From the NCBI GenBank assembly GCA_026393855.1, contig JAPKZJ010000087.1, positions 1-64,000 on the forward strand: a DNA stretch of 64,000 bases, written 5' to 3'. Positions 1-64,000 of this stretch are shown piece after piece. The first letter of the stretch is position 1; the number at the start of each line of letters is the position of its first letter. The stretch comes from Candidatus Aminicenantes bacterium (lineage in GTDB: Bacteria > Acidobacteriota > Aminicenantia > Aminicenantales > UBA4085). The translations under genes were made by a program, and so were the position numbers. The notes beneath the pieces are model-generated. The model was not told the origin of the DNA. It saw only the letters and a list, made by a program, of their open reading frames with translations, and ran no database searches.

Positions 1-1
1 G

Positions 2-34
2 GAGGAGGATGGCAAAGCCCCGGAGTATATTTAG
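2..34 (+). CDS. possible C-terminal tail of an upstream gene
   Basis: One frame open from the window edge reads ten codons ending in a TAG stop at 32-34. It is followed 22 bases later by an intrinsic-terminator-like hairpin, which makes a gene end here plausible. Ten residues are too few to identify a family, and the other two frames also stay open for a while, so this is only a suggestion. Confidence 0.25.
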   Translation, partial: EEDGKAPEYI

Positions 35-56
35 GGTCATACTGAGCGGCGCCTTT

Positions 57-81
57 ACCCCGATTTGAAAATCGGGGTTTT
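57..81 (+). terminator. rho-independent terminator
   Basis: A 9-10 bp perfect stem (ACCCCGATT pairing with AATCGGGGT across a TGAA-type loop) is followed directly by TTTT. It should end transcription of whatever lies left of the window and insulate the cytochrome gene that starts 40 bases later. Confidence 0.7.
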
Positions 82-120
82 GTGCCGCGAACGTATGGGG
101 CCGACATCCGAGGAGGATTC

Positions 121-639
121 ATGAAGAAGGCGATCGTCTCCCTTGCTTTGGCCCTGGCGGTGTTGACCGCGATCGCGGCCGCCCAAACGCCGACCTACGT
201 GGGCGCCGACAAATGCGCCCTTTGCCACAAGACCGAAAGGCAAGGCCTGCAGTTCGTGATCTGGCAGGGCGCCAAACACGCCAAGTCCTTCGCCACCCTG
301 AGCTCCCCGCAGGCCGCCCAGAATGCCCAAGCCCTCGGTGTCGCCAAGCCCGCGGAAGATCCCAAGTGCCTCAAGTGCCATGCGCCTCTCCACGACAAGG
401 CCCCCGCCCTCATGGCCGAGGGAGTGACCTGCGAGGTCTGCCACGGCCCCGGCTCCGACTACAAGGCCCTTGCGGTCATGAAGAATCGCGAGGAATCGGC
501 CAAGAAGGGGCTCATCCTCTTTCCGAACCCCGACGACATCAAGGCCCAGTGCCTGAAGTGCCACGAGAACGCCCATGGGCTGACCTTCGATTTCGCGGCC
601 GCTTGGGCCAAGATCAAGCACCCCATTCCGGCCAAGTGA
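121..639 (+). CDS. tetraheme c-type cytochrome (cytochrome c554-like)
   Basis: A 172-residue exported electron-transfer protein. Residues 1-21 form a Sec signal peptide ending in AAAQ. Four CxxCH heme sites are visible: CALCH near 32, CLKCH near 84, CEVCH near 106 and CLKCH near 147, with extra histidines (KHAKS, AHGL) that could serve as distal ligands. Spacing and the CEVCHGPG motif resemble the cytochrome c554/multiheme NrfH-like families. The start at 121 was chosen because AGGAGG lies 5 bases upstream; an in-frame GTG at 82 would add a non-signal extension. It stands alone after a terminator, with no oxidase or reductase beside it, so the electron partner is unknown. Confidence 0.9.
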   Translation: MKKAIVSLALALAVLTAIAAAQTPTYVGADKCALCHKTERQGLQFVIWQGAKHAKSFATLSSPQAAQNAQALGVAKPAEDPKCLKCHAPLHDKAPALMAEGVTCEVCHGPGSDYKALAVMKNREESAKKGLILFPNPDDIKAQCLKCHENAHGLTFDFAAAWAKIKHPIPAK

Positions 640-740
640 CGGGGCCGGATCTCCGGCTCCCCATCCGTCCCGGCCGGCCGGCCCGTGCGGCGGCCCGGGA
701 CTCCGAACCGCGTGAGTTTTCCCGTCGTTGAGAGAAATAT

Positions 741-1388
741 CTATTTATTCTGAAGCTGGAAGGCGTCGATAATCCGGCGCAGTTCGCGGGCCGCGGCTTC
801 CGGATCGGAAGCGGCCATGATCGCCGAAACGACGGCCAGTCCGTCGGCGCCGGCCGCCAAAACCGCGGCGGCGTTGGCGGCGTTGAGGCCGCCGATGGCC
901 GCCAGGGGAAGCGCCGTCGCCGCCCGCAGGCACCGCAGCCCCTCCGGCCCCCAGGCCGGACCGGCATCCCCTTTGGTCGGCGTGGGAAAGATGGGGCCCA
1001 CGCCCAGATAATCCGCACCCCGGTTCGCGGCCGCAACGGCCTGGGCCGGATTCTCCACCGACAGCCCGATAATCGCGTCCGGGCCCAGGATGCGGCGGGC
1101 TTCCTCTGGAGGCGCATCGCTCTGCCCTAGATGGACCCCGTCGGCGCCCGATGCAAGAGCGACGTCGACGCGGTCGTTGATGAGGAGCGGGACGCGGCTG
1201 GGAGCCAAGAGGGATTTCAGACGGACGGCCGTTTCGATGAACGCCGCCGTCGCGAGCCTCTTCTCGCGAAGCTGAACCGCCGTCACGCCGCCCCGGACCG
1301 CCGCGGCCACGACATCCTCGAGGAAACGGCCCGCGGCCAGATCCCGGTCGGTGATCAGATACAGGCGCAGATCGAACGGCCGGGTCAC
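741..1388 (-). CDS. thiE: thiamine phosphate synthase ThiE
   Basis: A 215-residue TIM-barrel enzyme that joins hydroxymethylpyrimidine diphosphate and thiazole phosphate to make thiamine monophosphate. Family motifs are present in order: YLITDR near the N-terminus, VQLREK near residue 40, LLINDRVDVAL, GVHLGQ, then GVGPIFPTPTK (pyrophosphate loop) and AIGGLNAAN. The start is GTG, and its GTGA overlaps the thiM stop, so the pair is translationally coupled. With only thiM beside it, the cluster looks like thiazole salvage rather than full synthesis. I looked for a TPP riboswitch upstream of the pair and did not find one. Confidence 0.95.
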   Translation of the reverse strand: MTRPFDLRLYLITDRDLAAGRFLEDVVAAAVRGGVTAVQLREKRLATAAFIETAVRLKSLLAPSRVPLLINDRVDVALASGADGVHLGQSDAPPEEARRILGPDAIIGLSVENPAQAVAAANRGADYLGVGPIFPTPTKGDAGPAWGPEGLRCLRAATALPLAAIGGLNAANAAAVLAAGADGLAVVSAIMAASDPEAAARELRRIIDAFQLQNK

Positions 1389-2188
1389 CCTTCCTCCAGA
1401 CGCAGGCGCGACCGGACGGCCTCTGCGCTTAGGGCGTAAAGGGCGTCGAGAAACCGGACTTGGAGCGAAGCTGGACCGGACGCGCCTTCCGCCGCCATCT
1501 CGCCGGCAATGCCCATGACGGCCATGGCGTGGACGGCCGCCGCAAAGGGCGAGGGGTTGACCGCGGTAAAAGCCCCGGTCAGAGCGGTCGCGACACAGCC
1601 CAGGCCGGTCACCCTCGGCATCAAGGGATGGCCGTTGGCCACTCGAACGAGAGCGGCCGGCCCGACGATGATGTCCACGGGGCCGCTGACGCTGACGACC
1701 GGGCCGAAGCGGCCGGCCAGCATCCGGGCCGCTTCCAAAGCGTCGGCGGGATCATGGCGGCTGTCCACGCCCTTGGTCCCGGCCTCGGCCAGGGCCAAGG
1801 CCCGGATTTCGGAGGCGTTGCCGCGCAGCACCGCCGGGCGAGCTGTTTCGAGCAAAGCCAGCGCGGTCTCGGTCCGAAAGCGGGTGGCGCCCGCCCCGAC
1901 CGGGTCGAGGACGATCGGGATGCCCGCGGCCCGGGCCGCCGCCGCGGCCAAGCCCATCGCTTCGATCCAGGGCCGGCTGAGCGTCCCGATGTTGAGGACC
2001 AGGGCCCGGGCGAGCCCGGCCATCTCGGCCACTTCCTCGGGGGCATGGGCCATGACCGGCGAAGCTCCCAGGGCCAGCAGCGCGTTGGCGGTCAGGCTCA
2101 TGGCCACATAGTTGGTGATGTTGTGAACGAGCGGGCGCTCGGCCCGGATCCTCTCGATGTCCCGCCAGATCCCCTGGGCGTCGGTCAT
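1385..2188 (-). CDS. thiM: hydroxyethylthiazole kinase ThiM
   Basis: A 267-residue kinase that phosphorylates 4-methyl-5-(2-hydroxyethyl)thiazole for thiamine salvage. Recognisable motifs are VHNITNYVAM near residue 20, ASPVMAHAPEEV, VLDPVGAGATRFR (ATP/magnesium region) and TGLGCVATALTGAF, which carries the catalytic cysteine expected for ThiM. The ATG at 2188 has AGGAGG about 6 bases upstream. It precedes and overlaps thiE; the two enzymes catalyse consecutive steps. A strong terminator separates it from the YHS gene upstream, so it probably has its own promoter, which I could not pick out. Confidence 0.95.
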   Translation of the reverse strand: MTDAQGIWRDIERIRAERPLVHNITNYVAMSLTANALLALGASPVMAHAPEEVAEMAGLARALVLNIGTLSRPWIEAMGLAAAAARAAGIPIVLDPVGAGATRFRTETALALLETARPAVLRGNASEIRALALAEAGTKGVDSRHDPADALEAARMLAGRFGPVVSVSGPVDIIVGPAALVRVANGHPLMPRVTGLGCVATALTGAFTAVNPSPFAAAVHAMAVMGIAGEMAAEGASGPASLQVRFLDALYALSAEAVRSRLRLEEG

Positions 2189-2235
2189 AGCGTCCTCCTG
2201 ATTCCCGAGCCGCTTCCCGCACCGGCCCGGAAGCG

Positions 2236-2283
2236 AAAAAAAAGGCCGTCTCCCCCGGCTTCGATCAGACGGAGGAAACGGCC
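2236..2283 (-). terminator. rho-independent terminator after the YHS-domain gene
   Basis: On the minus strand a 14-base arm (2283-2270) pairs with 2257-2244 with G-U wobbles only, followed by eight U residues (A8 at 2236-2243 on plus). It sits 12 bases past the YHS gene stop and separates the copper genes from thiM. Confidence 0.85.
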
Positions 2284-2294
2284 TTGGAACGTCG

Positions 2295-3068
2295 TTACTT
2301 CTTGGTCGCGCAGCCGGCGCAGCCGGTGCAACCGGTCTCGGCCATCGGGCCGGCGGCCGGGGTCTTCTTCATCTCTTTCATGTCCTTCATGTTCATATCT
2401 TTCATCTTGGCCGCATGCTCCTGGATCTTCTTGACCGTCTCGGCGTTCTTGGAGGTCAGGGTGATGACGACACCGTTCTTGGTCGTTTCGATCTTGCGCT
2501 CGACGTCGGGGAGCATCATCGGGCAGCCGGCCATGCCTTCCATGCCGGCGGCCATCTTCTCGTGCATCATGCCCTGGCCCTTCATCATGCCGGCCATCGG
2601 CTTGGCCTCGGCGGCCAGATACTTCTCGGGCTCCTTGGCGAAGGAGGTCTTGCAGCCTTCGCTGCAGAAGTAATAGGTTGTGCCCTTGTATTCGTAGGTC
2701 CACTTGGCCGTGGCCTTGTCGACCGTCATGCCGCAAACGAGGTCCTTGGCCTTGGACGGATCGACGGCCTGGCCCTGCATCATCTGGCCGTGCATCATGC
2801 CCTGGCCTTTCATCTCGCCCATGGGCTTGGTCTCGGCCCCGGGGGCCAAATACTTCTCGGGGTCCTTGATGAAGGACGTCTTGCAGCTCTCCCCGCAGAA
2901 GTAATAGGTCGTGCCTTTGTAGTCGTAGGTGTATGTGGCGGTCGATTTGGTCACCGACATGCCGCAGACGGGGTCCTTGGCCTTGTCCGGGCCTTGGGAC
3001 GCGACCAGCCAACCGCCCGCCGCCACGAGAAGCAGCAGGACGAGAATCAGCAAGCTCGATTTCTTCAT
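2295..3068 (-). CDS. exported two-YHS-domain, Met/Cys-rich metal-binding protein
   Basis: A 257-residue protein with an N-terminal hydrophobic segment (about residues 5-22) that anchors or exports it. Two YHS domains follow (about 31-75 and 109-153), each with the DPVCGM/DLVCGM opening, YYFC and CKTSF cysteines and a DPEKYL/EPEKYL end. Linkers are rich in MKGQGMMHGQMM-type methionine clusters, a copper(I)-liking composition, and the tail ends with CTGCAGC. The two YHS copies look like an internal duplication. It lies downstream of csoR-copA and has its own promoter at 3118-3147. A periplasmic copper-binding or buffering role is inferred from context; no enzymatic motif is seen. Confidence 0.85.
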   Translation of the reverse strand: MKKSSLLILVLLLLVAAGGWLVASQGPDKAKDPVCGMSVTKSTATYTYDYKGTTYYFCGESCKTSFIKDPEKYLAPGAETKPMGEMKGQGMMHGQMMQGQAVDPSKAKDLVCGMTVDKATAKWTYEYKGTTYYFCSEGCKTSFAKEPEKYLAAEAKPMAGMMKGQGMMHEKMAAGMEGMAGCPMMLPDVERKIETTKNGVVITLTSKNAETVKKIQEHAAKMKDMNMKDMKEMKKTPAAGPMAETGCTGCAGCATKK

Positions 3069-3117
3069 TGGAACCTCCGTTCGATTCGGCCCCCCGAGGG
3101 GCGGCCGTTGAACGCCT

Positions 3118-3147
3118 ATTATACATATTTATGATAGGATAAATCAA
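3118..3147 (-). promoter_or_regulatory. promoter of the YHS-domain gene
   Basis: On the minus strand TTGATT (3147-3142), an 18-base spacer and a perfect TATAAT (3123-3118) lie about 50 bases upstream of the YHS gene start, in an AT-rich patch unlike its GC-rich surroundings. Confidence 0.65.
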
Positions 3148-3207
3148 ACCACCGTTCGCGGGACGCAGGCTTGAAGGCCGGCCTCCTTCAGACGCCGGCC
3201 GGGGCGG

Positions 3208-3309
3208 TCACAGCCGGGGCGTCCGCATCCGGCGCCGGGGGAAGAAATACAGGTTGACGAAGGCGATCAGCCCCAGTCCGGCCAGGCTCACCAGGATTTT
3301 CGCAATCAT
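3208..3309 (-). CDS. 33-residue single-helix membrane peptide in the copper operon
   Basis: A short ORF starting 10 bases past the copA stop, with a perfect AAGGAGG 5 bases before its ATG. It encodes one strongly hydrophobic helix (about residues 4-24, ILVSLAGLGLIAFVNLYFF) followed by a basic tail PPRRRMRTPRL, giving a positive-inside C-terminus. The leading helix resembles the membrane anchor of small cupredoxin-domain proteins that often follow CopA, but no cupredoxin domain follows. It may therefore be a genuine micro-subunit or a shortened relic. The ribosome binding site and operon position support translation; function is unknown. Confidence 0.65.
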   Translation of the reverse strand: MIAKILVSLAGLGLIAFVNLYFFPRRRMRTPRL

Positions 3310-3319
3310 GCCGCCTCCT

Positions 3320-5845
3320 TCAATCGCCCGGGCGGAAACGCCGGAGGCGAAGGGAATTCGAAACCACCGAGACCGAGCTGAAGGCCATGGCGGCGGACGC
3401 CAGCATCGGGTTGAGCAGAAGGCCGAAGAAGGGATAGAGGAGACCCGCCGCCACGGGGATGCCGATGACGTTGTAAAAAAAAGCCCAGAAGAGGTTCTGC
3501 TTGATCGTTCGGATCGTCCGACGGCTTAGGGCGATGGCTCGCGCGACGCCGGCCAGATCGCCCCTGATCAGGGTGATGTCGGCGGCTTCCATGGCCACGT
3601 CGGTGCCCGTCCCGATGGCGATCCCGACGTCGGCCTGGGCCAGGGCCGGAGCGTCGTTGATCCCGTCGCCGACCATGGCCACCCGGCGACCCTCGGCCTG
3701 CAGGGCGCGGATCGCCGCCGTTTTATCCGCGGGCAGCAGCTCGGCCCGAACCCGGTCTACACCCGCCGCCCGGGCCACTGCCTCGGCGGTTCGGCGGTGA
3801 TCGCCGGTTAGCATGACGACCTCCAGGCCGAGCCCCTTGAGCTTCGCAACGGCGTCCGCCGCCCCGTCCTTGAGGGGATCCGCGATGCCCAGAAGCCCTG
3901 CCGCCCGCCCGTCCGCCGCCGCATAGACCGGCGTCTTGCCCTCGCCGGCCAGGTTTTCGCCGCGGGCCGCCAGGCCGGAGGCGTCGATGCCCCGCGACTC
4001 CAGGAGGGCCTTGGTCCCGACGAGGACCCGCCGACCTCCCACGACGGCTTCGACCCCCCGGCCTTCGAGGGCCATGAAATCGGCCGCGGCCTCGAGCTCG
4101 AGGCCCCGTGATCCGGCGGCTTCGACGACGGCCGAGGCCAGGGGATGCTCGGAAGGACGCTCGGCCGCGGCCATGAGCGAGAGCAGGGCGTCCGCCGTCC
4201 AGCCCTCGGCGGGGACGACATCGGTCACCTCCGGCGTTCCCTTGGTCAGCGTCCCGGTCTTGTCGAAAACCACGGTCGTAATCTTATGGGCTGTTTCCAG
4301 GCTGGCGCCGTTTTTAATGAGGATGCCGTGCTCGGCCCCCTTGCCCGTCCCGACCATGATCGCGGTCGGCGTCGCCAGGCCCAGGGCGCAAGGGCAGGCA
4401 ATGATCATCACGGCCACGAAGTTGAGCAGGGCCATGGTCAGCGCCGGCCGGGGGCCGAAATCGAACCACAGGACGAAGGTCAGGACGGCGATCGAGATGA
4501 CGACCGGGACGAAGACGCCGGCGATCCGGTCCGCCAGCCGTTGAATCGGGGCCTTGGAACCCTGGGCTTCTCGGACCAGGCGCACGATCTGGGCCAATGC
4601 GGTGTCCCGGCCGACCCGGGTGGCCTGAAACTCGAAGCTGCCCGTCTTGTTCATCGTCGCTCCGATCACCTCTCCCCCGGCTTCCTTGGCCACGGGCAGG
4701 CTTTCGCCGGTGATCATGGACTCGTCCACGGCCGACTTGCCTTTGAGCACGACGCCGTCCACGGGAATCCTCTCGCCCGGACGCACCACCAGGATGTCGC
4801 CGACAGCGACGTCCCGGACGGGCACTTCGATCTCGCCCGGCCCGCGGACGACATGGGCCGTCGCCGGCTGCAGCCCGATGAGCCTGCGGATGGCGTCCGA
4901 GGTGCGGCCTTTAGCCCTCGCTTCGAGCAGGCGCCCAAAAAGAATCAGAGTGATGATCACGGCCGAGGTGTCGAAATAGACGTCGGGCTTCAGACCGCCG
5001 CGGGTGAAGAGCGCCGGCGCCACGGTCGCTGCAACGCTGTAGCCGTAGGCGGCGGAAGTGCCGACGGCGACGAGAGTGTTCATATCCGCGGTCCGGTGGC
5101 GGAAGGCGGACCAGGCGCCTTGGTAAAAGCGACCGCCGATCCAAAACTGGACCGGGGTGGCCAGGGCCCAGAGGAGAAGAGGCGAGCCCAGCCACGCCGG
5201 GAAGCCCGGGATGAGGTGTCCCAAGCTTCCAATCAGGACGGCGGCGCTGAAGGCCAGACCGAAGAGGAACCGGGAGCGGAGCCGCCGCCAATCGCGGTCC
5301 CGCAACGCGGCTTCGACGTCCTCCTCCTCGCCCTCGTCGGAGGCTCGGACCACACCATAGCCGGCCGCCTCGATCGCCGCCTCGATCTCGGCCCGCCGGA
5401 TTTCGTTGGGCAGATACTCGACGGTCGCCCGATTCGTGGCCAAATTGACGGCGGCCGTCAGGACGCCCTTGACGGCGAGCAGGGCTTCCTCGACCCGGCG
5501 GACGCAGGACGCGCAGTGGAGGCCCTGGACCGCGATCTCGACCTTGGCCGAGGCCACTTCATAGCCGGCCCGGCGGACGGCCTGAACAAGATCCGCGGCT
5601 TTCACCAGCCGGGGCGAGAACAGGACGCTGGCCCGGGCCGAGGCGAAGTTCACCCCGGCTTCGTCCACCCCTTCGATGTCGGATAAGGCCCGCTCGACGG
5701 AACGGGCGCAATTGGCGCAGCTCATCCCCGTGACCGGAATCTCAAGGCGGGTCGCTCCGGGGGCGGCGGGATTCTTCTCCCGCGGGGTAGGGGGTGCCAT
5801 GGGCTCCCGGGAACCCGTCCGATATTTCTCGGGATCGATAGCCAT
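3320..5845 (-). CDS. copA: copper-exporting P1B-type ATPase CopA
   Basis: An 841-residue ATPase that pumps Cu(I) across the inner membrane. Two heavy-metal-associated domains carry GMSCANC (about 40-46) and GLHCASC (about 108-114). The membrane CPC motif is at 484-486, the phosphorylated aspartate at 528 in DKTGTLTKG, the SEHPLA nucleotide-binding motif near 566 and GDGINDAPA near 726. C-terminal YN (791-792) and MAFSS (820-824) are copper-type membrane-8 signatures. The start has AAGGAGG 6 bases upstream, overlapping the csoR stop. The first residues, [10 protein letters not shown], look like the last turn of a YHS domain, suggesting an ancestral YHS-HMA-ATPase fusion that lost its front. 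It lies in a csoR-led operon, hence copper-induced. Confidence 0.96.
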
Positions 5846-5856
5846 GTTGAACCTCC

Positions 5857-6144
5857 TTAGCGCCGAGCCCGGAAGCGGCCCAGTACGTCCACGATCTCCG
5901 CGATCTTCCGATCCTGGTCGTCCCGGTCACGTCCGGCCAGCGAGTCGCGGACGCATGTCCGCAGGTGCCGGGCCAGGATGTTCTCCTCGACCTTGGCCAG
6001 CGCGCCGGCGATGGAGCGGATCTGGGTCAGGATGTCGATGCAATAGCGCCCGTCATCGACCATCTTCCGGACGCCCTGGACCTGGCCTTCGATCTTGCGC
6101 AGACGGCCGGCGTCGTCCGAGGGGGGCTTGGGTGGGTGGGTCAT
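5857..6144 (-). CDS. csoR: copper-sensing repressor CsoR
   Basis: A 95-residue all-helical DUF156/CsoR-family repressor. The Cu(I) ligand triad is complete: C35 in RYCIDIL, H60 and C64 in HLRTC. The start MTHPP at 6144 was chosen because GAGGAG lies 7 bases upstream and the promoter -10 box sits only 17 bases away; the longer open frame would run through the operator. It is first in the csoR-copA operon and most likely represses its own transcription by binding the palindrome at 6163-6186 until copper releases it. Confidence 0.92.
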
Positions 6145-6160
6145 GGGATTCTCCTCGCCC

Positions 6161-6189
6161 ATTATACCATACCCCCCTATAGTATATGC
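6161..6189 (-). promoter_or_regulatory. csoR-copA promoter with overlapping CsoR operator
   Basis: On the minus strand a perfect TATAAT (6166-6161) lies 17 bases before the csoR start. Overlapping it and the spacer is an inverted repeat at 6163-6186: half-sites TATAC(T/C)ATA around a run of six G residues. The core TATAGGGGGGTATGGTA closely matches the known CsoR operator of Bacillus subtilis copZA (from memory). The -35 region is weak. Repressor binding here would block RNA polymerase directly. Confidence 0.75.
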
Positions 6190-6211
6190 ACGAGTCGGAC
6201 GCATCCCCTCC

Positions 6212-6334
6212 CGACCGGCCAAGGAGTCCGAGCCGCACGACTTCCTCTTGCTCGGCCTCCAGGTCCACCTGATGGCCGGAGCGAGGTCCGACTTCGGGAC
6301 GAAATTCTTGATCGCCGGCGGCATTTCCTACTAA
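6212..6334 (+). pseudogene. possible C-terminal remnant of a beta-barrel protein
   Basis: The plus-strand frame ending at the TAA at 6332-6334 reads alternating hydrophobic residues (FLLLGLQVHLMAGAR, then DFGTKFLIAGGISY), the pattern of the last strands of an outer-membrane barrel with its terminal aromatic residue. No start or upstream barrel is present; the frame runs back into the csoR promoter. It could be the decayed 3' end of a deleted gene or chance. Confidence 0.3.
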
Positions 6335-6401
6335 CCGGGCATCTGATAGAATACCCGCCCGGTCGGATCTCCTCTGTTCCCCCTTCCGGAAAAGATTGGC
6401 C

Positions 6402-7406
6402 ATGAAGAAAAAGCTCATCCCCGGCTGGCTTCTGATGGCGGGACTCGGCGGCTTCTCCCTGCTGATCCAAAACCTCATCACCGCGGGCGGCAAACACCCC
6501 CTGGAAGCCTCGGCCGTCGCCGTGATCCTGGGCCTCGTTCTGCGCAACTTCGGCCTCGTGCCGAAGATCTTCCTCCCCGGCCTCAAGCAGTTCGAGATGT
6601 TCCTCATCTGGGGCGTCATCCTCATCGGGGCCACCCTCAACTTCAGGGATTTCCGGACCCAAGGGGCGCGGATGCTGGCCGTCATCCTGGTCACCATGTT
6701 CGTCAGCTTCGTCGTCATCTACGCCCTGGCCAGGGTCTTCAAGCTCCCGGCCGCGCTTGCGACCCTGCTGGCCGTAGGGACGACCATCTGCGGCGGCTCG
6801 GCCATCGCCATCACCGCGCCGCTCATCAAAGCCCGCGAGGAGGAGACGAGCTACGCCATCGGCACCATCACCCTGTGGGGCCTTCTGGCGATCCTCGTCT
6901 ATCCGCAGATCGCCCGGCTGCTGGGCGTCGGCGACGTCGCCTTCGGCGTCTTCGCCGGCACGGCCATCCACTCCACCCCGCAAGTCGTCGGGGCGGGGTT
7001 CATCTATTCCGACCTGGCCGGCCGGACCGCCACCGCCGTCAAGCTGGTCCGCAATTGCTTCATGGCCCCGCTGGCCTTCCTGATCGCCGCCGGCTGGACC
7101 CGAGCCCGGATCCGGGCCTCCCGGGATGAGAAGCGCCCGGTCAACGCGGCCAAGGCCTTCCCCTGGTTCTTGTTCGGCTTCTATCTCATGGCCGGGCTCA
7201 ACACGGCCGGATACTTCACCCAAGCCGGCTTGGACGGCCTGACCTGGCTGGGCAAATTCCTGATCACCATCTCCATGGCCGGCATCGGGCTGAACACCCT
7301 GGTCAAAGCCTTCAAAGCCGTCGGGTTCAAACCCCTGCTGGTCGGCTTCCTCGGCGCGGTCGTCGTGGCCGGGGTGAGCGCGGGGATGATCGCTCTGCTG
7401 CTCTGA
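6402..7406 (+). CDS. YeiH/UPF0324 family putative sulfate exporter
   Basis: A 334-residue inner-membrane protein with about ten hydrophobic helices. The family hallmarks are clear: ASAVAVILGLVLRN, an ILIGATLNF-type segment, TTICGGSAIAITAP near residue 130, and AGTAIHSTPQVVGAG near residue 190. The family (PF03601) is annotated as putative sulfate exporters; the substrate is weakly established. The ATG at 6402 is preferred over the TTG two codons upstream. It lies alone between the copper operon and mnmA, and its ribosome binding site is weak. Confidence 0.85.
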   Translation: MKKKLIPGWLLMAGLGGFSLLIQNLITAGGKHPLEASAVAVILGLVLRNFGLVPKIFLPGLKQFEMFLIWGVILIGATLNFRDFRTQGARMLAVILVTMFVSFVVIYALARVFKLPAALATLLAVGTTICGGSAIAITAPLIKAREEETSYAIGTITLWGLLAILVYPQIARLLGVGDVAFGVFAGTAIHSTPQVVGAGFIYSDLAGRTATAVKLVRNCFMAPLAFLIAAGWTRARIRASRDEKRPVNAAKAFPWFLFGFYLMAGLNTAGYFTQAGLDGLTWLGKFLITISMAGIGLNTLVKAFKAVGFKPLLVGFLGAVVVAGVSAGMIALLL

Positions 7407-7421
7407 TCCCGATCGGCCGGA

Positions 7422-8555
7422 TTAAACGATCGTCCCGCCGCCGAGGACGACGTCGCCCTCGTAGAAGACCGCCGCCTGGCCGGGGGTGACCGCGCGTTGG
7501 GCCCGCTCGAACTCGACGACGATTCTCGCGCCTGCCTCGGGGTGCAGGACGGCCTTGGCTTCGGCGTGCCGGTAGCGGATCTTGACCGAGGCCGGCCGCG
7601 GCGCCGCAAGCCCCGCGATCCCGACCCAATTGAGATCCTCGACGACGAGGCTCCGGCGGAAGAGGGCCTCGTTCGGCCCGGCCGTGATCCGGTTGGCCGC
7701 GGCATCGATGCCGACGACATAGAGCGGCCGCGGCGCGGCGATGCCGAGACCCTTGCGCTGGCCGATGGTGTAATGGGCGATCCCGGCATGGCGGCCGAGC
7801 GGCCTCCCGGCGAGGTCGACGATGGCCCCCGGCCGGAACGCCTCCGGGGCGCGCGCCCGCAGGAACCCGGCGTAATCGTCGTCGGGGACGAAGCAGATCT
7901 CCTGGCTCTCCGGCTTATGCGCGACGGGCAGCCCCCACCTCTCGGCCAGGGCGCGGACTTCCGGCTTGCGCAGGGAACCGACCGGGAACAGCGTCTTAGC
8001 CAGGACGGCCTGGGTCAGGGGGAAGAGGAAGTAGGACTGGTCCTTGTCGGGATCGAGGCCTTTGCGCAACAGCCAGCGGCCCGAGCCCGCGTCGCGCTCG
8101 ACCCGGGCGTAGTGGCCGGTGGCCACGACCGTCGCGCCGAGCCGGCTCGCCCGCCGCAGGAGCGGCCCGAACTTGACGAAGCGGTTGCACCGGAGGCAGG
8201 GATTGGGCGTGCGGCCGCGGGCGTATTCCGAGACAAAATCCTCGATCACCGCCTTTTCGAACGTCCGCCGGAAATCGGCCGTGTAAAACGGAATGCCCAG
8301 GGCCGCGGCGACGGCGCCCGCATCCCGCCGGGCACTCGATCCGCAGCAGCTTCGCAGCTCCTCCGAAGCGCAGACCGCCCGGGGCAGGCCGAACAGGTTC
8401 ATGGTCAAGCCGATGACCTCATGACCCGCTTCCCGGAGCAGGGCGGCGGCGACGGAGGAATCCACGCCCCCGCTCATGGCCACGACAACGGGGCCGTGAA
8501 CGGACTCATCGTCGGCCGGGCTCCGTTCGATCCCTGGAACGCGTTGTGCTATCAT
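7422..8555 (-). CDS. mnmA: tRNA 2-thiouridylase MnmA
   Basis: A 377-residue enzyme that adds sulfur to U34 of Glu, Gln and Lys tRNAs. The PP-loop VAMSGGVDSSVAA is near residue 27. The catalytic cysteine pair is in NPCLRCNRFVKF (near 120) and SQEICFVPDD (near 218). The central GHYARV and DQSYFLF motifs and the C-terminal beta-barrel end with AVFYEGDVVLGGG are intact. There is no good ribosome binding site before the ATG at 8555 and the 5' region overlaps the promoter of the divergent gene at 8594, so the mRNA may be near-leaderless or translation may start a few codons later. Confidence 0.95.
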   Translation of the reverse strand: MIAQRVPGIERSPADDESVHGPVVVAMSGGVDSSVAAALLREAGHEVIGLTMNLFGLPRAVCASEELRSCCGSSARRDAGAVAAALGIPFYTADFRRTFEKAVIEDFVSEYARGRTPNPCLRCNRFVKFGPLLRRASRLGATVVATGHYARVERDAGSGRWLLRKGLDPDKDQSYFLFPLTQAVLAKTLFPVGSLRKPEVRALAERWGLPVAHKPESQEICFVPDDDYAGFLRARAPEAFRPGAIVDLAGRPLGRHAGIAHYTIGQRKGLGIAAPRPLYVVGIDAAANRITAGPNEALFRRSLVVEDLNWVGIAGLAAPRPASVKIRYRHAEAKAVLHPEAGARIVVEFERAQRAVTPGQAAVFYEGDVVLGGGTIV

Positions 8556-8571
8556 TTGCCGAGGCTATTTT
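8544..8571 (+). promoter_or_regulatory. promoter of the outer-membrane-like gene, overlapping the mnmA 5' end
   Basis: TTGTGC (8544-8549), a 16-base spacer and TATTTT (8566-8571). The same AT patch read on the minus strand gives TAAAAT (8572-8567) just upstream of the mnmA start, so two divergent promoters appear to share it. Confidence 0.5.
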
Positions 8572-8593
8572 ATCACGGCCCGGGAGAAGACCC

Positions 8594-9457
8594 ATGAAAA
8601 CCTCGCGCCTATTCGTCGCCGCCTCGGCTGCCGTCCTGCTCGTATCCGGCTCGGCGTTCGCCCAGCTCAGCCTGGAGATCAACGTCGGGTACGGCACCTA
8701 TGTCTCGGCCTGGAAGGACGCCGCATATATCCACGCCTATTCGCCGCGCTTCCTCTACGGCACGGCCGTCACGTCGGCCCTTCAAACCCTGCGTCTCAAC
8801 GCCGACGCGGCCGGCAGCGGATCGTTCGGCCTGACCCTGTTCAGCGGCCGCTTCGGCATCCAGATCCAGTACCACGAGTTCGACCCCGCAGTCTCGGGTT
8901 GGAGCTCGACGCACGAGGCCTCGGTGACTTACACATCCATGCAGCCGCCGGACTATACGCCGACCCAGTTCACCCAGAACTCCTCCACCCTCATGCCCGA
9001 GCCCTCCGGCCAGCTGAACGAAAAAGCCTTCAGCCTGAACGCCGTCTACCGGCTCCGCCTGCCGGGTTGGTTCAGCCTGGACCTGTCGGCGGGGCTGACC
9101 TGGTTCAACGTCCAGGGCGAGATCGGGGTCTTGGGGTATTGGAAATACTGGCTGGGCGGCCACTCGGTGCTGTTCTCCGAAAACTACCAGATGGCCATGC
9201 ATATCGAGACGTTCAACCGGATCGGAGGCAACGCGGCGGCGACCTTGAACTGGCATATGGGCAGCAACGCGGCCCTCTGGATCGAAGCCCGCTGGTTTCT
9301 GGCTCCGGAGACCGAGGCCGGGCTGAGCTTCGAACCGATCGACGCCGCGGACGCCATCATGGCCTTCGATCCGATCGAGGACGTCTTCCCGGCCGGCCGG
9401 CTTCTCGTCAAGCCGGCCTTCTTCCGCTTCGCCGCGGGCTTCCGGATTTCGATCTGA
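8594..9457 (+). CDS. exported beta-rich protein, probable outer-membrane barrel
   Basis: A 287-residue protein with a clear Sec signal peptide (residues 1-23, cleavage after SAFA). The mature part is aromatic and shows alternating strand patterns (INVGYGTYVSAW, FGIQIQYHEF, FSLDLSAGLTWFNVQG) and ends in FRFAAGFRISI, like a closing barrel strand. I do not recognise a family. GGGAGAAG lies about 5 bases before the ATG. The ABC permease gene follows after 16 bases on the same strand, so the three genes to 11437 may be one transcript. Confidence 0.75.
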   Translation: MKTSRLFVAASAAVLLVSGSAFAQLSLEINVGYGTYVSAWKDAAYIHAYSPRFLYGTAVTSALQTLRLNADAAGSGSFGLTLFSGRFGIQIQYHEFDPAVSGWSSTHEASVTYTSMQPPDYTPTQFTQNSSTLMPEPSGQLNEKAFSLNAVYRLRLPGWFSLDLSAGLTWFNVQGEIGVLGYWKYWLGGHSVLFSENYQMAMHIETFNRIGGNAAATLNWHMGSNAALWIEARWFLAPETEAGLSFEPIDAADAIMAFDPIEDVFPAGRLLVKPAFFRFAAGFRISI

Positions 9458-9473
9458 CGAGGACGAGGCGACG

Positions 9474-10739
9474 GTGCGACGCCGAACGGGCGGGGCCGGC
9501 GCAGCCTTCCTACGCTTCCATTTGCGGGTCGGGGTCCGGGTCGGCCTGCGCCTCCTGGCCCCGGTCCTGGCCGGCCTGTTCGCCGCCTATTATCTGCTCC
9601 GCCCCGAGCTGGTCCTCCTGCTGGCCGAGCACCTGCTGAAGAGCGGGGACTCGATCCGGCGCGGCCTCTCGCTGGCCGTCGTGACGGGGCTGGTCGGCGC
9701 CGCCGTCTCTCCCCGGGTGACACTGGGCCTAGGCGGATGGATCCGGCACTTGCCCGCGTCCTCCCGGACCCAGCGGCTCCTAGCCGCGGCGTCCCTCCTG
9801 ACGGCCGAGCTTCCGATTCTGTTACCGCTCGGTACGGCGGCATTCATCTTACCCGACAAAAACGGCTCCGGATCGGCCTGGGCGGCGGCCGGAGGAATCC
9901 TCGCCTCGGCGTTTTTCATGGCCCTGTACCTTCTTCCGGTCCGGCAGCCGCTCTGGGCCTCAGGCCTGGGTTTGACGGCCTGCATCCTGGCCGGTTCGGG
10001 ACAACCGCTCCTGCTCGCGGCGGCCGCGGCGGCGGCCTTCCTGGCCGATCGGGCCTCGGGGCCTTTCCTGGGGCGAGGCCGGACGGTCCGCCGCTTCGGC
10101 CGGCCGGCCGCCGGCTCTGCCGCCTTCGGCTTCCGCCTGAGCCTCCGCGCGGCCGGAAGCGGGATTCTCTGGGCCCTCATACCCACCGGCTTGGCCCTCG
10201 GTTGGGCGGCGCTTTTTCTCGGCAACAATCCCCTCGCACCCGGCCCGGCCCGGGCGGCCGTCCGCTTCGCGGCCGGGGCCGGACTGGCCGGCGCCCTGGC
10301 CGTCTCCGCCGCCATCCTCGGAAAGAGGAGGCCGCCGTGGCCTTGGAGCCGTTCGCTGCCCCTGGGCTCGCGGCGGCGCGTATTCGAGGACGCCCTATTC
10401 CTGGCCGGCCCGGCCGTCGCGGGGTTGGCCGCCTTCGCCGCATTTTCTGCGGCCGCCCTTCCGGTCGCAGGGCTCCTGCCCTACGCCGTGCTCCGGGCCT
10501 CGGCGGCTCTGCGGCCGTCCATGGAGACGCCGCGGAGCCCCGTGCCCGGCCTGGTCTTGGAGCTGATGCTGGCCGCGGCTTTAGCGGCGCTCGTCCCGGC
10601 CGTCCTTGGATTATTTCCCGTTCTGGCCATCCCTGCCTGGCTGGAGGCGGCGCGGCGGGAGCGCGCCGTCAAAGTCGGCCGCTGGCTGGAGCGGCGCTAC
10701 TCCGCGGCCGGCGATTCCCTGACTTGGAGCTCGCGATGA
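9474..10739 (+). CDS. multi-pass membrane protein, probable ABC transporter permease
   Basis: A 421-residue, extremely Ala/Leu/Gly-rich protein with about ten hydrophobic segments, starting at GTG. It has no motif that names a family. Its stop overlaps the start of an ABC ATPase (ATGA), which is the main reason to call it the membrane partner. The cytoplasmic C-terminus (REERAVKVGRWLERRYS-like, basic) is short. It could move lipid, polysaccharide or peptide; nothing indicates which. Preceded by a beta-barrel-like gene, it might form an envelope export system. Confidence 0.65.
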   Translation: MRRRTGGAGAAFLRFHLRVGVRVGLRLLAPVLAGLFAAYYLLRPELVLLLAEHLLKSGDSIRRGLSLAVVTGLVGAAVSPRVTLGLGGWIRHLPASSRTQRLLAAASLLTAELPILLPLGTAAFILPDKNGSGSAWAAAGGILASAFFMALYLLPVRQPLWASGLGLTACILAGSGQPLLLAAAAAAAFLADRASGPFLGRGRTVRRFGRPAAGSAAFGFRLSLRAAGSGILWALIPTGLALGWAALFLGNNPLAPGPARAAVRFAAGAGLAGALAVSAAILGKRRPPWPWSRSLPLGSRRRVFEDALFLAGPAVAGLAAFAAFSAAALPVAGLLPYAVLRASAALRPSMETPRSPVPGLVLELMLAAALAALVPAVLGLFPVLAIPAWLEAARRERAVKVGRWLERRYSAAGDSLTWSSR

Positions 10740-11437
10740 TCGTTTTCGAAGAAGTGACTTTCGGCTATGATCCGGGCCGGCCGTTCCTGCGCGGCCACAG
10801 CGTAACGATCGGCCCCGGCTTGACCCTGGTCGTGGGCCCCAATGGGGCCGGCAAGAGCTCCTGGCTGAAGCTGGCGGCGGGGGTCGAGCCGCCGGACGCC
10901 GGTCGCATCCTGATCGACGGATGCGACCTCTGGCGGGAGGAAGCGGCGGCCCGGGCCTCGCTGGCCTATCTCCCCGAACAGCCGGATTTGACCCCCTACG
11001 CGACCATCCGGGATATTCTCCTGCTCGTCTGCGGCATCCGCCGCCGCCCGCGGGCCGAGGCCGACGAGGCGCTGGCCCGCTTTGGACTGATCCGGTTCGC
11101 CGGGCGCTCCGTGCGGGAGCTTTCGCTGGGCCAAAAACGCAAGGCCGTCTTCGCGGCGGCCTTCATCGGTTCGCCTTCGCATCTTCTCCTGGACGAGCCG
11201 CTCGAGGCGATGGATCGGACCGCCCGCGACCTGGTCGTGGCTTGGGTTATAAGGCGGAAAGCCGCCGGAGCGGCGGCCGTGGTGGTTTCGCACGATATCG
11301 AGCCGTTCGCCGCCGCCGCCGACCGCGTCCTGGCGCTGCGCGAAGGGACGGCCGTCCTGCACCCGGATTGGCCGGAGGGGCAGGCGGCACGGCTGGCCTT
11401 CCTGGACCGGCTGGCGCGGGGCGAAGCGCCGGCTTAG
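10736..11437 (+). CDS. ABC transporter ATP-binding protein
   Basis: A 233-residue single nucleotide-binding domain. Walker A GPNGAGKSS is near residue 35, the Q-loop region YLPEQPD near 81, the signature LSLGQKRK (LSGGQ variant) near 128, Walker B HLLLDEP near 147 and the switch histidine in VVSHD near 182. The longer open frame upstream is in the shadow of the permease; the ATG at 10736 overlapping its stop is the natural start. The closest feel is to ABC-2 exporter ATPases. It should power the protein encoded just upstream. Confidence 0.92.
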   Translation: MIVFEEVTFGYDPGRPFLRGHSVTIGPGLTLVVGPNGAGKSSWLKLAAGVEPPDAGRILIDGCDLWREEAAARASLAYLPEQPDLTPYATIRDILLLVCGIRRRPRAEADEALARFGLIRFAGRSVRELSLGQKRKAVFAAAFIGSPSHLLLDEPLEAMDRTARDLVVAWVIRRKAAGAAAVVVSHDIEPFAAAADRVLALREGTAVLHPDWPEGQAARLAFLDRLARGEAPA

Positions 11438-11445
11438 GCGCCGCC

Positions 11446-11646
11446 CTACCGTTTACGATTCGGGCCGCGGAAGAAGGTGTAGAGCGAACAGAACCCGATC
11501 GCCGACGTGATCAAAAGCAGGACCGCCAAAACTCCCAAAACGATGGCCCAGGTTCCCTTGAGGGCCCCGGTCAGAATCAGGGCGGCCAAGCCCAAGGCGA
11601 TGATCAGGCGGATGATGCGATCGAGGGGGCCGACATTGGTCTTCAT
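11446..11646 (-). CDS. DUF2892 inner-membrane protein
   Basis: A 66-residue protein with the whole DUF2892 (YgaP C-terminal-type) pattern: NVGPLDRIIRLIIA at the front, two transmembrane helices, and IGFCSLYTFFRGPN at the end with one conserved cysteine. The start at 11646 has AAGGAGC 6 bases upstream; the longer open frame would run through the promoter. Stand-alone DUF2892 proteins often accompany rhodaneses and sulfide responses, but none is adjacent here. Its promoter contains a striking repeated palindrome, suggesting tight control. Confidence 0.88.
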   Translation of the reverse strand: MKTNVGPLDRIIRLIIALGLAALILTGALKGTWAIVLGVLAVLLLITSAIGFCSLYTFFRGPNRKR

Positions 11647-11672
11647 GGGATGCTCCTTAAAGGGTTGCCGAC

Positions 11673-11706
11673 TTATATATAATATATTTGTTATATATAA
11701 AGTCAA
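11673..11706 (-). promoter_or_regulatory. DUF2892 promoter with twin 10-bp palindromes
   Basis: On the minus strand TTGACT (11706-11701), a 16-base spacer and TATTAT (11684-11679). Two identical, self-complementary copies of TTATATATAA occupy 11673-11682 and 11691-11700, 18 bases apart centre to centre, one over the -10 box and one in the spacer. This is a good operator layout for a dimeric repressor of the ArsR/BigR type (inference). Confidence 0.7.
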
Positions 11707-11729
11707 GCCCGCGCCGGGCCCTTCCCGCG

Positions 11730-11758
11730 TTGCGGCCGGACCCGGTTTGTGGTAATAT
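11730..11758 (+). promoter_or_regulatory. promoter of yebC-ruvC
   Basis: TTGCGG (11730-11735), a 17-base spacer and TAATAT (11753-11758), 33 bases before the yebC start, which has AAGGAG at 11780. Confidence 0.5.
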
Positions 11759-11791
11759 TTTCCGGCTTCATACCGTCTCCAAGGAGCTCAC

Positions 11792-12544
11792 ATGTCCGGT
11801 CATTCCAAATGGGCCTCGATTAAGCATAAAAAGGGCGCCGCAGACGCCAAGCGCGGCAAGATTTTCACCAAGATCATCCGCGAAATCGCCGTGGCCGCCC
11901 GAGCCGGCGGCGGCGATCCGGACATGAATCCCCGCCTGCGTACGGCCATCCAGGGCGCCAAGAACGCCAACATGCCGGCCGACAACGTCAAACGGGCCAT
12001 CCAGAAAGGCACCGGCCAGCTCGAAGGCGCCCAATACGAAGAAGTCATCTACGAAGGCTACGGCCCCGGCGGCGTGGCGATCTACATCACGGCTCTCTCG
12101 GACAACAAAAATCGGACGGTCTCCGAAATCCGCCATATTTTCCTCAAGAACGGCGGCCAGATCGGGACCCAGGGCTGCGTCTCGTTCCGGTTCAAACGCG
12201 GCGGCTACATCGACATCGACAAGGAAAAAGCCTCTGAGGAACAATTGATGGACATCGCCCTAACGGCCGGGGCCGAGGACATCAAGGACGACGGGGACAC
12301 CTGGGAAGTCATTACTACGCCGGAGAAATACGAGGCCATTCTGGAGGCGATCAAGGCGGCCGGGATCGAAGTGGCGGATTCCAGCGTCGGTTACATCCCC
12401 CTGGACTATACCAAGGTCGAAGGCAAACAGGCCCACCAGGCCCTCAAGCTGGTCGAGGAGCTTGAGGACCACGACGACGTCCAAAGCGCCGCCGCCAACT
12501 TCGATATCGACGCCAAGGATATCGCGGAGTACGAGAACTCCTGA
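11792..12544 (+). CDS. yebC: YebC/PmpR/TACO1 family protein
   Basis: A 250-residue member of the YebC family, known as transcription regulators in some species and as factors that relieve ribosome stalling on proline-rich stretches in others. The signature GHSKWASIKHKKGAADAKRG is at the N-terminus, followed by MNPRLRTAIQGAKNANMPADN and YEGYGPGG. Length and start match the family, with AAGGAG 6 bases upstream. It is followed 16 bases later by ruvC, a very common bacterial arrangement. Confidence 0.95.
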   Translation: MSGHSKWASIKHKKGAADAKRGKIFTKIIREIAVAARAGGGDPDMNPRLRTAIQGAKNANMPADNVKRAIQKGTGQLEGAQYEEVIYEGYGPGGVAIYITALSDNKNRTVSEIRHIFLKNGGQIGTQGCVSFRFKRGGYIDIDKEKASEEQLMDIALTAGAEDIKDDGDTWEVITTPEKYEAILEAIKAAGIEVADSSVGYIPLDYTKVEGKQAHQALKLVEELEDHDDVQSAAANFDIDAKDIAEYENS

Positions 12545-12560
12545 CCGGGGCACCCCTCCC

Positions 12561-13061
12561 ATGCGGGTCCTCGGCATCGACCCCAGCAGCCAGGCCACGG
12601 GCTACGGTCTGATCGAATCGGACGGCGGCGACGCGACGGTGCTCGCCTACGGCGCCATCAAGCCGGCCCGCAAATCCGGCCTCCCCGGCAAGCTTCTGGA
12701 GATTCGAGCCGGTGTGGCCGAGCTCATCGCCCGTCATCACCCAGAGGAAGTCGCCGTCGAAAATCCATTTTTCGCCCGCAACGCCCGGACGGCGCTCATT
12801 TTGGGCCAAGTCCGCGGCGCGGTCCTGGTGGCCGTGGCCGAAGCGGACCTGCCCCTCTTCGAATACTCCGCCCTGGAGATCAAAAAGGCCGTGACCGGCT
12901 ATGGCCAAGCCGAGAAGAACCAGGTCGGGGTGATGATCCGAGCCTTGCTGCGGATCGAAGACGAAAGCATGGAGGAGGACGCCGCGGACGCCCTGGCCTG
13001 CGCCCTCTGCCACCTGAATACGCGGCTGTTCCAGAAGAACGTGGAAGCTTCGTCCCGCTGA
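12561..13061 (+). CDS. ruvC: crossover junction endodeoxyribonuclease RuvC
   Basis: A 166-residue Holliday junction resolvase that cuts crossed strands during recombination with RuvAB. Catalytic acids are D7 (GIDPSS), E67 (AVENPFF), D140 and D143 (DAADALACAL). The start at 12561 gives the expected N-terminus; the longer frame overlaps yebC. The partner helicase genes ruvA-ruvB are 13 kb away at 25739 rather than in the same operon. Confidence 0.96.
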   Translation: MRVLGIDPSSQATGYGLIESDGGDATVLAYGAIKPARKSGLPGKLLEIRAGVAELIARHHPEEVAVENPFFARNARTALILGQVRGAVLVAVAEADLPLFEYSALEIKKAVTGYGQAEKNQVGVMIRALLRIEDESMEEDAADALACALCHLNTRLFQKNVEASSR

Positions 13062-13083
13062 ACAGGGGCCTGAGCGGCAGCCG

Positions 13084-14166
13084 TCAGACGGCGAAGCGGA
13101 AATTGATGATGTCCCCGTCGCGGACGGGGTAATCCTTGCCTTCCAAGCGCAAAGTCCCATCAGACTTGCAGTCCTGGAGGTTGCCCTTGGCGGCAAAATC
13201 CTCGTAGCCGACGACCTCGGCCCGGATGAATCCCCGCTCGATGTCGGAATGGATGACGCCGGCAGCCCGGGCAGCCGGAGTGCCGGACCGGATCGTCCAA
13301 GCCTTGACCTCGTCGCCGCCGACCGTGAAAAACGAAACCAGCCCCATCAGCGCGTAGGCCGTGGCGATAAGCTTGGCCCGGGCCGGGCGCTCGATCCCGA
13401 AGTCCTGGAGAAAGCGTCGGGCGTCCTCCTCGGGCAGCTGGCGGATCTCCATCTCCAGCCGGGCCGAGAGGGCGATGACGGCGGAATTCAAGCCTTCCAG
13501 CCAGGGCTTGAAGGGGCGGAGCGCTTCGGCTTCCGTTGAGATGTCCGCTTCGTCCAGGTTCAGGGCCACGATGAAGGGCTTTTGGGTCAGGAACCGGTAG
13601 CCCCGCAGGAGAAGCTCCTCGTCGGCCGTCAGGTCCGCCCGCCGTAGCGGCGTCTCGGACTCCAGAAAGGCCCGGCACCGCTCCAGGGCGGCCTTCTCCC
13701 GGACGTCGCGGTCGGACTTCTTGGCCGCGATCTGCTTGACCAGCTTCTCCAGACGGCTCTCAATGACGCCGAGGTCGGCCAACAGGAGCTCCGCCTCGAT
13801 ATGGCGCAGGTCGCGGAGGGGATCGATAGACTCGAGGGGATGGGCCACCGCGGGATCGCGGAAGCCGCGAACCGCGGCCAGCAGAGCGTCGGCGGCCCGG
13901 AGCTTGCCCAAGGCCTGCTCAGCGAAGCCCGTCCGTCCGGGCTCGCCCGAAGTCAGGCCGGCCGTCTCGCTGAATTCGATGGCGGCGAAAGTCTTTTTCT
14001 TCGGCTTATAAACGGAGGTCAGATTTTCGACCCGGAGATCGGGGACTTTGACGACGGCTACGGGCTCCGTCCCCTTGGCGGCGGCCTCCCCGGTGCCAAG
14101 CCCGGTCAGGGCGCTGAAAAGCGAGGACTTCCCGGATTGGGGCAGTCCGATCAGGCAAATCTTCAC
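13084..14166 (-). CDS. ychF: divergent YchF/Obg-family ATPase
   Basis: A 360-residue P-loop protein with the YchF layout: G domain, coiled-coil insert and C-terminal TGS domain ending GKDYPVRDGDIINFRFAV. YchF proteins are ribosome-associated ATPases. Several usually fixed motifs are altered: the P-loop is GLPQSGKSS rather than GLPNVGKST, the switch motif is ETAGLTSGE rather than DIAGLVKGA, the TIEPN segment is absent, and the base-recognition motif is NLDE rather than NVNE. It may be a second, specialised paralog; whether a canonical copy exists elsewhere cannot be seen. Confidence 0.85.
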   Translation of the reverse strand: MKICLIGLPQSGKSSLFSALTGLGTGEAAAKGTEPVAVVKVPDLRVENLTSVYKPKKKTFAAIEFSETAGLTSGEPGRTGFAEQALGKLRAADALLAAVRGFRDPAVAHPLESIDPLRDLRHIEAELLLADLGVIESRLEKLVKQIAAKKSDRDVREKAALERCRAFLESETPLRRADLTADEELLLRGYRFLTQKPFIVALNLDEADISTEAEALRPFKPWLEGLNSAVIALSARLEMEIRQLPEEDARRFLQDFGIERPARAKLIATAYALMGLVSFFTVGGDEVKAWTIRSGTPAARAAGVIHSDIERGFIRAEVVGYEDFAAKGNLQDCKSDGTLRLEGKDYPVRDGDIINFRFAV

Positions 14167-14208
14167 GTTTTTTTCCTTCGGGGGATATCAGGCGAAGCAA
14201 GAATCGTC

Positions 14209-14236
14209 ATTATACAGGATTCCTTCCAAAAAACAA
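14209..14236 (-). promoter_or_regulatory. promoter of ychF
   Basis: On the minus strand TTGTTT (14236-14231), a 16-base spacer and a perfect TATAAT (14214-14209), about 43 bases before the ychF start. Confidence 0.55.
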
Positions 14237-14280
14237 GGCTTTCATGGGAAAAACGCCTAAACTTGTCTCCGCTTCCTGCG

Positions 14281-14286
14281 TATAAT
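14281..14286 (+). promoter_or_regulatory. probable -10 box of the radical SAM operon
   Basis: A perfect TATAAT 24 bases before the first gene of the operon, with GAGGA in between. No convincing -35 element is found at 16-18 bases, so an activator may be needed or the box may be chance. Confidence 0.4.
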
Positions 14287-14309
14287 AAGGACGAGGAAAA
14301 GCCCCGGAC

Positions 14310-15512
14310 ATGTCACATCCCCTCCCCGTTCTCGCCGCCAGCGTCATTCGCCATCCCGCCATCCTGCGGGCCCGCCCCTCCGTCAATCGATTTCTGCTCC
14401 GCTATATGATGAAGTTTCGGCCGCGACGGGTCGGCGGGCATGTCATTCTTCATTCCCATCTCCCCCCGCTCAACAGCCGGGCCTACGGCCGCTTCGTGCG
14501 CGAGCATCTGCTGGGCGGTAGCCGGGGGCCTTCCCACGCCCAGATCGGACTGACCGATGCCTGCCCCCAGCACTGCGCCTACTGCTACAACAAGGGCCGT
14601 CAAGGCGTGGCCATGGACGCAGCAACCCTCCGGCGGACGATCTCCGACTTGAAGGCTCTCGGCGTCTTCTGGCTCGGGCTGACCGGCGGCGAGCCGTTGC
14701 TCAACCGCGAGATCGTGGATCTGACAGCCGTGGCATCCCCGGACTGCGCCGTCAAGCTGTTCACGACCGGGATGGGGCTGACCCCAGCCCTGGCCGACGA
14801 CCTCCGGCGCGCCGGGCTCTTCTCGGTCTCGGTCAGTTTGGACCATGGGACGGCCGAAAAGCACGACGCCATCCGGGGATATCCGGGTGCCTTCAACGCG
14901 GCCATGCGGGCCATCGGAATGTTCAAGGAGGCCGGCCTTCATACCGGAGTCTCGGCCGTCCTTTCGACCGGGATGATCCGAAGCGACGGCGTCGAGCCGT
15001 TTCTGGAATTCCTGAACGGCCTGGGCCTCGACGAGGCCTGGTTGAGCGAGATGAAGCCATCGCTCCAAGGCCCGTCCGATCCGGCCGCCATCGCCACCGC
15101 CGAGGAACGCCGAAGCCTGATCCGTCTACAGGATCGCTGGAACCGGTCGGCCCGAATGACCGTCAACTACCTGGGACATTTCGAAGCCGGCGCCCATTTC
15201 GGCTGCAACGCCGGGACGAAGATGATCTATGTCGACGCCTTCGGCGAGGTCAGCCCCTGTGTCTTCGCACCGCTTTCGTTCGGCAACGTCCGCCAGACGC
15301 CTCTCGCCGCGATCTGGGACGACATGCGCTCGTCGTTCGCCCCCGGCGAAGATTGCTTCATGCTCCGCAACCAGGGCCTGTTGCGGAGCCGGGCCGGAGC
15401 CGGCCTGCCGATCGCGCCCTCAGCCTCGCGGGAGCTGGTCAAGGAAATCCATCCCGAGGCCCCGGGGCGATTCGTCGGGCTTCTCGATCGAAGCCGAAGG
15501 AGTTCCACATGA
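14310..15512 (+). CDS. radical SAM protein with C-terminal auxiliary-cluster cysteines
   Basis: A 400-residue radical S-adenosylmethionine enzyme. The cluster motif CxxxCxxC is C85-C89-C92 (DACPQHCAYCY), and GGEPLLNRE near 130 is the SAM-binding GGE motif. A SPASM-like tail carries C299 (GCNAG), C317 (SPCVF) and C349 (EDCFM), which could bind an auxiliary Fe-S cluster. The first 70 residues are a family-specific extension with no motif. It is the first gene of a four-gene operon whose members overlap by four bases each. The substrate is unknown; a peptide or small-molecule modification is possible. Confidence 0.85.
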   Translation: MSHPLPVLAASVIRHPAILRARPSVNRFLLRYMMKFRPRRVGGHVILHSHLPPLNSRAYGRFVREHLLGGSRGPSHAQIGLTDACPQHCAYCYNKGRQGVAMDAATLRRTISDLKALGVFWLGLTGGEPLLNREIVDLTAVASPDCAVKLFTTGMGLTPALADDLRRAGLFSVSVSLDHGTAEKHDAIRGYPGAFNAAMRAIGMFKEAGLHTGVSAVLSTGMIRSDGVEPFLEFLNGLGLDEAWLSEMKPSLQGPSDPAAIATAEERRSLIRLQDRWNRSARMTVNYLGHFEAGAHFGCNAGTKMIYVDAFGEVSPCVFAPLSFGNVRQTPLAAIWDDMRSSFAPGEDCFMLRNQGLLRSRAGAGLPIAPSASRELVKEIHPEAPGRFVGLLDRSRRSST

Positions 15513-15931
15513 GTCCCAAGATGATTCGAGCGGCCGGAATCGCTTGCGGTCTGACTTTTGCCGGAGTCGGGACGATCTTCCTCTTCAGCCCGGACGCCGT
15601 CTTGCGGCTCATGAATTCGCTCGGCCGTTCGTTCGGACTGCCCGAAGCGCCGCTCGCAGGCGCCGGGTTCTACCTCGCCCTGGCCGTCGGCTATATGGCC
15701 GTCGTGACCATCCTGTCCTTCATGATGGTTCGGCAGCCCGGGAATCCGGCCTATGCCCTTCTCCTGAGCCAAGCCAAGGGCGCGTCCAGCCTGCTTTCGA
15801 TCGGGCTGTTTTTCTTCCATCAGAGAGCCTTCGTCTACCTGGCCAACGGCATCGTGGACGGAGCCCTCGGGCTGTTCGCCTTCCTGATCTACCGATCGGT
15901 CCGGAAAAGCCCCGCCGCCGCGAGATCATGA
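15509..15931 (+). CDS. small four-helix membrane protein
   Basis: A 140-residue protein with four hydrophobic segments (about residues 7-27, 48-72, 82-98, 103-124) and basic ends. The ATG overlaps the radical SAM stop (ATGA) and AAGGAG lies 6 bases before it. I do not recognise a family. In this operon it could anchor the oxidoreductase at the membrane or pass electrons to quinone, by analogy with small hydrophobic partners of other dehydrogenases (inference). Confidence 0.75.
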   Translation: MSPKMIRAAGIACGLTFAGVGTIFLFSPDAVLRLMNSLGRSFGLPEAPLAGAGFYLALAVGYMAVVTILSFMMVRQPGNPAYALLLSQAKGASSLLSIGLFFFHQRAFVYLANGIVDGALGLFAFLIYRSVRKSPAAARS

Positions 15932-16476
15932 GCCTGCGCCTGCGGCTCGCCGCGCTGTGGCTCCCGCGCGTCGTCCGCGAGAGGTTTTTTCTCGAGCTGG
16001 CCGAGCGGACAGCCAGGGCTTTCGAATCGTCCGCGCCGAACTTGAGTGGTCTTTCCGGCGAACCCGCTCGGCTCGCCTTCGCCCGCTTCACCCAGGAGAA
16101 GGCGGCCGGCCTCCAGGCCGACCCGCCGGCCCGGGCTCGGGCCGAAGCAAGGCTGCGGGAGGAATCCGTCTCGTTCGGCCGGCGGCTTGGGTCCGTCCTC
16201 GGCGTCCGAACCCGGGCCGACGTCCTGCGGGCGGCCCGCCTTCTCTATCGCTCGATCCGGATCGATTTCGCAGCCTCCGCGTCAGGCGGGATTCGCATGA
16301 CGGCCTGTTCGTTCGCCGAGACCTATTCGCCGGCGACCTGTCGGACGATCGCCGCCCTGGATGAGGGCCTCCTCGTCGGCTTGGCCGGCGGGGGGCGGCT
16401 GGCCTTCACGTCCAGACTGACCGAGGGAGCCGAGGCCTGCCGAGCCCAATTCGATTTTCCGGAGTCGCTCCCTTGA
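15928..16476 (+). CDS. ATC-hydrolase-like (PF14196-type) protein
   Basis: A 182-residue cytoplasmic protein. Its last 65 residues follow the pattern of the L-2-amino-thiazoline-4-carboxylate hydrolase-like family: MTACSFAETYSPATCR, then LDEGLLVGL, LAFTSRLTEGAEAC and FDFP, with paired cysteines at matching positions. The N-terminal half is helical, with an FFLELAERTARAF segment. Members of this family are often linked to metabolism of sulfur or lipid intermediates but most have no proven reaction. It overlaps both neighbours by four bases (ATGA before, TTGA after), so it is co-translated with them. Confidence 0.65.
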   Translation: MSLRLRLAALWLPRVVRERFFLELAERTARAFESSAPNLSGLSGEPARLAFARFTQEKAAGLQADPPARARAEARLREESVSFGRRLGSVLGVRTRADVLRAARLLYRSIRIDFAASASGGIRMTACSFAETYSPATCRTIAALDEGLLVGLAGGGRLAFTSRLTEGAEACRAQFDFPESLP

Positions 16477-17753
16477 AGACCGCTATCGTCGTCGGGAGCG
16501 GGGCCGGAGGGGCCGCGGCCGCCCGCGAGCTTCAGGGCCGCTTTAACGTCACGATCCTCGAAGCCGGGCCCGAATTCCGGCCGTTCGGCTGGAGCCTTCG
16601 AATCCCCACGGCCGCCAAGCGGGCTCGGCTGCTCTTCGACGTCCGGGAGATCTCGCTTCTCTTTCCGGCCATGAAGATCGATCGGGCCGGGGACGGGATG
16701 ATCCACGTCCGAGGCATCGGGACGGGCGGAACGACGACATTGGCGACGGGCAACGGCCTTCGCTTGGACCACGACCTCAAGGCCTTGGGGATCGATCTGG
16801 GCCCGGAGTTCGATGACCTCGGACGGGAGGTGCCGATCACGACGGATCACCGCCGGCTCTGGCGGCGGACGACGCGGGAACTTTTCGCCGCCGCCGAAGC
16901 CATGGGCCTGGATCCCCGTCCGACGCCGAAAATGGGCCGCCATGAGCACTGCCGCAATTGCGGCCGCTGCGTCCTGGGCTGTCCGTACGGCGTCAAATGG
17001 GACAGCCGCGAATTCCTGAAGGATGCGCTGGCCAAAGGCGCGAAGCTGGAAACCGGCGCCCATGTCGAGCGTCTCGAGATGCGGGGGGGCGAAGCGGCCG
17101 GAGTCCGGGTTCGCAGGGGCCTCCGGAGCCGATTCATGCCCGCGGATGTCACGGTCCTGGCGGCGGGGGGGTTGGGAACCCCGGTCATCCTCGCCGCGTC
17201 CGGATTCCCGGGCGAACCCCGGCTTTTCGTCGACCCGGTCCTCTGCGTCGCAGCCCGCCGTCCGGGGGCGGGCCAGAACGCGGAGCTTCCGATGCCGTTC
17301 TATGCCCAGCGAGACGGCTATATGATCTCGCCCTATTTCGATCATCTCAGCTATTTTTTCAACCGGCGCTGGACCGCACCGGCCGGGGATATCCTGAGTC
17401 TGATGATCAAGCTGGCCGATCAAGGCCGGGGCTCAATCGAAAGACGGCGCCTGCGCAAAACGCTGACCCCGGAGGACCGGGCCAAGTTGGCGGAGGCGAC
17501 AGGGCTTTGCGAGGAGCTATTCGGTCGTTTGGGCATCCCCAAGAACCGCTTGTTCCTCGGCACCCTCAACGCCGGGCATCCCGGAGGGATGTATCCGCTC
17601 ACCCGGGCCGAAGCCAAAACATTCCATCACGATCGCCTGCCGGGCAACGTCTTCCTCGTCGACGCCTCACTCTTGCCCGCCGCGCTCGGCCGCCCCCCCA
17701 TCCTGACCATCCTGGCCCTGGCCAAAGCGGTAGCCCGTAAGATTCCTTCGTAA
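16473..17753 (+). CDS. GMC-family FAD oxidoreductase with ferredoxin-like cysteine motif
   Basis: A 426-residue flavoprotein starting at TTG, overlapping the previous stop (TTGA). The FAD dinucleotide fold VVGSGAGGAAAA is at 6-17, GTGGTTTL near 83 matches the first GMC signature, and the C-terminal LVDASLLPAALGRPPILTI matches the GMC end. C160, C163, C166 and C170 form C-x2-C-x2-C-x3-CP, the spacing of a [4Fe-4S] ferredoxin site, within GRHEHCRNCGRCVLGCPYG. The enzyme is shorter than secreted GMC oxidases and has no signal peptide. It probably oxidises an alcohol or a ring carbon made or modified by the upstream enzymes. Confidence 0.85.
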   Translation: MKTAIVVGSGAGGAAAARELQGRFNVTILEAGPEFRPFGWSLRIPTAAKRARLLFDVREISLLFPAMKIDRAGDGMIHVRGIGTGGTTTLATGNGLRLDHDLKALGIDLGPEFDDLGREVPITTDHRRLWRRTTRELFAAAEAMGLDPRPTPKMGRHEHCRNCGRCVLGCPYGVKWDSREFLKDALAKGAKLETGAHVERLEMRGGEAAGVRVRRGLRSRFMPADVTVLAAGGLGTPVILAASGFPGEPRLFVDPVLCVAARRPGAGQNAELPMPFYAQRDGYMISPYFDHLSYFFNRRWTAPAGDILSLMIKLADQGRGSIERRRLRKTLTPEDRAKLAEATGLCEELFGRLGIPKNRLFLGTLNAGHPGGMYPLTRAEAKTFHHDRLPGNVFLVDASLLPAALGRPPILTILALAKAVARKIPS

Positions 17754-17818
17754 GGAGCCGGGCGCCGATTCACGCCGCTCCCCCGGCCGCCCTCGCCTTG
17801 CCTCGGTCGTGAGTCGCC

Positions 17819-19237
17819 TTAAACCCGCGGCTTCGGGATCTGTTCGACAAAAACGATCCGGAACTCGGTGCCGCCGTCCCGGATCAATTCAAGAGTCCCG
17901 TCCAACTGTCCGACCAGGAGATTGACGAGCTGTAAGCCCATCGATTCCGCCGCCCGATAATCAAGGCCGGCGGGGAATCCGGCGCCGTCGTCCCGGACCG
18001 CCAGAAGCAGCCGGCCGTCCTGCAGGCGTTGAAATTTGATCATGACCTCGCCGACCCGCCCATCGGGGAAGCCATGCTTGATGGAGTTGGAGACGAGCTC
18101 GTTGACGATCAGCCCGCAGGGAATGGCATTGTTGATGTCCAGGAGGATCGCCTCCGTCTCCCGCCGCAGACTGATGCGGCGCAAATCGACGGCCAGGAAT
18201 TGGAACAAGTGGACGGCCAGGCTCTCAATGTAGTCGGCGAAATCGATCCGCGACAAGTCGCCCGATCGATAGAGCTTTTCATGGACGATGGACATCGTCC
18301 GGATCCGGCTTTGGCTCTCCTTGAGGAGCTCGGCCTGGATCGGGTCCTTGAGGCTCCGGGCCTGCAGGTTGAGCAGGCTGACCATGATCTGCATGTTGTT
18401 TTTGACCCGGTGATGGACCTCCCGCAGGAGGATCTCCTTCTCCCGCAGGGAGGCTTGGACGAGCGCTTCGGCCTTCTTGCGCGGGCTGACATCGGCCATG
18501 ATATGGACGGCGCCGGTCAAGACGCCGCTCTCATCCAGGATCGGATCGACCGCCACATACATCCAGCGGCCTTGTTCGAAGACTTCGGCCTCCTCGTGGC
18601 TCTTCGAGGCCAGCATTCTCTGGAACGGGCAGTCGGGTAAGAAGCTTTCCAGGCCATGGACCATCCGGTGGCATTTTTCCCCAATGATCTCGGCTTCGGG
18701 CTTGTTCAGAAACCGCTGATGGGCCTTGTTGCATTGGAGCATTCGCCCGTCGGCGTCGAGCAGGCAGATGGCGTCGGTGATGGCGTCGAAAGTCGATTTC
18801 CAGCGGAGGGCGGACTCGTGCAGGTCCTCGTCGGCCCGCCTCTTCTCCCGACGGTTCCGAGCTTCCGCCATCTCCCGCCGGATGGAGGGGGCCAGCCGAC
18901 CCGGCTTGTCCTTCATGATGTAATCGACGGCGCCCGCCCGCATGGCCTCGATGGCGATGTCCTCGCCGATAGTCCCCGAGACGAGAATCACGGGGATATC
19001 CAGGCCCGTCTCTTTGATCAAGGCCAAGGCTGCGGTGCCGCTGAAATGGGGCAGAGCATAGTCCGCCAGAACGATGTCCCAGGCCCGCTGCCGCAAAGCG
19101 TTCCGCAGCCCCCCGGCCTCTTCCACCCGAATCCAATCCGGGTCCAAGCCATCCGCCTTCAGCTTGCGGATGATGAGGACGGCGTCGTCCTCGGAATCCT
19201 CGACCAGTAGAATTCGGACTGAATCGGACAAAGTCAA
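17819..19237 (-). CDS. receiver-PAS-HisKA_2 hybrid sensor kinase
   Basis: A 472-residue soluble protein: an N-terminal receiver domain with phospho-acceptor D59, a PAS domain (about 142-255) containing cysteines C190 and C203, and a HisKA_2 kinase with the phospho-histidine region EVHHRVKNNMQ near 275 and NELVSNSIKHGF and DDGAGF ATP-binding motifs. The ORF opens with TTG at 19237 overlapping the upstream stop; a second TTG two codons on has better spacing to AAGAAGG. Third gene of a kinase-receiver-kinase operon, so phosphate may pass along the three proteins. Its kinase half closely resembles that of the protein at 46066. Confidence 0.9.
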   Translation of the reverse strand: MTLSDSVRILLVEDSEDDAVLIIRKLKADGLDPDWIRVEEAGGLRNALRQRAWDIVLADYALPHFSGTAALALIKETGLDIPVILVSGTIGEDIAIEAMRAGAVDYIMKDKPGRLAPSIRREMAEARNRREKRRADEDLHESALRWKSTFDAITDAICLLDADGRMLQCNKAHQRFLNKPEAEIIGEKCHRMVHGLESFLPDCPFQRMLASKSHEEAEVFEQGRWMYVAVDPILDESGVLTGAVHIMADVSPRKKAEALVQASLREKEILLREVHHRVKNNMQIMVSLLNLQARSLKDPIQAELLKESQSRIRTMSIVHEKLYRSGDLSRIDFADYIESLAVHLFQFLAVDLRRISLRRETEAILLDINNAIPCGLIVNELVSNSIKHGFPDGRVGEVMIKFQRLQDGRLLLAVRDDGAGFPAGLDYRAAESMGLQLVNLLVGQLDGTLELIRDGGTEFRIVFVEQIPKPRV

Positions 19238-19677
19238 CCTTCTTTCAGCGGCGGCGATTCGTTCAAGAGCAGCCAGTACAGCCCCAGATGCTTGATGGCT
19301 TCGTTGAACTGGTCGAAGTCCACGGGCTTGCGGACATAGCTGTTGGCGCCCAGCTTGTACCCGTTTAAAATGTCGCGCTCCTCCTTGGACGAGGTCAGGA
19401 TGACCACGGGCAGGAGCTTGGTCCGCTCCTCGGCCCGCAGGCGTTTGAGGACCTCCAATCCGTCCACCTTGGGTAGCTTGATGTCGAGGAGGACGACGAC
19501 GGGCAAGGTCGGAAGAGCCTCGCCCTCGGCCCCTGAGCCGAACAAGTGGGCCAGCGCCTCAACCCCGTCATTCACGACCACGACCTGGTTCGTGATGTTG
19601 TTTTTCTTGAGCGATCGCAGCGTCAAGACCACGTCGTCCGGGTTGTCCTCGACCAACAAGATGCTTTTTTCACTCAT
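19234..19677 (-). CDS. Rcp1-like single-domain response regulator
   Basis: A 147-residue receiver domain with acidic pocket ED at 10-11, phospho-acceptor D65 (LLDIKLPKVDG), the conserved T/S and K (ILTSSKE; VRKPVD) and a C-terminal helix FNEAIKHLGLYWLLLNE typical of phytochrome-partner regulators. No output domain. The start at 19677 lies 8 bases inside the preceding kinase gene, and its end overlaps the next gene, so the three are tightly coupled. It most likely shuttles phosphate between the two kinases. Confidence 0.93.
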   Translation of the reverse strand: MSEKSILLVEDNPDDVVLTLRSLKKNNITNQVVVVNDGVEALAHLFGSGAEGEALPTLPVVVLLDIKLPKVDGLEVLKRLRAEERTKLLPVVILTSSKEERDILNGYKLGANSYVRKPVDFDQFNEAIKHLGLYWLLLNESPPLKEG

Positions 19678-21850
19678 GGCGCCTCTCTTTTCCGATATCG
19701 AGGGTGAAATAGAAAACGGCCCCCTGATCGACAACCCCTTCGGCCCAGACCCGGCCGCCATGGCGGCGGACGATCCGCTGGACCGTAGCCAGGCCGACTC
19801 CTGTGCCGGGGAATTCGTCCTTTGCGTGCAGGCGCTGGAAGGGGGCGAACAGCTTCCCGGCATAAGCCATGTCGAATCCGACGCCGTTGTCGCGGACGAA
19901 AAAAGCGGTCGTCCCCTCGACGGCCTCGGACCCGAACTCTATCCGGGCGTCGGAACGCTTTGAGGTGAACTTCCAGGCATTCTCGATCAGGTTCTCCAGT
20001 GCCGCCTGCAGGAGGCGCACGTCGCCGCGGGCGGTCAGGCCGGGGGCGATAACGACGTCAACCGTCCGCTGAGGCCAGGCCCCAGCCAGCGCAGCGGCCG
20101 CCGACTCCGCCAGCCGGCTTAAGTCGACGTCCTCGACGCGCAGATCGGCTTTGGTCACCCGAGCCAGATTGAGCATGTCGTCGATGAGATTCCCCATGGC
20201 TTGGACATTGGCCCGGATCCGGCGCAGAAAGACGCGGCCTTCCTCGTTCAAGCTCCGATCCTGTTCCTCCAGGACGGCCTGGCTGAAGCCGTCAATGATT
20301 CGAAGCGGCGCCCGCAAGTCGTGGGAGACGGAGTAGCTGAAGGCCTCGAGCTCCGCGTTGGCCGCTTCGAGCTGAGCCGTCCGCTCGGTGACCCGCCGTT
20401 CCAGGTCGGCGTTGAGCCGCCGGACCGCTTCCTCAACGCTTTTCCTAGCCGTGATGTCGCGGGAGACAACCACGACCCCCACGATATCGCCGGCCTCGCT
20501 CCGGATGGGATTGTGGGTGACCTGGAAATAGCGCCGGAAGAGCTCATCATCGCCCGAGAACGATTCGTCGGTAATGCTCTCGCCCCGCAAGACGCGCTCC
20601 AGATTGGCCCGGGCCGCTTTCCGGTCTTCGGCCACGGTCATGGCGTCGTAGAACCACATCCCCGGCCGGATGTCCTTTCCATAGAGGGCCTTCATGGCCG
20701 CGGCATGGCCGCTGTTGAAGCTGGTGTAGCGAAAGTCACGGTCCAGCGAAAAAATCAGGGCTTCCGTGCTTTCTTGGACGCCCCGCAGGACCTCGTTCCT
20801 TTTTTGGATCTCGGCTTCCGCTCGGCGGTGGTACTCGGCCCGCTCGCGCCGTTCGAGCCAACTCAAGCCCAGCCCCGCCGCGGCGATCAGGACCAGGCAG
20901 AGGCTGGCCATGAGGAATCCCTCCCGGCGGAGAGGGGCCCTGATCTCGGCCAGATCGACTTTGGCGATCAGGAACCAAGGCGAATCCGGAATTCTTCGGA
21001 TCGCGGACAGAACCGGGACGCCCCGGTAGTCCATTCCCTCCACCTCGCCTTCGGTGCCCCGAACGGCCATGGCCGCGGGCAGATTAACGTCTCCGCCCGA
21101 CATCCGCAGGTGCAAAGCCGTGTTCCGGCGATGCCGCAGCTCGTTGAGGTAGAGAACGTCTTGGCCTTCGCGCCGGACGAGAAGCGTTTCCGCCGAGCGG
21201 CTGGGCGTCGGCCAAGTCTGAATCAGGGGGTAAAGAAAGTCGGCGGGATCGGAGCGCAGCACGATCGTCCCGACGGCCGGGCCCGTTGGAGAGGGCGGAG
21301 AGAGGGGGACGAAAACGTCGATGTGAACGGCCCCATCGGAGGCCGCTTCCTCCAAGTCTCCAAGGGCGGCGATCCCCGTCTTTCCAATGGCTTGGGCTCG
21401 GCGCAAGGCTTGTTCGCCCGGCGGCTCATCCGGCCTCCCGCCCCGCCGGATCAGAACCCGGCCGTCGGGATCCAGAAGCCAAGCCGATCGATATCGATAC
21501 ACATCGCAAAGCTTCGATAGAAAAGTCCCGAGCTCGCTCGCTAAACCGGTCAAACGCGGATTGGCAATGAAGCGAGCCGCCTGGGCGGCGAGGAAGGGAT
21601 TGCCGGAAAGGGCGACGGCGTCGCCCAGCCTTTCGTACCGCCACATTTCGATTTCGTGAGACTTCAAGGCGGCAATGGCGGCCAAATCGCGCTTATAGCC
21701 GGCCTCGAGACGATGCTTCTGGCCCTGGAAGAAGTATATGCCCGCCGCCGCGATCCCAGCCGCCAGGAGCAGAAAGGCGAAGAAAAACCCCCCGAAAAAG
21801 CCCGCGGCTCCCCCGGGTTTCGACTTTCCGGAAAACGTGCGCTTTATCAT
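19670..21850 (-). CDS. membrane sensor histidine kinase with periplasmic domain and PAS
   Basis: A 726-residue kinase. Transmembrane helices lie near 17-40 and 313-333 and flank a periplasmic sensor of about 270 residues that looks like a double-Cache fold. A PAS domain (about 350-470, ending VVSRDITARK) and a coiled coil follow. The phospho-histidine is H510 in FSYSVSHDLRAPLR, the phytochrome/bathy-type HisKA motif, with ATP-binding motifs NLIENAWKF, DNGVGF and GTGVGLATV. First in the operon, with a good promoter at 21934-21962. The signal is unknown. Confidence 0.93.
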   Translation of the reverse strand: MIKRTFSGKSKPGGAAGFFGGFFFAFLLLAAGIAAAGIYFFQGQKHRLEAGYKRDLAAIAALKSHEIEMWRYERLGDAVALSGNPFLAAQAARFIANPRLTGLASELGTFLSKLCDVYRYRSAWLLDPDGRVLIRRGGRPDEPPGEQALRRAQAIGKTGIAALGDLEEAASDGAVHIDVFVPLSPPSPTGPAVGTIVLRSDPADFLYPLIQTWPTPSRSAETLLVRREGQDVLYLNELRHRRNTALHLRMSGGDVNLPAAMAVRGTEGEVEGMDYRGVPVLSAIRRIPDSPWFLIAKVDLAEIRAPLRREGFLMASLCLVLIAAAGLGLSWLERRERAEYHRRAEAEIQKRNEVLRGVQESTEALIFSLDRDFRYTSFNSGHAAAMKALYGKDIRPGMWFYDAMTVAEDRKAARANLERVLRGESITDESFSGDDELFRRYFQVTHNPIRSEAGDIVGVVVVSRDITARKSVEEAVRRLNADLERRVTERTAQLEAANAELEAFSYSVSHDLRAPLRIIDGFSQAVLEEQDRSLNEEGRVFLRRIRANVQAMGNLIDDMLNLARVTKADLRVEDVDLSRLAESAAAALAGAWPQRTVDVVIAPGLTARGDVRLLQAALENLIENAWKFTSKRSDARIEFGSEAVEGTTAFFVRDNGVGFDMAYAGKLFAPFQRLHAKDEFPGTGVGLATVQRIVRRHGGRVWAEGVVDQGAVFYFTLDIGKERRHE

Positions 21851-21933
21851 CTATCCGGTCTCGAACCGATCCGTTGGAGAGACGGCGCGAGAAGTCGGAA
21901 ACCTTGAAGCGGACATCACAAGTTGACGCGTGG

Positions 21934-21962
21934 AGTATAATCCGGCCCCGGGACCGAGTCAA
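21934..21962 (-). promoter_or_regulatory. promoter of the kinase/regulator operon
   Basis: On the minus strand TTGACT (21962-21957), a 17-base spacer and TATACT (21939-21934), about 85 bases upstream of the first kinase gene. Confidence 0.65.
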
Positions 21963-22002
21963 TCCGCCCCTGGGGCAGAGAGCCGGAGGCCCGGAGCCGA
22001 TT

Positions 22003-24297
22003 CTATCGCACGACGATCTCGTCGACGAAGACCCAGGACGCGCCCCCGGCCGAAGGGTGCCAGCTCGGATTGGCCTTGGTTCCCTCGACCCGGAACCGGA
22101 TGAACCGGACGCCGGCCAAGTCCACGATCCATTCGAAATTCCGGATCAAGGCCTCGCTCCGTTGGTCGCCGTCGATCTCCGTGACGCCGATCGGCCGCCA
22201 TTCGGCCCCGTCCGCGGACGCCTCGCAAGTCACCCGGCGGGGATGGAAGATCCAGCTTTTCGGGTCGTAGAGTGTGCTCAAGGCGATGGAACGGACCCGG
22301 CGCACCTCGCCCAAGTCCAGACGGAGGCTGAAATCGGCCGCCTCCCAGCCCAGCCAATGAACTTTATAATCGCCCGCCCCCCGCACCCCGTTGGTGAGCA
22401 AAGCCAGGTCGCCGCGGCCGTATTTGGCCGCCGGGGCCGGATCGGCCTCGACCTTGCGGCGAAAAGCCAGGTTGCCCTCGACTTGGACGTCGATGAACCG
22501 GCGGACGGCGTCGTAATAGGCCTTGGGGGCCAGGCCCGACTCGTTGAGGCTGCGCACCCCGGCATCTAGGCAGGCGGTGAAGAAGGCGTCTAAAAGGCGG
22601 CCCTTCTCCGGCCGCGGCTCGAACCGGCCCTGGTCCTCGGCATAGAATCCGCGCGGGCCGAACATGTCGGCCTTGCCGATCTCGAGCTCGGCGTATTGGA
22701 GCGGGAGCCGGGCGGCACGGACGCGGCGGAGGCGCTCGGGATCTGCAGCGACGGCCTTCTCGGCCAGGTCGAAGACGGCGTCGTAGACGGCGACCCTCTC
22801 GGCCGAGAGAAAGCCTTCGGCGTGGGCGTTGGGCGGCTCATAGATGTCGAGCTTGGCGCCCGAGACGGCCAGGGCCTCCCGATAGGAATCGATGATGTGG
22901 CGGATGAAAGGCGCCGCGGTCCCGTAATACCCGGCCAGAAAATCGTTGATCGCCGCGTCGACGTCCAGGTCGGGGTTCCAGAGGAGCTTCGCCAGGATCC
23001 AACCCTTGAGCTCCGAAAACTCGTGCCCCGGCGAGGTGTTGGTCTGCTGAAAGTGCTGCCGGGCGCCGTTGCGGGCAAAGAAGCGCAGATTGGGCTGCAG
23101 GACGTGGAGGTTGGGAAAGGGCGAGACTTGGTGGGCGAAATCGACGGTGTAATCCCAGAGATAGAGATTCTTCGTCAACCGGCTCCAATCTTCTATGTCG
23201 CGGACGAAGGAGGCGCTGGAGGGATCCTCGGCGATCGGCAGGCTGCGATTAAGCTCGATCGTGCAGAGCATGATCTGGACGTTGGCCGCCGGCTTCGTCA
23301 CCCTGGGCGCGGGCCGGGAGAACTGATAAGCCAGAGTCGAGATGATCTTGTCCGGGAAGCGGGCCGCCAGGCGGTTGACGAGCCTCAGGATCGGGCCGGC
23401 CGGCGTCCCCTCTTCGGCGATGATTTTCAGGCAGTCCGGGCACCGGCAGTAGGAAGAATTGTCGTTCTGGCTGACCGACCAGACCTTCTGGTCGGGTTGG
23501 GCGGCCATCTCCTTCGCCAGCCGATCCGCCAGAAGGTCGAAGACTTCGGGCCGCGAGGGGCAGAGCTGGTCGATAATGCGCTTGCCGTTCATCAGGGCGT
23601 AATAGTCGGGATGATCGGCGAAGAACTCGGCCCAAGGCAGAAGCCGGTTGAAGGTGTGGACATAATAGCCCTTGGCGAACATCTCCTCGGTTCCGTCCAG
23701 CCGCAGCCAGTCCCTATAGTCTGGGTCTTGGACAAAGTCGCCGTTGACGCAGCGAAAATCGTTGGCCGGATTGTCCAGATCGAAGACGCGCCCCAAGGCC
23801 AGCGACGCGGAAACGGGGAAAAAGTCGGCCGTCGGGCTGTATTTGCGGCAGCCGAAATATTTTTCCAGAAGATGAACGACGCCGTAGATCGAGCCCTTGC
23901 CGCCGCCCGAGAGGATGTAAACGGCCCGGTTGGAGACGACATCGAGGTATCCTCCGGGTTTCAGCCTGGCGGCGGCCGGACGGAAGGAATCGGGATAGAC
24001 GCCCAGCCCGTACCCGATCCATATCTCGCCGTCCGGGACGGGCTTGGCCTTGTCGACGATCGGAAGCTCCGCCCCCGTCATCCGGCGCACGGACTCCCGC
24101 AGGATCTCCGCCGCCCGCCGATCCGCGGCCGAGGCGCCCGGCGGCAGGGCGATGACACAAGCGGGGCGGCCGTCCCGGACCAGAGCGAATCCCGGGACCG
24201 CGGCTTGGCCGCGCGGCCCGCCCGCGAAAAGGCCGGAGGCGGCAAACGCGAAAGCGATGAGGGCGAAAACCGAGCGGGCTCCGGATCGAAGCATCAT
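22003..24297 (-). CDS. secreted DUF4838 glycan-related protein
   Basis: A 764-residue exported protein. Signal peptide 1-25. Residues about 35-170 resemble the alpha-glucuronidase/GH20-like N-terminal domain (RRAAEILRESVRRMTGAELPI, IWIGYG, GSIYGVVHLLEKYFGCR). DUF4838 spans about 215-480, with SVSQNDNSSYCRCPDC and LWDYTVDF motifs, and the last ~140 residues look like an F5/8-type-C carbohydrate-binding beta sandwich. These proteins are usually found in polysaccharide-degrading gene sets, but the reaction is not established. AGGAGAAG precedes the start and a good promoter lies at 24334-24361. Confidence 0.85.
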   Translation of the reverse strand: MMLRSGARSVFALIAFAFAASGLFAGGPRGQAAVPGFALVRDGRPACVIALPPGASAADRRAAEILRESVRRMTGAELPIVDKAKPVPDGEIWIGYGLGVYPDSFRPAAARLKPGGYLDVVSNRAVYILSGGGKGSIYGVVHLLEKYFGCRKYSPTADFFPVSASLALGRVFDLDNPANDFRCVNGDFVQDPDYRDWLRLDGTEEMFAKGYYVHTFNRLLPWAEFFADHPDYYALMNGKRIIDQLCPSRPEVFDLLADRLAKEMAAQPDQKVWSVSQNDNSSYCRCPDCLKIIAEEGTPAGPILRLVNRLAARFPDKIISTLAYQFSRPAPRVTKPAANVQIMLCTIELNRSLPIAEDPSSASFVRDIEDWSRLTKNLYLWDYTVDFAHQVSPFPNLHVLQPNLRFFARNGARQHFQQTNTSPGHEFSELKGWILAKLLWNPDLDVDAAINDFLAGYYGTAAPFIRHIIDSYREALAVSGAKLDIYEPPNAHAEGFLSAERVAVYDAVFDLAEKAVAADPERLRRVRAARLPLQYAELEIGKADMFGPRGFYAEDQGRFEPRPEKGRLLDAFFTACLDAGVRSLNESGLAPKAYYDAVRRFIDVQVEGNLAFRRKVEADPAPAAKYGRGDLALLTNGVRGAGDYKVHWLGWEAADFSLRLDLGEVRRVRSIALSTLYDPKSWIFHPRRVTCEASADGAEWRPIGVTEIDGDQRSEALIRNFEWIVDLAGVRFIRFRVEGTKANPSWHPSAGGASWVFVDEIVVR

Positions 24298-24333
24298 GGG
24301 CCTTCTTCTCCTGGACTGGGAGGGCTGACTCTA

Positions 24334-24361
24334 TTTATACGATGATGCCGGCCGGCGTCAA
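24334..24361 (-). promoter_or_regulatory. promoter of the DUF4838 gene
   Basis: On the minus strand TTGACG (24361-24356), a 16-base spacer and TATAAA (24339-24334), 37 bases before the gene. It is back to back with the promoter of the MFS gene. Confidence 0.6.
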
Positions 24362-24380
24362 TCGCCATCCGGGCCTTCCG

Positions 24381-24409
24381 TTGACTCCCCCGGGCCCCTC
24401 CGCTATGAT
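24381..24409 (+). promoter_or_regulatory. promoter of the MFS transporter gene
   Basis: TTGACT (24381-24386), a 17-base spacer and TATGAT (24404-24409). The -10 box ends 9 bases before the ATG at 24419, leaving room for only a few untranslated bases; no ribosome binding site is visible. Confidence 0.6.
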
Positions 24410-24418
24410 CGTTCGCCC

Positions 24419-25678
24419 ATGGGCGTCTCTCGGCGAAACGGCGCGAATCGGGGCTGGACCGTCGTCGCGGCCGGCCTGGGGCTCAACCTGGCCATGGGCG
24501 TGCTGTTCGCCTGGAGCCTGATCGGCCGCGCCTTGGCCGAACCCGTCTCGGGCGGCGGCTTCGGTTGGTCGCGGACGGCCGCCACCCTGCCTTACACCAT
24601 GGCCATCGCCTGCTTCGCCTTGGTCATGGTTCCGGCCGGCCGCTGGCAGGATCGCTTCGGTCCGCGCCGCGTCGCCACGGCCGGGGCGGCTCTCTGCGGG
24701 GCGGGCCTCCTCGTCGCCGGCCTGGGCCGTCCGGATGCGCCGGCGGCGATCCTCCTGGGATTCGGCGTTCTGTCCGGCGCGGGCATCGGCCTCGGCTACG
24801 CTTCCGCCACTCCGGCCGCCGTCAAGTGGTTCGGACCCGAACGAAAGGGACTGATCACCGGGATCGTCGTGTCCGGCTTCGGGCTGGCTCCGGTCTATCT
24901 GGCGCCCCTCACCGAATTCCTGCTGGCCGGGCGCGGCATCGCCGGCGCCTTCCGCGCCCTGGGGATTCTCTTTCTGGCGATCGGCGGAATCTCCGCCCGC
25001 TTCCTGGTCAATCCGCCTGCAGCCCGGATGCCCGTCCCTGCGTCCCCCCTTCACCCGTCCGCGGGCGGTCTCCCCGCCGAGGCCGACGGCACCTGGCGAC
25101 AGATGATCCGGACGCCCCGCTTCGCCTCCCTCTATCTCCAATTCGTCGCCGCCGCAACCGCGGGACTGATGATCATCGGGCATGCGGCCCGCATAGTCGC
25201 CGTCCAATCGTCAGGGACGATCCCGGCCGGCTTTCTTTTCGTCGGCTGGCTGGCTCTCTTCAACGCCGGAGGGCGGGTCGTCGGGGGATTTCTATCGGAC
25301 CGGCTGGGCCGGTATCGGACCACGGTCGCCGTCTTTATGGCTCAGGCGGCCGTCCTGTTCTTTTTCGACCGCTTCACCACCGGGCCGGGACTTGGCCTGG
25401 GGATCGCGCTGGCGGGCTTCAACTACGGGGCCTGCCTCTCGCTCTTCCCGGCGACGGCCTCCGATCGCTGGGGGACGAAAAACCTGGGCGCCAACTACGG
25501 AATCCTTTTCACCGCCTGGGGCATCGGCGGCGTCATCGGCCCGCTCCTGGCCGGCCGCATCGCCGACGCCGCCGGGAGCTACGGGCCCGCCTTCCGGGCG
25601 GCCGGGACGATGATGCTCGTGGCCGCTCTTTTGGCGGCCGGGACTCGGTTCCCGCGGCCGCTCCGGCTGAAGGAATAG
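24419..25678 (+). CDS. MFS transporter, oxalate/formate antiporter-like
   Basis: A 419-residue twelve-helix major facilitator. The MFS loop motif is seen as GRWQDRFGPRR near 73 and again as GFLSDRLGRYR near 288, with a cytoplasmic linker near 200-235. ATPAAVKWFGPERKGLITG and NYGILFTAWGIGGVIGPLLAGRI are characteristic of the OFA subfamily, which exchanges small carboxylates. No decarboxylase is adjacent, so the substrate is not known. Confidence 0.85.
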   Translation: MGVSRRNGANRGWTVVAAGLGLNLAMGVLFAWSLIGRALAEPVSGGGFGWSRTAATLPYTMAIACFALVMVPAGRWQDRFGPRRVATAGAALCGAGLLVAGLGRPDAPAAILLGFGVLSGAGIGLGYASATPAAVKWFGPERKGLITGIVVSGFGLAPVYLAPLTEFLLAGRGIAGAFRALGILFLAIGGISARFLVNPPAARMPVPASPLHPSAGGLPAEADGTWRQMIRTPRFASLYLQFVAAATAGLMIIGHAARIVAVQSSGTIPAGFLFVGWLALFNAGGRVVGGFLSDRLGRYRTTVAVFMAQAAVLFFFDRFTTGPGLGLGIALAGFNYGACLSLFPATASDRWGTKNLGANYGILFTAWGIGGVIGPLLAGRIADAAGSYGPAFRAAGTMMLVAALLAAGTRFPRPLRLKE

Positions 25679-25699
25679 GGAGCGTTTCCCGGCCGCGCT

Positions 25700-25729
25700 T
25701 TGCTTTCCCGACGGGCTTTGGTCTACAAT
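25700..25729 (+). promoter_or_regulatory. promoter of ruvA-ruvB
   Basis: TTGCTT (25700-25705), an 18-base spacer and TACAAT (25724-25729). The ruvA ATG begins only 10 bases after the -10 box, so the transcript would be almost leaderless. Confidence 0.55.
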
Positions 25730-25738
25730 GCTCCCGGC

Positions 25739-26329
25739 ATGATCGCGCACCTCAAGGGAACTCTTCTCCGCAAAGAACCGCACCAGGTGGTGGTCGACTG
25801 CCACGGAGTCGGCTACGCGGCCGGGATTCCGCTGTCCACCTTCTTCAAGCTGGGCGAGGAGGGCTCTGCGATCGAGCTCCTCATCCACACCCACCTGACC
25901 GACACCTCGCTCTCGCTCTACGGCTTCGGGACGGCCGAAGAGAAGGATCTTTTTCTCAAGCTCATCGGCATCTCCGGCATCGGGCCCAAACTGGCCCTGG
26001 CCGTTCTCTCGGGGATCGGGACGGACGAGCTGGCCGAGGCCGTCCGGGCCTCCGACGTGGCCCGCCTCTCCCAGGTCCCGGGCATCGGCAAGAAGACGGC
26101 GCTGCGCATCGCTATGGAGCTGGCCGACAAGCTGGAGAAGAAGGAAAGCCTGCTGCGGGGGAAGAGCGCCCAAGAGGCCGAAGACCTCGTCTCGGCCCTG
26201 CTCAACCTCGGCTTCCGGCGCAAGGAGATCGAGCGGGTGGTCGAGGAGACCGTGCGGGCCCATCGCGACAAGGATGAGGGCTTCGAGAAGCTGCTCCGCG
26301 AATGCCTCAAGAAGCTGGCCAAGCTATGA
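25739..26329 (+). CDS. ruvA: Holliday junction DNA helicase subunit RuvA
   Basis: A 196-residue protein that binds four-way DNA junctions and loads RuvB. An N-terminal OB fold (MIAHLKGTLL...VDCHGVGY) is followed by two helix-hairpin-helix motifs, GISGIGPKLALAVLSGI and VPGIGKKTALRIAMEL, and a flexible C-terminal domain that contacts RuvB (LVSALLNLGFRRKEIERVV). The start at 25739 matches the family N-terminus. No Shine-Dalgarno is present and the promoter is unusually close. Its stop overlaps the ruvB start (ATGA). Confidence 0.96.
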   Translation: MIAHLKGTLLRKEPHQVVVDCHGVGYAAGIPLSTFFKLGEEGSAIELLIHTHLTDTSLSLYGFGTAEEKDLFLKLIGISGIGPKLALAVLSGIGTDELAEAVRASDVARLSQVPGIGKKTALRIAMELADKLEKKESLLRGKSAQEAEDLVSALLNLGFRRKEIERVVEETVRAHRDKDEGFEKLLRECLKKLAKL

Positions 26330-27381
26330 GCCCCGTGAGCACTCCCGCCGTCCTCAGCCCGGTTCGGACCAAGGAGGATCTCCTTTTTGAGGACAGCCTC
26401 CGGCCGCGGAGCTTCGACGAGTTCATCGGCCAGGACACCATCAAGGCCAACCTGAAGATCTTCATCGCCGCCGCCCGCAAGCGCGGCGAGCATCTCGACC
26501 ATGTCCTGCTCTACGGACCGCCCGGGCTGGGCAAAACGAGCCTGGCCTACCTGCTGGCCAAAGAGATGGGGGTCGGCATCAAGCCCACTTCGGGCCCGGT
26601 CATCGAGCGGGCCGGCGACCTGTCGGCCATCCTGTCCAATATGCAGGCCAAGGAAATCCTGTTCATCGACGAAATCCACCGTCTCCAACCGGCTGTGGAG
26701 GAGATCATGTACTCGGCCATGGAGGATTTCCATCTGGACATCGTCATCGGCCAGGGCCCGGCCGCCCGGAGCCACAAGCTGGCCCTGAAGAAATTCACCC
26801 TGATCGGGGCCACCACCCGGGCCGGCCGCATCACGGCGCCGCTGCGCTCCCGCTTCGGCATCATCCACCGGCTGGATTACTACCGGGACGAGGATCTCAA
26901 GCTCGTCCTGCTGCGCTCGGCCGGGCTGATGAAGGTTAAGCTGGACGGGGAAGGCGCGGAGGCCATCGCCCTGCGATCTCGCGGGACGCCCCGGGTGGCC
27001 AACCGGCTGTTGCGGCGGGTCCGCGATTATGTCGAGGTGCGCGGCGGCAGCGTCATCACCGGCCAGGAAGCCCGCTACGCCCTGGACATGATGGAGGTCG
27101 ACGAGATCGGGCTCGACGACGTGGACCGCAAGATCCTGACCACGATCATCGAGAACTTCGGCGGCGGGCCGGTCGGCATTTCGACCATCGCCGCGGCCAT
27201 CGACGAGGACAAGGACACCATCGAGTCCATCTACGAGCCCTTCCTGATGCGGATCGGCTTCCTGGAGCGGACGTTGCGCGGCCGCAAGCTGACCGAGAAA
27301 GCCTGGCGCCACCTGGGCTTTGCAGGGCCGGGCGAGAAGCCGGCGGCGGGCCGGCCCGTCGGGCAGAAGAAGCTGTTCTAG
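26326..27381 (+). CDS. ruvB: Holliday junction branch migration ATPase RuvB
   Basis: A 351-residue AAA+ motor that drives branch migration with RuvA. Walker A GPPGLGKTSLA is near residue 64, Walker B LFIDEIHRL near 113, sensor GATTRAGRITAPLRSRFG near 163 with the arginine finger, and the C-terminal winged helix includes GGGPVGISTIAAAI and FLMRIGFLERTLRGR. The ATG overlaps the ruvA stop. Confidence 0.97.
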   Translation: MSPVSTPAVLSPVRTKEDLLFEDSLRPRSFDEFIGQDTIKANLKIFIAAARKRGEHLDHVLLYGPPGLGKTSLAYLLAKEMGVGIKPTSGPVIERAGDLSAILSNMQAKEILFIDEIHRLQPAVEEIMYSAMEDFHLDIVIGQGPAARSHKLALKKFTLIGATTRAGRITAPLRSRFGIIHRLDYYRDEDLKLVLLRSAGLMKVKLDGEGAEAIALRSRGTPRVANRLLRRVRDYVEVRGGSVITGQEARYALDMMEVDEIGLDDVDRKILTTIIENFGGGPVGISTIAAAIDEDKDTIESIYEPFLMRIGFLERTLRGRKLTEKAWRHLGFAGPGEKPAAGRPVGQKKLF

Positions 27382-27570
27382 TTGGGCGTCTCGGAAATTC
27401 ATTGACTAAGTCCCAAGCAGGCTAGACGCACAACCGCCGGGGAGTATGAGGGGGGCGGCGAGGCCCCCCTCAGGGGGTCAGCGGAGCGCCGAGGGGGGAG
27501 CTTGTCTCCCCCCTGGAAGTGTCCCGTCTCCAGGGAGATTATGGGATCGGTAATTATGAGACGGGACACT
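27382..27570. repeat. hairpin-rich intergenic element with 13-bp terminal inverted repeat
   Basis: This gap between ruvB and the next gene holds three nested structures: a G-rich/C-rich hairpin near 27453-27475, a perfect 8-bp stem with loop CTTGT at 27493-27513, and a perfect 13-bp inverted repeat AGTGTCCCGTCTC (27518-27530) with GAGACGGGACACT (27558-27570) around 27 bases. No ORF or target duplication is visible. It could be a MITE-like remnant or a two-way transcription stop for the two convergent genes. Confidence 0.6.
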
Positions 27571-27580
27571 AGCCCGCCTC

Positions 27581-28432
27581 CTATTTGACGTACAGGTAGA
27601 CGGAGTGCTCCGTCCCGACGTCGTCGGTCAGGGATTCCGATTTGACGCCCCTTGCCTCCCAGCCCTCGATCGTATAGTTGTGGGTCACAACCCGCGTCCC
27701 CCGGCGAAGTTGGGCCTCCATGCGGGGCCGCAGAAGAAGATTGGATTCCGGCAGCAGGTAGAGGGTGACCACCGTCGCCGGGGAGAGGTCCAAGGTCATG
27801 GCATCCTGCAGGCGGAACTCGACCAAGCCCTCAACTCCGGCCTCCTTGGCCCCGGCCAGGCATTCCTTGATCCGCTCGGGAACGATGTCGACCCCGACGC
27901 CGCGGGCGCCGTACTTGCGGGCGGCCGTGATCAGGATGCGGCCGTCGCCGCAGCCGATGTCATAAATAACGTCTTGAGGCCCGACCCCGGCCGCCGCGAG
28001 CATCTTCTCGACCACCGGCATGGGCGTCGGCACGAAAGGCGCCAGGTCAGCGGCGTCGGCCCGGCCGTGCGCGCCCTTGAACATTTCCAGCCGCCCGTTC
28101 TCGTCCAGCCTGAAGGAATGGGCCGTGCCGGGCTCCAGCCGGTAGAGCTTGAGATGATCGCCGTTGTTGAACTCCAGGTCCATCGACGTCCGGCTCGGGA
28201 AACGGTCCACGGCGCCGGGAGCGAGGGTGCGGGTCACCGGGCCGACATTCGAGAAGAGGACCCGAATGGTGTAATGAACGGTTTCGGCCGTGACGTTGCG
28301 GAGGGTCGTTTCGATAGGCGCGGGCGGCTCGGCGGGCTGCTCGGGGGCTTCTGCCCGGCAGGCCATCGCTCCTGCGAGCATCGCCAGCAGGATCAGGGCA
28401 GCTGCGACGCGAAGGGATCGTGTTGTTCTCAT
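27581..28432 (-). CDS. exported FAM173-like SAM methyltransferase
   Basis: A 283-residue protein with a hydrophobic leader (about 7-25, ALILLAMLAGAMAC) that looks like a signal peptide or degenerate lipobox. A beta-rich domain of about 95 residues follows, then a class I methyltransferase: DIGCGDGRILITAA (SAM loop), GVGVDIVPE, and ATVVTLYLLPESN-LLRP and TRVVTHNYTIEGW, which match FAM173/lysine methyltransferases. The start at 28432 was preferred over upstream ATGs because the leader then begins with MRTTR; no strong ribosome binding site helps. A methyltransferase outside the cytoplasm would have no obvious SAM supply, so its location is puzzling. Confidence 0.75.
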   Translation of the reverse strand: MRTTRSLRVAAALILLAMLAGAMACRAEAPEQPAEPPAPIETTLRNVTAETVHYTIRVLFSNVGPVTRTLAPGAVDRFPSRTSMDLEFNNGDHLKLYRLEPGTAHSFRLDENGRLEMFKGAHGRADAADLAPFVPTPMPVVEKMLAAAGVGPQDVIYDIGCGDGRILITAARKYGARGVGVDIVPERIKECLAGAKEAGVEGLVEFRLQDAMTLDLSPATVVTLYLLPESNLLLRPRMEAQLRRGTRVVTHNYTIEGWEARGVKSESLTDDVGTEHSVYLYVK

Positions 28433-28499
28433 CGATGACTCACTTGAGGGATCGCCCTTCATTTTAGCGCATCCCGACAGGCACGTCATCTCAGTCCCC

Positions 28500-28529
28500 T
28501 TGCGGCGGAAGTCGCATTCCGGCTATCCT
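28500..28529 (+). promoter_or_regulatory. promoter of queA
   Basis: TTGCGG (28500-28505), an 18-base spacer and TATCCT (28524-28529), 35 bases before queA. No preQ1 riboswitch is recognisable. Confidence 0.4.
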
Positions 28530-28564
28530 GGCCCCATGCGCCGCGCCGCTCAAGGACCTCCCCT

Positions 28565-29608
28565 ATGAGAATGCAGGATTTCGACTTCGATCTGCCGGCG
28601 GAACTGATCGCCCAGCGGCCGGCCCTCCGCCGCGACGATTCGCGGCTGATGGTCGTCGAACGGAGGACGGGGCAGATCTCCCACCGCGAATTCCGCGATT
28701 TTCCGGACTTGCTAAGCGGCGACGAACTTGTCGTCCTCAACGACGCCAAGGTCATCCCGGCCAAGGCCTGGGGAAAACGGGGCCAAGCGACGATCGAGTT
28801 TCTCTTCTTGAAGGAAGTCGAGCCCGGGCTCTGGGACGTCCTGTGCAAGCCGGCCCGGCGCGTTCGCCCCGGCGATGAAGTCGTTTTCGCCGACGACCTG
28901 AAGGGGACGGCGTCCCTGCCCGAGGGGCCGGCCGCCGAAGCAGGCCGTCGGCTCCTGCGCTTCGCCGTTCTCGACGTCCTGGGAAGGCTGAAGCGCGTCG
29001 GGTTCGCCCCCCTGCCTCCCTACATCAAGCGGGCCAAGGCCGATCCGGCCGATCGGGAGCGCGACCTCGAGCGCTACCAGACCGTCTTCGCCGTCAACGA
29101 GGGCGCCATCGCCGCCCCGACGGCAGGGCTCCATTTTACGCCGGAGATCCTGGAGCGAATCCGGGCCAAGGGGGTCGAGACGTCCCGGGTGACTCTCCGG
29201 GTCGGGCTGGCCACCTTCCAACCGATGCGGACGGACAGGATCGAGGACCATCGCATGCTCGAGGAATCCTACGACGTGCCCGAGCCCGCCGCGGCCGCCA
29301 TCGACCGAGCCAAGTCCGAGGCCCGGCCCGTCCTCGCCGTCGGCACGACCGTCGTCCGGACGCTCGAAAGCGCCGGCCGTTCGGGCCGGGTCCGGCCGGG
29401 TCCGGGAGCCACCTCCTTATTCATCACCCCCGGGTTCGAATTCAAAATCGTCGATCGCCTGCTGACGAACTTCCACCTGCCTCGATCGACGCTGCTGCTT
29501 CTCGTCTCGGCCCTGGCCGGGCGCGAGCTCGTTCTGGACGCCTACCGCGAAGCCGTCAAAGAGCGCTATCGGTTCTTTTCTTACGGCGACTGCATGCTGA
29601 TTGTGTGA
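28565..29608 (+). CDS. queA: S-adenosylmethionine:tRNA ribosyltransferase-isomerase QueA
   Basis: A 347-residue enzyme that adds epoxyqueuosine to tRNA position 34. Family motifs are complete: FDFDLPAELIAQ at the start, LNDAKVIPA, PPYIKR, YQTVFA, GAIAAPTAGLHFT, TLRVGLATFQP, and the C-terminal NFHLPRSTLLLLVSA and YRFFSYGDCMLI. AAGGA lies about 8 bases upstream. Other queuosine genes are not in the window. Confidence 0.97.
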   Translation: MRMQDFDFDLPAELIAQRPALRRDDSRLMVVERRTGQISHREFRDFPDLLSGDELVVLNDAKVIPAKAWGKRGQATIEFLFLKEVEPGLWDVLCKPARRVRPGDEVVFADDLKGTASLPEGPAAEAGRRLLRFAVLDVLGRLKRVGFAPLPPYIKRAKADPADRERDLERYQTVFAVNEGAIAAPTAGLHFTPEILERIRAKGVETSRVTLRVGLATFQPMRTDRIEDHRMLEESYDVPEPAAAAIDRAKSEARPVLAVGTTVVRTLESAGRSGRVRPGPGATSLFITPGFEFKIVDRLLTNFHLPRSTLLLLVSALAGRELVLDAYREAVKERYRFFSYGDCMLIV

Positions 29609-29620
29609 AAAGGCGGCGCC

Positions 29621-29650
29621 TTGACACACGGGTCGGCCGGAGGCTATATT
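29621..29650 (+). promoter_or_regulatory. promoter of the GRAM-like gene
   Basis: A perfect TTGACA (29621-29626), an 18-base spacer and TATATT (29645-29650), 48 bases before the start at 29698. Confidence 0.65.
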
Positions 29651-29697
29651 CCGAACATGGTACGCTGGGAACCCGCCCGTTCCCGAAGGAGGAGATC

Positions 29698-30078
29698 ATG
29701 GCTGAATCTTGGCTGGCCCAAGGCGAAGAGCTAATCGGTTCCTGGTCCGTTTTTTTGGGCGATCCGCGCCCGAACTCGGCCAAACTCGCTGGAAAGCTGC
29801 ATGTCACAAACCAGGGGGTCCATTTCAGGTCCGAAGTGGCCCTGGCCGAGAACGCCGCCGCCATGATCGGAAACTGGTGGGAGCGGCACAAGGCCCTGGC
29901 TCGGACCGACAACCATATGACCATCCCCTTCATCGAGATCGGCCAAGCCCAAGCGGTCAAGAAATCGCTATTCGTCAAGGCCCTGGCGCTCAAGATGAAG
30001 AGCGGCGAGGAGATCGAATTCCAATTCGGCGCGGCCTCCCCTCAGAAGGCCGTGGACGCCATCGCCGCCAGGCTCTAG
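29698..30078 (+). CDS. small GRAM/PH-like domain protein
   Basis: A 126-residue soluble protein. EELIGSWSVFLG, GKLHVTNQGVHFRSE, IPFIEIGQAQ and LALKMKSGEEIEFQF fit the seven-strand pattern of GRAM/bacterial PH-like domains, ending in the closing helix PQKAVDAIAARL. The ATG has AAGGAGGAG upstream. Such domains bind lipids or proteins; nothing here shows which. The following gene is convergent. Confidence 0.75.
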   Translation: MAESWLAQGEELIGSWSVFLGDPRPNSAKLAGKLHVTNQGVHFRSEVALAENAAAMIGNWWERHKALARTDNHMTIPFIEIGQAQAVKKSLFVKALALKMKSGEEIEFQFGAASPQKAVDAIAARL

Positions 30079-30081
30079 ACG

Positions 30082-31443
30082 CTACGCGGTGATGATCCCC
30101 AGCGGGGGGTTGGTCTTCCATAGCCCGCGGGTGAAGTCGGGGATCTCGACCGGCTTGCCTTTGGCCGCGACACTTCGGCAGCTGGCTTCGACGACGGCGC
30201 TCCAGGCGGCCGCATCGTAGACATCCTGGTCGAGCGGCTCGCCTTGGCGCAGGGATTGGATCAGCCGGTAGTCCTCGATGTAATCCATGCCGCCGTGGCC
30301 GCGGCCTTCGCCCTTGGAGGCGATGGCCTTCCACAGCGGGTGCTCGAACTCGGCGGCGAACTTCTCGAAATCGTCCCACTCGTGCATCTTGGCGGCCCGG
30401 CCCTCGACGTAGACCCGATCGGGCCATTTGTGGGCCAGGCCCTTGGTCCCCTGGACCAGATTGATCCGGGTATAGGGCCGGGGCAGATTGGTGTCGTGGA
30501 TGAGGATGATCGTCTTGCCCAGCTTGGTCCGGATCAGGCTGGTATTGACGTCGCCTAGAACATATTTTTCCTTGGCCTGGAGCGAATCGGGGCCGAACTT
30601 TTCGACGGCATATTCCTGCAGGCCCCGGCCGGGCGAGCTCATCGAGACGAGCACGTCGAAGGCGTCGCCGCGGTTGACGTTCAGGCACTGGGCCACCGGG
30701 CCAAGGCCGTGGGTCGGATAGAGATTGCCGTTGAGCTTCTGGGCCCAGGCCCGCCGCCACAGCCCCTCGCCATCCTTGGAGAACTTAACCTCGCGCAGGT
30801 CGTGCAGGTAGCCGGCCTCGGCGTGCAAGACCTCGCCCAGGACTCCCTGCCGGACTAGGTTGAGGGTCATCAGCTCGATCCGGTCGTAGCAGCAGTTCTC
30901 CATCATCTGGCAGTGCTTGCCGTATTTTTCGGCCGTCTCGACCAGGGCCCAGCAGTCATCCAGAAACATCGCCGCGGGGACCTCGGTCACGGCATGCTTG
31001 CCGCTCTTCATCGCCGCCAGGCAAACGGGGACATGCCACTCCCAGGGGGTGGCGGTCATGACCAAATCGAGATCCTCCTTCTCGCACATCCGCTCGAAAT
31101 CGCGCGGCCCGTTGGAGTAGCCCGCGGGCTTGGGCCGGCCGGCGTCCGTGCACCATTTCTGGACCCGCTCGACCTTGGCCGGGACGATGTCGCAGACGGC
31201 CTTGATCTCGACGCCGTCGATGTTCATATAGTTCTGGACGTGGGCCGAGCCCATCCCGCCGACGCCGACGAATCCGACCCGAACGGTTTCAATCGGGGCC
31301 GTTTTGAATTGCGACCTGGCTCCGCCGGACCGGGCTTCGGCCTGGCCCGGGAGCGAGAGGCCGGCCAGGGCCGTGCCCACCGAGGCGACGGCGCCCGTCT
31401 TCAGGAATTCGCGGCGGCTGGGGTTTTTGAGATCGTCGGACAT
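30082..31443 (-). CDS. Tat-exported GH109-family NAD-dependent glycosidase
   Basis: A 453-residue Gfo/Idh/MocA-fold protein. The twin-arginine signal is SRREFLKTG followed by a hydrophobic stretch (about 8-35). The NAD loop is GFVGVGGMGSAH. The usual EKP motif is replaced by EVPAAM, and EVPAAM, MMENCCYDR, NGNLYPTHGLGPVAQ and DAFDVLVSMSSP are the signatures of GH109, the NAD-dependent alpha-N-acetylgalactosaminidases. This predicts removal of GalNAc from glycoconjugates outside the inner membrane, with NAD loaded before Tat export. GGAGG precedes the start. Family membership is well supported; sugar specificity is inferred. Confidence 0.88.
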   Translation of the reverse strand: MSDDLKNPSRREFLKTGAVASVGTALAGLSLPGQAEARSGGARSQFKTAPIETVRVGFVGVGGMGSAHVQNYMNIDGVEIKAVCDIVPAKVERVQKWCTDAGRPKPAGYSNGPRDFERMCEKEDLDLVMTATPWEWHVPVCLAAMKSGKHAVTEVPAAMFLDDCWALVETAEKYGKHCQMMENCCYDRIELMTLNLVRQGVLGEVLHAEAGYLHDLREVKFSKDGEGLWRRAWAQKLNGNLYPTHGLGPVAQCLNVNRGDAFDVLVSMSSPGRGLQEYAVEKFGPDSLQAKEKYVLGDVNTSLIRTKLGKTIILIHDTNLPRPYTRINLVQGTKGLAHKWPDRVYVEGRAAKMHEWDDFEKFAAEFEHPLWKAIASKGEGRGHGGMDYIEDYRLIQSLRQGEPLDQDVYDAAAWSAVVEASCRSVAAKGKPVEIPDFTRGLWKTNPPLGIITA

Positions 31444-31472
31444 GGAGACCTCCGGTGCGGGGATTGGCCTCC

Positions 31473-31501
31473 AACATACTCAAAACCAGGCCCCGATGCA
31501 A
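31473..31501 (-). promoter_or_regulatory. promoter of the GH109 gene
   Basis: On the minus strand TTGCAT (31501-31496), a 17-base spacer and TATGTT (31478-31473), 30 bases before the gene. Confidence 0.5.
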
Positions 31502-31816
31502 CGGCCAAGGCGGCCAAGGCGGACCGGCGATGGCATCGCGCGGACCGCAACCGGCGCGATCGGGGGATCTACCGAGGGGGGACGGGGATCGGGCTCAGCG
31601 GCCCGACGCCGGCGACGCAGCGGCAGTCTAGGTACAAAAAAGCGTACCTTTGCGAATCCATGTCAGAGCGACGCGGCTTCGCCGAAACCGCTTTCGGGAT
31701 TCGCTGCGGACTCCAGCGAATTGGATCGCCGCTACGGATTCTTGGAGCGTGGGCCGATGAATCGGGGTGGCGGGGTCAAACGGGCTCGGCCAGCGAAGGC
31801 GAGGAGGATTCTCCCA
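31502..31816. other. 315-base gap without a recognisable gene
   Basis: Between the GH109 promoter and the end of the PD40 gene. It holds a short GGTACaaaaaagCGTACC-like hairpin near 31631-31648 and several GAATCC/GGATTC-type short repeats, but I see no family, ribosome binding site or long conserved frame. It could contain a decayed gene. Confidence 0.4.
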
Positions 31817-32860
31817 TCAGCGTTCGGCGGGGTTGGACGCCGGGCCCTCGGGCGATGGACGGAGGTTTTCCAGGAAGGCCGAGCTCATCCAATAGACTGT
31901 GGCGCTTCCGTTCCCGGGCCGGGACAGGGCTGCTTGCAGCTCCATATAGGCGCCCCTCGTCAACCGATCGGCCGTCCCCGGATTGGGCCGCGTCGTCATA
32001 AAAAAAAAGAACTTGCCGTCCGGCGACAGAGCGGGCGAGAACTCCTGCCCGCCGGTCGTATTGACGGCCGGGCCGAGGTTGACCGGCCGGCTCCATTCGT
32101 CCCGGAAGTTGCAAAAGACGATGTAGTAATCCGTAGAGCCGATCGTATCGGGCATTCCAGCCGCAGGCACGATAATGAACCGCTCGTCGGGATCAATCCA
32201 GGCGTTGAATCGATTCGTCCCGCAATTGACCTCAGGAGGGAGCTTTTCGGCCGGGCCATAACCGTCGCCTTGGCGTCGGGCCCGGTAGATCCAGTTCGTC
32301 CGCTCGCCCTTGGGCATACGGGTGAAATAGAGCGTTCCATCGCGGGTCGTCGAGGGGAAATACTCGGCATCCTCCGTGCTGACCGTGCCCCCGACGACAT
32401 GGGGTTCGCCCCAGCCGTCGCCCGCCCGGTCCACGGCCCAGATGTTCTGGTTGCGCTCGCCCCCCTCGGTCAACGGCTTGTCGGACAGAAAGAATAAGCG
32501 CTTCCCGTCCGGCGCGACATGCGGCTCATAAGTCAAATACCGCGCGTCGCGGGAGAACGACGCCGGCGCCGGCTCGGTCCAGACGCCGTCGGCGATCCGA
32601 GTTTGAAAAACCAGGTTGAAGCCAAAGGCCGAGACCGAGAAATAGAGCTCCTTCCCGTCCGGCGTCCAGGTGATGTCGCGTGTGAACAGGCCGCAGGAGA
32701 CGACTCCAGGAGCGAACGGCATGGGCGTGTCGCCCGGGAGCGGCTGTCCGAGGTAAGGGCCCTTGAGCATGGGGAATCGCCCTGCTTGGCGCGCGACGGC
32801 CCCGGTGCCTAGAAACCCAAAAATCAAAGCCCACGCCGCTAATGTCCTCGACTGCATCAT
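31817..32860 (-). CDS. exported PD40/WD40-like beta-propeller protein
   Basis: A 347-residue protein with a signal peptide (about residues 1-23 from MMQSRTLAAWALIFGFLG). The rest is built from PD40 (TolB-type) repeats: TWTPDGKELYFSV, HVAPDGKRLFFLSD, STTRDGTLYFTRM, DPDERFIIVP and ALSPDGKFFFFMTT. These propellers bind peptides or sugars and have no catalytic residues of their own. The start at 32860 was chosen for AGGAG 7 bases upstream. It could be a sensor or carrier working with the neighbouring GH109 enzyme (inference from proximity). Confidence 0.8.
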   Translation of the reverse strand: MMQSRTLAAWALIFGFLGTGAVARQAGRFPMLKGPYLGQPLPGDTPMPFAPGVVSCGLFTRDITWTPDGKELYFSVSAFGFNLVFQTRIADGVWTEPAPASFSRDARYLTYEPHVAPDGKRLFFLSDKPLTEGGERNQNIWAVDRAGDGWGEPHVVGGTVSTEDAEYFPSTTRDGTLYFTRMPKGERTNWIYRARRQGDGYGPAEKLPPEVNCGTNRFNAWIDPDERFIIVPAAGMPDTIGSTDYYIVFCNFRDEWSRPVNLGPAVNTTGGQEFSPALSPDGKFFFFMTTRPNPGTADRLTRGAYMELQAALSRPGNGSATVYWMSSAFLENLRPSPEGPASNPAER

Positions 32861-32993
32861 GTTCGTACTCCTGACCGGACTAGGCCGCGGCCGCCGGAGG
32901 AATCGAGCGGTCGACACCATAGATACGATCTCCGCCGGACAAGCGCCATAGGGCCATCTCTCCCTCTCGATAAAAAGACCGCCGGCCGGCCCT

Positions 32994-33719
32994 TCAGCCG
33001 ACCACGATCTTAGACAGAAGCTCTTTGCGGCGGGGCCAGTCGGGCATGACCTGGGTCAGGAGAGCGTAAAAATCCCCTCCGTGGTGGTGATGCTTCAGGT
33101 GGCACAGCTCGTGCATGATGACGTATTCGATGCATTCCAAGGGCGTCTGGACCAGCCGGACATTGAGGACGATGCGACCGTCGCGCCCGCAGCTGCCCCA
33201 ACGCCTTTGCATCCGGCGCAGGGACCAGCTCGGCCGCGGAATGCCGAACCGGGACGCGACGGTCAGGTGGCGCGCCAAGACCCGCTCGAAGACCTCCCCG
33301 GCCCGGGCTTTCAGCCAGCGATCCACGGCCCGCTGCGCCGCCGCCCCGTCGGTCGGATCGGGAACGCGGACGATCAGCGAACCGCCGGACATCTTCGCCG
33401 CGGCTCGGCCGCCCCCCTCGACCACCAAGGGATGGGGCACCCCGAGGTAGGCCACGGCTTCGCCGGCTTGGAACCGCTCGGGATGGGGCAGGCGGATATA
33501 ATTATCGACCCGGTGCAGGGTCCGGGCGATCCAGCGCGACTTGCCGCGGACGAAGCCGAGGATCTGATCCTCCGGCATCCGGGTCGGGGCGTGGACGGTG
33601 ATCCGGCCGTCGGGCTGGACTACGATCCTGACCCTCCGGCCGCTGCCGCGCAGCAGCCAAAGCCGGACCGTCCGGCCGTCCAGCTCAAGGGTATGGCAAA
33701 CCGTGGCGGCAGCGCTCAA
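32994..33719 (-). CDS. YgjP/DUF45-type zinc metallopeptidase
   Basis: A 241-residue protein of the DUF45 (PF01863) family. SGRRVRIVVQPDGRITVHAP marks the N-terminal region, MQRRWGSCGRDGRIVLNVRL the central region, and the zinc site is HELCHLKHHHHGGDFY (HExxH plus downstream H/D). The substrate is unknown; this family is commonly encoded with restriction enzymes or alone. The only in-frame start is TTG at 33719, overlapping the stop of a 14-codon leader ORF (TTGA), so its translation is probably coupled to that leader. Confidence 0.85.
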   Translation of the reverse strand: MSAAATVCHTLELDGRTVRLWLLRGSGRRVRIVVQPDGRITVHAPTRMPEDQILGFVRGKSRWIARTLHRVDNYIRLPHPERFQAGEAVAYLGVPHPLVVEGGGRAAAKMSGGSLIVRVPDPTDGAAAQRAVDRWLKARAGEVFERVLARHLTVASRFGIPRPSWSLRRMQRRWGSCGRDGRIVLNVRLVQTPLECIEYVIMHELCHLKHHHHGGDFYALLTQVMPDWPRRKELLSKIVVG

Positions 33720-33760
33720 CCGGGGAGCCTCCCCCGATCCGGGCCGAGAGACTGAACCAT
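33716..33760 (-). CDS. 14-codon leader ORF coupled to the metallopeptidase gene
   Basis: An ATG with AGGAGG 7 bases upstream opens a 14-residue frame (MVQSLGPDRGRLPG) whose stop overlaps the TTG start of the DUF45 gene. A TATAAT lies 20 bases upstream (33785-33780). It may only serve to bring ribosomes to the weak TTG start. Confidence 0.4.
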   Translation of the reverse strand: MVQSLGPDRGRLPG

Positions 33761-33779
33761 GGCGGGCCTCCTGACCGGT

Positions 33780-33826
33780 ATTATAGCGTTTTTTTCCTTG
33801 CTTCGAGGCCGCGAAAGTCGGATAAT
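33780..33826. promoter_or_regulatory. divergent promoters between the DUF45 and GGDEF genes
   Basis: Minus strand: a perfect TATAAT (33785-33780) serves the leader/DUF45 side, with no clear -35. Plus strand: TTGCTT (33798-33803), a 17-base spacer and GATAAT (33821-33826) serves the cyclase gene at 33863. Confidence 0.55.
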
Positions 33827-33862
33827 TTCGGGCAAGAATTTAGCGCGAGGAATCGTCTCTTC

Positions 33863-35404
33863 ATGAACCTTCGCCAAAGGACTCTGCTTCATACCGGCGC
33901 CATCATCCTGGTCATGATCGGTTTGCTTTTCGCCATCCTCTCCAAGCGGCTCCAAACGAGCTTCTCCGCCCTGGAACGCGAGGACGTCCAGACCAAGGTC
34001 GCGGCCGTGAAAAGCTCCTTGGCCAACGACCTGGAGACGATCCGCGGCCAGACCCGGGACTGGGCCTTCTGGGATGACCTCTACGAATTCATGACCAGCG
34101 CCGACGGCGATTTCATCAAGACCAATATCACCGCATCGACCTTCGGCGACCTGAAGATCGATTTGATCGCCATCTTCCGTCCCGACGGCCGGGAATTGTT
34201 CGGTCGGGTCTCCGACACGGGGGACGGCCTGCCGGGATCCCTGCCCAAAGAATTCGCCGCCCATATCGCCCCCGACAGCCCGCTTCTCCGTCCGGCCGGA
34301 GGGACCGAGGTCCGGACAGGCCTGCTTCTCCTATCCAGACAACCCCTCCTCTTCGCCGCGGCCCCGATCCTCCGCTCGGACGAGACCGGACCCGCCCACG
34401 GAACGGTGATTTTCGCCCGCTATCTCGATGAAACGCTGATCACACGCATCGAAGTCCTGACCGGACTCCGGCTGAAGGTTTTCCCAGCGGAGGCGGCCGA
34501 TTTACCGGCCGACGTGCGCGACGCCCGGACGGAGCTGCTGGCGGGCCGAACGACGTCCATTCGAACCGCCGGGCCGGATGCCATCTCAGGCTACGGCCTG
34601 CTGATCGATTACTTGGGCCGACCCGCCCTGATCATCCGCGCGGATTCACCCCGGCCGATCTACGCCCACGGCCGGATCTCTCGTCGCTATCTCTTGTTCG
34701 CCCTGCTGGCTTGCGCGGCCGTTATCCTAGCCATGAACCTGATCTTCCTGGACCTGCTCATCGTCCGGAGGATCGGCCGCATCGACCGCCTGTTCGAAAA
34801 AGTCCGCGCCTCGGGCGACACCTCGGTCCGCCTGCGGCTGTCCGGGAAAGACGAGCTGGCCCGGATGGGCGCCTCCTTCGACCGACTCTTGGACACCCTG
34901 GAGGATTTCCGCCGGCACGACCGCGAGCTGTCCATCACCGACCCCCTGACCACGGCCTACAACCGGCGTCATTTTAACGACAAGCTGGCGGAGGAATTCG
35001 GGCGGGCCAAGCGCTACGGACGCCCGCTGTCGCTCATCATCTTGGATCTCGATCGGTTCAAGGATTACAACGACGCCCACGGCCATCTCGAAGGGGACGA
35101 GCTCCTTAAGCGGACGGCCGAGTTCCTGCGCGGCATCACCCGCAAACAGGATATCGTGACCCGCTTCGGCGGCGACGAGTTCGCCATCCTCCTGCCCGAA
35201 ACGCCCCGGGCCAACGCCCGCGGCCTGGCGGACCGCATCCGGATCGGGTTAGGGGCGGCGGCGGGCGCCGGCGCACCGACGCTGAGCGCCGGGGTGGCCG
35301 CCTTCCCCGACGACGCCGCGGAGACCGAGGCTCTGATCAACAAGGCGGACAAAGCCCTCTATCGGGCCAAGGCCGCGGGCCGCGATCGCGTCGAATCCGC
35401 CTGA
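33863..35404 (+). CDS. CHASE4-GGDEF diguanylate cyclase
   Basis: A 513-residue inner-membrane enzyme that makes cyclic di-GMP. A first helix (11-29), a periplasmic CHASE4 sensor (about 35-265, with the DWAFWDDLYEF motif) and a second helix (about 273-297) lead to a HAMP-like linker and the GGDEF domain. The active site is G436-G437-D438-E439-F440, and RKQD at 427-430 is an inhibitory I-site, so product feedback is expected. Substrate-binding D and N (DLDRFKDYND) are intact. The opposing phosphodiesterase candidate is at 55897. Confidence 0.93.
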   Translation: MNLRQRTLLHTGAIILVMIGLLFAILSKRLQTSFSALEREDVQTKVAAVKSSLANDLETIRGQTRDWAFWDDLYEFMTSADGDFIKTNITASTFGDLKIDLIAIFRPDGRELFGRVSDTGDGLPGSLPKEFAAHIAPDSPLLRPAGGTEVRTGLLLLSRQPLLFAAAPILRSDETGPAHGTVIFARYLDETLITRIEVLTGLRLKVFPAEAADLPADVRDARTELLAGRTTSIRTAGPDAISGYGLLIDYLGRPALIIRADSPRPIYAHGRISRRYLLFALLACAAVILAMNLIFLDLLIVRRIGRIDRLFEKVRASGDTSVRLRLSGKDELARMGASFDRLLDTLEDFRRHDRELSITDPLTTAYNRRHFNDKLAEEFGRAKRYGRPLSLIILDLDRFKDYNDAHGHLEGDELLKRTAEFLRGITRKQDIVTRFGGDEFAILLPETPRANARGLADRIRIGLGAAAGAGAPTLSAGVAAFPDDAAETEALINKADKALYRAKAAGRDRVESA

Positions 35405-35410
35405 CGGGCC

Positions 35411-37324
35411 TTACTCAAACCGCTCCACAATGGCCCGGTTCTGGGAGTTGAGAATGCTCTTGGCCTCAGCGGTATAAAGGAAATCGATCCGGTTCCGGTA
35501 ATAATCGACGATCCGGCCGCGGACCATTTTGAGGGTCGAATTGAGCAGGCGGTTCTGCTCGGTGAACGACTCGCCCAGGACGGCGATCGCGGACGGCAGC
35601 CAGCGGCCGGGGAACTGGCCGGCGAATTCGCCGCCCTCTCGATATTTGGCGATCTCCCCCTCCAGGAGCCGGAGCCCGGCGTCGCGCCCCTCGGGCTCTT
35701 TGACCGAGAGGCTCTTTTTCTTCAGCCAGCCCAGGACGGCCTCTTTGGCCGGGACGAGCAGGGCCACCGTATAGGGCGACTGGTCGTTGTAGAGCATCAG
35801 CTGTTCGATGTAGGGCGAGCTGTCCGTAACGGCTTCCTCGATCAGCTCGGGGCTGTACTTCTCGCCGTCGTTGGCGATGAGCAGGCTCTTGACCCGGCCC
35901 AGGACATAGAGATAGCCGTCCCGATCGAGGTAGCCCAGATCGCCGGTATAGAGCCAGCCGCCCCGCAGCGCCTCGGCCGTGGCCTTGTCGTTGCGCCAGT
36001 AGCCGGCCATGACGTTTTCGCCGCGGACCACGATCTCGCCCGAGGCGCCGGCGGGGAGGGCGTTGCCGTCCGAATCGCAGATGCGGACCTCCAGGCCGGA
36101 CATCACCCGGCCGGAGGACCCCAGCTTGTGGTGGGTCAGGCTGTTGGCCGAGATGACCGGGGCGGCTTCCGTCAGCCCATAGCCCTGAAGCATGGGGATG
36201 CCGACGGCATAGAAGAAGCGCTGCAGCTCGATGTCGAGCAGGGCCCCGCCGCCGACGAAGAACTTCAGCCGGCCGCCGAAATTCGCCCGGATCTTACTGA
36301 ACAGGAGCTTGTCGTAAAGGGCCAGAACGGGCTTCTTCATCTTCTGGGCCCCGCGGCCGCGATTCCAGCCCTCCTTATTATAGGCATAGGCGGTCTTCAT
36401 GGCCTTGGCGAAGAGCGCCTCGGCCTTGGGGCCCCTGTCCCGGACACCCTTTTCGATGGTCTTGCGGAAGTTCTTGGCCAGGGCCGGCACGCTTAAAAAA
36501 ACGTGCGGGCGGAGTTCCTTGATGTTGAGGGGCACGTTCTTTACGGTTTCCATGGCGGTCCGCCCCTGCTGGACCGAAGCGATCGAGGCCCCGGATTTCA
36601 TCATCATGTAGATGCCGCAGGTATGCCCGAAAGCGTGGTCCCAGGGCAGGACGTTGAACAGGACCCAGTCCGGCTGGGGATCGATCATGGCCGTGCCCTG
36701 CTCGACGTTGGCCGTATAGTTGCGGTGGGTCAGGATGATGCCCTTGGGGTCGGCGGTGGTTCCCGAGGTGTAGCAGATGTTGGCGTGATCGCTCTCGCGC
36801 ACGGACTGCCAACGGGCCTCAAAGGCGGCCCGGCTGTGGCCGAGGAAATCCTCGCCGTGCTTGAGCACGGTCGCAGCCGAGACTTCGTCGGTTTCGAACG
36901 ATTTCAGGCCGTCGAAGCAGATGGTCAGCTTGAGCTCGGGCAGGTCGGCCTTGATCCGCCGGATCTTGTCGATGTGGCCAGGGGAAACCAGGGCCATCTT
37001 GCAGCCCGAGTGGAGGAGACGGAACTTGAGGTCGGCCAGCTCGTCGACTTTGACCGAGATGGGCACGTCGACCGCACCGACATAGAGGAGGCCGAGCTCG
37101 CCCATGACCCAGTCGTTGCGGCCCTCGGAGATCAGGGCCGCGCGATCGCCCTTTTCCAGTCCCAGGCTCATCAGCCCGGCCCCGAAGCGGTGGACGAGGG
37201 CCCGCATCTGAGCGAAAGTCGTCCCCTCGTACTTATCGGCCTTCTTCTCCCACATCAGGACGTTGTCGGGAAACCGCTCGGCGCTGATCTCCAGAAGCCG
37301 GGGTAGAGTGCGTTGTTCGTTCAT
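35411..37324 (-). CDS. long-chain fatty acyl-CoA synthetase
   Basis: A 637-residue AMP-forming ligase that activates fatty acids with ATP and CoA. The phosphate loop is YTSGTTADPKGIILTH (the usual glycine after TT is alanine), with the A5 motif GYGLTEAAP, A7 region WLYTGDLGYLDRDGYL and A8 region GRVKSLLIANDGEKYSPELIE. It has no signal or membrane segment, as expected for FadD15-like long-chain enzymes. AAGGAG precedes the ATG. It stands alone between divergently and convergently placed genes; no beta-oxidation genes are adjacent. Confidence 0.93.
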   Translation of the reverse strand: MNEQRTLPRLLEISAERFPDNVLMWEKKADKYEGTTFAQMRALVHRFGAGLMSLGLEKGDRAALISEGRNDWVMGELGLLYVGAVDVPISVKVDELADLKFRLLHSGCKMALVSPGHIDKIRRIKADLPELKLTICFDGLKSFETDEVSAATVLKHGEDFLGHSRAAFEARWQSVRESDHANICYTSGTTADPKGIILTHRNYTANVEQGTAMIDPQPDWVLFNVLPWDHAFGHTCGIYMMMKSGASIASVQQGRTAMETVKNVPLNIKELRPHVFLSVPALAKNFRKTIEKGVRDRGPKAEALFAKAMKTAYAYNKEGWNRGRGAQKMKKPVLALYDKLLFSKIRANFGGRLKFFVGGGALLDIELQRFFYAVGIPMLQGYGLTEAAPVISANSLTHHKLGSSGRVMSGLEVRICDSDGNALPAGASGEIVVRGENVMAGYWRNDKATAEALRGGWLYTGDLGYLDRDGYLYVLGRVKSLLIANDGEKYSPELIEEAVTDSSPYIEQLMLYNDQSPYTVALLVPAKEAVLGWLKKKSLSVKEPEGRDAGLRLLEGEIAKYREGGEFAGQFPGRWLPSAIAVLGESFTEQNRLLNSTLKMVRGRIVDYYRNRIDFLYTAEAKSILNSQNRAIVERFE

Positions 37325-37393
37325 GTCGCTCCTTCCTGACGAAGCGGGCTCATCCTATCGCGGCGGACGGGGACTTGTCAAAGTCGTCGAACC

Positions 37394-37453
37394 CTGGTCC
37401 CGCCTGTGAGCCAGCAACCCCCATCCGAGCCAGCCCGTTCGGACAGGGACCAG
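37394..37453. repeat. imperfect long hairpin
   Basis: CTGGTCCC(gc)CTGT at 37394-37407 pairs with ACAGGGACCAG at 37443-37453 with a three-base bulge, around a loop that contains GAGCCAGC twice in direct orientation. It lies between the acyl-CoA ligase and peptidase promoters, with no T-run, so it is more likely a protein-binding or RNA structure than an intrinsic terminator. Confidence 0.4.
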
Positions 37454-37485
37454 ACCCGAAGCGTCGCGCCCCCCGTAAAAGGGGA

Positions 37486-37515
37486 TTGACAAGGCCCGAC
37501 CGAGGCCGATATTCT
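37486..37515 (+). promoter_or_regulatory. promoter of the papain-like peptidase operon
   Basis: A perfect TTGACA (37486-37491), an 18-base spacer and TATTCT (37510-37515), 23 bases before the ATG at 37539, which has AAGGAG. Confidence 0.65.
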
Positions 37516-37538
37516 GGTTTCGGCAGGAAGGAGTTCGA

Positions 37539-38894
37539 ATGAAAAAAACGATCTTGGGCGCGCTCCTAGCGGCCGGCGTGGCCGCTGTCTGGCTGTCCGC
37601 CGGGTTCGGGCAGTCCGATTCCGTTCCCGGCTTGGGCCTCCGACTGGCGACACCGGACCGGCTCCGGGGAGTCCCCCTGGCCTTCACCCCCTACTCGGGC
37701 GATACGCTGCCGGCGGCGGTCGATCTCTCCCCCGACATGCCGCCGCCCGGACAGCAGGGCAGCCAGAATTCCTGCGTCGGCTGGGCCATGGCCTACGCCC
37801 TGAAAAGCTATCAGGAGAAGGTCGAGGAGAAACAGCCTTATGGCCGAGACGCGGCCTTGGACGCCCGGCGCGTCTTCAGCCCGGCCTTCATCTACAACCA
37901 ATGCAACGGCGGGCGGAATGTCCCGATTCTTTACGCCGACGCCTTCGCCATCCTGTCTGAACAGGGGGCAGCGACCTGGGCGGATATGCCATACAATATC
38001 GCCGATGCCGCCTCCCAACCGGGCGCCGAGATCAAGCAGCGGGCGGCCCGCTACAAGATCGACTTCTGGCGCCAGGTCAACGCCCAGGACGTCAAAGAGG
38101 TCAAAGCGCACCTCCACGCCGGGTTCCCCGTCCTCATCGGAGCCAACGTCGACCAGGCCTTCATTAAACATCCGGCCGGCACAACCTGGCAGTCGATCGG
38201 GACCGTCGTAGGCGGCCACGCCATGGTCGTCGTCGGCTACGACGACGCGCGCCGGGCTTTCCGGCTGATGAACTCCTGGGGCCGGGATTGGGCCGACGGG
38301 GGGTTCTGCTGGGTCGACTACGATCTTTTTCGCCGGGTCGTCAACGAGGCTTACGTGGCCAAGGATGCCCGCAACAGTCCCGCGCCCGCGGTCGTAACGC
38401 CGGGCGAAGATCCCGTCCCGCCGCCGGCTCCGACGCCGCGGCGTGCGGCCTCGCTGGCCCTTCTCGCCATCAATCACAATGCGTCCTTCCCCGGCCGGCC
38501 CGACCTGGGGTACTTCATGAAGTTCGACGGCAGCCTGGACATCCCGGCCGGGCTGGGGCGGAGCGATCAAATCGTCGTCTACTTCTACTACGACGCCGGG
38601 AACGGAACGCCGGGCGCCGCAGTGGCCGGCGCCGACCGGGCTTACGCCGACATCAACGGCTGGGCCGCCTGCGGCACCCAGAGCTATCCCGTCCCCACCG
38701 AGGGCCTGCGGACGAATTGGGCCACTTGGATCCCTTACGCCGCCCTGCTCGTCCCCGTCGGCCGCAACGTGGCCTCCCCTCAGGGCTGGGTCTATCAAAT
38801 GGCCGAAACCCATCTCTTGGCCCAGGCCGTCCTGTTCGTGGACGGCTTCGGAGTCGTCCGATCGCCATACATTCCGTTTTTCGTCCGCAAATAA
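37539..38894 (+). CDS. exported C1A (papain-family) cysteine peptidase
   Basis: A 451-residue secreted protein with a signal peptide (1-24). The peptidase core spans about 55-275: oxyanion Q73 and catalytic C79 in GQQGSQNSCVGWA, H227 in GGHAMVVVGYDD and N245 in LMNSWG. There is no inhibitory propeptide of normal length. A proline-rich linker (about 290-305) leads to a C-terminal beta-rich domain of about 140 residues that may bind substrate or the envelope. It heads a group with a lipoprotein-like gene 16 bases downstream. Confidence 0.88.
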   Translation: MKKTILGALLAAGVAAVWLSAGFGQSDSVPGLGLRLATPDRLRGVPLAFTPYSGDTLPAAVDLSPDMPPPGQQGSQNSCVGWAMAYALKSYQEKVEEKQPYGRDAALDARRVFSPAFIYNQCNGGRNVPILYADAFAILSEQGAATWADMPYNIADAASQPGAEIKQRAARYKIDFWRQVNAQDVKEVKAHLHAGFPVLIGANVDQAFIKHPAGTTWQSIGTVVGGHAMVVVGYDDARRAFRLMNSWGRDWADGGFCWVDYDLFRRVVNEAYVAKDARNSPAPAVVTPGEDPVPPPAPTPRRAASLALLAINHNASFPGRPDLGYFMKFDGSLDIPAGLGRSDQIVVYFYYDAGNGTPGAAVAGADRAYADINGWAACGTQSYPVPTEGLRTNWATWIPYAALLVPVGRNVASPQGWVYQMAETHLLAQAVLFVDGFGVVRSPYIPFFVRK

Positions 38895-38910
38895 CCTTAA
38901 AGGATGTTCC

Positions 38911-39363
38911 ATGATCCGAAACGCCCCGAGCGCCCGCCCGAGGATTCTCCGCTTCGCCGTCGTGCTCATGGCGGCCATGGTCCTGACGGCCCTAGGGCCC
39001 GCCTGCAAGGGCAAGGCCGGGCTGACCAATTCGGCCGACCGGGCTCTGGCCGAGATCGAAGCCGACAAGGCCGAGGCCGAGGCCGCCGCCGAGGCGGAAG
39101 CCAACAAGCCCCAGCCCAAGCCTGAGCCCAAGGTCAACGACGCCCTCTATATCGAGATCACGGCCCGCACGATCCTGATCCGCGAGAAGTACGCCGACGA
39201 CCAGACTGCGATCGAGCCGGAGATCGAGAAGGTCTACGAGAAGCTCGGCGTCACGGCGGCCGACTACCAAGAATTCGTCAAAGCCCTCGTCCCGCCCAAG
39301 ACCAACGAGCTGGCCAAGAAAGTCCAGGAGAAAATGCAAACCCTGGCCGACGAGTACCGGTGA
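38911..39363 (+). CDS. small lipoprotein-like protein with acidic helical body
   Basis: A 150-residue protein. The hydrophobic leader (about 13-31) ends in TALGPAC, a weak lipobox with cysteine 32. An EAEAAAEAEANKPQPKPEPK stretch is a low-complexity tether, and the last 75 residues are helical with alternating charges. No family recognised. AAAGGA precedes the ATG, and its stop overlaps the GTG start of the URO-D gene (GTGA), tying it to that gene's translation. Confidence 0.65.
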   Translation: MIRNAPSARPRILRFAVVLMAAMVLTALGPACKGKAGLTNSADRALAEIEADKAEAEAAAEAEANKPQPKPEPKVNDALYIEITARTILIREKYADDQTAIEPEIEKVYEKLGVTAADYQEFVKALVPPKTNELAKKVQEKMQTLADEYR

Positions 39364-40376
39364 CGGGCCGGGAACGGATTCTGGCCGCCCTGCGGGGCGA
39401 GCCGGCGGACCGGACGCCGGTGATGCTGCATAATTTCCTGATGGCGGCCCGCGAAAACGGGCTGACCATGGCTCGCTTCCGGAGGGATGGACGGGCCGTC
39501 GCGGCGTCCTTCATCCGGGCCGTCGAAACGTACTCCACCGACGGGATTCTGGTGGACGTCAGCACGGCGATGCTGGCGGGAGCGCTGGGCGTTCCGGTCG
39601 ATCTGCCCGAGGATCTGCCGGCTCGCTGCAAGGGACCGCTCATCGCCTCGCTCGAAGCCGTGCCCGATCTGCAGCCCCCCGATATCGCCGGCTATTTCGA
39701 GATTGAAACCGCCCTGGAGTCGGTCCGGATCCTCAAAGCCCATTTCGGGGATGCGGTCGCCGTGCGCGGCAACGCCGACCAGGCGCCCTTCTCGCTGGCC
39801 GCGATGGTCCGGGGCCTGGACGCTTGGATGATGGACCTCGTCGAGGCCGATCCGGAGCGGATCCGGACCTTGCTCGACTACTGCTTTGAGGCGACCCGCC
39901 AGTTCCTGGACTTGATGGCGGAAGCCGGCGCGGACATCCTTTCCAACGGCGACAGCCCGGCCGGCCCGGATCTGATCTCGCCGGCCGCTTACCGGCGGTT
40001 TGCCCAGCCGTGGGAGAAAGCCTGTGCGGACCGGGCCCATTCGCTCGGCAAGCCCTATGTCCTCCATATCTGCGGCAACACGGGCCCCATTCTGGCGGAC
40101 ATGATCGCGACCGGGGCGGACGGGCTGGAGCTGGATTACAAGACCGACCCGCGGCAAGCCCGGGCAGCGCTCCGGGGGCGGGCCTGCCTGATCGGCAACA
40201 TCGACCCCAGCGGAGTTCTGGCCTTGGGAACGCCGGCCGAAGTCGAAGACCGGACCCGCGAGCTGCTCGAGATCTTCCGGGGCGAGCCCCGCTTCATCCT
40301 CAATGCCGGCTGCGCCATCCCGGCCGAAACCCCGGCCGCGAACCTGCGGGCCATGCTCGACACTCGCGGGGACTGA
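39360..40376 (+). CDS. URO-D superfamily protein (methyltransferase-type zinc site)
   Basis: A 338-residue TIM-barrel protein of the uroporphyrinogen decarboxylase superfamily, starting at GTG. It begins MTGRERILAALRGEPADRTPV. It lacks the RQAGRY motif of true HemE and has HICGNTGP near 232 and NAGCAIPAETP near 320, the His-Cys-Cys zinc site of MtaA/CmuA-type methylcobamide methyltransferases. No corrinoid protein or activator lies nearby, so substrate and partner are unknown. Confidence 0.85.
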   Translation: MTGRERILAALRGEPADRTPVMLHNFLMAARENGLTMARFRRDGRAVAASFIRAVETYSTDGILVDVSTAMLAGALGVPVDLPEDLPARCKGPLIASLEAVPDLQPPDIAGYFEIETALESVRILKAHFGDAVAVRGNADQAPFSLAAMVRGLDAWMMDLVEADPERIRTLLDYCFEATRQFLDLMAEAGADILSNGDSPAGPDLISPAAYRRFAQPWEKACADRAHSLGKPYVLHICGNTGPILADMIATGADGLELDYKTDPRQARAALRGRACLIGNIDPSGVLALGTPAEVEDRTRELLEIFRGEPRFILNAGCAIPAETPAANLRAMLDTRGD

Positions 40377-40763
40377 CGAAGCGTTCGTCCCGACGAGTGC
40401 GACCAAAGCGTCGCACGGCCTGGGATTAAACAGGTGATCTAAGTGTTTCTCCCATCTCCGGGTCTCATGCGGCACGGTATCCGGCCGACGGCGAAACCGC
40501 GCGGGTTTAGCCTTTTTGCGCACCTCTTCGAGGGAACCCAACCCTCGCGGGAACGATCGAAGCGACGTCCCGACGAGGACTGCGAAGCGCTGCGGGCGCC
40601 GAGGGATGTTTGAGCACGAGACCATCTAACGGAAAAGAAACGGAGTGGGAGATGGTATCCACCTCAATTTCCCTTCTCACCGCGCAAACTACGGCCCTCC
40701 ATCTATTGAAGCGGCCGCCCATTCGTGTATGATAGGGCCAAACCCGCCGAAAGGAGGCTCGAT
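40377..40763. repeat. intergenic region containing repeat copy A (40441-40660)
   Basis: A 387-base gene-free stretch. Its core at 40441-40660 is a member of a dispersed family: blocks TTCTCCCATCTCCGGG (40447-40462), CGGCGAAACCGCGCGGGTT (40489-40507), GCCTTTTTGCGC, GTTTGAGCACGAGACC (near 40609-40624) and GAAACGGAGTGGG recur in the same order, inverted, at 57645-57807. CGTCCCGACGAG also occurs twice within the region (40387-40398 and 40566-40577). No ribosome binding site or protein family is seen. Confidence 0.75.
40706..40733 (+). promoter_or_regulatory. promoter of the M48 peptidase gene
   Basis: TTGAAG (40706-40711), a 16-base spacer and TATGAT (40728-40733), 31 bases before the start at 40764. 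Confidence 0.55.
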
Positions 40764-42233
40764 ATGGAAAGACGCCTGGCCAGAGTCTCGGGCCCGATCG
40801 CCCTTCTGATCATCGCCTGCCTCATCGGCTGCGTCGTCAACCCCGTCACCGGCAAGAAAGAGTTCAACATCATCTCCGAGTCCATGGAGATCGAGATGGG
40901 GCGGTCGACGGACGTCAGCATTCGGGAGGAATACGGGATCTACGATGATCCCGCCCTGAACGGCTATGTGGAAGCCTTGGGCAAACGCATGGCCCCGATC
41001 ACCCACCGGCCCCAGCTGCCGTACCATTTTTCCGTGCTGGACACGCCGGTCGAGAACGCCTTCGCGGCGCCGGGCGGCTACATCTACGTCACCCGCGGCA
41101 TGCTGGCCATCATGGAGGACGAGGCGGCTCTGGCCGCCATCATCGGCCACGAGATGGGCCACGTCAACGCCCGCCACACGGCCCGGGCCATGAGCCGTCA
41201 GCTCCTGCTGATCGGCGGGGTCCTCGTGGCCAGCGCCCTAAGCGAGGACATCCAGAAGATCGCCCCCTTCGCCATCGTCGGCCTGCAGGTCCTGTTCCTC
41301 AAGTACAGCCGGGACGACGAGTATCAAGCCGACAGCTTGGGCGTCCAATACGCCCGCAAGATCGGCTACGCGCCCGGCCAAGTGATCCCGCTCTTCACCA
41401 CCTTCCTGCGGATGGAGAAAAACAGCCAGGGGCCGAGCCTGCCCAATTTCCTGTCCACCCACCCCCTGACCGACCGCCGCATCGAAGAGATCAACAAAAT
41501 GCTCGAGCCCGGCGACGCCGGCCTGCGGGTGGCCCGGCCGGAGTACATCAAGCGGATCGACGGCCTGGTCTTCGGCGACAACCCCCGCCAGGGCTATGTC
41601 GAAGCGGGCGCCTTCTATCACCCCGACCTCCAGTTTGCCCTCAAGATCCCGCAGGGCTGGAAATACCAGAACTCGCCCAAGCAGTTCATCATGGCCTCCG
41701 ACGACGAGAAAGCGGCCGTCTTCCTGTCGGCCGAGGCGACGACCAAAGACCTCGGCGTCTACCTTCAGGAGCAGCTGACGGCCTTCAAAGAATCCCAAGT
41801 CAAGGAAGTCTCCCGGTCCCCCCTCCAGATCAACGGACTGAACGCCTTGCGGGGGCTATATGACGTTCGGCCCAAGCCCGTGGAGGGGCAGGCGGAGACT
41901 ACGGAAACGCCGATGTCGGTCGACATCCATTGCATCCGGAAAGGCAGTCAGGTCTTCACCTTCCTCTGCGCGGCCGGAGAGGCCGACTTCACCAAGTACA
42001 CCGGGGCCATCGAAAGTGCCATTCGCTCGTTCCAGCCGCTGACCGACCCGGCCAAGCTCAACCGGAAGCCGCTACGGATCTCGATGCAGGCGGCCCGCGG
42101 AGCGGAGGTCTTCCGGGCCGCCCTGAAGCGGCTGAACGCACCCGAAAAACAGTGGAAAAACCTGGAAATGTTGAACGGGCTCTCGCTCGACAAGGCCATC
42201 GGGGCCGACCGGGCGATCAAGATCGTCCGCTGA
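40764..42233 (+). CDS. lipoprotein M48 metallopeptidase (BepA/YcaL-like)
   Basis: A 489-residue protein. The leader ends in CLIGC, a plausible lipobox, so it is probably anchored in the periplasm. The zinc site is H129-E-x-x-H133 (IGHEMGHVNARH) with third ligand E186 (DDEYQADSLG). LSTHPLTDRRIEEI and an SMEIEMGRS N-terminal motif match the BepA/YcaL group of envelope quality-control peptidases. The C-terminal ~200 residues form a separate domain ending in a LysM-like WKNLEMLNGLSLDKAI motif. The start has AAGGAGG 6 bases upstream; an upstream in-frame ATG lies over the promoter. Confidence 0.92.
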   Translation: MERRLARVSGPIALLIIACLIGCVVNPVTGKKEFNIISESMEIEMGRSTDVSIREEYGIYDDPALNGYVEALGKRMAPITHRPQLPYHFSVLDTPVENAFAAPGGYIYVTRGMLAIMEDEAALAAIIGHEMGHVNARHTARAMSRQLLLIGGVLVASALSEDIQKIAPFAIVGLQVLFLKYSRDDEYQADSLGVQYARKIGYAPGQVIPLFTTFLRMEKNSQGPSLPNFLSTHPLTDRRIEEINKMLEPGDAGLRVARPEYIKRIDGLVFGDNPRQGYVEAGAFYHPDLQFALKIPQGWKYQNSPKQFIMASDDEKAAVFLSAEATTKDLGVYLQEQLTAFKESQVKEVSRSPLQINGLNALRGLYDVRPKPVEGQAETTETPMSVDIHCIRKGSQVFTFLCAAGEADFTKYTGAIESAIRSFQPLTDPAKLNRKPLRISMQAARGAEVFRAALKRLNAPEKQWKNLEMLNGLSLDKAIGADRAIKIVR

Positions 42234-42270
42234 ATTGAAGGCCCCCCATCCGATGTGGTAGATTGAAGCC

Positions 42271-42612
42271 ATGGCCGCCGACCTCGCCGCAAAAGACCAG
42301 TTGGACGACATCCTTCACCCGAACACGGAGGCCAAGTCGTTTCGCATCACCGTCGTCTTCGGCCGCCGCGTCCACCCGAATTACGCCCAGGCGGTCGAGC
42401 TGGCTAAGAGAAACCCCACCTACCGCGAGGAGGGGGACGGCGACTGGATCCGCCACTCGGCAGTCTACACCCCGGCCGAAGTCGAGGATCTCTTCCGGCT
42501 CTTCAACCTGGTCCACGAATGGGAGACAACCGAGATCCTGGTCAACCACAAGCGCCTGCCCTACGGCCACCAGCTGTGGCTGCCGCTGATGTGGTTTTAC
42601 CGCATCCGCTAG
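42271..42612 (+). CDS. conserved-looking hypothetical protein
   Basis: A 113-residue soluble protein, rich in Arg, His and aromatic residues, with SFRITVVFGRRVHPNY and a C-terminal NHKRLPYGHQLWLPLMWFYRIR. I do not recognise the family. Base composition and codon use resemble the neighbours, there is no overlap with another gene, and its third codon positions are GC-rich, so it is probably real. The ribosome binding site is weak. Confidence 0.6.
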   Translation: MAADLAAKDQLDDILHPNTEAKSFRITVVFGRRVHPNYAQAVELAKRNPTYREEGDGDWIRHSAVYTPAEVEDLFRLFNLVHEWETTEILVNHKRLPYGHQLWLPLMWFYRIR

Positions 42613-42704
42613 CCCGGACCGACGCCGGGGCCGGGATTTGACGAGCCCGGCGGCTTGTGCTACCGTTTTTTCCTCTCATCCCCACTCCTTGGAGGTTGAC
42701 GCCG

Positions 42705-45700
42705 ATGAAAAAAGCTCTCGCCCTGGCCATCCTCGTTCTCGCCTTCGCCTACCCGGCCGCGGCCATCGAGGAAGGCCGCTTCTTCACCTATCCGACCATC
42801 CACAACGACAAGATCGTCTTCACTTACGAAGCCGACCTGTGGACCGTCAGCGCCCAGGGCGGCGTCGCCTCGCGCCTGACGACCTTCCCGGGCACGGAGT
42901 CCTTCGCCAAGCTGTCCCCGGACGGCAAATGGCTGGCCTTCACCGCCTCCTACGACGGAGCTGGGGCGGTTTACCTGATGCCGGCCGAGGGCGGGGCCCC
43001 GGTCCGGCTGACCTATAACCCGGGCGGCGCCCAAGCCATCGCCTGGACGCCGGACGGGAGCGAGGTCATCTTCCGGGCCCTGTTCGAGAACGTCGTCGGC
43101 CGCGACACCAACCTCTACTCGGTCGGCGTCAAGGGCGGCGCGCCGCAGCGTCTGCCGCTGGAGCGGGGCGGACTGATCAGCTTCATCCCCGATCAGCACA
43201 AGTTCCTTTACACGCGCAAGGGCAATGAGGAGTACTACTGGAAGCGCTACAAGGGCGGCCAGTACCAGGACATCTGGCTTTACGACCTCACCGCCCGGAC
43301 CTACACCCCCGTCACCGATTACGTCGGCAAGAACAGCTACCCGATGTGGATCGGCGGGCTGATGTACTTCGTCACCGACCGCGGCAACGGAATCTCCAAC
43401 CTCTACACCCAGAAGCTGGGCGCCAAAGAGGTCAAGCCGGTGACGTCCTACGCCGACTTCGACGTCATGATGCCGAACACCGACGGCCGCTCGATCGCCT
43501 ACATGCAGGACGGCCGCATCCACGTCTATGACACCCAGGCCGGGAAGGACCGAACCCTGACCGTGCAGGTGCCTTCCGACCGCTGGTCGCTTCGCGACCG
43601 GGTCATCAACCCCCGCGACTACCTCCACACGGTCAACGTCGCCAACGACGGCCGCAGCGCAGTGCTGGAAGCCCGCGGCGACGTCTTCCGCGTCCCGGCC
43701 GGGCGCGAACCGGCGGACAACCTATCGGGGACCCCGGGGACGCGCGAGATGTATCCGGCCATCTCGCCGGACGGCAAGACCGTGGCCTTCTTCAGCGACA
43801 AGACCGGCGACTATCAGCTTTACACCCAGAGCGTTTCCGGCGGCGAGTGGACTCCGATCACGACCGACCTAGACCGGGCCGTCTACCGCCTGGCCTGGTC
43901 CCCCGACGGCAAGAAGATCCTCTTCGGAAACAAGGATTACAGCCTGTTCTACGTGGACGTGGCGGCCAAGAAGACGATCAAGATCGACTCTTCCAACCAG
44001 ATGAAGAACGACGAGTTCATTTGGGAGATGGCCGACTACGCCTGGTCGCCCGATTCCAAGTGGATCGCCTACAGCTTCGTCCAGTCCAACCGCAACAGCC
44101 AGATCTTCCTCTACAGCCTCGAAACCGGCAAGAAGATCGCTGCGACCAACGATTTCTACGACAACCTCTACCCCTCCTTCGACGCCAACGGCCGGTACCT
44201 CTACTATGTCAGCAGCCGCGGCTTCGATATCCAGATGGACTTCTACGAGGACAACCACGTCTACCCGGCGCCCCAGCAGGTCATGGTTGTCCAGCTGAGG
44301 GACGGCGAGAAGCCGCCCTTCGCCCCGGCCGCGGCCGGAATCGGGGCTGAGGCCGGGATTAAGGCCGACCAGAAGGCCGAGCCCGAGCCATTCCGGATCG
44401 ACGCCGAGGGGCTGATGAAGCGGACCTACCCCCTGCCCGTCCCGGCCGGGAACGATTTCTATCTCAAGGCCGGCAAGGGCAAGGTGCTGTGGGCCTCGGT
44501 CGACGCCTTCACCGAGGACGAATACGAAGAGATCTTCAAGCCCAAGCAGGGCGCCACCAAATGGGCCCTCCACATCTTCGACATGGCCGAGGGGCGGGAA
44601 GTCGTCCTCAACGACAAGGTCCGCGACTTCGGGCTTTCGGCCAACCAGGAGCAGCTCGTCATCCGCAAGGAAGGCGACGTCTTCTTGACGGGCGTCGATC
44701 GGGCCTTTGCCTCCAAGGCCTCCGGCGAGCGGCTGAACCTGTCCGGCCTGGTCTACACCGTGAACCTGCGCCAGGAGTGGAACCAGATCTTCAATGACGC
44801 CTGGCGCTGGTACCGCGACTTTTTCTACGACGCCGGCTTCCACGGCCGCGACTGGAAGGCCATGGGCGAGAAATACCGGGCCTACATCCCCTACCTGTCC
44901 TCGCGCAGCGAGCTGAACTGGGTCCTGTCCCAACTGGTCGGCGAGCTGTGCGTCTCCCACACCTACATCGGAGGCGGCGACCTCGGCCCGGCCGCCGCGC
45001 CCCGCTCCCCCGTGTTCACCGGCTTGCTCGGCGCCGACCTCGTCGCCGACAAGGCCTCCGGCCTCTACAAGCTGGACAAGATCTACGGCCCGACCGAGAT
45101 CAATCTCAACCTGGTCGGCCCGCTTGTCCGGCCGGACATCGCCGTCAAGGAAGGCGACTACCTCTTGGCCATCAACGGCACGCCCCTCAAAGCGGGCGAC
45201 GACTACTTCAAGCTCCTCCAGACGACCCCCGGGCACAAGATCCGTGTCACGGTCAGCGCCAAGCCGACCCTGGAAGGAGCCAAAACCTACGCCGTCGACC
45301 CGATCGGCAGCGACCAGCAGCTGCGGTACTTCCGCTGGATCCAGAACAACATCCAGGCCATCGACAAGGCCGGCAACGGCCGCATCGGCTACATGCATAT
45401 CAACGCCATGGGCGGGGGCGGGATCGGGGAGTTCGACAAATACTGGCGGGCTTTCCGGTACAAGGACGGCGTCATCATCGACGTCCGCCGCAACGGCGGC
45501 GGCTGGACCGAGTATTTCCTGATCGACAAGCTGGAGCGGGTCATGACCGCCCAGAACGTCCTGCGCGGCATGGTCCCCTTCCGCTACCCCGGCACCGCCG
45601 GCAACGGCAACTACGTTGTCATCTCCAACGAGAACAACGGCTCGGACGGCGAAGCCTTCGTCGACGACTTCAAGTCCCGCAAGCTGGGCACGGTCGTGGG

Positions 45701-45977
45701 CGTCACGTCCTGGGGCGGCCTGGTCGGGATCCTCAACCAGCAGCTGACCATCGACAACGGCACGGTGGAGCAGTCCAACAACGCCTTCTACGGCCGGGAC
45801 GGCAAGTGGATCGTCGAGAACCACGGCGCCGACCCCGACGTCTGGGTCGATAACGACCCGGGCTCGGTCGCGGCGGGACGCGATCTGCAGCTGGAGAAGG
45901 CCATCGAAGTGATGCTGGAGAAGATCAAGAAGAATCCGCCGAGCTTCCCACCGACACCCGCCTATCCCAAGAAATAG
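42705..45977 (+). CDS. tricorn-like S41 peptidase with signal peptide
   Basis: A 1090-residue protein. Residues 1-20 are a signal peptide (FAYPAAA), so it probably works in the periplasm, unlike the cytoplasmic archaeal tricorn. Two beta-propellers of PD40 repeats (about 25-350 and 350-665) precede the core domain with H752 (GELCVSH), a PDZ domain (about 770-865) and the S41 domain with IDVRRNGGG near 925, S980-D981 (NNGSDGEAF) and E1038 (IVENHGADPD). The S980 to E1038 distance equals that of tricorn S965 to E1023. It should cut peptides to short products. The start has GGAGG 9 bases upstream; an intrinsic terminator follows. Confidence 0.95.
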   Translation: MKKALALAILVLAFAYPAAAIEEGRFFTYPTIHNDKIVFTYEADLWTVSAQGGVASRLTTFPGTESFAKLSPDGKWLAFTASYDGAGAVYLMPAEGGAPVRLTYNPGGAQAIAWTPDGSEVIFRALFENVVGRDTNLYSVGVKGGAPQRLPLERGGLISFIPDQHKFLYTRKGNEEYYWKRYKGGQYQDIWLYDLTARTYTPVTDYVGKNSYPMWIGGLMYFVTDRGNGISNLYTQKLGAKEVKPVTSYADFDVMMPNTDGRSIAYMQDGRIHVYDTQAGKDRTLTVQVPSDRWSLRDRVINPRDYLHTVNVANDGRSAVLEARGDVFRVPAGREPADNLSGTPGTREMYPAISPDGKTVAFFSDKTGDYQLYTQSVSGGEWTPITTDLDRAVYRLAWSPDGKKILFGNKDYSLFYVDVAAKKTIKIDSSNQMKNDEFIWEMADYAWSPDSKWIAYSFVQSNRNSQIFLYSLETGKKIAATNDFYDNLYPSFDANGRYLYYVSSRGFDIQMDFYEDNHVYPAPQQVMVVQLRDGEKPPFAPAAAGIGAEAGIKADQKAEPEPFRIDAEGLMKRTYPLPVPAGNDFYLKAGKGKVLWASVDAFTEDEYEEIFKPKQGATKWALHIFDMAEGREVVLNDKVRDFGLSANQEQLVIRKEGDVFLTGVDRAFASKASGERLNLSGLVYTVNLRQEWNQIFNDAWRWYRDFFYDAGFHGRDWKAMGEKYRAYIPYLSSRSELNWVLSQLVGELCVSHTYIGGGDLGPAAAPRSPVFTGLLGADLVADKASGLYKLDKIYGPTEINLNLVGPLVRPDIAVKEGDYLLAINGTPLKAGDDYFKLLQTTPGHKIRVTVSAKPTLEGAKTYAVDPIGSDQQLRYFRWIQNNIQAIDKAGNGRIGYMHINAMGGGGIGEFDKYWRAFRYKDGVIIDVRRNGGGWTEYFLIDKLERVMTAQNVLRGMVPFRYPGTAGNGNYVVISNENNGSDGEAFVDDFKSRKLGTVVGVTSWGGLVGILNQQLTIDNGTVEQSNNAFYGRDGKWIVENHGADPDVWVDNDPGSVAAGRDLQLEKAIEVMLEKIKKNPPSFPPTPAYPKK

Positions 45978-45994
45978 GCCCGTCATTCCCCGGA

Positions 45995-46027
45995 GGGGGC
46001 GCCTGAGCGCGCCCCTTCCCCTTTTTT
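45995..46027 (+). terminator. rho-independent terminator after the tricorn-like gene
   Basis: A GC-only stem (GGGGCGC with GCGCCCC around a short loop) followed by CTTTTTT, 20 bases past the stop codon. Confidence 0.7.
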
Positions 46028-46065
46028 CTCTCTCTCTTCAAGAGGACGTCTGACCGCGCCGAATA

Positions 46066-48657
46066 TCAGGCTGGGAGGGGGAATTCGACCTCGACCGCGG
46101 TCCCGCCCTCCCGACCAAAGGTCAGGGTTCCATCGATCTGCTTGACCAGGGTCTGGACGATCTGAAGCCCCAGCGATTCGCGGGCCTGAGGATCGACAGC
46201 CCCGGCCCAGCCGACGCCGTCGTCCCGCACGATCAGGCGGCCCCGGCCGGCACCGGTCCGCTCCAGGCGGACCTGGAGGATCCCCCGCCGCCCCTCTGGG
46301 AAGGCATGCCGCAGGACGTTGCTGACCAGCTCGTTGATCACGAGCCCGAGCGGAATGCTGAGGCCGATGTCGAGCACGATCGGTTCGAGCTGCGGCTCGA
46401 AGCGGATCCTCTCCGGATCCGCCTGCAGGACGTGGAACAGGTGCACAACCAGGCTCTGGGCGTAGTCGGCGAAATCGATCCGGGACAAGTCGGACGACCG
46501 GTAGAGCTTTTCGTGGACCAGGGCCAGGGCCTTGATCCGGTTCTGACTCTCCCGGAACAGTTCGCGCAGGGCCGGTGTGGGCAGCTCCTGGGCCTGCAGG
46601 TTGAGGAGGCTCGAGATGACCTGCATGTTGTTGCGGACCCGGTGGTGGACTTCCTTCAGCAGGACTTCCTTCTCGCGGATCGATTCCCGCAGGGCCTCCT
46701 CGGCCCGCCGCCGCTGGGTCATATCGCGCGAGCTGATGATGGATCCGGCCGGGCGGCCCTCGGCGTCGTCGTAAAGGAGGACTTCCGACTCCAGCCAGGG
46801 AAACGACCCGTCGGCATGCCGGAACCGGTACTCGAGGCGCAGCGTCCGGCGATGCGCCCGCCTGGCCTCCTGAAGCTCCCGGGCCACGGAGGCGAAATCC
46901 CCGGCCTGGATGAACTCTTCGGCCCGGCGGCCGAGCATATCCCGGAAGGGATACCCCAGGATGCGTTCGACCGAGGGGCTGACATATACTGCGGTCCCCG
47001 CCGCATCGAACTGACAGAGCATGTCCAGCTGGTTGTCGCTGACGAATCGCAGGCGCTCCTCGCGGCGGCGGAGGGCTTCGGCGGCCTCCCGCCTGTCCGC
47101 GTTGAGCAAGGCCTGCGCCGTCTGGTCGGCGATCTCGCCGGCGAAACGGATCTCGTCGATCCGCCAGGCCCGAACCGGGCCGATATGCTCAAAGCAGACG
47201 ATGCCGCGGATCACACCGGCGGCCCGGATCGGAGCGTCGAGCATCGAGCTGATCCCCAGCGGGACGAGATAGTCCTCCCGAAATTCCGAGGTCCGATCGT
47301 CGGCCTCGGCGTCGTCGGCGGCGATGACCCGGCCCGCCGCGATGGCAGTGAAGTAGCGGGGATAGCGGGCCGATGGAAGGATCGTCCCTGAGGAGTGCCG
47401 CGCCGGCGTCCGCTCGAAAAGATCGGCGCAGCGGATCTGCCCGTCCTCGTAGTTGCCCAGCCAAACGCTTGTCCGCTCGACGCCCATCGTCGTCCCGGCA
47501 GCCTCAGTCAGGGCGGCGGCGGCCGCCTCGAACTCCCCGGTCGTCAGGGCCGGATTCACCGTCAAGGCGACGACGGCCTGCTGTTGGCGGCCGATGCGCT
47601 CCAGGGAGGCGAACCGTTCCTCCTCCGCCGCCTTGAGCGGCGTGATGTCGCGCAGGACGATGAGCCGGCCCATGGCCGCGCCGCGGGCGTCGCGAAGCTC
47701 TGCATTTTGAACATCCAGCCAGCGCTTGATGACCGGGCATTGGATGATTTCCTCGCCGCTCTGGCCGAGGAGGCCGGGCGCCAGGGCGGCGAAATCAGGC
47801 CAAGGGGCCAGGAGATCGAGCAGCGGGCGCCCGATGACGTCGGGGGGAGCGCCGATCAGGCGACGGGCGGCGGGATTGAGGTCCAGGATGCGGTTCTCGG
47901 GGTCCAGAACCAGCACGCTGTCCGCCATGCGGGCAAAGAGCTCGACATGGGCGATGGGGACGATATCCAGGAGGCGGTAGCGCAGGAGGCTGACGGCCAG
48001 GCATCCGCCCGCGAAGGTGAACGCGACAGGCGTCAGGTCGAGCCCGGCCGGGCTGATCCGGAACATATAAGCGGCGTTGCCGAGCCAGGGAAAGGCCGCG
48101 CCGGCCAGCAGCCAGACCGTCTGTTTGCGGAAGACGCCCGAAAGCTTCAGGGCGTCACGGACCAGGATGCTCGTGGCCAGGATGATCAGGGCGTAGGCAA
48201 AAACGAGATGGACCCACACGGCGGGGCCGTGGCCGTAAACGAGCAAGGCCCCGGGTTGGTCGGAAACCGGGCGGATCGAGGTCCAGATCAGGTTATGGCG
48301 CTCGTTGGTGAAGGCCAAGACGACCAGGATCGTCGGCACCAGCCAGAGCCAAGCCTGCATTCGGTGCGTCACACGCGAGAGGCGCTGGCCGTGCGAGAGG
48401 GCAAAGAGGAGCCAGAGCGGGGCGACCGAAGCGATCCCCAGGTACTGGAACTTGGCGGCCAGGATTTTAGCCGCGGGGGCGATCACCGCAGCTTCGATGG
48501 CCCCGTTGAACGACCACCAGCCGATGACGGCCATGAGCACCGAAAGCGCCCGGCCTCCCGGATTACGGCGGCGGGTCCAACCGAAGGCCGAGAGCCCCAA
48601 CGAGATCAATCCGGCGGCAAGCAGGATGGCGGCGTAGAAGTTCATCTCCCAGTTCAT
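46066..48657 (-). CDS. 7TM-PAS-GAF-PAS HisKA_2 sensor kinase
   Basis: An 863-residue membrane kinase. Residues about 1-235 form seven helices of the histidine-kinase 7TM type. A PAS domain (MADSVLVLDPENRILDLNP), a GAF domain (about 375-540), a second PAS (FVSDNQLDMLCQFDAAG) and a HisKA_2 kinase with EVHHRVRNNMQ, NELVSNVLRHAF and DDGVGW follow. There is no receiver domain and no regulator gene alongside. The kinase half is closely similar to that at 17819, including REKE-LL-EVHHRV-NNMQ and LSRIDFADY, so the two are paralogs that may share partners. GGAGG precedes the ATG. Confidence 0.92.
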   Translation of the reverse strand: MNWEMNFYAAILLAAGLISLGLSAFGWTRRRNPGGRALSVLMAVIGWWSFNGAIEAAVIAPAAKILAAKFQYLGIASVAPLWLLFALSHGQRLSRVTHRMQAWLWLVPTILVVLAFTNERHNLIWTSIRPVSDQPGALLVYGHGPAVWVHLVFAYALIILATSILVRDALKLSGVFRKQTVWLLAGAAFPWLGNAAYMFRISPAGLDLTPVAFTFAGGCLAVSLLRYRLLDIVPIAHVELFARMADSVLVLDPENRILDLNPAARRLIGAPPDVIGRPLLDLLAPWPDFAALAPGLLGQSGEEIIQCPVIKRWLDVQNAELRDARGAAMGRLIVLRDITPLKAAEEERFASLERIGRQQQAVVALTVNPALTTGEFEAAAAALTEAAGTTMGVERTSVWLGNYEDGQIRCADLFERTPARHSSGTILPSARYPRYFTAIAAGRVIAADDAEADDRTSEFREDYLVPLGISSMLDAPIRAAGVIRGIVCFEHIGPVRAWRIDEIRFAGEIADQTAQALLNADRREAAEALRRREERLRFVSDNQLDMLCQFDAAGTAVYVSPSVERILGYPFRDMLGRRAEEFIQAGDFASVARELQEARRAHRRTLRLEYRFRHADGSFPWLESEVLLYDDAEGRPAGSIISSRDMTQRRRAEEALRESIREKEVLLKEVHHRVRNNMQVISSLLNLQAQELPTPALRELFRESQNRIKALALVHEKLYRSSDLSRIDFADYAQSLVVHLFHVLQADPERIRFEPQLEPIVLDIGLSIPLGLVINELVSNVLRHAFPEGRRGILQVRLERTGAGRGRLIVRDDGVGWAGAVDPQARESLGLQIVQTLVKQIDGTLTFGREGGTAVEVEFPLPA

Positions 48658-48773
48658 CGCGGACGACCTCCGATCGAGAGCAATATCCGCCCGCGCTTGT
48701 TGGGAGGATGATAGCAGATTCCGTCCGGCGTGTCACAACGCCCGGCGGCCGCCGCTTTCGCGGCCGCCACGGC

Positions 48774-50165
48774 TCAACCCCGGCGGATCTCTTCGAAGCG
48801 GGCGGTAAAATGGCGCAGAAACCGCGGCTCGTCCACGATGCGCAGTCCCCGGACCGCCTCCTTGCAGCGGGCGATCGCCCCCAGGGCGTCCGCCACGTAG
48901 GCCAAGTGGCTGGCGGTGTAGACGCGGCGGGGCAGGGCCAGGCGGACCATCTCCAGGCGCGGGAAGACCATTTTCCCCGTCCGGGGATTCTTGTGGCCGA
49001 ACATGACGCCGCCGATTTCGACCGCCCGCACCCCGCCCTCGCGGTAGAGGGCCACGGTCAGGGCCCAGGCCGGGTACTGCTCCCGCGGGATGTCCGGCAG
49101 CATCCGGTCGGCCAGGAGATATACGGCGTGCCCGCCGACCGGCTTGAAGTACGGCACGCCGACCCGGTCGAGAAGCGCTCCCAAGTAGGCCGCCTGCGCG
49201 GTTCGGTAGGCGAGATAGTCCTCTTCAACCACTTCGGCCAGGCCTTGAGCGATGGCCTCCAGGTCCCTGCCGGCCAAGCCGCCGTAAGTGGGAAACCCCT
49301 CGGAAATGATCAGGATACTCTTTAAGCGCTTGGCCAGCTCGCCGTCGGCTAGGGTCAGGAAGCCGCCGATATTGACCAGGGCGTCCTTCTTGGCGCTCAT
49401 GGTGGCCCCGTCGGCGTAGGAGAACATCTCCCGGGCGATGGCGGCCACGGATTTGCGGGCGAAGCCCTTCTCCCGCTGTTTGATGAACCAGGCGTTCTCG
49501 GCAAAGCGGCAGGCGTCGAAGAAGAAGGGGATGCCGACGGCCCGGCAGACGGCGCTGACCCGACGGATATTGGCCATCGAGACGGGCTGGCCGCCGCCGC
49601 TGTTGTTGGTGATGGTCAGCATGACCAGCGGGATGCGGGCCCGGCCTTTGGCAGCGATGAACGCCTCCAGCTTGGCAACATCCATGTCGCCCTTGAAAGG
49701 GCAGGCCGAGACGGGGTCGTAGGCCTCGTCGATGACCAGGTCGACGGCCGCGGCTCCCCGAACCTCGATGTTGGCCCGGGTGGTGTCGAAGTGGATGTTG
49801 CTGGGCACGAAATCGCCCTTCTTGACCATCGCCTCGAACAGGATCCGTTCGGCTGCCCGGCCCTGGTGGGTGGGGATGACATGCTCGAAGCCGAAGAGGC
49901 CCCGGACGGCCTTCTCGAACCGGAAGAAGCTGCGGGCTCCGGCGTACGATTCGTCGCCGCGCATGATGCCGGCCCACTGCGAGTCGCTCATGGCCGCAGT
50001 TCCCGAGTCGGTCAGGAGGTCGATGAAGATCTTTTCGGCCGGGATGCCGAAGACGTTGTAGCCGGCCCCGCGAAGCGCTTCTTCGCGCTCGGTCCGGGAC
50101 GGCCGGCGGACGGGCTCCACGACTTTGATCCGGAAAGGCTCCACGGGCGGCTTGATTTCGGTCAC
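48774..50165 (-). CDS. tnaA: tryptophanase
   Basis: A 463-residue PLP enzyme that splits tryptophan to indole, pyruvate and ammonia. It belongs to the tryptophanase/tyrosine phenol-lyase family: LTDSGTAAMSDSQWAG, PTHQGRAAE, and the PLP lysine K260 in MSAKKDALVNIGG. I384 (AVEIGG, where tyrosine phenol-lyase has Arg381) and H452 (RHFTARF, where it has Phe) point to tryptophanase. The GTG at 50165 has AAGGGAG 6 bases upstream; the upstream TTG would include that site in the coding region. It is third in the mtnP-pfkB-tnaA operon. Confidence 0.92.
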   Translation of the reverse strand: MTEIKPPVEPFRIKVVEPVRRPSRTEREEALRGAGYNVFGIPAEKIFIDLLTDSGTAAMSDSQWAGIMRGDESYAGARSFFRFEKAVRGLFGFEHVIPTHQGRAAERILFEAMVKKGDFVPSNIHFDTTRANIEVRGAAAVDLVIDEAYDPVSACPFKGDMDVAKLEAFIAAKGRARIPLVMLTITNNSGGGQPVSMANIRRVSAVCRAVGIPFFFDACRFAENAWFIKQREKGFARKSVAAIAREMFSYADGATMSAKKDALVNIGGFLTLADGELAKRLKSILIISEGFPTYGGLAGRDLEAIAQGLAEVVEEDYLAYRTAQAAYLGALLDRVGVPYFKPVGGHAVYLLADRMLPDIPREQYPAWALTVALYREGGVRAVEIGGVMFGHKNPRTGKMVFPRLEMVRLALPRRVYTASHLAYVADALGAIARCKEAVRGLRIVDEPRFLRHFTARFEEIRRG

Positions 50166-50186
50166 GCAAGACTCCCTTGTCAATGA

Positions 50187-51089
50187 TTAGAAAGAGACCA
50201 GATTCTTGAAGGCCCGGTAGCGGGCGGTGATCTCGGCCGGCTTCAGGGTCCGGAATCGTTCGACGCCGAACCCCTCGATGGCGAAGGAGGCCATGACGCT
50301 GCCGTAGACGGCGGCCCGACGGATCTCCTGCCGGCTGAAGCTCCCGGCCTTGTCGAGCCAGCCGAGGAAGCCGCCGGCGAAGCTGTCGCCGGCCCCGGTC
50401 GGATCGACGACGGTTTCGCAGGGCCGGCCCGGCACGGCCAGGACCAGGCGCGAGCCGAAGATCATGGCCCCGTGCTCGCCCTTCTTGATGACCACGAGCC
50501 TGGGCCCCATGGCCCGGATCATCCCAGCGGCCTTGACCAGATTCCGCTCCCCGGTCAGCAGCCGGACCTCCTCGTCGTTGCCGAAGTACACGTCCACCCG
50601 CCGCAGGACGCGTCGAAGCGCCTCGGGCTTGGTGTTGATCCACAGCCCGATCGTGTCCAGGGCCGTTAGCTTCGGCTTCTCGACCTGGCGAAAGATGGAT
50701 TCCTGCAGGTCGGGGTCGATATTGGCCAGAAAGAGGATGTCGGCTTTTTTATAGGCGGCCGGGATCTCGGGCCGGAAGTCGAGAAAGACGTTGAGGTCGG
50801 TCCGGAGGGTATCCCGCTGATTGGGATCATCGCCGTAGCGGCCGTGCCAGTGGAAGGTCAGCCCGTCCTTGACGGTCTTGAGCCCCTGCAGGTCGATGCC
50901 CCGGCGGCGGAAGAAGGTGACAGCGGACCGCGGAAAGTCGCGTCCGACGACGGCCACGATCCCGGGCCGGGTGAAGAAGCTGGCGGCCAAGGCGCAGAAG
51001 GTGCACGATCCGCCGATGATCTTCTCCTTCTTGACGGACGGGGTTTCGATGGTGTCGAAGGCGACCGAGCCGACGATGATCAGGCTCAT
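50187..51089 (-). CDS. PfkB-family sugar or nucleoside kinase
   Basis: A 300-residue kinase. It opens with LIIVGSVAFDTIETP and GGSCTFCALAASFF (substrate region) and ends with the PfkB signature DPTGAGDSFAGGFLGWL, whose aspartate is catalytic. The ATG overlaps the stop of the methylthioadenosine phosphorylase gene (ATGA), so a substrate from that pathway, such as a methylthio- or deoxyribose, is attractive but unproven. tnaA follows 21 bases later. Confidence 0.88.
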   Translation of the reverse strand: MSLIIVGSVAFDTIETPSVKKEKIIGGSCTFCALAASFFTRPGIVAVVGRDFPRSAVTFFRRRGIDLQGLKTVKDGLTFHWHGRYGDDPNQRDTLRTDLNVFLDFRPEIPAAYKKADILFLANIDPDLQESIFRQVEKPKLTALDTIGLWINTKPEALRRVLRRVDVYFGNDEEVRLLTGERNLVKAAGMIRAMGPRLVVIKKGEHGAMIFGSRLVLAVPGRPCETVVDPTGAGDSFAGGFLGWLDKAGSFSRQEIRRAAVYGSVMASFAIEGFGVERFRTLKPAEITARYRAFKNLVSF

Positions 51090-52012
51090 CGGGACCCGCC
51101 CCCGACGTACTTGCCGATGATCAGGTGAAGCCGCTTCCGAACGGCCGGCGTGATGAGCTTGGGATCCGTCATGATGGCCCCGGCCAGGGCCCGCCGGCAG
51201 CCGCAGGCGGATTCGTCGTGCGGCGGGAGCGAGGCCACGGCCGCCTTGATGACGGCCTTGGCGTTGCCGATGTTGCGGCGCAGGTTCGCAAGGACCATGT
51301 CGACTGTGACGCTCTCCTCGCCGGCGTGCCAGCAGTCGTAGTCCGTAGCCAGGTTCATGGTCGCATAACAGATCTCGGCCTCCCGGAAAAGCTTGGCCTC
51401 GGCCGCACCGGTCATGCCGATGATCGAGCCGCCCCACTGGCGGTGCATCTCCGACTCAGCTTTGGTCGAGAAGGCCGGTCCCTCCATGCAGACATACGTA
51501 CCACCCCCGTGACAGCTCAGGCCCAAGCCCTCGGCCGTCCGGTGGAGGTGGCGGGCCAACGACCCGCAGACCGGGTCGGCGAAGGCCACGTGGGCGACGA
51601 TCCCCTCGCCGAAGAAGGTCGAGCGGCGGTGGGTCTTGTCGATGAACTGGTCGGCGAAGACGAAGTCGCAGGGCCGGATCTCGGCCCGCAGCGAGCCTAC
51701 GGAGCTGATCGAGATGACGCTCGTGACCCCGAGCATCTTGAACCCGTAGACGTTGGCCCGGTAGTTGATCTCGGAGGGCAGGTAGCGGTGGCCGCGGCCG
51801 TGGCGGCTGAGGAACGCCACCCGGCGGCCTTCCAGCGTCCCGACCATATAGGCATCCGAGGGATCGCCCAGGGGCGTCTTGAGCCTGATTTCCTTGAGCT
51901 TTTTAAGGCCTTCGATCTCATAGAGACCGGTCCCGCCGAGGATTCCAATCTCGGCCCGGGGCCGATCGGCCTGGACGGTGACGCGGGTCGCGGCTTTTTT
52001 CTTTTCGAGCAT
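51086..52012 (-). CDS. mtnP: S-methyl-5'-thioadenosine phosphorylase
   Basis: A 308-residue phosphorylase that releases adenine and 5-methylthioribose 1-phosphate from MTA, the by-product of polyamine and other SAM reactions. Motifs: IGILGGTGLYEIEG, FLSRHGRGHRYLPSEINYRAN, ICSVGSL-type ISSVGSL, FADQFIDKTH, VCMEGPAFSTKAES, IGMTGAAEAKLFREAEICYA and NLATDYDCWH, where the last Asp is a purine-recognition residue. The N-terminal 20 residues are an extra tail. First gene of the operon, with GAGGAGG upstream and a good promoter. Confidence 0.93.
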   Translation of the reverse strand: MLEKKKAATRVTVQADRPRAEIGILGGTGLYEIEGLKKLKEIRLKTPLGDPSDAYMVGTLEGRRVAFLSRHGRGHRYLPSEINYRANVYGFKMLGVTSVISISSVGSLRAEIRPCDFVFADQFIDKTHRRSTFFGEGIVAHVAFADPVCGSLARHLHRTAEGLGLSCHGGGTYVCMEGPAFSTKAESEMHRQWGGSIIGMTGAAEAKLFREAEICYATMNLATDYDCWHAGEESVTVDMVLANLRRNIGNAKAVIKAAVASLPPHDESACGCRRALAGAIMTDPKLITPAVRKRLHLIIGKYVGGGSR

Positions 52013-52038
52013 GGGACCTCCTCGAGTCCGGGTCCTCT

Positions 52039-52067
52039 ACTATACCCAAAACGGCGGCCGATGCCAA
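52039..52067 (-). promoter_or_regulatory. promoter of mtnP-pfkB-tnaA
   Basis: On the minus strand TTGGCA (52067-52062), a 17-base spacer and TATAGT (52044-52039), 27 bases before mtnP. Confidence 0.6.
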
Positions 52068-52079
52068 ACCAGCCGTTCT

Positions 52080-52108
52080 TTGATTTTTCGGCCCGAAAAC
52101 GCTATTCT
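52080..52108 (+). promoter_or_regulatory. promoter of larC
   Basis: TTGATT (52080-52085), a 17-base spacer and TATTCT (52103-52108), 27 bases before the larC start. Divergent from, and only 13 bases away from, the mtnP promoter. Confidence 0.55.
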
Positions 52109-52134
52109 ACAAAGATTACCGAGGATCGTGACCC

Positions 52135-53305
52135 ATGAAATACGTTTATCTCGACGCATCCGCCGGCCTGAGCGGCGATATGCTGCTGGGCGCCCTGGCC
52201 GACCTGGGCCCGGTCCGGGCCGAGCTCAAAAAGGCGATCGACGGCCTCGGCCTGCCGATCGTCCTCAAGTTCCGCCAAGTCGAGCGCTCCCACCTGCGCG
52301 GGCTCAAGGTCGACGTCCGGATCACGGCCCCGACCGCCCGGGCCCGCCATTGGGCCGATATCGAGCGCTTCATCCGAAAAGCCCCCCTCGCCCCGGCCGT
52401 CAAGGACAGGGGCCGGGCGGTGTTCGAAACCCTCTTCCGGGCCGAGGCCAAGGTCCACGGTGAGCCGTTCGATCACGTCCACCTGCACGAGGCCGGGGGC
52501 CGACGACGCCTTGGTCGACGTGCTCGGGACCTGCTGGCTTCTCGAAACGCTCGGGGTTGCCGATCTCGTCTGCTCGCCCCTCAACGTCGGCTCGGGCTGG
52601 GTCAGGACTTCGCACGGCGTCCTGCCCGTTCCGCCGCCGGCTGTGGCGGAGCTGTTGAAGGACGTGCCGGTCTACGCCGCCCATGCCCAAGCCGAGCTGG
52701 TCACCCCGACCGGGGCCGCCCTGGTCAAGACGCTGGCCTCGCGCTTCGCCCCGTTTCCCGAGCTCGTCTACGACCGGATCGGGTACGGGGCGGGCGACCG
52801 CGACCTGCCCGGGATGCCCAACATCCTGCGGGCGTTTCTCGGCCGCCAAGAAGCCTACGAGCCCGCCAAGCGGGTGTATCTGATCGAGGCGACCGTCGAC
52901 GATTCCACCCCCCAAGTGCTCGCCGCCTTCCTCGACCGGGCCCTGGAGCTGGGCGCCCTCGACGCCTGGATGACGCCGGCGGTAATGAAGAAAGGCCGGC
53001 TGGGCACCCAGCTCTCCCTGCTGGCCGACGGGGCGGGCCTGGACCGGCTGATCCGGGCCGTCTTCGAGGAGACAAGCTCGATCGGCGTCCGCTACCACCC
53101 GGTCGAGCGCCGGGCCTTGGAGCGGAGCGTGGAAAAAGTTTTAGTACTCGGGACGCCTATCCGGATCAAGACGGCCGGCCTCGGCGGCCGGGTCCTCAAC
53201 GCCCAGCCCGAGTACGACGATAGCCTGGCTTTGGCCCGCCGCAAGGGCTTGCCCCTAAAAGACATCCTGCGCCGGGCGACGGCCGCCTATGCGCGGGGAA
53301 AATGA
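52135..53305 (+). pseudogene. larC: larC split by a +1 frameshift at a G5 run
   Basis: LarC inserts nickel into the pincer nucleotide cofactor. The first ~122 codons read in one frame (MKYVYLDASAGLSGDMLLGAL to HVHLHEAGG); the rest continues in the +1 frame from ADDALVDVLG to the stop at 53303-53305, including NVGSGWVRTSHGVLPVPPPA, TPTGAALVKTLA and EATVDDSTPQVL. Skipping one base of GGGGG at 52495-52499 restores a normal ~389-residue protein. A tRNA on GGG at 52495-52497 could slip to GGG at 52496-52498. Programmed frameshifting, a true mutation and a homopolymer sequencing error are all possible; LarC of Lactobacillus is known to need frameshifting, but elsewhere in the gene. Confidence 0.85.
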
Positions 53306-53312
53306 GAAGGCC

Positions 53313-53948
53313 ATGAAAACCAAGACAAGCCGGGGCTCGGCCCCGACGACGGAAAAGCGCCGAGGCATGGACCTGGCGCTGATGGAGAGAGGCGTGCGCA
53401 TGATCCTGCGCGGCGCCGGCGAGAACCCGGACCGGGCCGGCCTCAAGGAAACCCCGGCCCGCGTCGCCCGAATGTACCAGGAAATTCTCGGCGGACTGCA
53501 CGAAAACCCCGAAATCCATCTCCGGACGGTGCACAAGGAAAAGCACGACGAGATGGTCCTGATCAAGAACATCCCGCTGTACTCGATGTGCGAGCACCAT
53601 ATGCTGCCGTTCGCCGGAGTGGCCCATATCGCCTATATCCCCAAGAACGGCCGCATCGTCGGCCTGTCCAAGCTGGCCCGGGTCGTGGAGGGGCTGTCCC
53701 GCCGGCTCCAGGTGCAGGAGCGGCTGACCAAGCAGACCGCCGATATGATTATGGACTACCTCGACCCGCAAGGCGTCATGGTCGTGATCGAAGCCGAGCA
53801 CATGTGCATGTCGATGCGGGGGGCCAAGAAGCCCAAGTCGATCACCGTCACCTCGGCGGTGCGGGGCATCTTCCGCACCCACCCGGTCACCCGGGCCGAG
53901 GCCATCACGCTTATCCGAGGAGGGCTCACCGGTGGAAAAGAAGTCTAA
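53313..53948 (+). CDS. folE: GTP cyclohydrolase I
   Basis: A 211-residue zinc enzyme that makes dihydroneopterin triphosphate for folate or other pterins. Motifs: [43 protein letters not shown] (zinc Cys and His), [20 protein letters not shown] and [11 protein letters not shown] with the second zinc Cys. The ATG at 53313 is close to GAGAAGG; an in-frame ATG 24 bases upstream lies inside larC. Its end overlaps the GTG start of metG by 17 bases. Confidence 0.95.
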
Positions 53949-55878
53949 GCCCACGTTCTCCGTCACGACGCCGATCTACTACGTCAACGACATCCCCCAT
54001 ATCGGCCACGCCTACACCACGATCATCGCCGACGCCCTGGCCCGCCACAACCGCCTGGCCGGGCGCGAGGTCTTCTTTCTGACCGGCACGGACGAGCACG
54101 GCCAGAAGATCGAGAAGGCCGCGGCCGAGCGCGGTATCACGCCGCTCCAATTGGCCGACTCCGTCGTCACCCGAACCCAGGACCTCTGGAAGGCGCTGGA
54201 TATCTCGTACGACCTGTTCATCCGGACGACGATGGAAATCCACGAGAAGGGCGTCCAGAAGCTGTTCAAGGCCCTGGTGGATAAGGGCGACATCTACAAA
54301 GGCGAGTACAAGGGCTGGTACTGCGTTTCGGACGAGGCCTTCCTGCCGGCGGACGCCCCCGCCGGCAAGGACGGGGCCAAGATCTGCCCGGACTGCGGCA
54401 AAGCCGCCACGGTCGTCTCGGAGGAGACCTACTTCTTCCGGCTCTCGGCCTACCAGCAGAAGCTGCTCGACCATTTCGAGGCCCATCCCGAGTTCGTCCG
54501 GCCGCAGAGCCGGATGAACGAGGTGGCAAGCTTTGTCCGCGGCGGCCTACGCGACTTGAGCATCACCCGGACGACCGTCAAGTGGGGCGTGCCGGTGCCG
54601 GGCGATCCGGCCCATACCATCTATGTCTGGTTCGACGCTCTCCACAACTACGTCACCGGCCTGGGCTGGGACTGGGACATGGAGCGGTTCGACAAGTTCT
54701 GGCCGGCCTCGCTGCACCTCATGGGCAAGGACATCCTCCGCTTCCACGCCGTTTACTGGCCCGCGTTTCTGATGGCCTCGGGCTTGGCGCTGCCGGACTG
54801 CATCCTGGGCCACGGCTGGTGGCTGAAGGACGAGGCCAAGATGTCCAAGTCCCGCGGCAACGTCCTCGACCCCTATGTCCTGATCAACGCCATGGGGCCC
54901 GATCCCCTGCGCTACTTCCTGCTGCGGGAGATCCCCATCGGCCTGGACGGCAATTTCTCGCACGAGGGCTTCATCCATCGCGTCAACTCCGACCTGGCCA
55001 ACGACTTCGGCAATCTGGTGCACCGGACCCTGACCATGGTCCGGCAATACTTCGGGGGAACGCTCGAGACGCCAGCGGAGGAGCGGACGGACGACCTGGC
55101 GATCCGGGAGGCCTTCGAGAAGACCCGGGCCGCGGTCCTGGAGCACTACGAGGCCTACGCCCCGGCTAAGGCGCTGGAGGAGCTGTGGGCCTTCATCGGC
55201 CTGGCCAACAAGTACCTGGCCGACAACGTGCCCTGGAAGCTGGCCAAGGACCCGGAGCAACGGCGGCGCCTGGCCCGGGTACTGTGGCAGACGGCGGCGG
55301 CCATCCGCGGCGCGAGCCATCTGGTGGCGCCGGTCATGCCCGGCTCGGCCCGCAAGATCTGGGACCTCCTGGGCGAGACGCGCTCGCCGCTCGATGTGCC
55401 CTACGCCGAGTTTCGTTTCGACGACCTCGACCCGGCCCGGCCGATGAAGGCCCCCGTGCCCCTCTTCCCCCGGATCGATCTTAAGGAGTTCCTGGGCCGG
55501 CCTGGCGAGGCCGGGCCCATCGAGCCGGCACCGGCCGCAAAGGAGACGACTATGGATATCATCACCTACGAAGAATTCAAGAAGCTCGACCTGCGCGTGG
55601 GCCTCGTCCTCAAGGCCGAACGGGTGGAGGGGGCGACCAGGCTGCTCAAGCTCCAAATCGACCTGGGGACGGAAGAGCGCCAGATCGTAGCCGGCGTCGC
55701 CGAAACCTACGCCCCCGAGGACTTGGTGGGCAAGCGGTTCACCGTCATCGCCAACCTCAAGCCGGCGGTCATCCGCGGCGTCGAGTCGCAGGGTATGCTG
55801 CTGGCCGGGATCAAGGATGGGAAAGCCTATATCCCGTTCTTCGAAGGGGACATCCCCCCGGGCAGCAAAGTCCAATAG
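53932..55878 (+). CDS. metG: methionyl-tRNA synthetase
   Basis: A 648-residue enzyme, starting at GTG with GAGGAGGG upstream inside folE. PHIGHAY (22-28) is the HIGH motif and K303-MSKS the KMSKS loop. The zinc-knuckle region reads YCVSDE...CPDCG, where one of four usual cysteines is aspartate. A C-terminal EMAP/Trbp111-like tRNA-binding domain (about 545-648, [35 protein letters not shown]) completes a dimeric-type enzyme. No T-box leader; it is read through from folE. Confidence 0.96.
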
Positions 55879-55896
55879 GCCGCGGCCCGGCCGGGG

Positions 55897-57396
55897 TCAG
55901 AGCAGGGGGACTTTCTTCTCCGCAAAGGCCTTCAAGCAGGCGTCCACGACGGCCGCGTCGAACTGGATGCCGCGCTGAGCCGACAGCTCGGCCAGGGCTT
56001 TTTCGATCCCCAAGGCCGGCCGGTAAGGCCGGTGGGAGGCCATGGCTTCGATGACGTCAGCCACCGCGATGACCTTGGCCTCGATCAGGATCTCGCCGTC
56101 CCGCAAGCCGCGCGGGTAGCCCGAGCCGTCCAGCCGCTCGTGATGCTGGTGGACGATCTCGGCGATGGGCCAGGGGAATTCCACGTTTTTCAGGATTTCG
56201 TAGCCGAACCGGGCGTGCTCCCGGACCAGGCGGAGCTCGTCGTCGGAGAGGCGGCCCGGCTTGCTCAGAATCTCGGCCGGGACGGAGGTCTTGCCCACGT
56301 CATGGACGACACCGGCGAAACGGATCGCTTCGATCCGCTCGGCCGAGAGTCCCATCTGCGTGCCGATGGCCCGGGCCAGGTTGGCCACCCGCTTCTGATG
56401 GCCGGCCGTCCCGGGATCCCGCATTTCGACGGTCGCGGCGACGACGTTGATGATGTTGCCCAAGGCCTTGCGGAGCTGGTCGGCGATGCGGGCCTGATCG
56501 CGCTCGGCCCGCTTACGGTCGGTCAGGTCGCGGACCACGTATTGGACGCCGAAGGGGCGGCCTTCGCCGTCCTTGACCACGGCGCCGCGGACTTCGACCG
56601 GGAACTCTCCTCCGTCCGCTCGGCGGAGCATCCGCTCGAAAGGCGGCCCAGCCTCGCCCCGCCGCAAAGCCTGGAACCGCGCTCGGGAGGGCTCCAAGTC
56701 GGATCCGGCCAGGAATTCGGCCACCGACCGGCCGTTGACCTTGTCCGGCGGCAGGCCGAGCAGGGCGCCGCCGAGGCGGTTGACCATCATGATCCTGGCT
56801 TCCTCGTCGACCAGGAAGACGCCGTCGTTGGCCGACTCGAAGAGCGTTCGAAATCGCGTTTCGCTCTCCGCCAAGGCCCGTTCGTGGGCTTTGCGCTCGC
56901 TGATGTCCTGCGACACGACCAGGTACGCCGCCGGCTCCCCCGCGGCGCCGCGGACGAGCCTGGCCGAGACGAGGGCGTCGAAGGTCCGGCCGTCCCGGCG
57001 AAGGCAGAGATGCTCCTTGTTGAACTGAACCCCCTCGGCCATCACCGCCTCCATGGTCCGGGCCGCCGCGGCCCGCTCCCCGGCATCGAGGAATTGCTCC
57101 CCCCTCAAGCCCAGGAGCTCGAAGCGGTTTTCATATCCGTACAGCTCGGCCGCCGCCCGGTTGCAGTCGATGATCGTCCCGGAGAGGGAGATCAGGAAGA
57201 TGGCCACCGGGGCCATCTCCATGAACAAGGGCACGTCCATCGTCGGCAGGGGAATCGCCTCGGACTCGGAAGGATCGGAGGCAGACCAAGTCGCCGGAGC
57301 GCCCCCCAGGCCGCCCAAGGCGGCCGAATCGGACATCCATGGCCGCGGCAGACCGGGCTCCGTTCGCCCAAGGAGAGGCCGGATTCGGTTGAACAT
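55897..57396 (-). CDS. PAS-PAS-HD-GYP cyclic di-GMP phosphodiesterase
   Basis: A 499-residue soluble protein. Two PAS domains (about 55-165 and 175-300, the second ending VVRDLTDRKRAERD) and a coiled linker precede an HD-GYP domain with HQKRVANLARAIG, FAGVVHDVGKTSVP and HHERLDGSGYPRGL. Such domains degrade cyclic di-GMP. The ATG at 57396 has no ribosome binding site and lies right after a TAGAAT -10 box, so it may be leaderless; a later start at MSDSAAL is possible. Confidence 0.9.
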   Translation of the reverse strand: MFNRIRPLLGRTEPGLPRPWMSDSAALGGLGGAPATWSASDPSESEAIPLPTMDVPLFMEMAPVAIFLISLSGTIIDCNRAAAELYGYENRFELLGLRGEQFLDAGERAAAARTMEAVMAEGVQFNKEHLCLRRDGRTFDALVSARLVRGAAGEPAAYLVVSQDISERKAHERALAESETRFRTLFESANDGVFLVDEEARIMMVNRLGGALLGLPPDKVNGRSVAEFLAGSDLEPSRARFQALRRGEAGPPFERMLRRADGGEFPVEVRGAVVKDGEGRPFGVQYVVRDLTDRKRAERDQARIADQLRKALGNIINVVAATVEMRDPGTAGHQKRVANLARAIGTQMGLSAERIEAIRFAGVVHDVGKTSVPAEILSKPGRLSDDELRLVREHARFGYEILKNVEFPWPIAEIVHQHHERLDGSGYPRGLRDGEILIEAKVIAVADVIEAMASHRPYRPALGIEKALAELSAQRGIQFDAAVVDACLKAFAEKKVPLL

Positions 57397-57814
57397 GTGT
57401 CCATTCTACGGACGGGGGCCGGCCGAAGGAATCGCCTGCCGGAGTCAATTCGAGGGGTGATTTTCGGGGTCCTCGCCTCACCTCTAGAGGTGAGAGGGGA
57501 CGGAAGAAGAGACTTTTATTGATTCTTCTCCCGATTCCGGGAAACGCGGTTCGGGGTGTCGGCCCGGCGGCGCGGGTTCACCACTCCTTTTTACGCCAAT
57601 CCGCTCGGCGCCTCGGAACTCCGCATTCAAGATCTCTCGGTCATGGAGACCACCCACTCCGTTTCGATTCCGTTAGATGGTCGCGTGCTCAAACAGCCCT
57701 CGGCGGCCGTTGGCTGCCCTCGCGGAGAGGCGTAAAAAGCCGGAACCCGCGCGGTTTCGCCGTTGGCCGACACCCCGAACCGCCGATGTTTCCCGGAGAT
57801 GGGAGAAGCACCTT
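57397..57814. repeat. gene-free region with repeat copies C and B in inverted orientation
   Basis: A 418-base stretch between the HD-GYP gene and the end of the tsaC-like gene. Copy C (57526-57597) reads in the plus direction and copy B (57645-57807) in the minus direction. They share TTCTCCC-ATTCCGGGAAAC, GCGGTTCGGGGTGTCGGCC, CGCGGGTTC and CTTTTTACGCC, so together they form a large imperfect inverted repeat of about 280 bases. Copy B also matches copy A at 40.44-40.66 kb along its whole length. The two copies could fold into a long hairpin if transcribed. Confidence 0.75.
57477..57494. promoter_or_regulatory. 18-bp perfect palindrome upstream of the HD-GYP gene
   Basis: CTCACCTCTAGAGGTGAG is perfectly self-complementary and lies 81-98 bases upstream of the HD-GYP start. 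A dimeric regulator could bind it, or it could belong to the adjoining repeat element. Confidence 0.4.
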
Positions 57815-58456
57815 TTATTTATTCAGATGGGCCAGGATGTCGTCCCAGGGTACGGCGCCCGGGCGAACGAGCCGAGGCGTCTTGCCCGTCAGGTCTACGA
57901 TCGTCGAAACCGCGCCGCCCGGGGTTCGTCCGCCGTCGATGAAAAGATCGACCCGGCCCTCGAAAATCCGCCGGGCTTCGACCGGGTCGGCGATCTCCCC
58001 CGCCCCGGCCAGATTGGCGCTGGTAGCCGTCAAAGGAAAGCCGGCCGCCTCCAATAAGCTCCGCAGCCAGGGAAGAGCGGGGACGCGCACGGCGACGGTC
58101 CCTCCGGGGCCGAGCAGGACAGGGGGGAATACCGGCCGGGCCTTCAGGACAAGAGTCAAAGGGCCCGGCCAGAACGCGGCCGCCAACCCGGGCAAGGCGG
58201 CCGGAGGATCGGCCGCAATCAGGCCGGCCATCTCCAGGCCCGCCGCCACGACCGACAGAGGCTTGTCCCGCAGCCTCCCCTTGAGGCCATAGATCTTTTC
58301 GACTGCCGCGGCCGAATAGGCGTTTGCCCCGAGGCCGTAATAAGTGTCCGTCGGATAGACCGCGACCCCGTCCCGGCCGAGGATTTCGGACATTTCCCGG
58401 GCTTCCGGCAGGGATGTTGCGTCCGCAGGCGCATGAATGATCCTGGTCGCGAGCAT
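57815..58456 (-). CDS. Sua5/YciO/YrdC-family threonylcarbamoyl-AMP synthase (TsaC-like)
   Basis: A 213-residue YrdC-domain protein that in this family makes threonylcarbamoyl-AMP for the t6A modification of tRNA. Motifs: VAVYPTDTYYGLGANAYS, KIYGLKGRLRDKPLSVV, LVLKARP, TVAVRVPALPW, PLTATSANLAGAG and IDGGRTPGGAVSTIVD. It is TsaC-length without the Sua5 C-terminal domain. The ATG has no clear ribosome binding site and its promoter is about 19 bases away. Its 3' end runs into repeat copy B. Confidence 0.9.
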   Translation of the reverse strand: MLATRIIHAPADATSLPEAREMSEILGRDGVAVYPTDTYYGLGANAYSAAAVEKIYGLKGRLRDKPLSVVAAGLEMAGLIAADPPAALPGLAAAFWPGPLTLVLKARPVFPPVLLGPGGTVAVRVPALPWLRSLLEAAGFPLTATSANLAGAGEIADPVEARRIFEGRVDLFIDGGRTPGGAVSTIVDLTGKTPRLVRPGAVPWDDILAHLNK

Positions 58457-58474
58457 AATCGCTTATCCGAACCC

Positions 58475-58503
58475 ACTTTAAGTAACCCTGCCGGCCCTGT
58501 CAA
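58475..58503 (-). promoter_or_regulatory. promoter of the tsaC-like gene
   Basis: On the minus strand a perfect TTGACA (58503-58498), a 17-base spacer and TAAAGT (58480-58475), 19 bases before the start codon. Confidence 0.6.
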
Positions 58504-58629
58504 CATAAGGAGTTTGTCTTTACAAGTCCCAGCCTTCCCTTTACACTAGGAGTCGATGAAAAGTGGACACCTGACCTGTTTTCGCCACATCCCCGGCCCC
58601 GATCTCCTCGAGAGACAGGGGTTCCGGCC

Positions 58630-58646
58630 TTGGCATGGAATTTGCA
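58630..58646 (+). promoter_or_regulatory. sigma-54 type (-24/-12) promoter
   Basis: TTGGCATGGAATTTGCA has GG at 58632-58633 and GC at 58644-58645 separated by exactly ten bases, with TGGCA and TTGCA boxes as in the consensus. The expected start near 58657 lies just before the AAGGAG of the next gene. No enhancer-binding activator gene is in the window. Confidence 0.65.
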
Positions 58647-58668
58647 AAGGATCGGGCGAAGGAGACCT

Positions 58669-59433
58669 ATGATGAAAAGAGCGATTATCCCGCTGACCGT
58701 GGCGGTTCTGGCCTTGGCGGCGATCCCCGCTGCCGCCAACCTGGCGACTTTCCGGCTGAGCTTCAACATCCCGACCATGAAGAGCGACTTCTGGACGACC
58801 GAGTTCAACCAAATGACCATCCTCAAGACCGGCTTCCAGGAAACCTCCTTCGGCATCAGCTACGAGATTTTCCTGACCCGGGAGATCAGCCTGGTCTTCG
58901 GCCTGGACACCTTCTCCAAGAGCAAGAGCGGGATGTACAAGGGCTTCGTCGGCTACACGTTCGACGAGGGCGACTTCGCCTTCCCGGACGCCTACTTCGG
59001 CCAGTATCAACCTTCGCACACCCTGCGCTATTCCGTGACCCCCCTCCAGGCTTCGGTCAAGCTGACGCCCTTCGGCCGACGGACCAAGCTCATCCCCTAC
59101 ATCGGCGGCGGCGTCGGTCTCTATTTTTACAACCTGCGGATGACGGGGGATTTGATCGATTTCAGCGACGAATACGTCTTCACCGACAGCGCGGGCGTCG
59201 ATGTCCTGGTCTACCCGATCTATGGGGTCGACGCCCAGGAAAGCGAATTCGGCCGCATCGCCTTCGGCTACCACATCTTCGGCGGCCTGATGTACCCGAT
59301 CGGCAACCGTATGACGGTCGACGCCATGTTCCAGTACAACAAGGCCTCGGCCAGCTTGAAGGCGTTCCAGGGATTCGAACCGCTCGATCTGGGAAGCTAC
59401 CAGATCTCGATCGGCTTCAATTACTGGTTCTGA
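58669..59433 (+). CDS. exported outer-membrane beta-barrel-like protein
   Basis: A 254-residue protein with signal peptide (about 1-23, IPAAAN). The mature part is made of alternating strands (FRLSFNIPTM, TSFGISYEIFL, ISLVFGLDTF, YIGGGVGLYFYNLRM, GRIAFGYHIFGGLMYPIGNRM) and ends SYQISIGFNYWF with a terminal aromatic, as in OmpW/OprD-size small barrels. AAGGAG lies about 6 bases before the first ATG (a second ATG follows). The gene is read from a sigma-54-like promoter, so it probably answers to a specific signal. It overlaps the convergent next gene by 13 bases. Confidence 0.82.
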   Translation: MMKRAIIPLTVAVLALAAIPAAANLATFRLSFNIPTMKSDFWTTEFNQMTILKTGFQETSFGISYEIFLTREISLVFGLDTFSKSKSGMYKGFVGYTFDEGDFAFPDAYFGQYQPSHTLRYSVTPLQASVKLTPFGRRTKLIPYIGGGVGLYFYNLRMTGDLIDFSDEYVFTDSAGVDVLVYPIYGVDAQESEFGRIAFGYHIFGGLMYPIGNRMTVDAMFQYNKASASLKAFQGFEPLDLGSYQISIGFNYWF

Positions 59434-60284
59434 GCCTTTTTGACCGGGACCTTCTCGGTCCGATCGAAGGGCAGGACGATCCGGCCCCAGTCCCAAACGG
59501 CTTCGACTTCGCCTTGGAAACGGACCGCGACCGGCGGATTGTCGAAGGCCGAGGCCACGTCCTTGCCGATCTCCCAGAAATCCAGCAGCAGCGTCAGCGA
59601 CACGCCTTTCTCGCCCCGCGCTTCGATCAAGCCGGCGTCCCGGATCGTTCCCTCGGCGATGACCTTGCCGGCGACGCTGACCTTATAGGCGACCCGCTCC
59701 GCGTTCAGGGCAAAGCCGTTGGGGTTGACCAGCGCGGCCTGGAAGGTCAGGTCGGCACCGCCCATGGTCAGATCGCGGGCTTCGAAGGGGAGGCATTTGG
59801 CGTCGAAACCGCGGAAGATCGGAAAATCGCCGCTGAACGCGATCGGGACGCGCTTTTCCCGGCGCTTTTCGTCCAGGAAGGTCAGGCCTCCGACCAGATT
59901 GCAGCCGACCCGGTCCTTGTCCCGGGCTTCGGCGACATTGGCGTAGAGATATTCGTAAGTGAACTTGACCGGAAAGGCGACGGCGGTTTCGCCCTTGGCC
60001 GGGATCTGAATGGGGACATCCAGCCCGATTTCAGTCTTGATGTACTCGGTCTGACCGACGACCACCCGGTAATCGTAGCGGGCCAGGGCCTGAGCGCCGG
60101 CGGAAACGTTCTTCAGGTCGAGGACGAATACGAGCGTCGCGCTCTCGAGGCCGACGTCGCGGGCCATCCGCTCGCGGACGGAGACTTCGACGTCGTATTT
60201 CTGGGCGGCGGCCCGACCTGCGGCGGGGACGAGCAGGGCGATCAGCAGGGCGGCCGGGGCTAGTCCGGCCCTGAGCTTGGGCAT
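59421..60284 (-). CDS. exported LEA14/WHy-like protein
   Basis: A 287-residue protein with signal peptide (about 1-27, AAGRAAA). Two beta-sandwich segments with the LEA14/WHy pattern are visible: residues about 30-150 (LVFVLDLKNVSAGAQALARYDYRVVVG) and about 165-280 (LTFQAALVNPNGFALNAERVAYKVSVAGKV), each with the NPN or KNVS turn followed by a strand. These domains are found in stress-related and fimbrial proteins in bacteria and have no enzymatic site. Its 3' end overlaps the previous gene tail to tail. Confidence 0.75.
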   Translation of the reverse strand: MPKLRAGLAPAALLIALLVPAAGRAAAQKYDVEVSVRERMARDVGLESATLVFVLDLKNVSAGAQALARYDYRVVVGQTEYIKTEIGLDVPIQIPAKGETAVAFPVKFTYEYLYANVAEARDKDRVGCNLVGGLTFLDEKRREKRVPIAFSGDFPIFRGFDAKCLPFEARDLTMGGADLTFQAALVNPNGFALNAERVAYKVSVAGKVIAEGTIRDAGLIEARGEKGVSLTLLLDFWEIGKDVASAFDNPPVAVRFQGEVEAVWDWGRIVLPFDRTEKVPVKKAQNQ

Positions 60285-60357
60285 TTTATTTCCTTGGCCT
60301 CGAATCTCGGGAAATGAATTATTAGTTTACACGAATCCGTCACCCCCCGTCAAAACA

Positions 60358-60412
60358 CCCGATTCCGGGAAAATAACGCCGTAAGGCAGGCCAAGGCGAA
60401 ACCGTGCGAGTT
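60358..60412 (+). repeat. repeat copy D (partial)
   Basis: CCCGATTCCGGGAAA (60358-60372) and GGCCAAGGCGAAACCGTGCGAGTT-like sequence (60389-60412) match, in the same order, blocks of copies A-C. The middle of the element is divergent and the far end missing. It lies in the gap before the tRNA nucleotidyltransferase gene. Confidence 0.55.
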
Positions 60413-60455
60413 GATGCCTAAAGCCCTCCATCTGGGACGATCGCCGGGTCTCATG

Positions 60456-60461
60456 TATAAT
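60456..60461 (+). promoter_or_regulatory. probable -10 box of the CCA-adding/galE group
   Basis: A perfect TATAAT 20 bases before the next start, with no convincing -35 (TGGGAC at 17 bases is weak). It adjoins repeat copy D. Confidence 0.4.
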
Positions 60462-60481
60462 AGCCCCGGACCGAGACTCCC

Positions 60482-61924
60482 ATGCCGCTTTCCAAACCCG
60501 AGTTCCGCGATCGGGCGCTGTTCGCCCGGCTGTTCGGGGCGGATGTCTACGCTGTCGGCGGCTATGTCCGCGACATCCTGCGCAACGCCGCGCCGGCGGA
60601 AGTGGACCTCCTGGTGGCCCGGCTGACGGTCGAGGCCATCGTCGAAAAGCTGGCTCCCCACGGCAAGGTCGACCTGGTCGGCCGCAGCTTCGGGGTCATC
60701 AAGTTCACCCGGCGCGGCCAAACCTACGACATCGCCCTGCCCCGCGCGGATCGGGCTCCGACGGGAGACCGAAGGGGCCACAAGGATATCGTGGTCCGGG
60801 CCGACCCCGGGCTGCCTATCGAAGAGGACCTCCGACGGCGCGACTTCCGGTGCAATAGCATCGCCTGGGCGCTTTCCGACGGAAGGCTGATCGACCCGTT
60901 CGACGGCCGGGCCGACATCAAGGCCCGCCGCCTGCGGGTGACCGACCCGGCCGCCTTCCCGGAGGATCCCCTGCGGGTCCTGCGGGCGGCCCGCTTCGCT
61001 TCCGTCCTCGGATTCCGCGTGGACCCGCTCATCTATGTCTTGGCCAAGGACATCAACCTGGCCGCTTTGAGCGTCGAGCGGATCAACGAAGAGCTTTTCC
61101 GCATCCTGCTTAGATCCCCCCGGCCGTCGATCGGCCTGGAGGAGCTGTTCCGGCTGGGCACGCTGCGGCGGCTTTTCCCCGAGCTCTACGCCTTGACCTT
61201 GGTCATCCAGGACTCGGTCTTCCACCCCGAGAAGGACGCTTTCGGACACCACACCGTCTGGAGCCACACCAAGCTCGCCGTCGATCAGGCCGGGCGGCTG
61301 GCCGCGGCCTTCAAGCTGGAGCCGCCGCGGGCCCTGGCCCTACTGCTGGCCGCGCTGTACCACGACGCCGGCAAGGCCGAGACCACCGCCTGGGAGCACA
61401 AGCGCGGCCGGATGGTGGTGACCTCCGTCGGCCACGACATCGCCAGCGAGCGGATCGCCCGCCTGGCCTTCTCCCGCAACAAGATCTTCTCCTGGAACGG
61501 CTTCGACGTTCGGGCCGTGGCCCTGATGCTCATCCGGACCCACCACCGGCCGGCCGAGCTGTGGACCCACCGCCGGGAAGTCACCCGCAAAGCTTTCAAC
61601 CGGCTCGCCGCCGACGCCAAGGGCGAGATCGAGCTGTGCGCCTATCTGGATGCGGCCGACCGGGGCGGCCGCGGCCGCCGCCCGATGCGGGGCCTGGACC
61701 GGGAGAGCCGCTGGCTGCTGGCCACATTCAAAGCCCTGGGGGTGGACCGCGAGACGATCGCGCCGCTCGTCATGGGCCGCGACTTGATCAAAATGGGCGC
61801 GGTCCCCGGGCCGGCTTTGGGGGCGGCGCTCAAGGAGATCTACCGCCGCCAGCTCGACAATGAATTTCGAACCAAGGCCGGCGGCCTGCGCCTGGCCCGC
61901 AAGCTCCTGGAGGCAAAGCCATGA
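60482..61924 (+). CDS. CCA tRNA nucleotidyltransferase / poly(A) polymerase family protein
   Basis: A 480-residue class II nucleotidyltransferase. The head motif is AVGGYVRDILR near 24 with acidic residues EVDLLVA (E-x-D variant of the usual D-x-D), then EEDLRRRDFRCNSIAW, DPFDGRADIKARRLR and PLRVLRAARF (tRNA-binding body). The C-terminal half has an HD domain (HHTVWSHTKLAV, LYHDAGKAETT). HD-containing members are typically CCA-adding enzymes, but a poly(A)-polymerase activity cannot be excluded from sequence. Its stop overlaps the galE start (ATGA). Confidence 0.9.
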   Translation: MPLSKPEFRDRALFARLFGADVYAVGGYVRDILRNAAPAEVDLLVARLTVEAIVEKLAPHGKVDLVGRSFGVIKFTRRGQTYDIALPRADRAPTGDRRGHKDIVVRADPGLPIEEDLRRRDFRCNSIAWALSDGRLIDPFDGRADIKARRLRVTDPAAFPEDPLRVLRAARFASVLGFRVDPLIYVLAKDINLAALSVERINEELFRILLRSPRPSIGLEELFRLGTLRRLFPELYALTLVIQDSVFHPEKDAFGHHTVWSHTKLAVDQAGRLAAAFKLEPPRALALLLAALYHDAGKAETTAWEHKRGRMVVTSVGHDIASERIARLAFSRNKIFSWNGFDVRAVALMLIRTHHRPAELWTHRREVTRKAFNRLAADAKGEIELCAYLDAADRGGRGRRPMRGLDRESRWLLATFKALGVDRETIAPLVMGRDLIKMGAVPGPALGAALKEIYRRQLDNEFRTKAGGLRLARKLLEAKP

Positions 61925-62895
61925 AACCGGTCTTCGTCACGGGCGGCGCCGGGTATATCGGCTCGCATACGGTCCGGGCTCTCCGCCGCCGGGGCCACGA
62001 CGTCACCGTCTTCGACAACCTGACGAGCGGCCGCCGCGAATTCGCCGGCGAAGCCCGCCTCGTCGTGGGCGATCTGCGCGACCCGGAGGCGGTCCGGGCC
62101 GCCCTGGCCGACCGGCCTCACGCCGCCGTTCTCCACTTTGCTTCCCTCATCCAGGTCGGCGAGTCCTACGCCGACCCGCGCAAGTATTACGAGCATAACC
62201 TGACCACCAGCCTCAATTTGCTGGGCGCGATGCTGGAGACGGACACCCGGTCCTTCATCTTCTCCTCGACCGCCGCCGTCTATGGAGTCCCCGAAACGGT
62301 GCCCCTACGCGAAGACCACCCCCTGCGGCCGGTCAACCCCTACGGCCGGACCAAGGCGATGGTCGAAACGATCCTCGAGGACTATGGCCGGGCCTACGGT
62401 CTCCGCTCGCTGTCGCTGCGCTATTTCAATGCTTCGGGAGCCGATCCCGCGGGCGGATTGGGCGAATGCCACGACCCCGAGACTCATCTCATTCCCAACG
62501 CCCTCTTGGCCGCCCTCGGCCGCAAGCCCGCCCTGGAAGTCTACGGGACCGATTTCGAGACCCCGGACGGAACTGCGGTCCGGGACTACATCCATGTCGC
62601 CGACCTGGCCGAAGCCCATGTCCTGGCTCTGGAGCACCTGCTCGCCGGCGGCGCCGGCGGCGTCCTCAACCTGGGGACAAATCAGGGCTATTCGGTGCGC
62701 CAAGTCTTGGCCCGGGCCGAAAGGGTTACGGGCCGGCCCGTGCCCTTCGTCGAGCGGCCCCGCCGGCTCGGCGACGTCCCGGTCCTGCTGGCCTCGGCCG
62801 AGAAAGCCGAGCGCGTGCTGGGCTGGAAGCGGCGCTACTCCGACCTGGATACGATCCTCGAGACGGCCTGGGCCTGGCATGCCGGCCGCGATTGA
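61921..62895 (+). CDS. galE: UDP-glucose 4-epimerase GalE
   Basis: A 324-residue short-chain dehydrogenase-type epimerase interconverting UDP-glucose and UDP-galactose. GGAGYIGSHTVRALR (NAD loop), HFASLIQVGES, SSTAAVYG with catalytic serine, YGRTKAMVE (Tyr and Lys), RYFNASGADPAGGLGECH and NLGTNQGYSVRQV are intact. The ATG overlaps the previous stop. UDP-galactose and, in some relatives, UDP-GalNAc feed exopolysaccharide or lipopolysaccharide; no other envelope gene is adjacent. Confidence 0.94.
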   Translation: MKPVFVTGGAGYIGSHTVRALRRRGHDVTVFDNLTSGRREFAGEARLVVGDLRDPEAVRAALADRPHAAVLHFASLIQVGESYADPRKYYEHNLTTSLNLLGAMLETDTRSFIFSSTAAVYGVPETVPLREDHPLRPVNPYGRTKAMVETILEDYGRAYGLRSLSLRYFNASGADPAGGLGECHDPETHLIPNALLAALGRKPALEVYGTDFETPDGTAVRDYIHVADLAEAHVLALEHLLAGGAGGVLNLGTNQGYSVRQVLARAERVTGRPVPFVERPRRLGDVPVLLASAEKAERVLGWKRRYSDLDTILETAWAWHAGRD

Positions 62896-62929
62896 CCGGC
62901 TTCCGCCCGGCATGCTATAAGTCCCCCTG

Positions 62930-64000
62930 ATGAAGATCTCCCGCCGAATCGGCCTGCGCTTGGGCTCAGCCGTTCTCGTCGTCGTCATGTGGGGCTGCGG
63001 CCATTCGCCTCGTCCGGAGATTCGGCCGGCGGCCGAGGGCGCCAAACCCTTGTCCGCCGACAGGATCGCGACAAACTCGGCGGCCTCGACGACCAAAACG
63101 GCCCCACCGGTTCCGCAATCCGCTCCGGCGGCCCGGACCGAAACCAAGGCCCCGATCCCAGCCTCGGAAAAGCTGGCGGCGGTCAAAGCGGGCGGCGACC
63201 CGGGACCCGGCCAGGACCAAGCCGCCGCACTGCTCGAGGAGGCCTTGACGGCCTACCAAGAAGCCAGGCGGACCCGGGAGAAGGACGATCTCGACGGAGC
63301 CTTGAAAGCCTTGGACGCGGCCTACGACCTTCTTCTCAAGGCCGATGTCCCGCCGGACTCGCCCCTCTACCAGGAGAAGGCCGACCTGCGGCTGCTCGTC
63401 GCTCAGCGCATACAAGAAATCTACGCCTCGCGGCGGGTCCCGATCGCGGACAACCACAAGTCCATTCCCCTGACCGTCAACAAATATGTCCAGCGCGAGA
63501 TCGATTCGTTTCTCGGCCCGGAGCGGAAATTCTTCGAAGAAGCCTACCGGCGTTCCGGCCTCTACCGCGGCTGGATCCAGGCCGAGCTCCGGCAGGCCGG
63601 CCTGCCCGAGGAGCTCGTCTGGCTGGCCATGATCGAAAGCTGGTTTATGCCCCGAGCCCTGTCCTATGCCCGGGCCCTGGGCATGTGGCAGTTCATCGCC
63701 TCGACCGGATACCGCTACGGACTGACCCGCGACCGCTTCATCGACGAGCGCATGGACCCCGTCAAGTCGACCCGGGCCGCCATCGGGTATCTCACCGACC
63801 TCCACGCCCTATTCGGCGACTGGTCGACCGCCCTGGCCGCGTACAACTGCGGCGAGGGCTTTGTCCAGCGCTGCATCGCCGGCCAGAAGACGAGCTACCT
63901 GGACGATTTCTGGGATCTGTTCTCCCGCCTGCCCTTCCAGACCGCCCGCTACGTGCCGCGCTTCATCGCCGCCGTCCTGATCGTGAAGGAGCCGGCCCGC
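62930..64000 (+). CDS. MltD-like lytic transglycosylase (5' part, cut by window end)
   Basis: 357 residues are visible and the frame is open to the last base. An N-terminal hydrophobic segment with cysteine (VVVMWGCGH) suggests a lipoprotein. A proline/alanine-rich linker and a helical segment precede the SLT catalytic domain: E236 (AMIESWFMPRA) is the catalytic acid, followed by ALGMWQFIASTGYRYGL and AAYNCGEGFV. The family cleaves peptidoglycan to anhydromuropeptides; C-terminal LysM repeats are expected beyond the window. ATG at 62930 overlaps no gene. Confidence 0.9.
   Translation, partial: MKISRRIGLRLGSAVLVVVMWGCGHSPRPEIRPAAEGAKPLSADRIATNSAASTTKTAPPVPQSAPAARTETKAPIPASEKLAAVKAGGDPGPGQDQAAALLEEALTAYQEARRTREKDDLDGALKALDAAYDLLLKADVPPDSPLYQEKADLRLLVAQRIQEIYASRRVPIADNHKSIPLTVNKYVQREIDSFLGPERKFFEEAYRRSGLYRGWIQAELRQAGLPEELVWLAMIESWFMPRALSYARALGMWQFIASTGYRYGLTRDRFIDERMDPVKSTRAAIGYLTDLHALFGDWSTALAAYNCGEGFVQRCIAGQKTSYLDDFWDLFSRLPFQTARYVPRFIAAVLIVKEPAR

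Follow-up and report, generated by a model that had tools for sequence, protein, structure and literature searches.

Organization and distribution of the locus

The window, a stretch of 64,000 nucleotides from a Candidatus Aminicenantes bacterium, carries on its forward strand, on which all features described below lie, four consecutive genes, here named A to D: a radical SAM enzyme of 400 residues whose C-terminal domain is of the SPASM family, one-cluster (twitch) type (A, 14310..15512; PF04055 and PF13186 above curated cut-offs); a four-helix membrane protein of 140 residues (B, 15509..15931; alignment and AlphaFold model); a protein of 182 residues assigned through its homologues to the ATC_hydrolase family (PF14196), with a predicted TRAPPC3/Bet3-V4R-like fold (C, 15928..16476; homologue profile matches and AlphaFold); and a GMC-family flavoenzyme of 426 residues beginning with a TTG codon (D, 16473..17753; PF00732 and the alignment of 81 loci). 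The reading of the open reading frames agrees with the original prediction that each gene overlaps the next by exactly 4 nt: the junctions are ATGA (15509-15512), ATGA (15928-15931) and TTGA (16473-16476). Since genes on the opposite strand bound it at 14166 and 17819, the run consists of exactly four genes. The overlaps are beyond chance, because homologous loci retain the gene order and a spacing of -4 is the most frequent at each junction (A-B, 11/39; B-C, 20/39; C-D, 37/79), and the view that the four genes form one unit holds; promoter and terminator scans of the locus gave a signal no higher than in shuffled sequences.

The conservation of the neighbourhood, proposed as a check when the locus was first described, is extensive: the order A-B-C-D (type 1) was found in other genomes of the order to which the window organism belongs, at 39 loci in many phyla, mostly of anaerobic lineages, and, in addition to these, in five genomes from the phylum samples (G586, G611, G660, G735 and G209). 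Carriers of the cassette, both uncultured and cultured anaerobes, belong to Aminicenantes, KSB1, Spirochaetes, Bacteroidota, Bacillota (among them rumen Lachnospiraceae and the cultured type 1 carrier Formimonas), Coriobacteria and Chloroflexi; among relatives the distribution is patchy (5/59), and the divergence of the genes is correlated for all pairs (Spearman 0.51-0.78, exceeding each of 500 permutations). As judged from the sequences, the cassette has been moved horizontally, passing as a unit between phyla. An apparent fusion of A and C at one locus (L081), where A ends at model position 307, B is missing and C begins at 26, was rejected as an internal deletion and is taken as an assembly error or decay.

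A conserved core with interchangeable upstream modules

Almost all copies of D have C beside them, C being present at 80 loci and D at 81; the two loci where D lacks C sit at contig ends, and in one case (L068) the two proteins are fused into a single chain. At another 39 loci (type 2, found for instance in rumen Lachnospiraceae) C and D are paired not with A and B but with F, a thioester-reductase/adenylation fusion resembling carboxylic acid reductases; F lies directly upstream of C at 35 of these 39 loci, and P, a CsaB-like protein with no relative in a PDB sequence search, is present at 20 of the 28 F loci having room for it, these upstream-module counts covering the 81 loci aligned for D. 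No locus carries both modules and F never occurs together with B; B is absent from all 39 genomes carrying type 2 or unassigned loci, while the full F fusion is absent from the 35 type 1 genomes examined and from the window's own genome. On the D tree a single split between type 1 and type 2 is rejected (lnL difference 143, p-AU 4.9e-6) and at least 5 changes between cassette types are found; the upstream modules have thus been swapped repeatedly on one core. By these comparisons the invariant functional core is C+D alone, so that, of the proposal that the four families make up one pathway set, their recurrence together (39 loci) stands, while A+B turns out to be one of two interchangeable upstream modules and the four families jointly do not define the pathway.

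The occurrence of C+D without A+B could also be read to mean that the two pairs are unrelated and neighbours by accident, with no joint pathway. This can hardly be the case, given the A-B-C-D order at the 39 type 1 loci in many phyla, the overlapping starts, the correlated divergence and the observation that, among 297 genomes of the phylum, B accompanies C in four and is otherwise represented by two distant relatives only.

The search for a conserved fifth gene, also suggested at the outset, yielded none for type 1 when every ORF of 50 aa or more around the 80 loci was clustered. The flanks of 28 loci contain scattered CrtI-like FAD genes (L039, L041, L094), TetR-like genes and clade-local TonB-receptor-like genes; in neither the clustering nor these flanks does any gene beside the cassette name a lipid substrate. 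Reading frames of 18 aa or longer within 600 bp on either side of the type 1 cassettes, all of which were compared, revealed no conserved precursor ORF, the matches being clade-local only.

Properties of the four proteins

Gene A belongs to the radical SAM superfamily (PF04055, E 2.5e-19, 70.5 bits against a cut-off of 29.5) and its C-terminal region to the SPASM/twitch group (PF13186, E 6e-8, 33.3 bits against 21.5). Both the CxxxCxxC cluster motif (C85, C89, C92; 14562..14585) and the auxiliary-cluster cysteines C299, C317 (in a Gx4C motif) and C349 (15204..15356) are unchanged across 29 homologues, whose identity to A is 46-56% in the 29-row alignment, in keeping with the enzyme type predicted. 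As no further cysteine is conserved in these homologues, the pattern is that of a twitch domain and not of a full 7-Cys SPASM domain with two auxiliary clusters. The top NCBIfam scores are those of AhbD (98.5 bits; cut-off 500), TIGR04053 and NirJ2, below the level of the tetrapyrrole equivalogs, and the MftC model scores 71.2 bits (cut-off 265).

For B, the predicted four-transmembrane architecture is matched by the AlphaFold model, a bundle of four long helices (pLDDT 94), and Y62, P77, K90, N113 and D117 are conserved in a 35-row alignment; a Pfam/NCBIfam profile search found no match, nor did Foldseek and PDB sequence searches return a convincing or usable one. A distant relative of B is found in an operon (L117) together with a Gluconate_2-dh3-like protein and a GMC enzyme.

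The description of C as ATC-hydrolase-like is probably valid, but at the family level only: 23 of 51 homologues match PF14196 at E <= 0.1 (best 4e-6), and the window copy itself has no Pfam match. Its AlphaFold model (pLDDT 96) finds as top Foldseek match palmitoylated (palmitate-bound) TRAPPC3 (6aq3, E 7e-4, TM 0.57), with H-NOX and a V4R protein also among the matches, and the fold predicted for C is that of TRAPPC3/V4R proteins with their ligand pocket; a PDB sequence search found no relative, reaching TRAPPC3 at E 0.16 only. "Hydrolase", which for ATC hydrolases refers to the hydrolysis of a thiazoline ring, is here a family name, and the predicted fold (TRAPPC3/V4R/H-NOX type) would suit a subunit that binds a ligand or serves as a partner just as well as a hydrolase. 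Three cysteines, C127, C138 and C171, with D145 in between (16306..16440), are present in 80/80 homologues of both cassette types.

The scores of A and the H-NOX and V4R matches of C might together indicate the modification of a haem- or chlorin-type tetrapyrrole, in which A would act like AhbD/NirJ, C would be a V4R-type tetrapyrrole binder and D a flavin oxidase. Such a route is highly improbable: all scores are far under their cut-offs, F and P have no evident role in it, and rumen Lachnospiraceae, which are not known for tetrapyrrole synthesis, make up many of the carriers of the C-D core.

The original prediction of an Fe-S-motif GMC oxidoreductase is confirmed for D, whose N-terminal/FAD domain matches PF00732 well over the cut-off (E 1.3e-19, 71.4 bits against 23), the C-terminal domain PF05199 scoring 13.8 bits (E 0.086; cut-off 24.6). 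Its homologues start at the same residue. In the FAD-binding GSGAGG motif (residues 8-13, 16494..16511) G8 and G13 are conserved in 81/81 homologues and G10 and A11 in 80/81. The [4Fe-4S]-type motif CxxCxxCxxxCP (C160, C163, C166, C170; 16950..16982), invariant in 81/81, falls in the region aligning to residues 205-298 of FAD-glucose dehydrogenase. Equally invariant (81/81) is H369 of the HPGG motif (17577..17579), which, from the GMC C-terminal signature, we take to be the candidate catalytic histidine. Weak matches were obtained to the models of MftG, the best curated one (44.9 bits, cut-off 400), choline dehydrogenase and cholesterol oxidase.

The pairing of a radical SAM enzyme with a GMC enzyme is known from mycofactocin, the sole such system found in the literature searched (PMC11778925), and MftC and MftG are indeed among the models matched by A and D. 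Identity with mycofactocin was rejected on the below-cut-off scores and the absence of both an adjacent precursor peptide and an adjacent PqqD-like MftB. A looser kinship, a RiPP-like or redox-cofactor system in which A would modify a ribosomal peptide and D recycle the cofactor as MftG does, is distinctly improbable, since those scores are far under the cut-offs, the 600 bp up- and downstream of type 1 loci lack a conserved short ORF, the genome's only PqqD-domain gene lies on another contig, and half of the C-D cores have no adjoining radical SAM enzyme of A's family.

Proposed function

That the substrate is hydrophobic or lipid-like is suggested by several observations independent of one another: among the matches of F are carboxylic acid reductase (5mso, E 7e-67) and models of thioester reductase and fatty-acid-CoA ligase; the top fold match of C is bound to palmitate; and further hints come from the weak matches of D, from glucose dehydrogenase in its cysteine region, and from the company kept by the distant B relative. 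Against a lipid stand the lack of any adjoining gene naming one, the fact that F-like enzymes act on non-lipid acids too and GMC enzymes also on sugars, sterols, choline and peptide cofactors, and the nature of the TRAPPC3 match, which was obtained with a predicted structure of C at a moderate TM, in a list that also includes folds binding haem and phenols. Moreover, a D oxidising a fatty alcohol would oppose F, so that the two cannot simply share such a substrate. Of the lipid-linked route ending in an oxidation that had been hypothesized, the first part thus gains some ground, but not the final oxidation, as D could run in either redox direction.

Our main reading, to which we give a probability of about 0.4, is that the cassette is an anaerobic alcohol/aldehyde redox module whose substrate is hydrophobic and probably an acyl compound or a lipid, with a core served by interchangeable modules. 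The C+D core would interconvert alcohol and carbonyl on this molecule: C would hold or present it, hydride would be transferred at the flavin of D, H369 serving as the base, and a ferredoxin-like partner would donate or accept electrons through the [4Fe-4S] cluster. As for the upstream modules, they may make or consume the same functional group by different routes, F activating a carboxylate and reducing it to aldehyde or alcohol, A using radical chemistry on a C-H bond or a carbinol at the membrane, to which B may anchor substrate or enzyme. A more specific and rather doubtful proposal is that anaerobes have a pathway, so far undescribed, for a modified lipid or for a long-chain aldehyde or alcohol. 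Here D would be a flavin/[4Fe-4S] GMC oxidoreductase of a new kind, C its lipid-presenting subunit of TRAPPC3/V4R fold, and the radical SAM enzyme plus the 4TM protein would have evolved to take the place of an ATP-driven carboxylic acid reductase with which they share no homology.

Alternatively, the unit could be catabolic or detoxifying, B-C-D being a GMC dehydrogenase linked to the membrane and oxidising an alcohol from the environment, while A or F carries out an adjacent step. Electron-transfer enzymes made up of a GMC dehydrogenase and a small partner are known, the 4TM/Gluconate_2-dh3/GMC operon of L117 offers a parallel, the distribution is patchy and horizontally moved, and TetR-like genes adjoin some cassettes; this is nonetheless unlikely, as ORF clustering and the flanks revealed no conserved transporter or downstream catabolic gene, and the reduction of an acid by F, paid for with ATP, would be a biosynthetic kind of step.

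Whatever its substrate, this is a real, widely shared and undescribed enzyme cassette of anaerobic bacteria. As originally supposed, no named pathway of this composition was found: the literature searched contained no published pathway with these four families, no paper combining radical SAM with the ATC hydrolase name and none combining GMC oxidoreductase, radical SAM and ether lipid, and what it held on radical SAM and GMC was on mycofactocin or off topic. That upstream modules without common ancestry were repeatedly swapped on one redox core amounts to a natural experiment, in that a product common to both cassette types would reveal the role of the core; its identification would give functions to a conserved family of GMC enzymes, a PF14196 branch and an unnamed radical SAM family together.

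Comparison with known systems

With the AhbD/NirJ/MoaA/BtrN-type twitch or SPASM enzymes A shares the CxxxCxxC core and three auxiliary cysteines with Gx4C, but it has its own conserved N-terminal region, HSHLPPLNS, and differs from the AhbD/NirJ type in score (at best 98.5 against 500 bits) and context. C may be likened to PF14196 ATC hydrolases, whose profile 23/51 of its homologues match, and, by its predicted fold, to V4R/TRAPPC3 proteins; it is set apart by its three invariant cysteines and its constant flavoenzyme neighbour, and a hydrolase activity is for C no more than putative. The cassette and mycofactocin (MftC and MftG) both cluster a radical SAM enzyme with a GMC dehydrogenase of the same superfamilies, but the cassette lacks a precursor peptide or PqqD/MftB alongside, and D differs by its [4Fe-4S]-type motif, its partner C and its low equivalog scores.

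ElbD, encoded in the aerobic ether-lipid cluster of Myxococcus, combines FAR, ACS, ACP and acyltransferase in one protein (PMC9131029); F of the alternative cassettes has the same pair of reductase and acyl-ligase but not the ACP and acyltransferase domains, and a GMC/C core is not described for the elb cluster, the window itself being devoid of F. Finally, D is like the FAD-dependent glucose, fructose and gluconate dehydrogenases and the long-chain alcohol and cholesterol oxidases in its FAD motif, GMC N-terminal domain and HPGG-type C-terminal signature, and its cysteine cluster sits in a sequence region aligning with glucose dehydrogenase; it differs from them in its length of only ~430 aa with a barely scoring C-terminal domain, in its ferredoxin-type CxxCxxCxxxCP motif and in its small partner, which is the unrelated C in place of Gluconate_2-dh3.

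Organization of the Cassette

Genes A (a radical SAM enzyme), B (a membrane protein with four transmembrane segments, 4TM), C (a protein of the PF14196, or ATC hydrolase, family) and D (a GMC flavoenzyme with an Fe-S motif) lie on the forward strand at 14310-17753, and both the four ORFs of the original prediction and their three 4-nt overlaps are exactly reproduced in the window sequence; the start codon of D is a TTG at 16473, and its homologues start at the same residue. Because the run is flanked by a divergent gene (13084-14166, minus strand), which bounds it on one side, and by a convergent gene (17819-19237, minus strand), which bounds it on the other, the cassette constitutes a closed four-gene unit. 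It is real, conserved and built from known superfamilies, and is undescribed in the literature searched; the four genes, which had been proposed to form an operon matching no named pathway, do belong together, but they do not mark the extent of the core or of the family, the true core being smaller and the family wider.

Two Cassette Architectures

When the window's genome is taken together with the 58 closest relatives sampled, five genomes carry C; in the four besides the window's (G013, G018, G027 and G050), A, B and C are found together in the same order as in the window, and D is present in three of these, the contig of the fourth stopping before D. Searching GTDB genomes with D as the query yielded 158 relatives; 80 of them were retained, and profile searches on these loci revealed two architectures in equal numbers: type 1, with the order A-B-C-D (n = 39), and type 2, with the order F-C-D (n = 39), where F is a fusion composed of NAD_binding_4 and AMP-binding domains, whose nearest PDB matches are carboxylic acid reductase and thioester reductase domains. 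In type 2 loci, a CsaB-like protein, P (89 bits against a cut-off of 213), is usually encoded upstream of F-C-D (20 of the 28 loci with room for it), while the alternative order C-D-P-F occurs in L044 and L047.

No locus carrying both upstream modules was found among those profiled. B was not found in any of the 39 genomes with type 2 or unassigned loci; no genome known to carry B was included in that search as a positive, but in another search the same model recovered B from six genomes, one of them the window's own. The complete F fusion was not found in 35 type 1 genomes; separate ligases and reductases are present. As to the surroundings of type 1 cassettes, genes resembling methyltetrahydrofolate/corrinoid methyltransferases occur at a distance of roughly 5-6 kb in two Bacillota genomes (L125 and L126), and CrtI-like FAD oxidoreductase genes are located near three others (L039:3959-5494, L041:4214-5770 and L094:9459-10988), a feature that is not general.

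Structural Properties of the Protein Components

The product of A matches PF04055 and PF13186; among the NCBIfam equivalogs none comes near its cut-off, the top one being AhbD (98.5 of 500 bits). In 29 homologues, two sets of cysteines are invariant, C85/C89/C92 and C299/C317/C349, the latter being a twitch-type auxiliary site; an HSHLPPLNS segment near the N-terminus is likewise strongly conserved.

B is assigned to no family; its model displays four long helices, and the invariant residues are F17, V20, F24, F54, Y62, M63, V66, P77, K90, N113 and D117. A single ORF (L116:7312-8925) joins a distant B-like 4TM domain to a DUF362 domain, while at L015:560-901 a B homologue is apparently split over two frames, through either a frameshift or a sequencing error.

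PF14196 is reached by homologues of C only, and not by the window copy. The predicted model of C (pLDDT 96) matches the TRAPPC3/Bet3, V4R and H-NOX folds, V4R and Bet3 being related to each other (PMC2253512); the top match is the palmitate-bound TRAPPC3 from Naegleria (E = 7e-4, TM 0.57).

D is a GMC protein, in which the CxxCxxCxxxCP motif is kept in 81 of 81 sequences. C and D may form a physical complex, as supported by the observation that in a Spirochaetes genome both are found in one polypeptide, encoded by a single ORF (L068:4590-6485). Another joined ORF (L081:6586-8001) consists of positions 1-307 of A followed by C from position 26, with the loss of B; it represents either an assembly error or a decaying cassette. 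A distant relative of D (L129:2492-3781; E = 7e-81), encoded without C in a Bacillota genome, adjoins a gene for a PAP2-like phosphatase.

Evolution and Distribution

In the D tree the two types are intermingled: type 2 sequences from Chloroflexota fall among type 1 lineages, and those of L044 and L047 are nested beside the type 1 sequence of L042. A single split between type 1 and type 2 is rejected (p-AU 4.9e-6), at least five changes being required. The nearest sequence to the window's D comes from Hyd24-12/Fermentibacterota (64% identity, support 100/98), with other Aminicenantes further away, a placement that is consistent with horizontal transfer. Pairwise divergences measured for the four cassette genes correlate with one another.

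D is rarely encountered in the phylum samples: in the phylum of Formimonas, a cultured type 1 member of the Bacillota, D occurs in 6 of the 398 genomes sampled, one of the six carrying a lone, more distant D; in the phylum of another sampled locus, L040, it occurs in 1 of 301 genomes, that is, the query genome itself. As for C, 4 of the 297 genomes sampled from the window's phylum contain it.

Proposed Chemistry and Comparison with Known Systems

Since C and D are shared by both cassette types, it is most likely that this pair defines the reaction, with the genes upstream of it providing the substrate or processing it. D is a member of an alcohol-dehydrogenase superfamily, the predicted fold of C is known for pockets binding lipids and other small ligands, and B is a membrane protein; F of type 2 would carry out carboxylate-to-aldehyde/alcohol chemistry. 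Carbinol dehydrogenases, BtrN being one example, are found among the twitch radical SAM enzymes, so A could, hypothetically, arrive along a different route at the functional group that F would make.

As for B, in an operon from a genome of the window's phylum (L117:5505-7937), a 551-aa GMC enzyme with its own cysteine cluster is encoded together with a Gluconate_2-dh3-like protein and a distant relative of B. Because the B relative precedes these two proteins, the gene order supports, by analogy, a role of B as an oxidoreductase-associated membrane protein; indeed, the order of B, small subunit and GMC enzyme is shared with the B-C-D portion of the cassette, although the small subunit is a different one.
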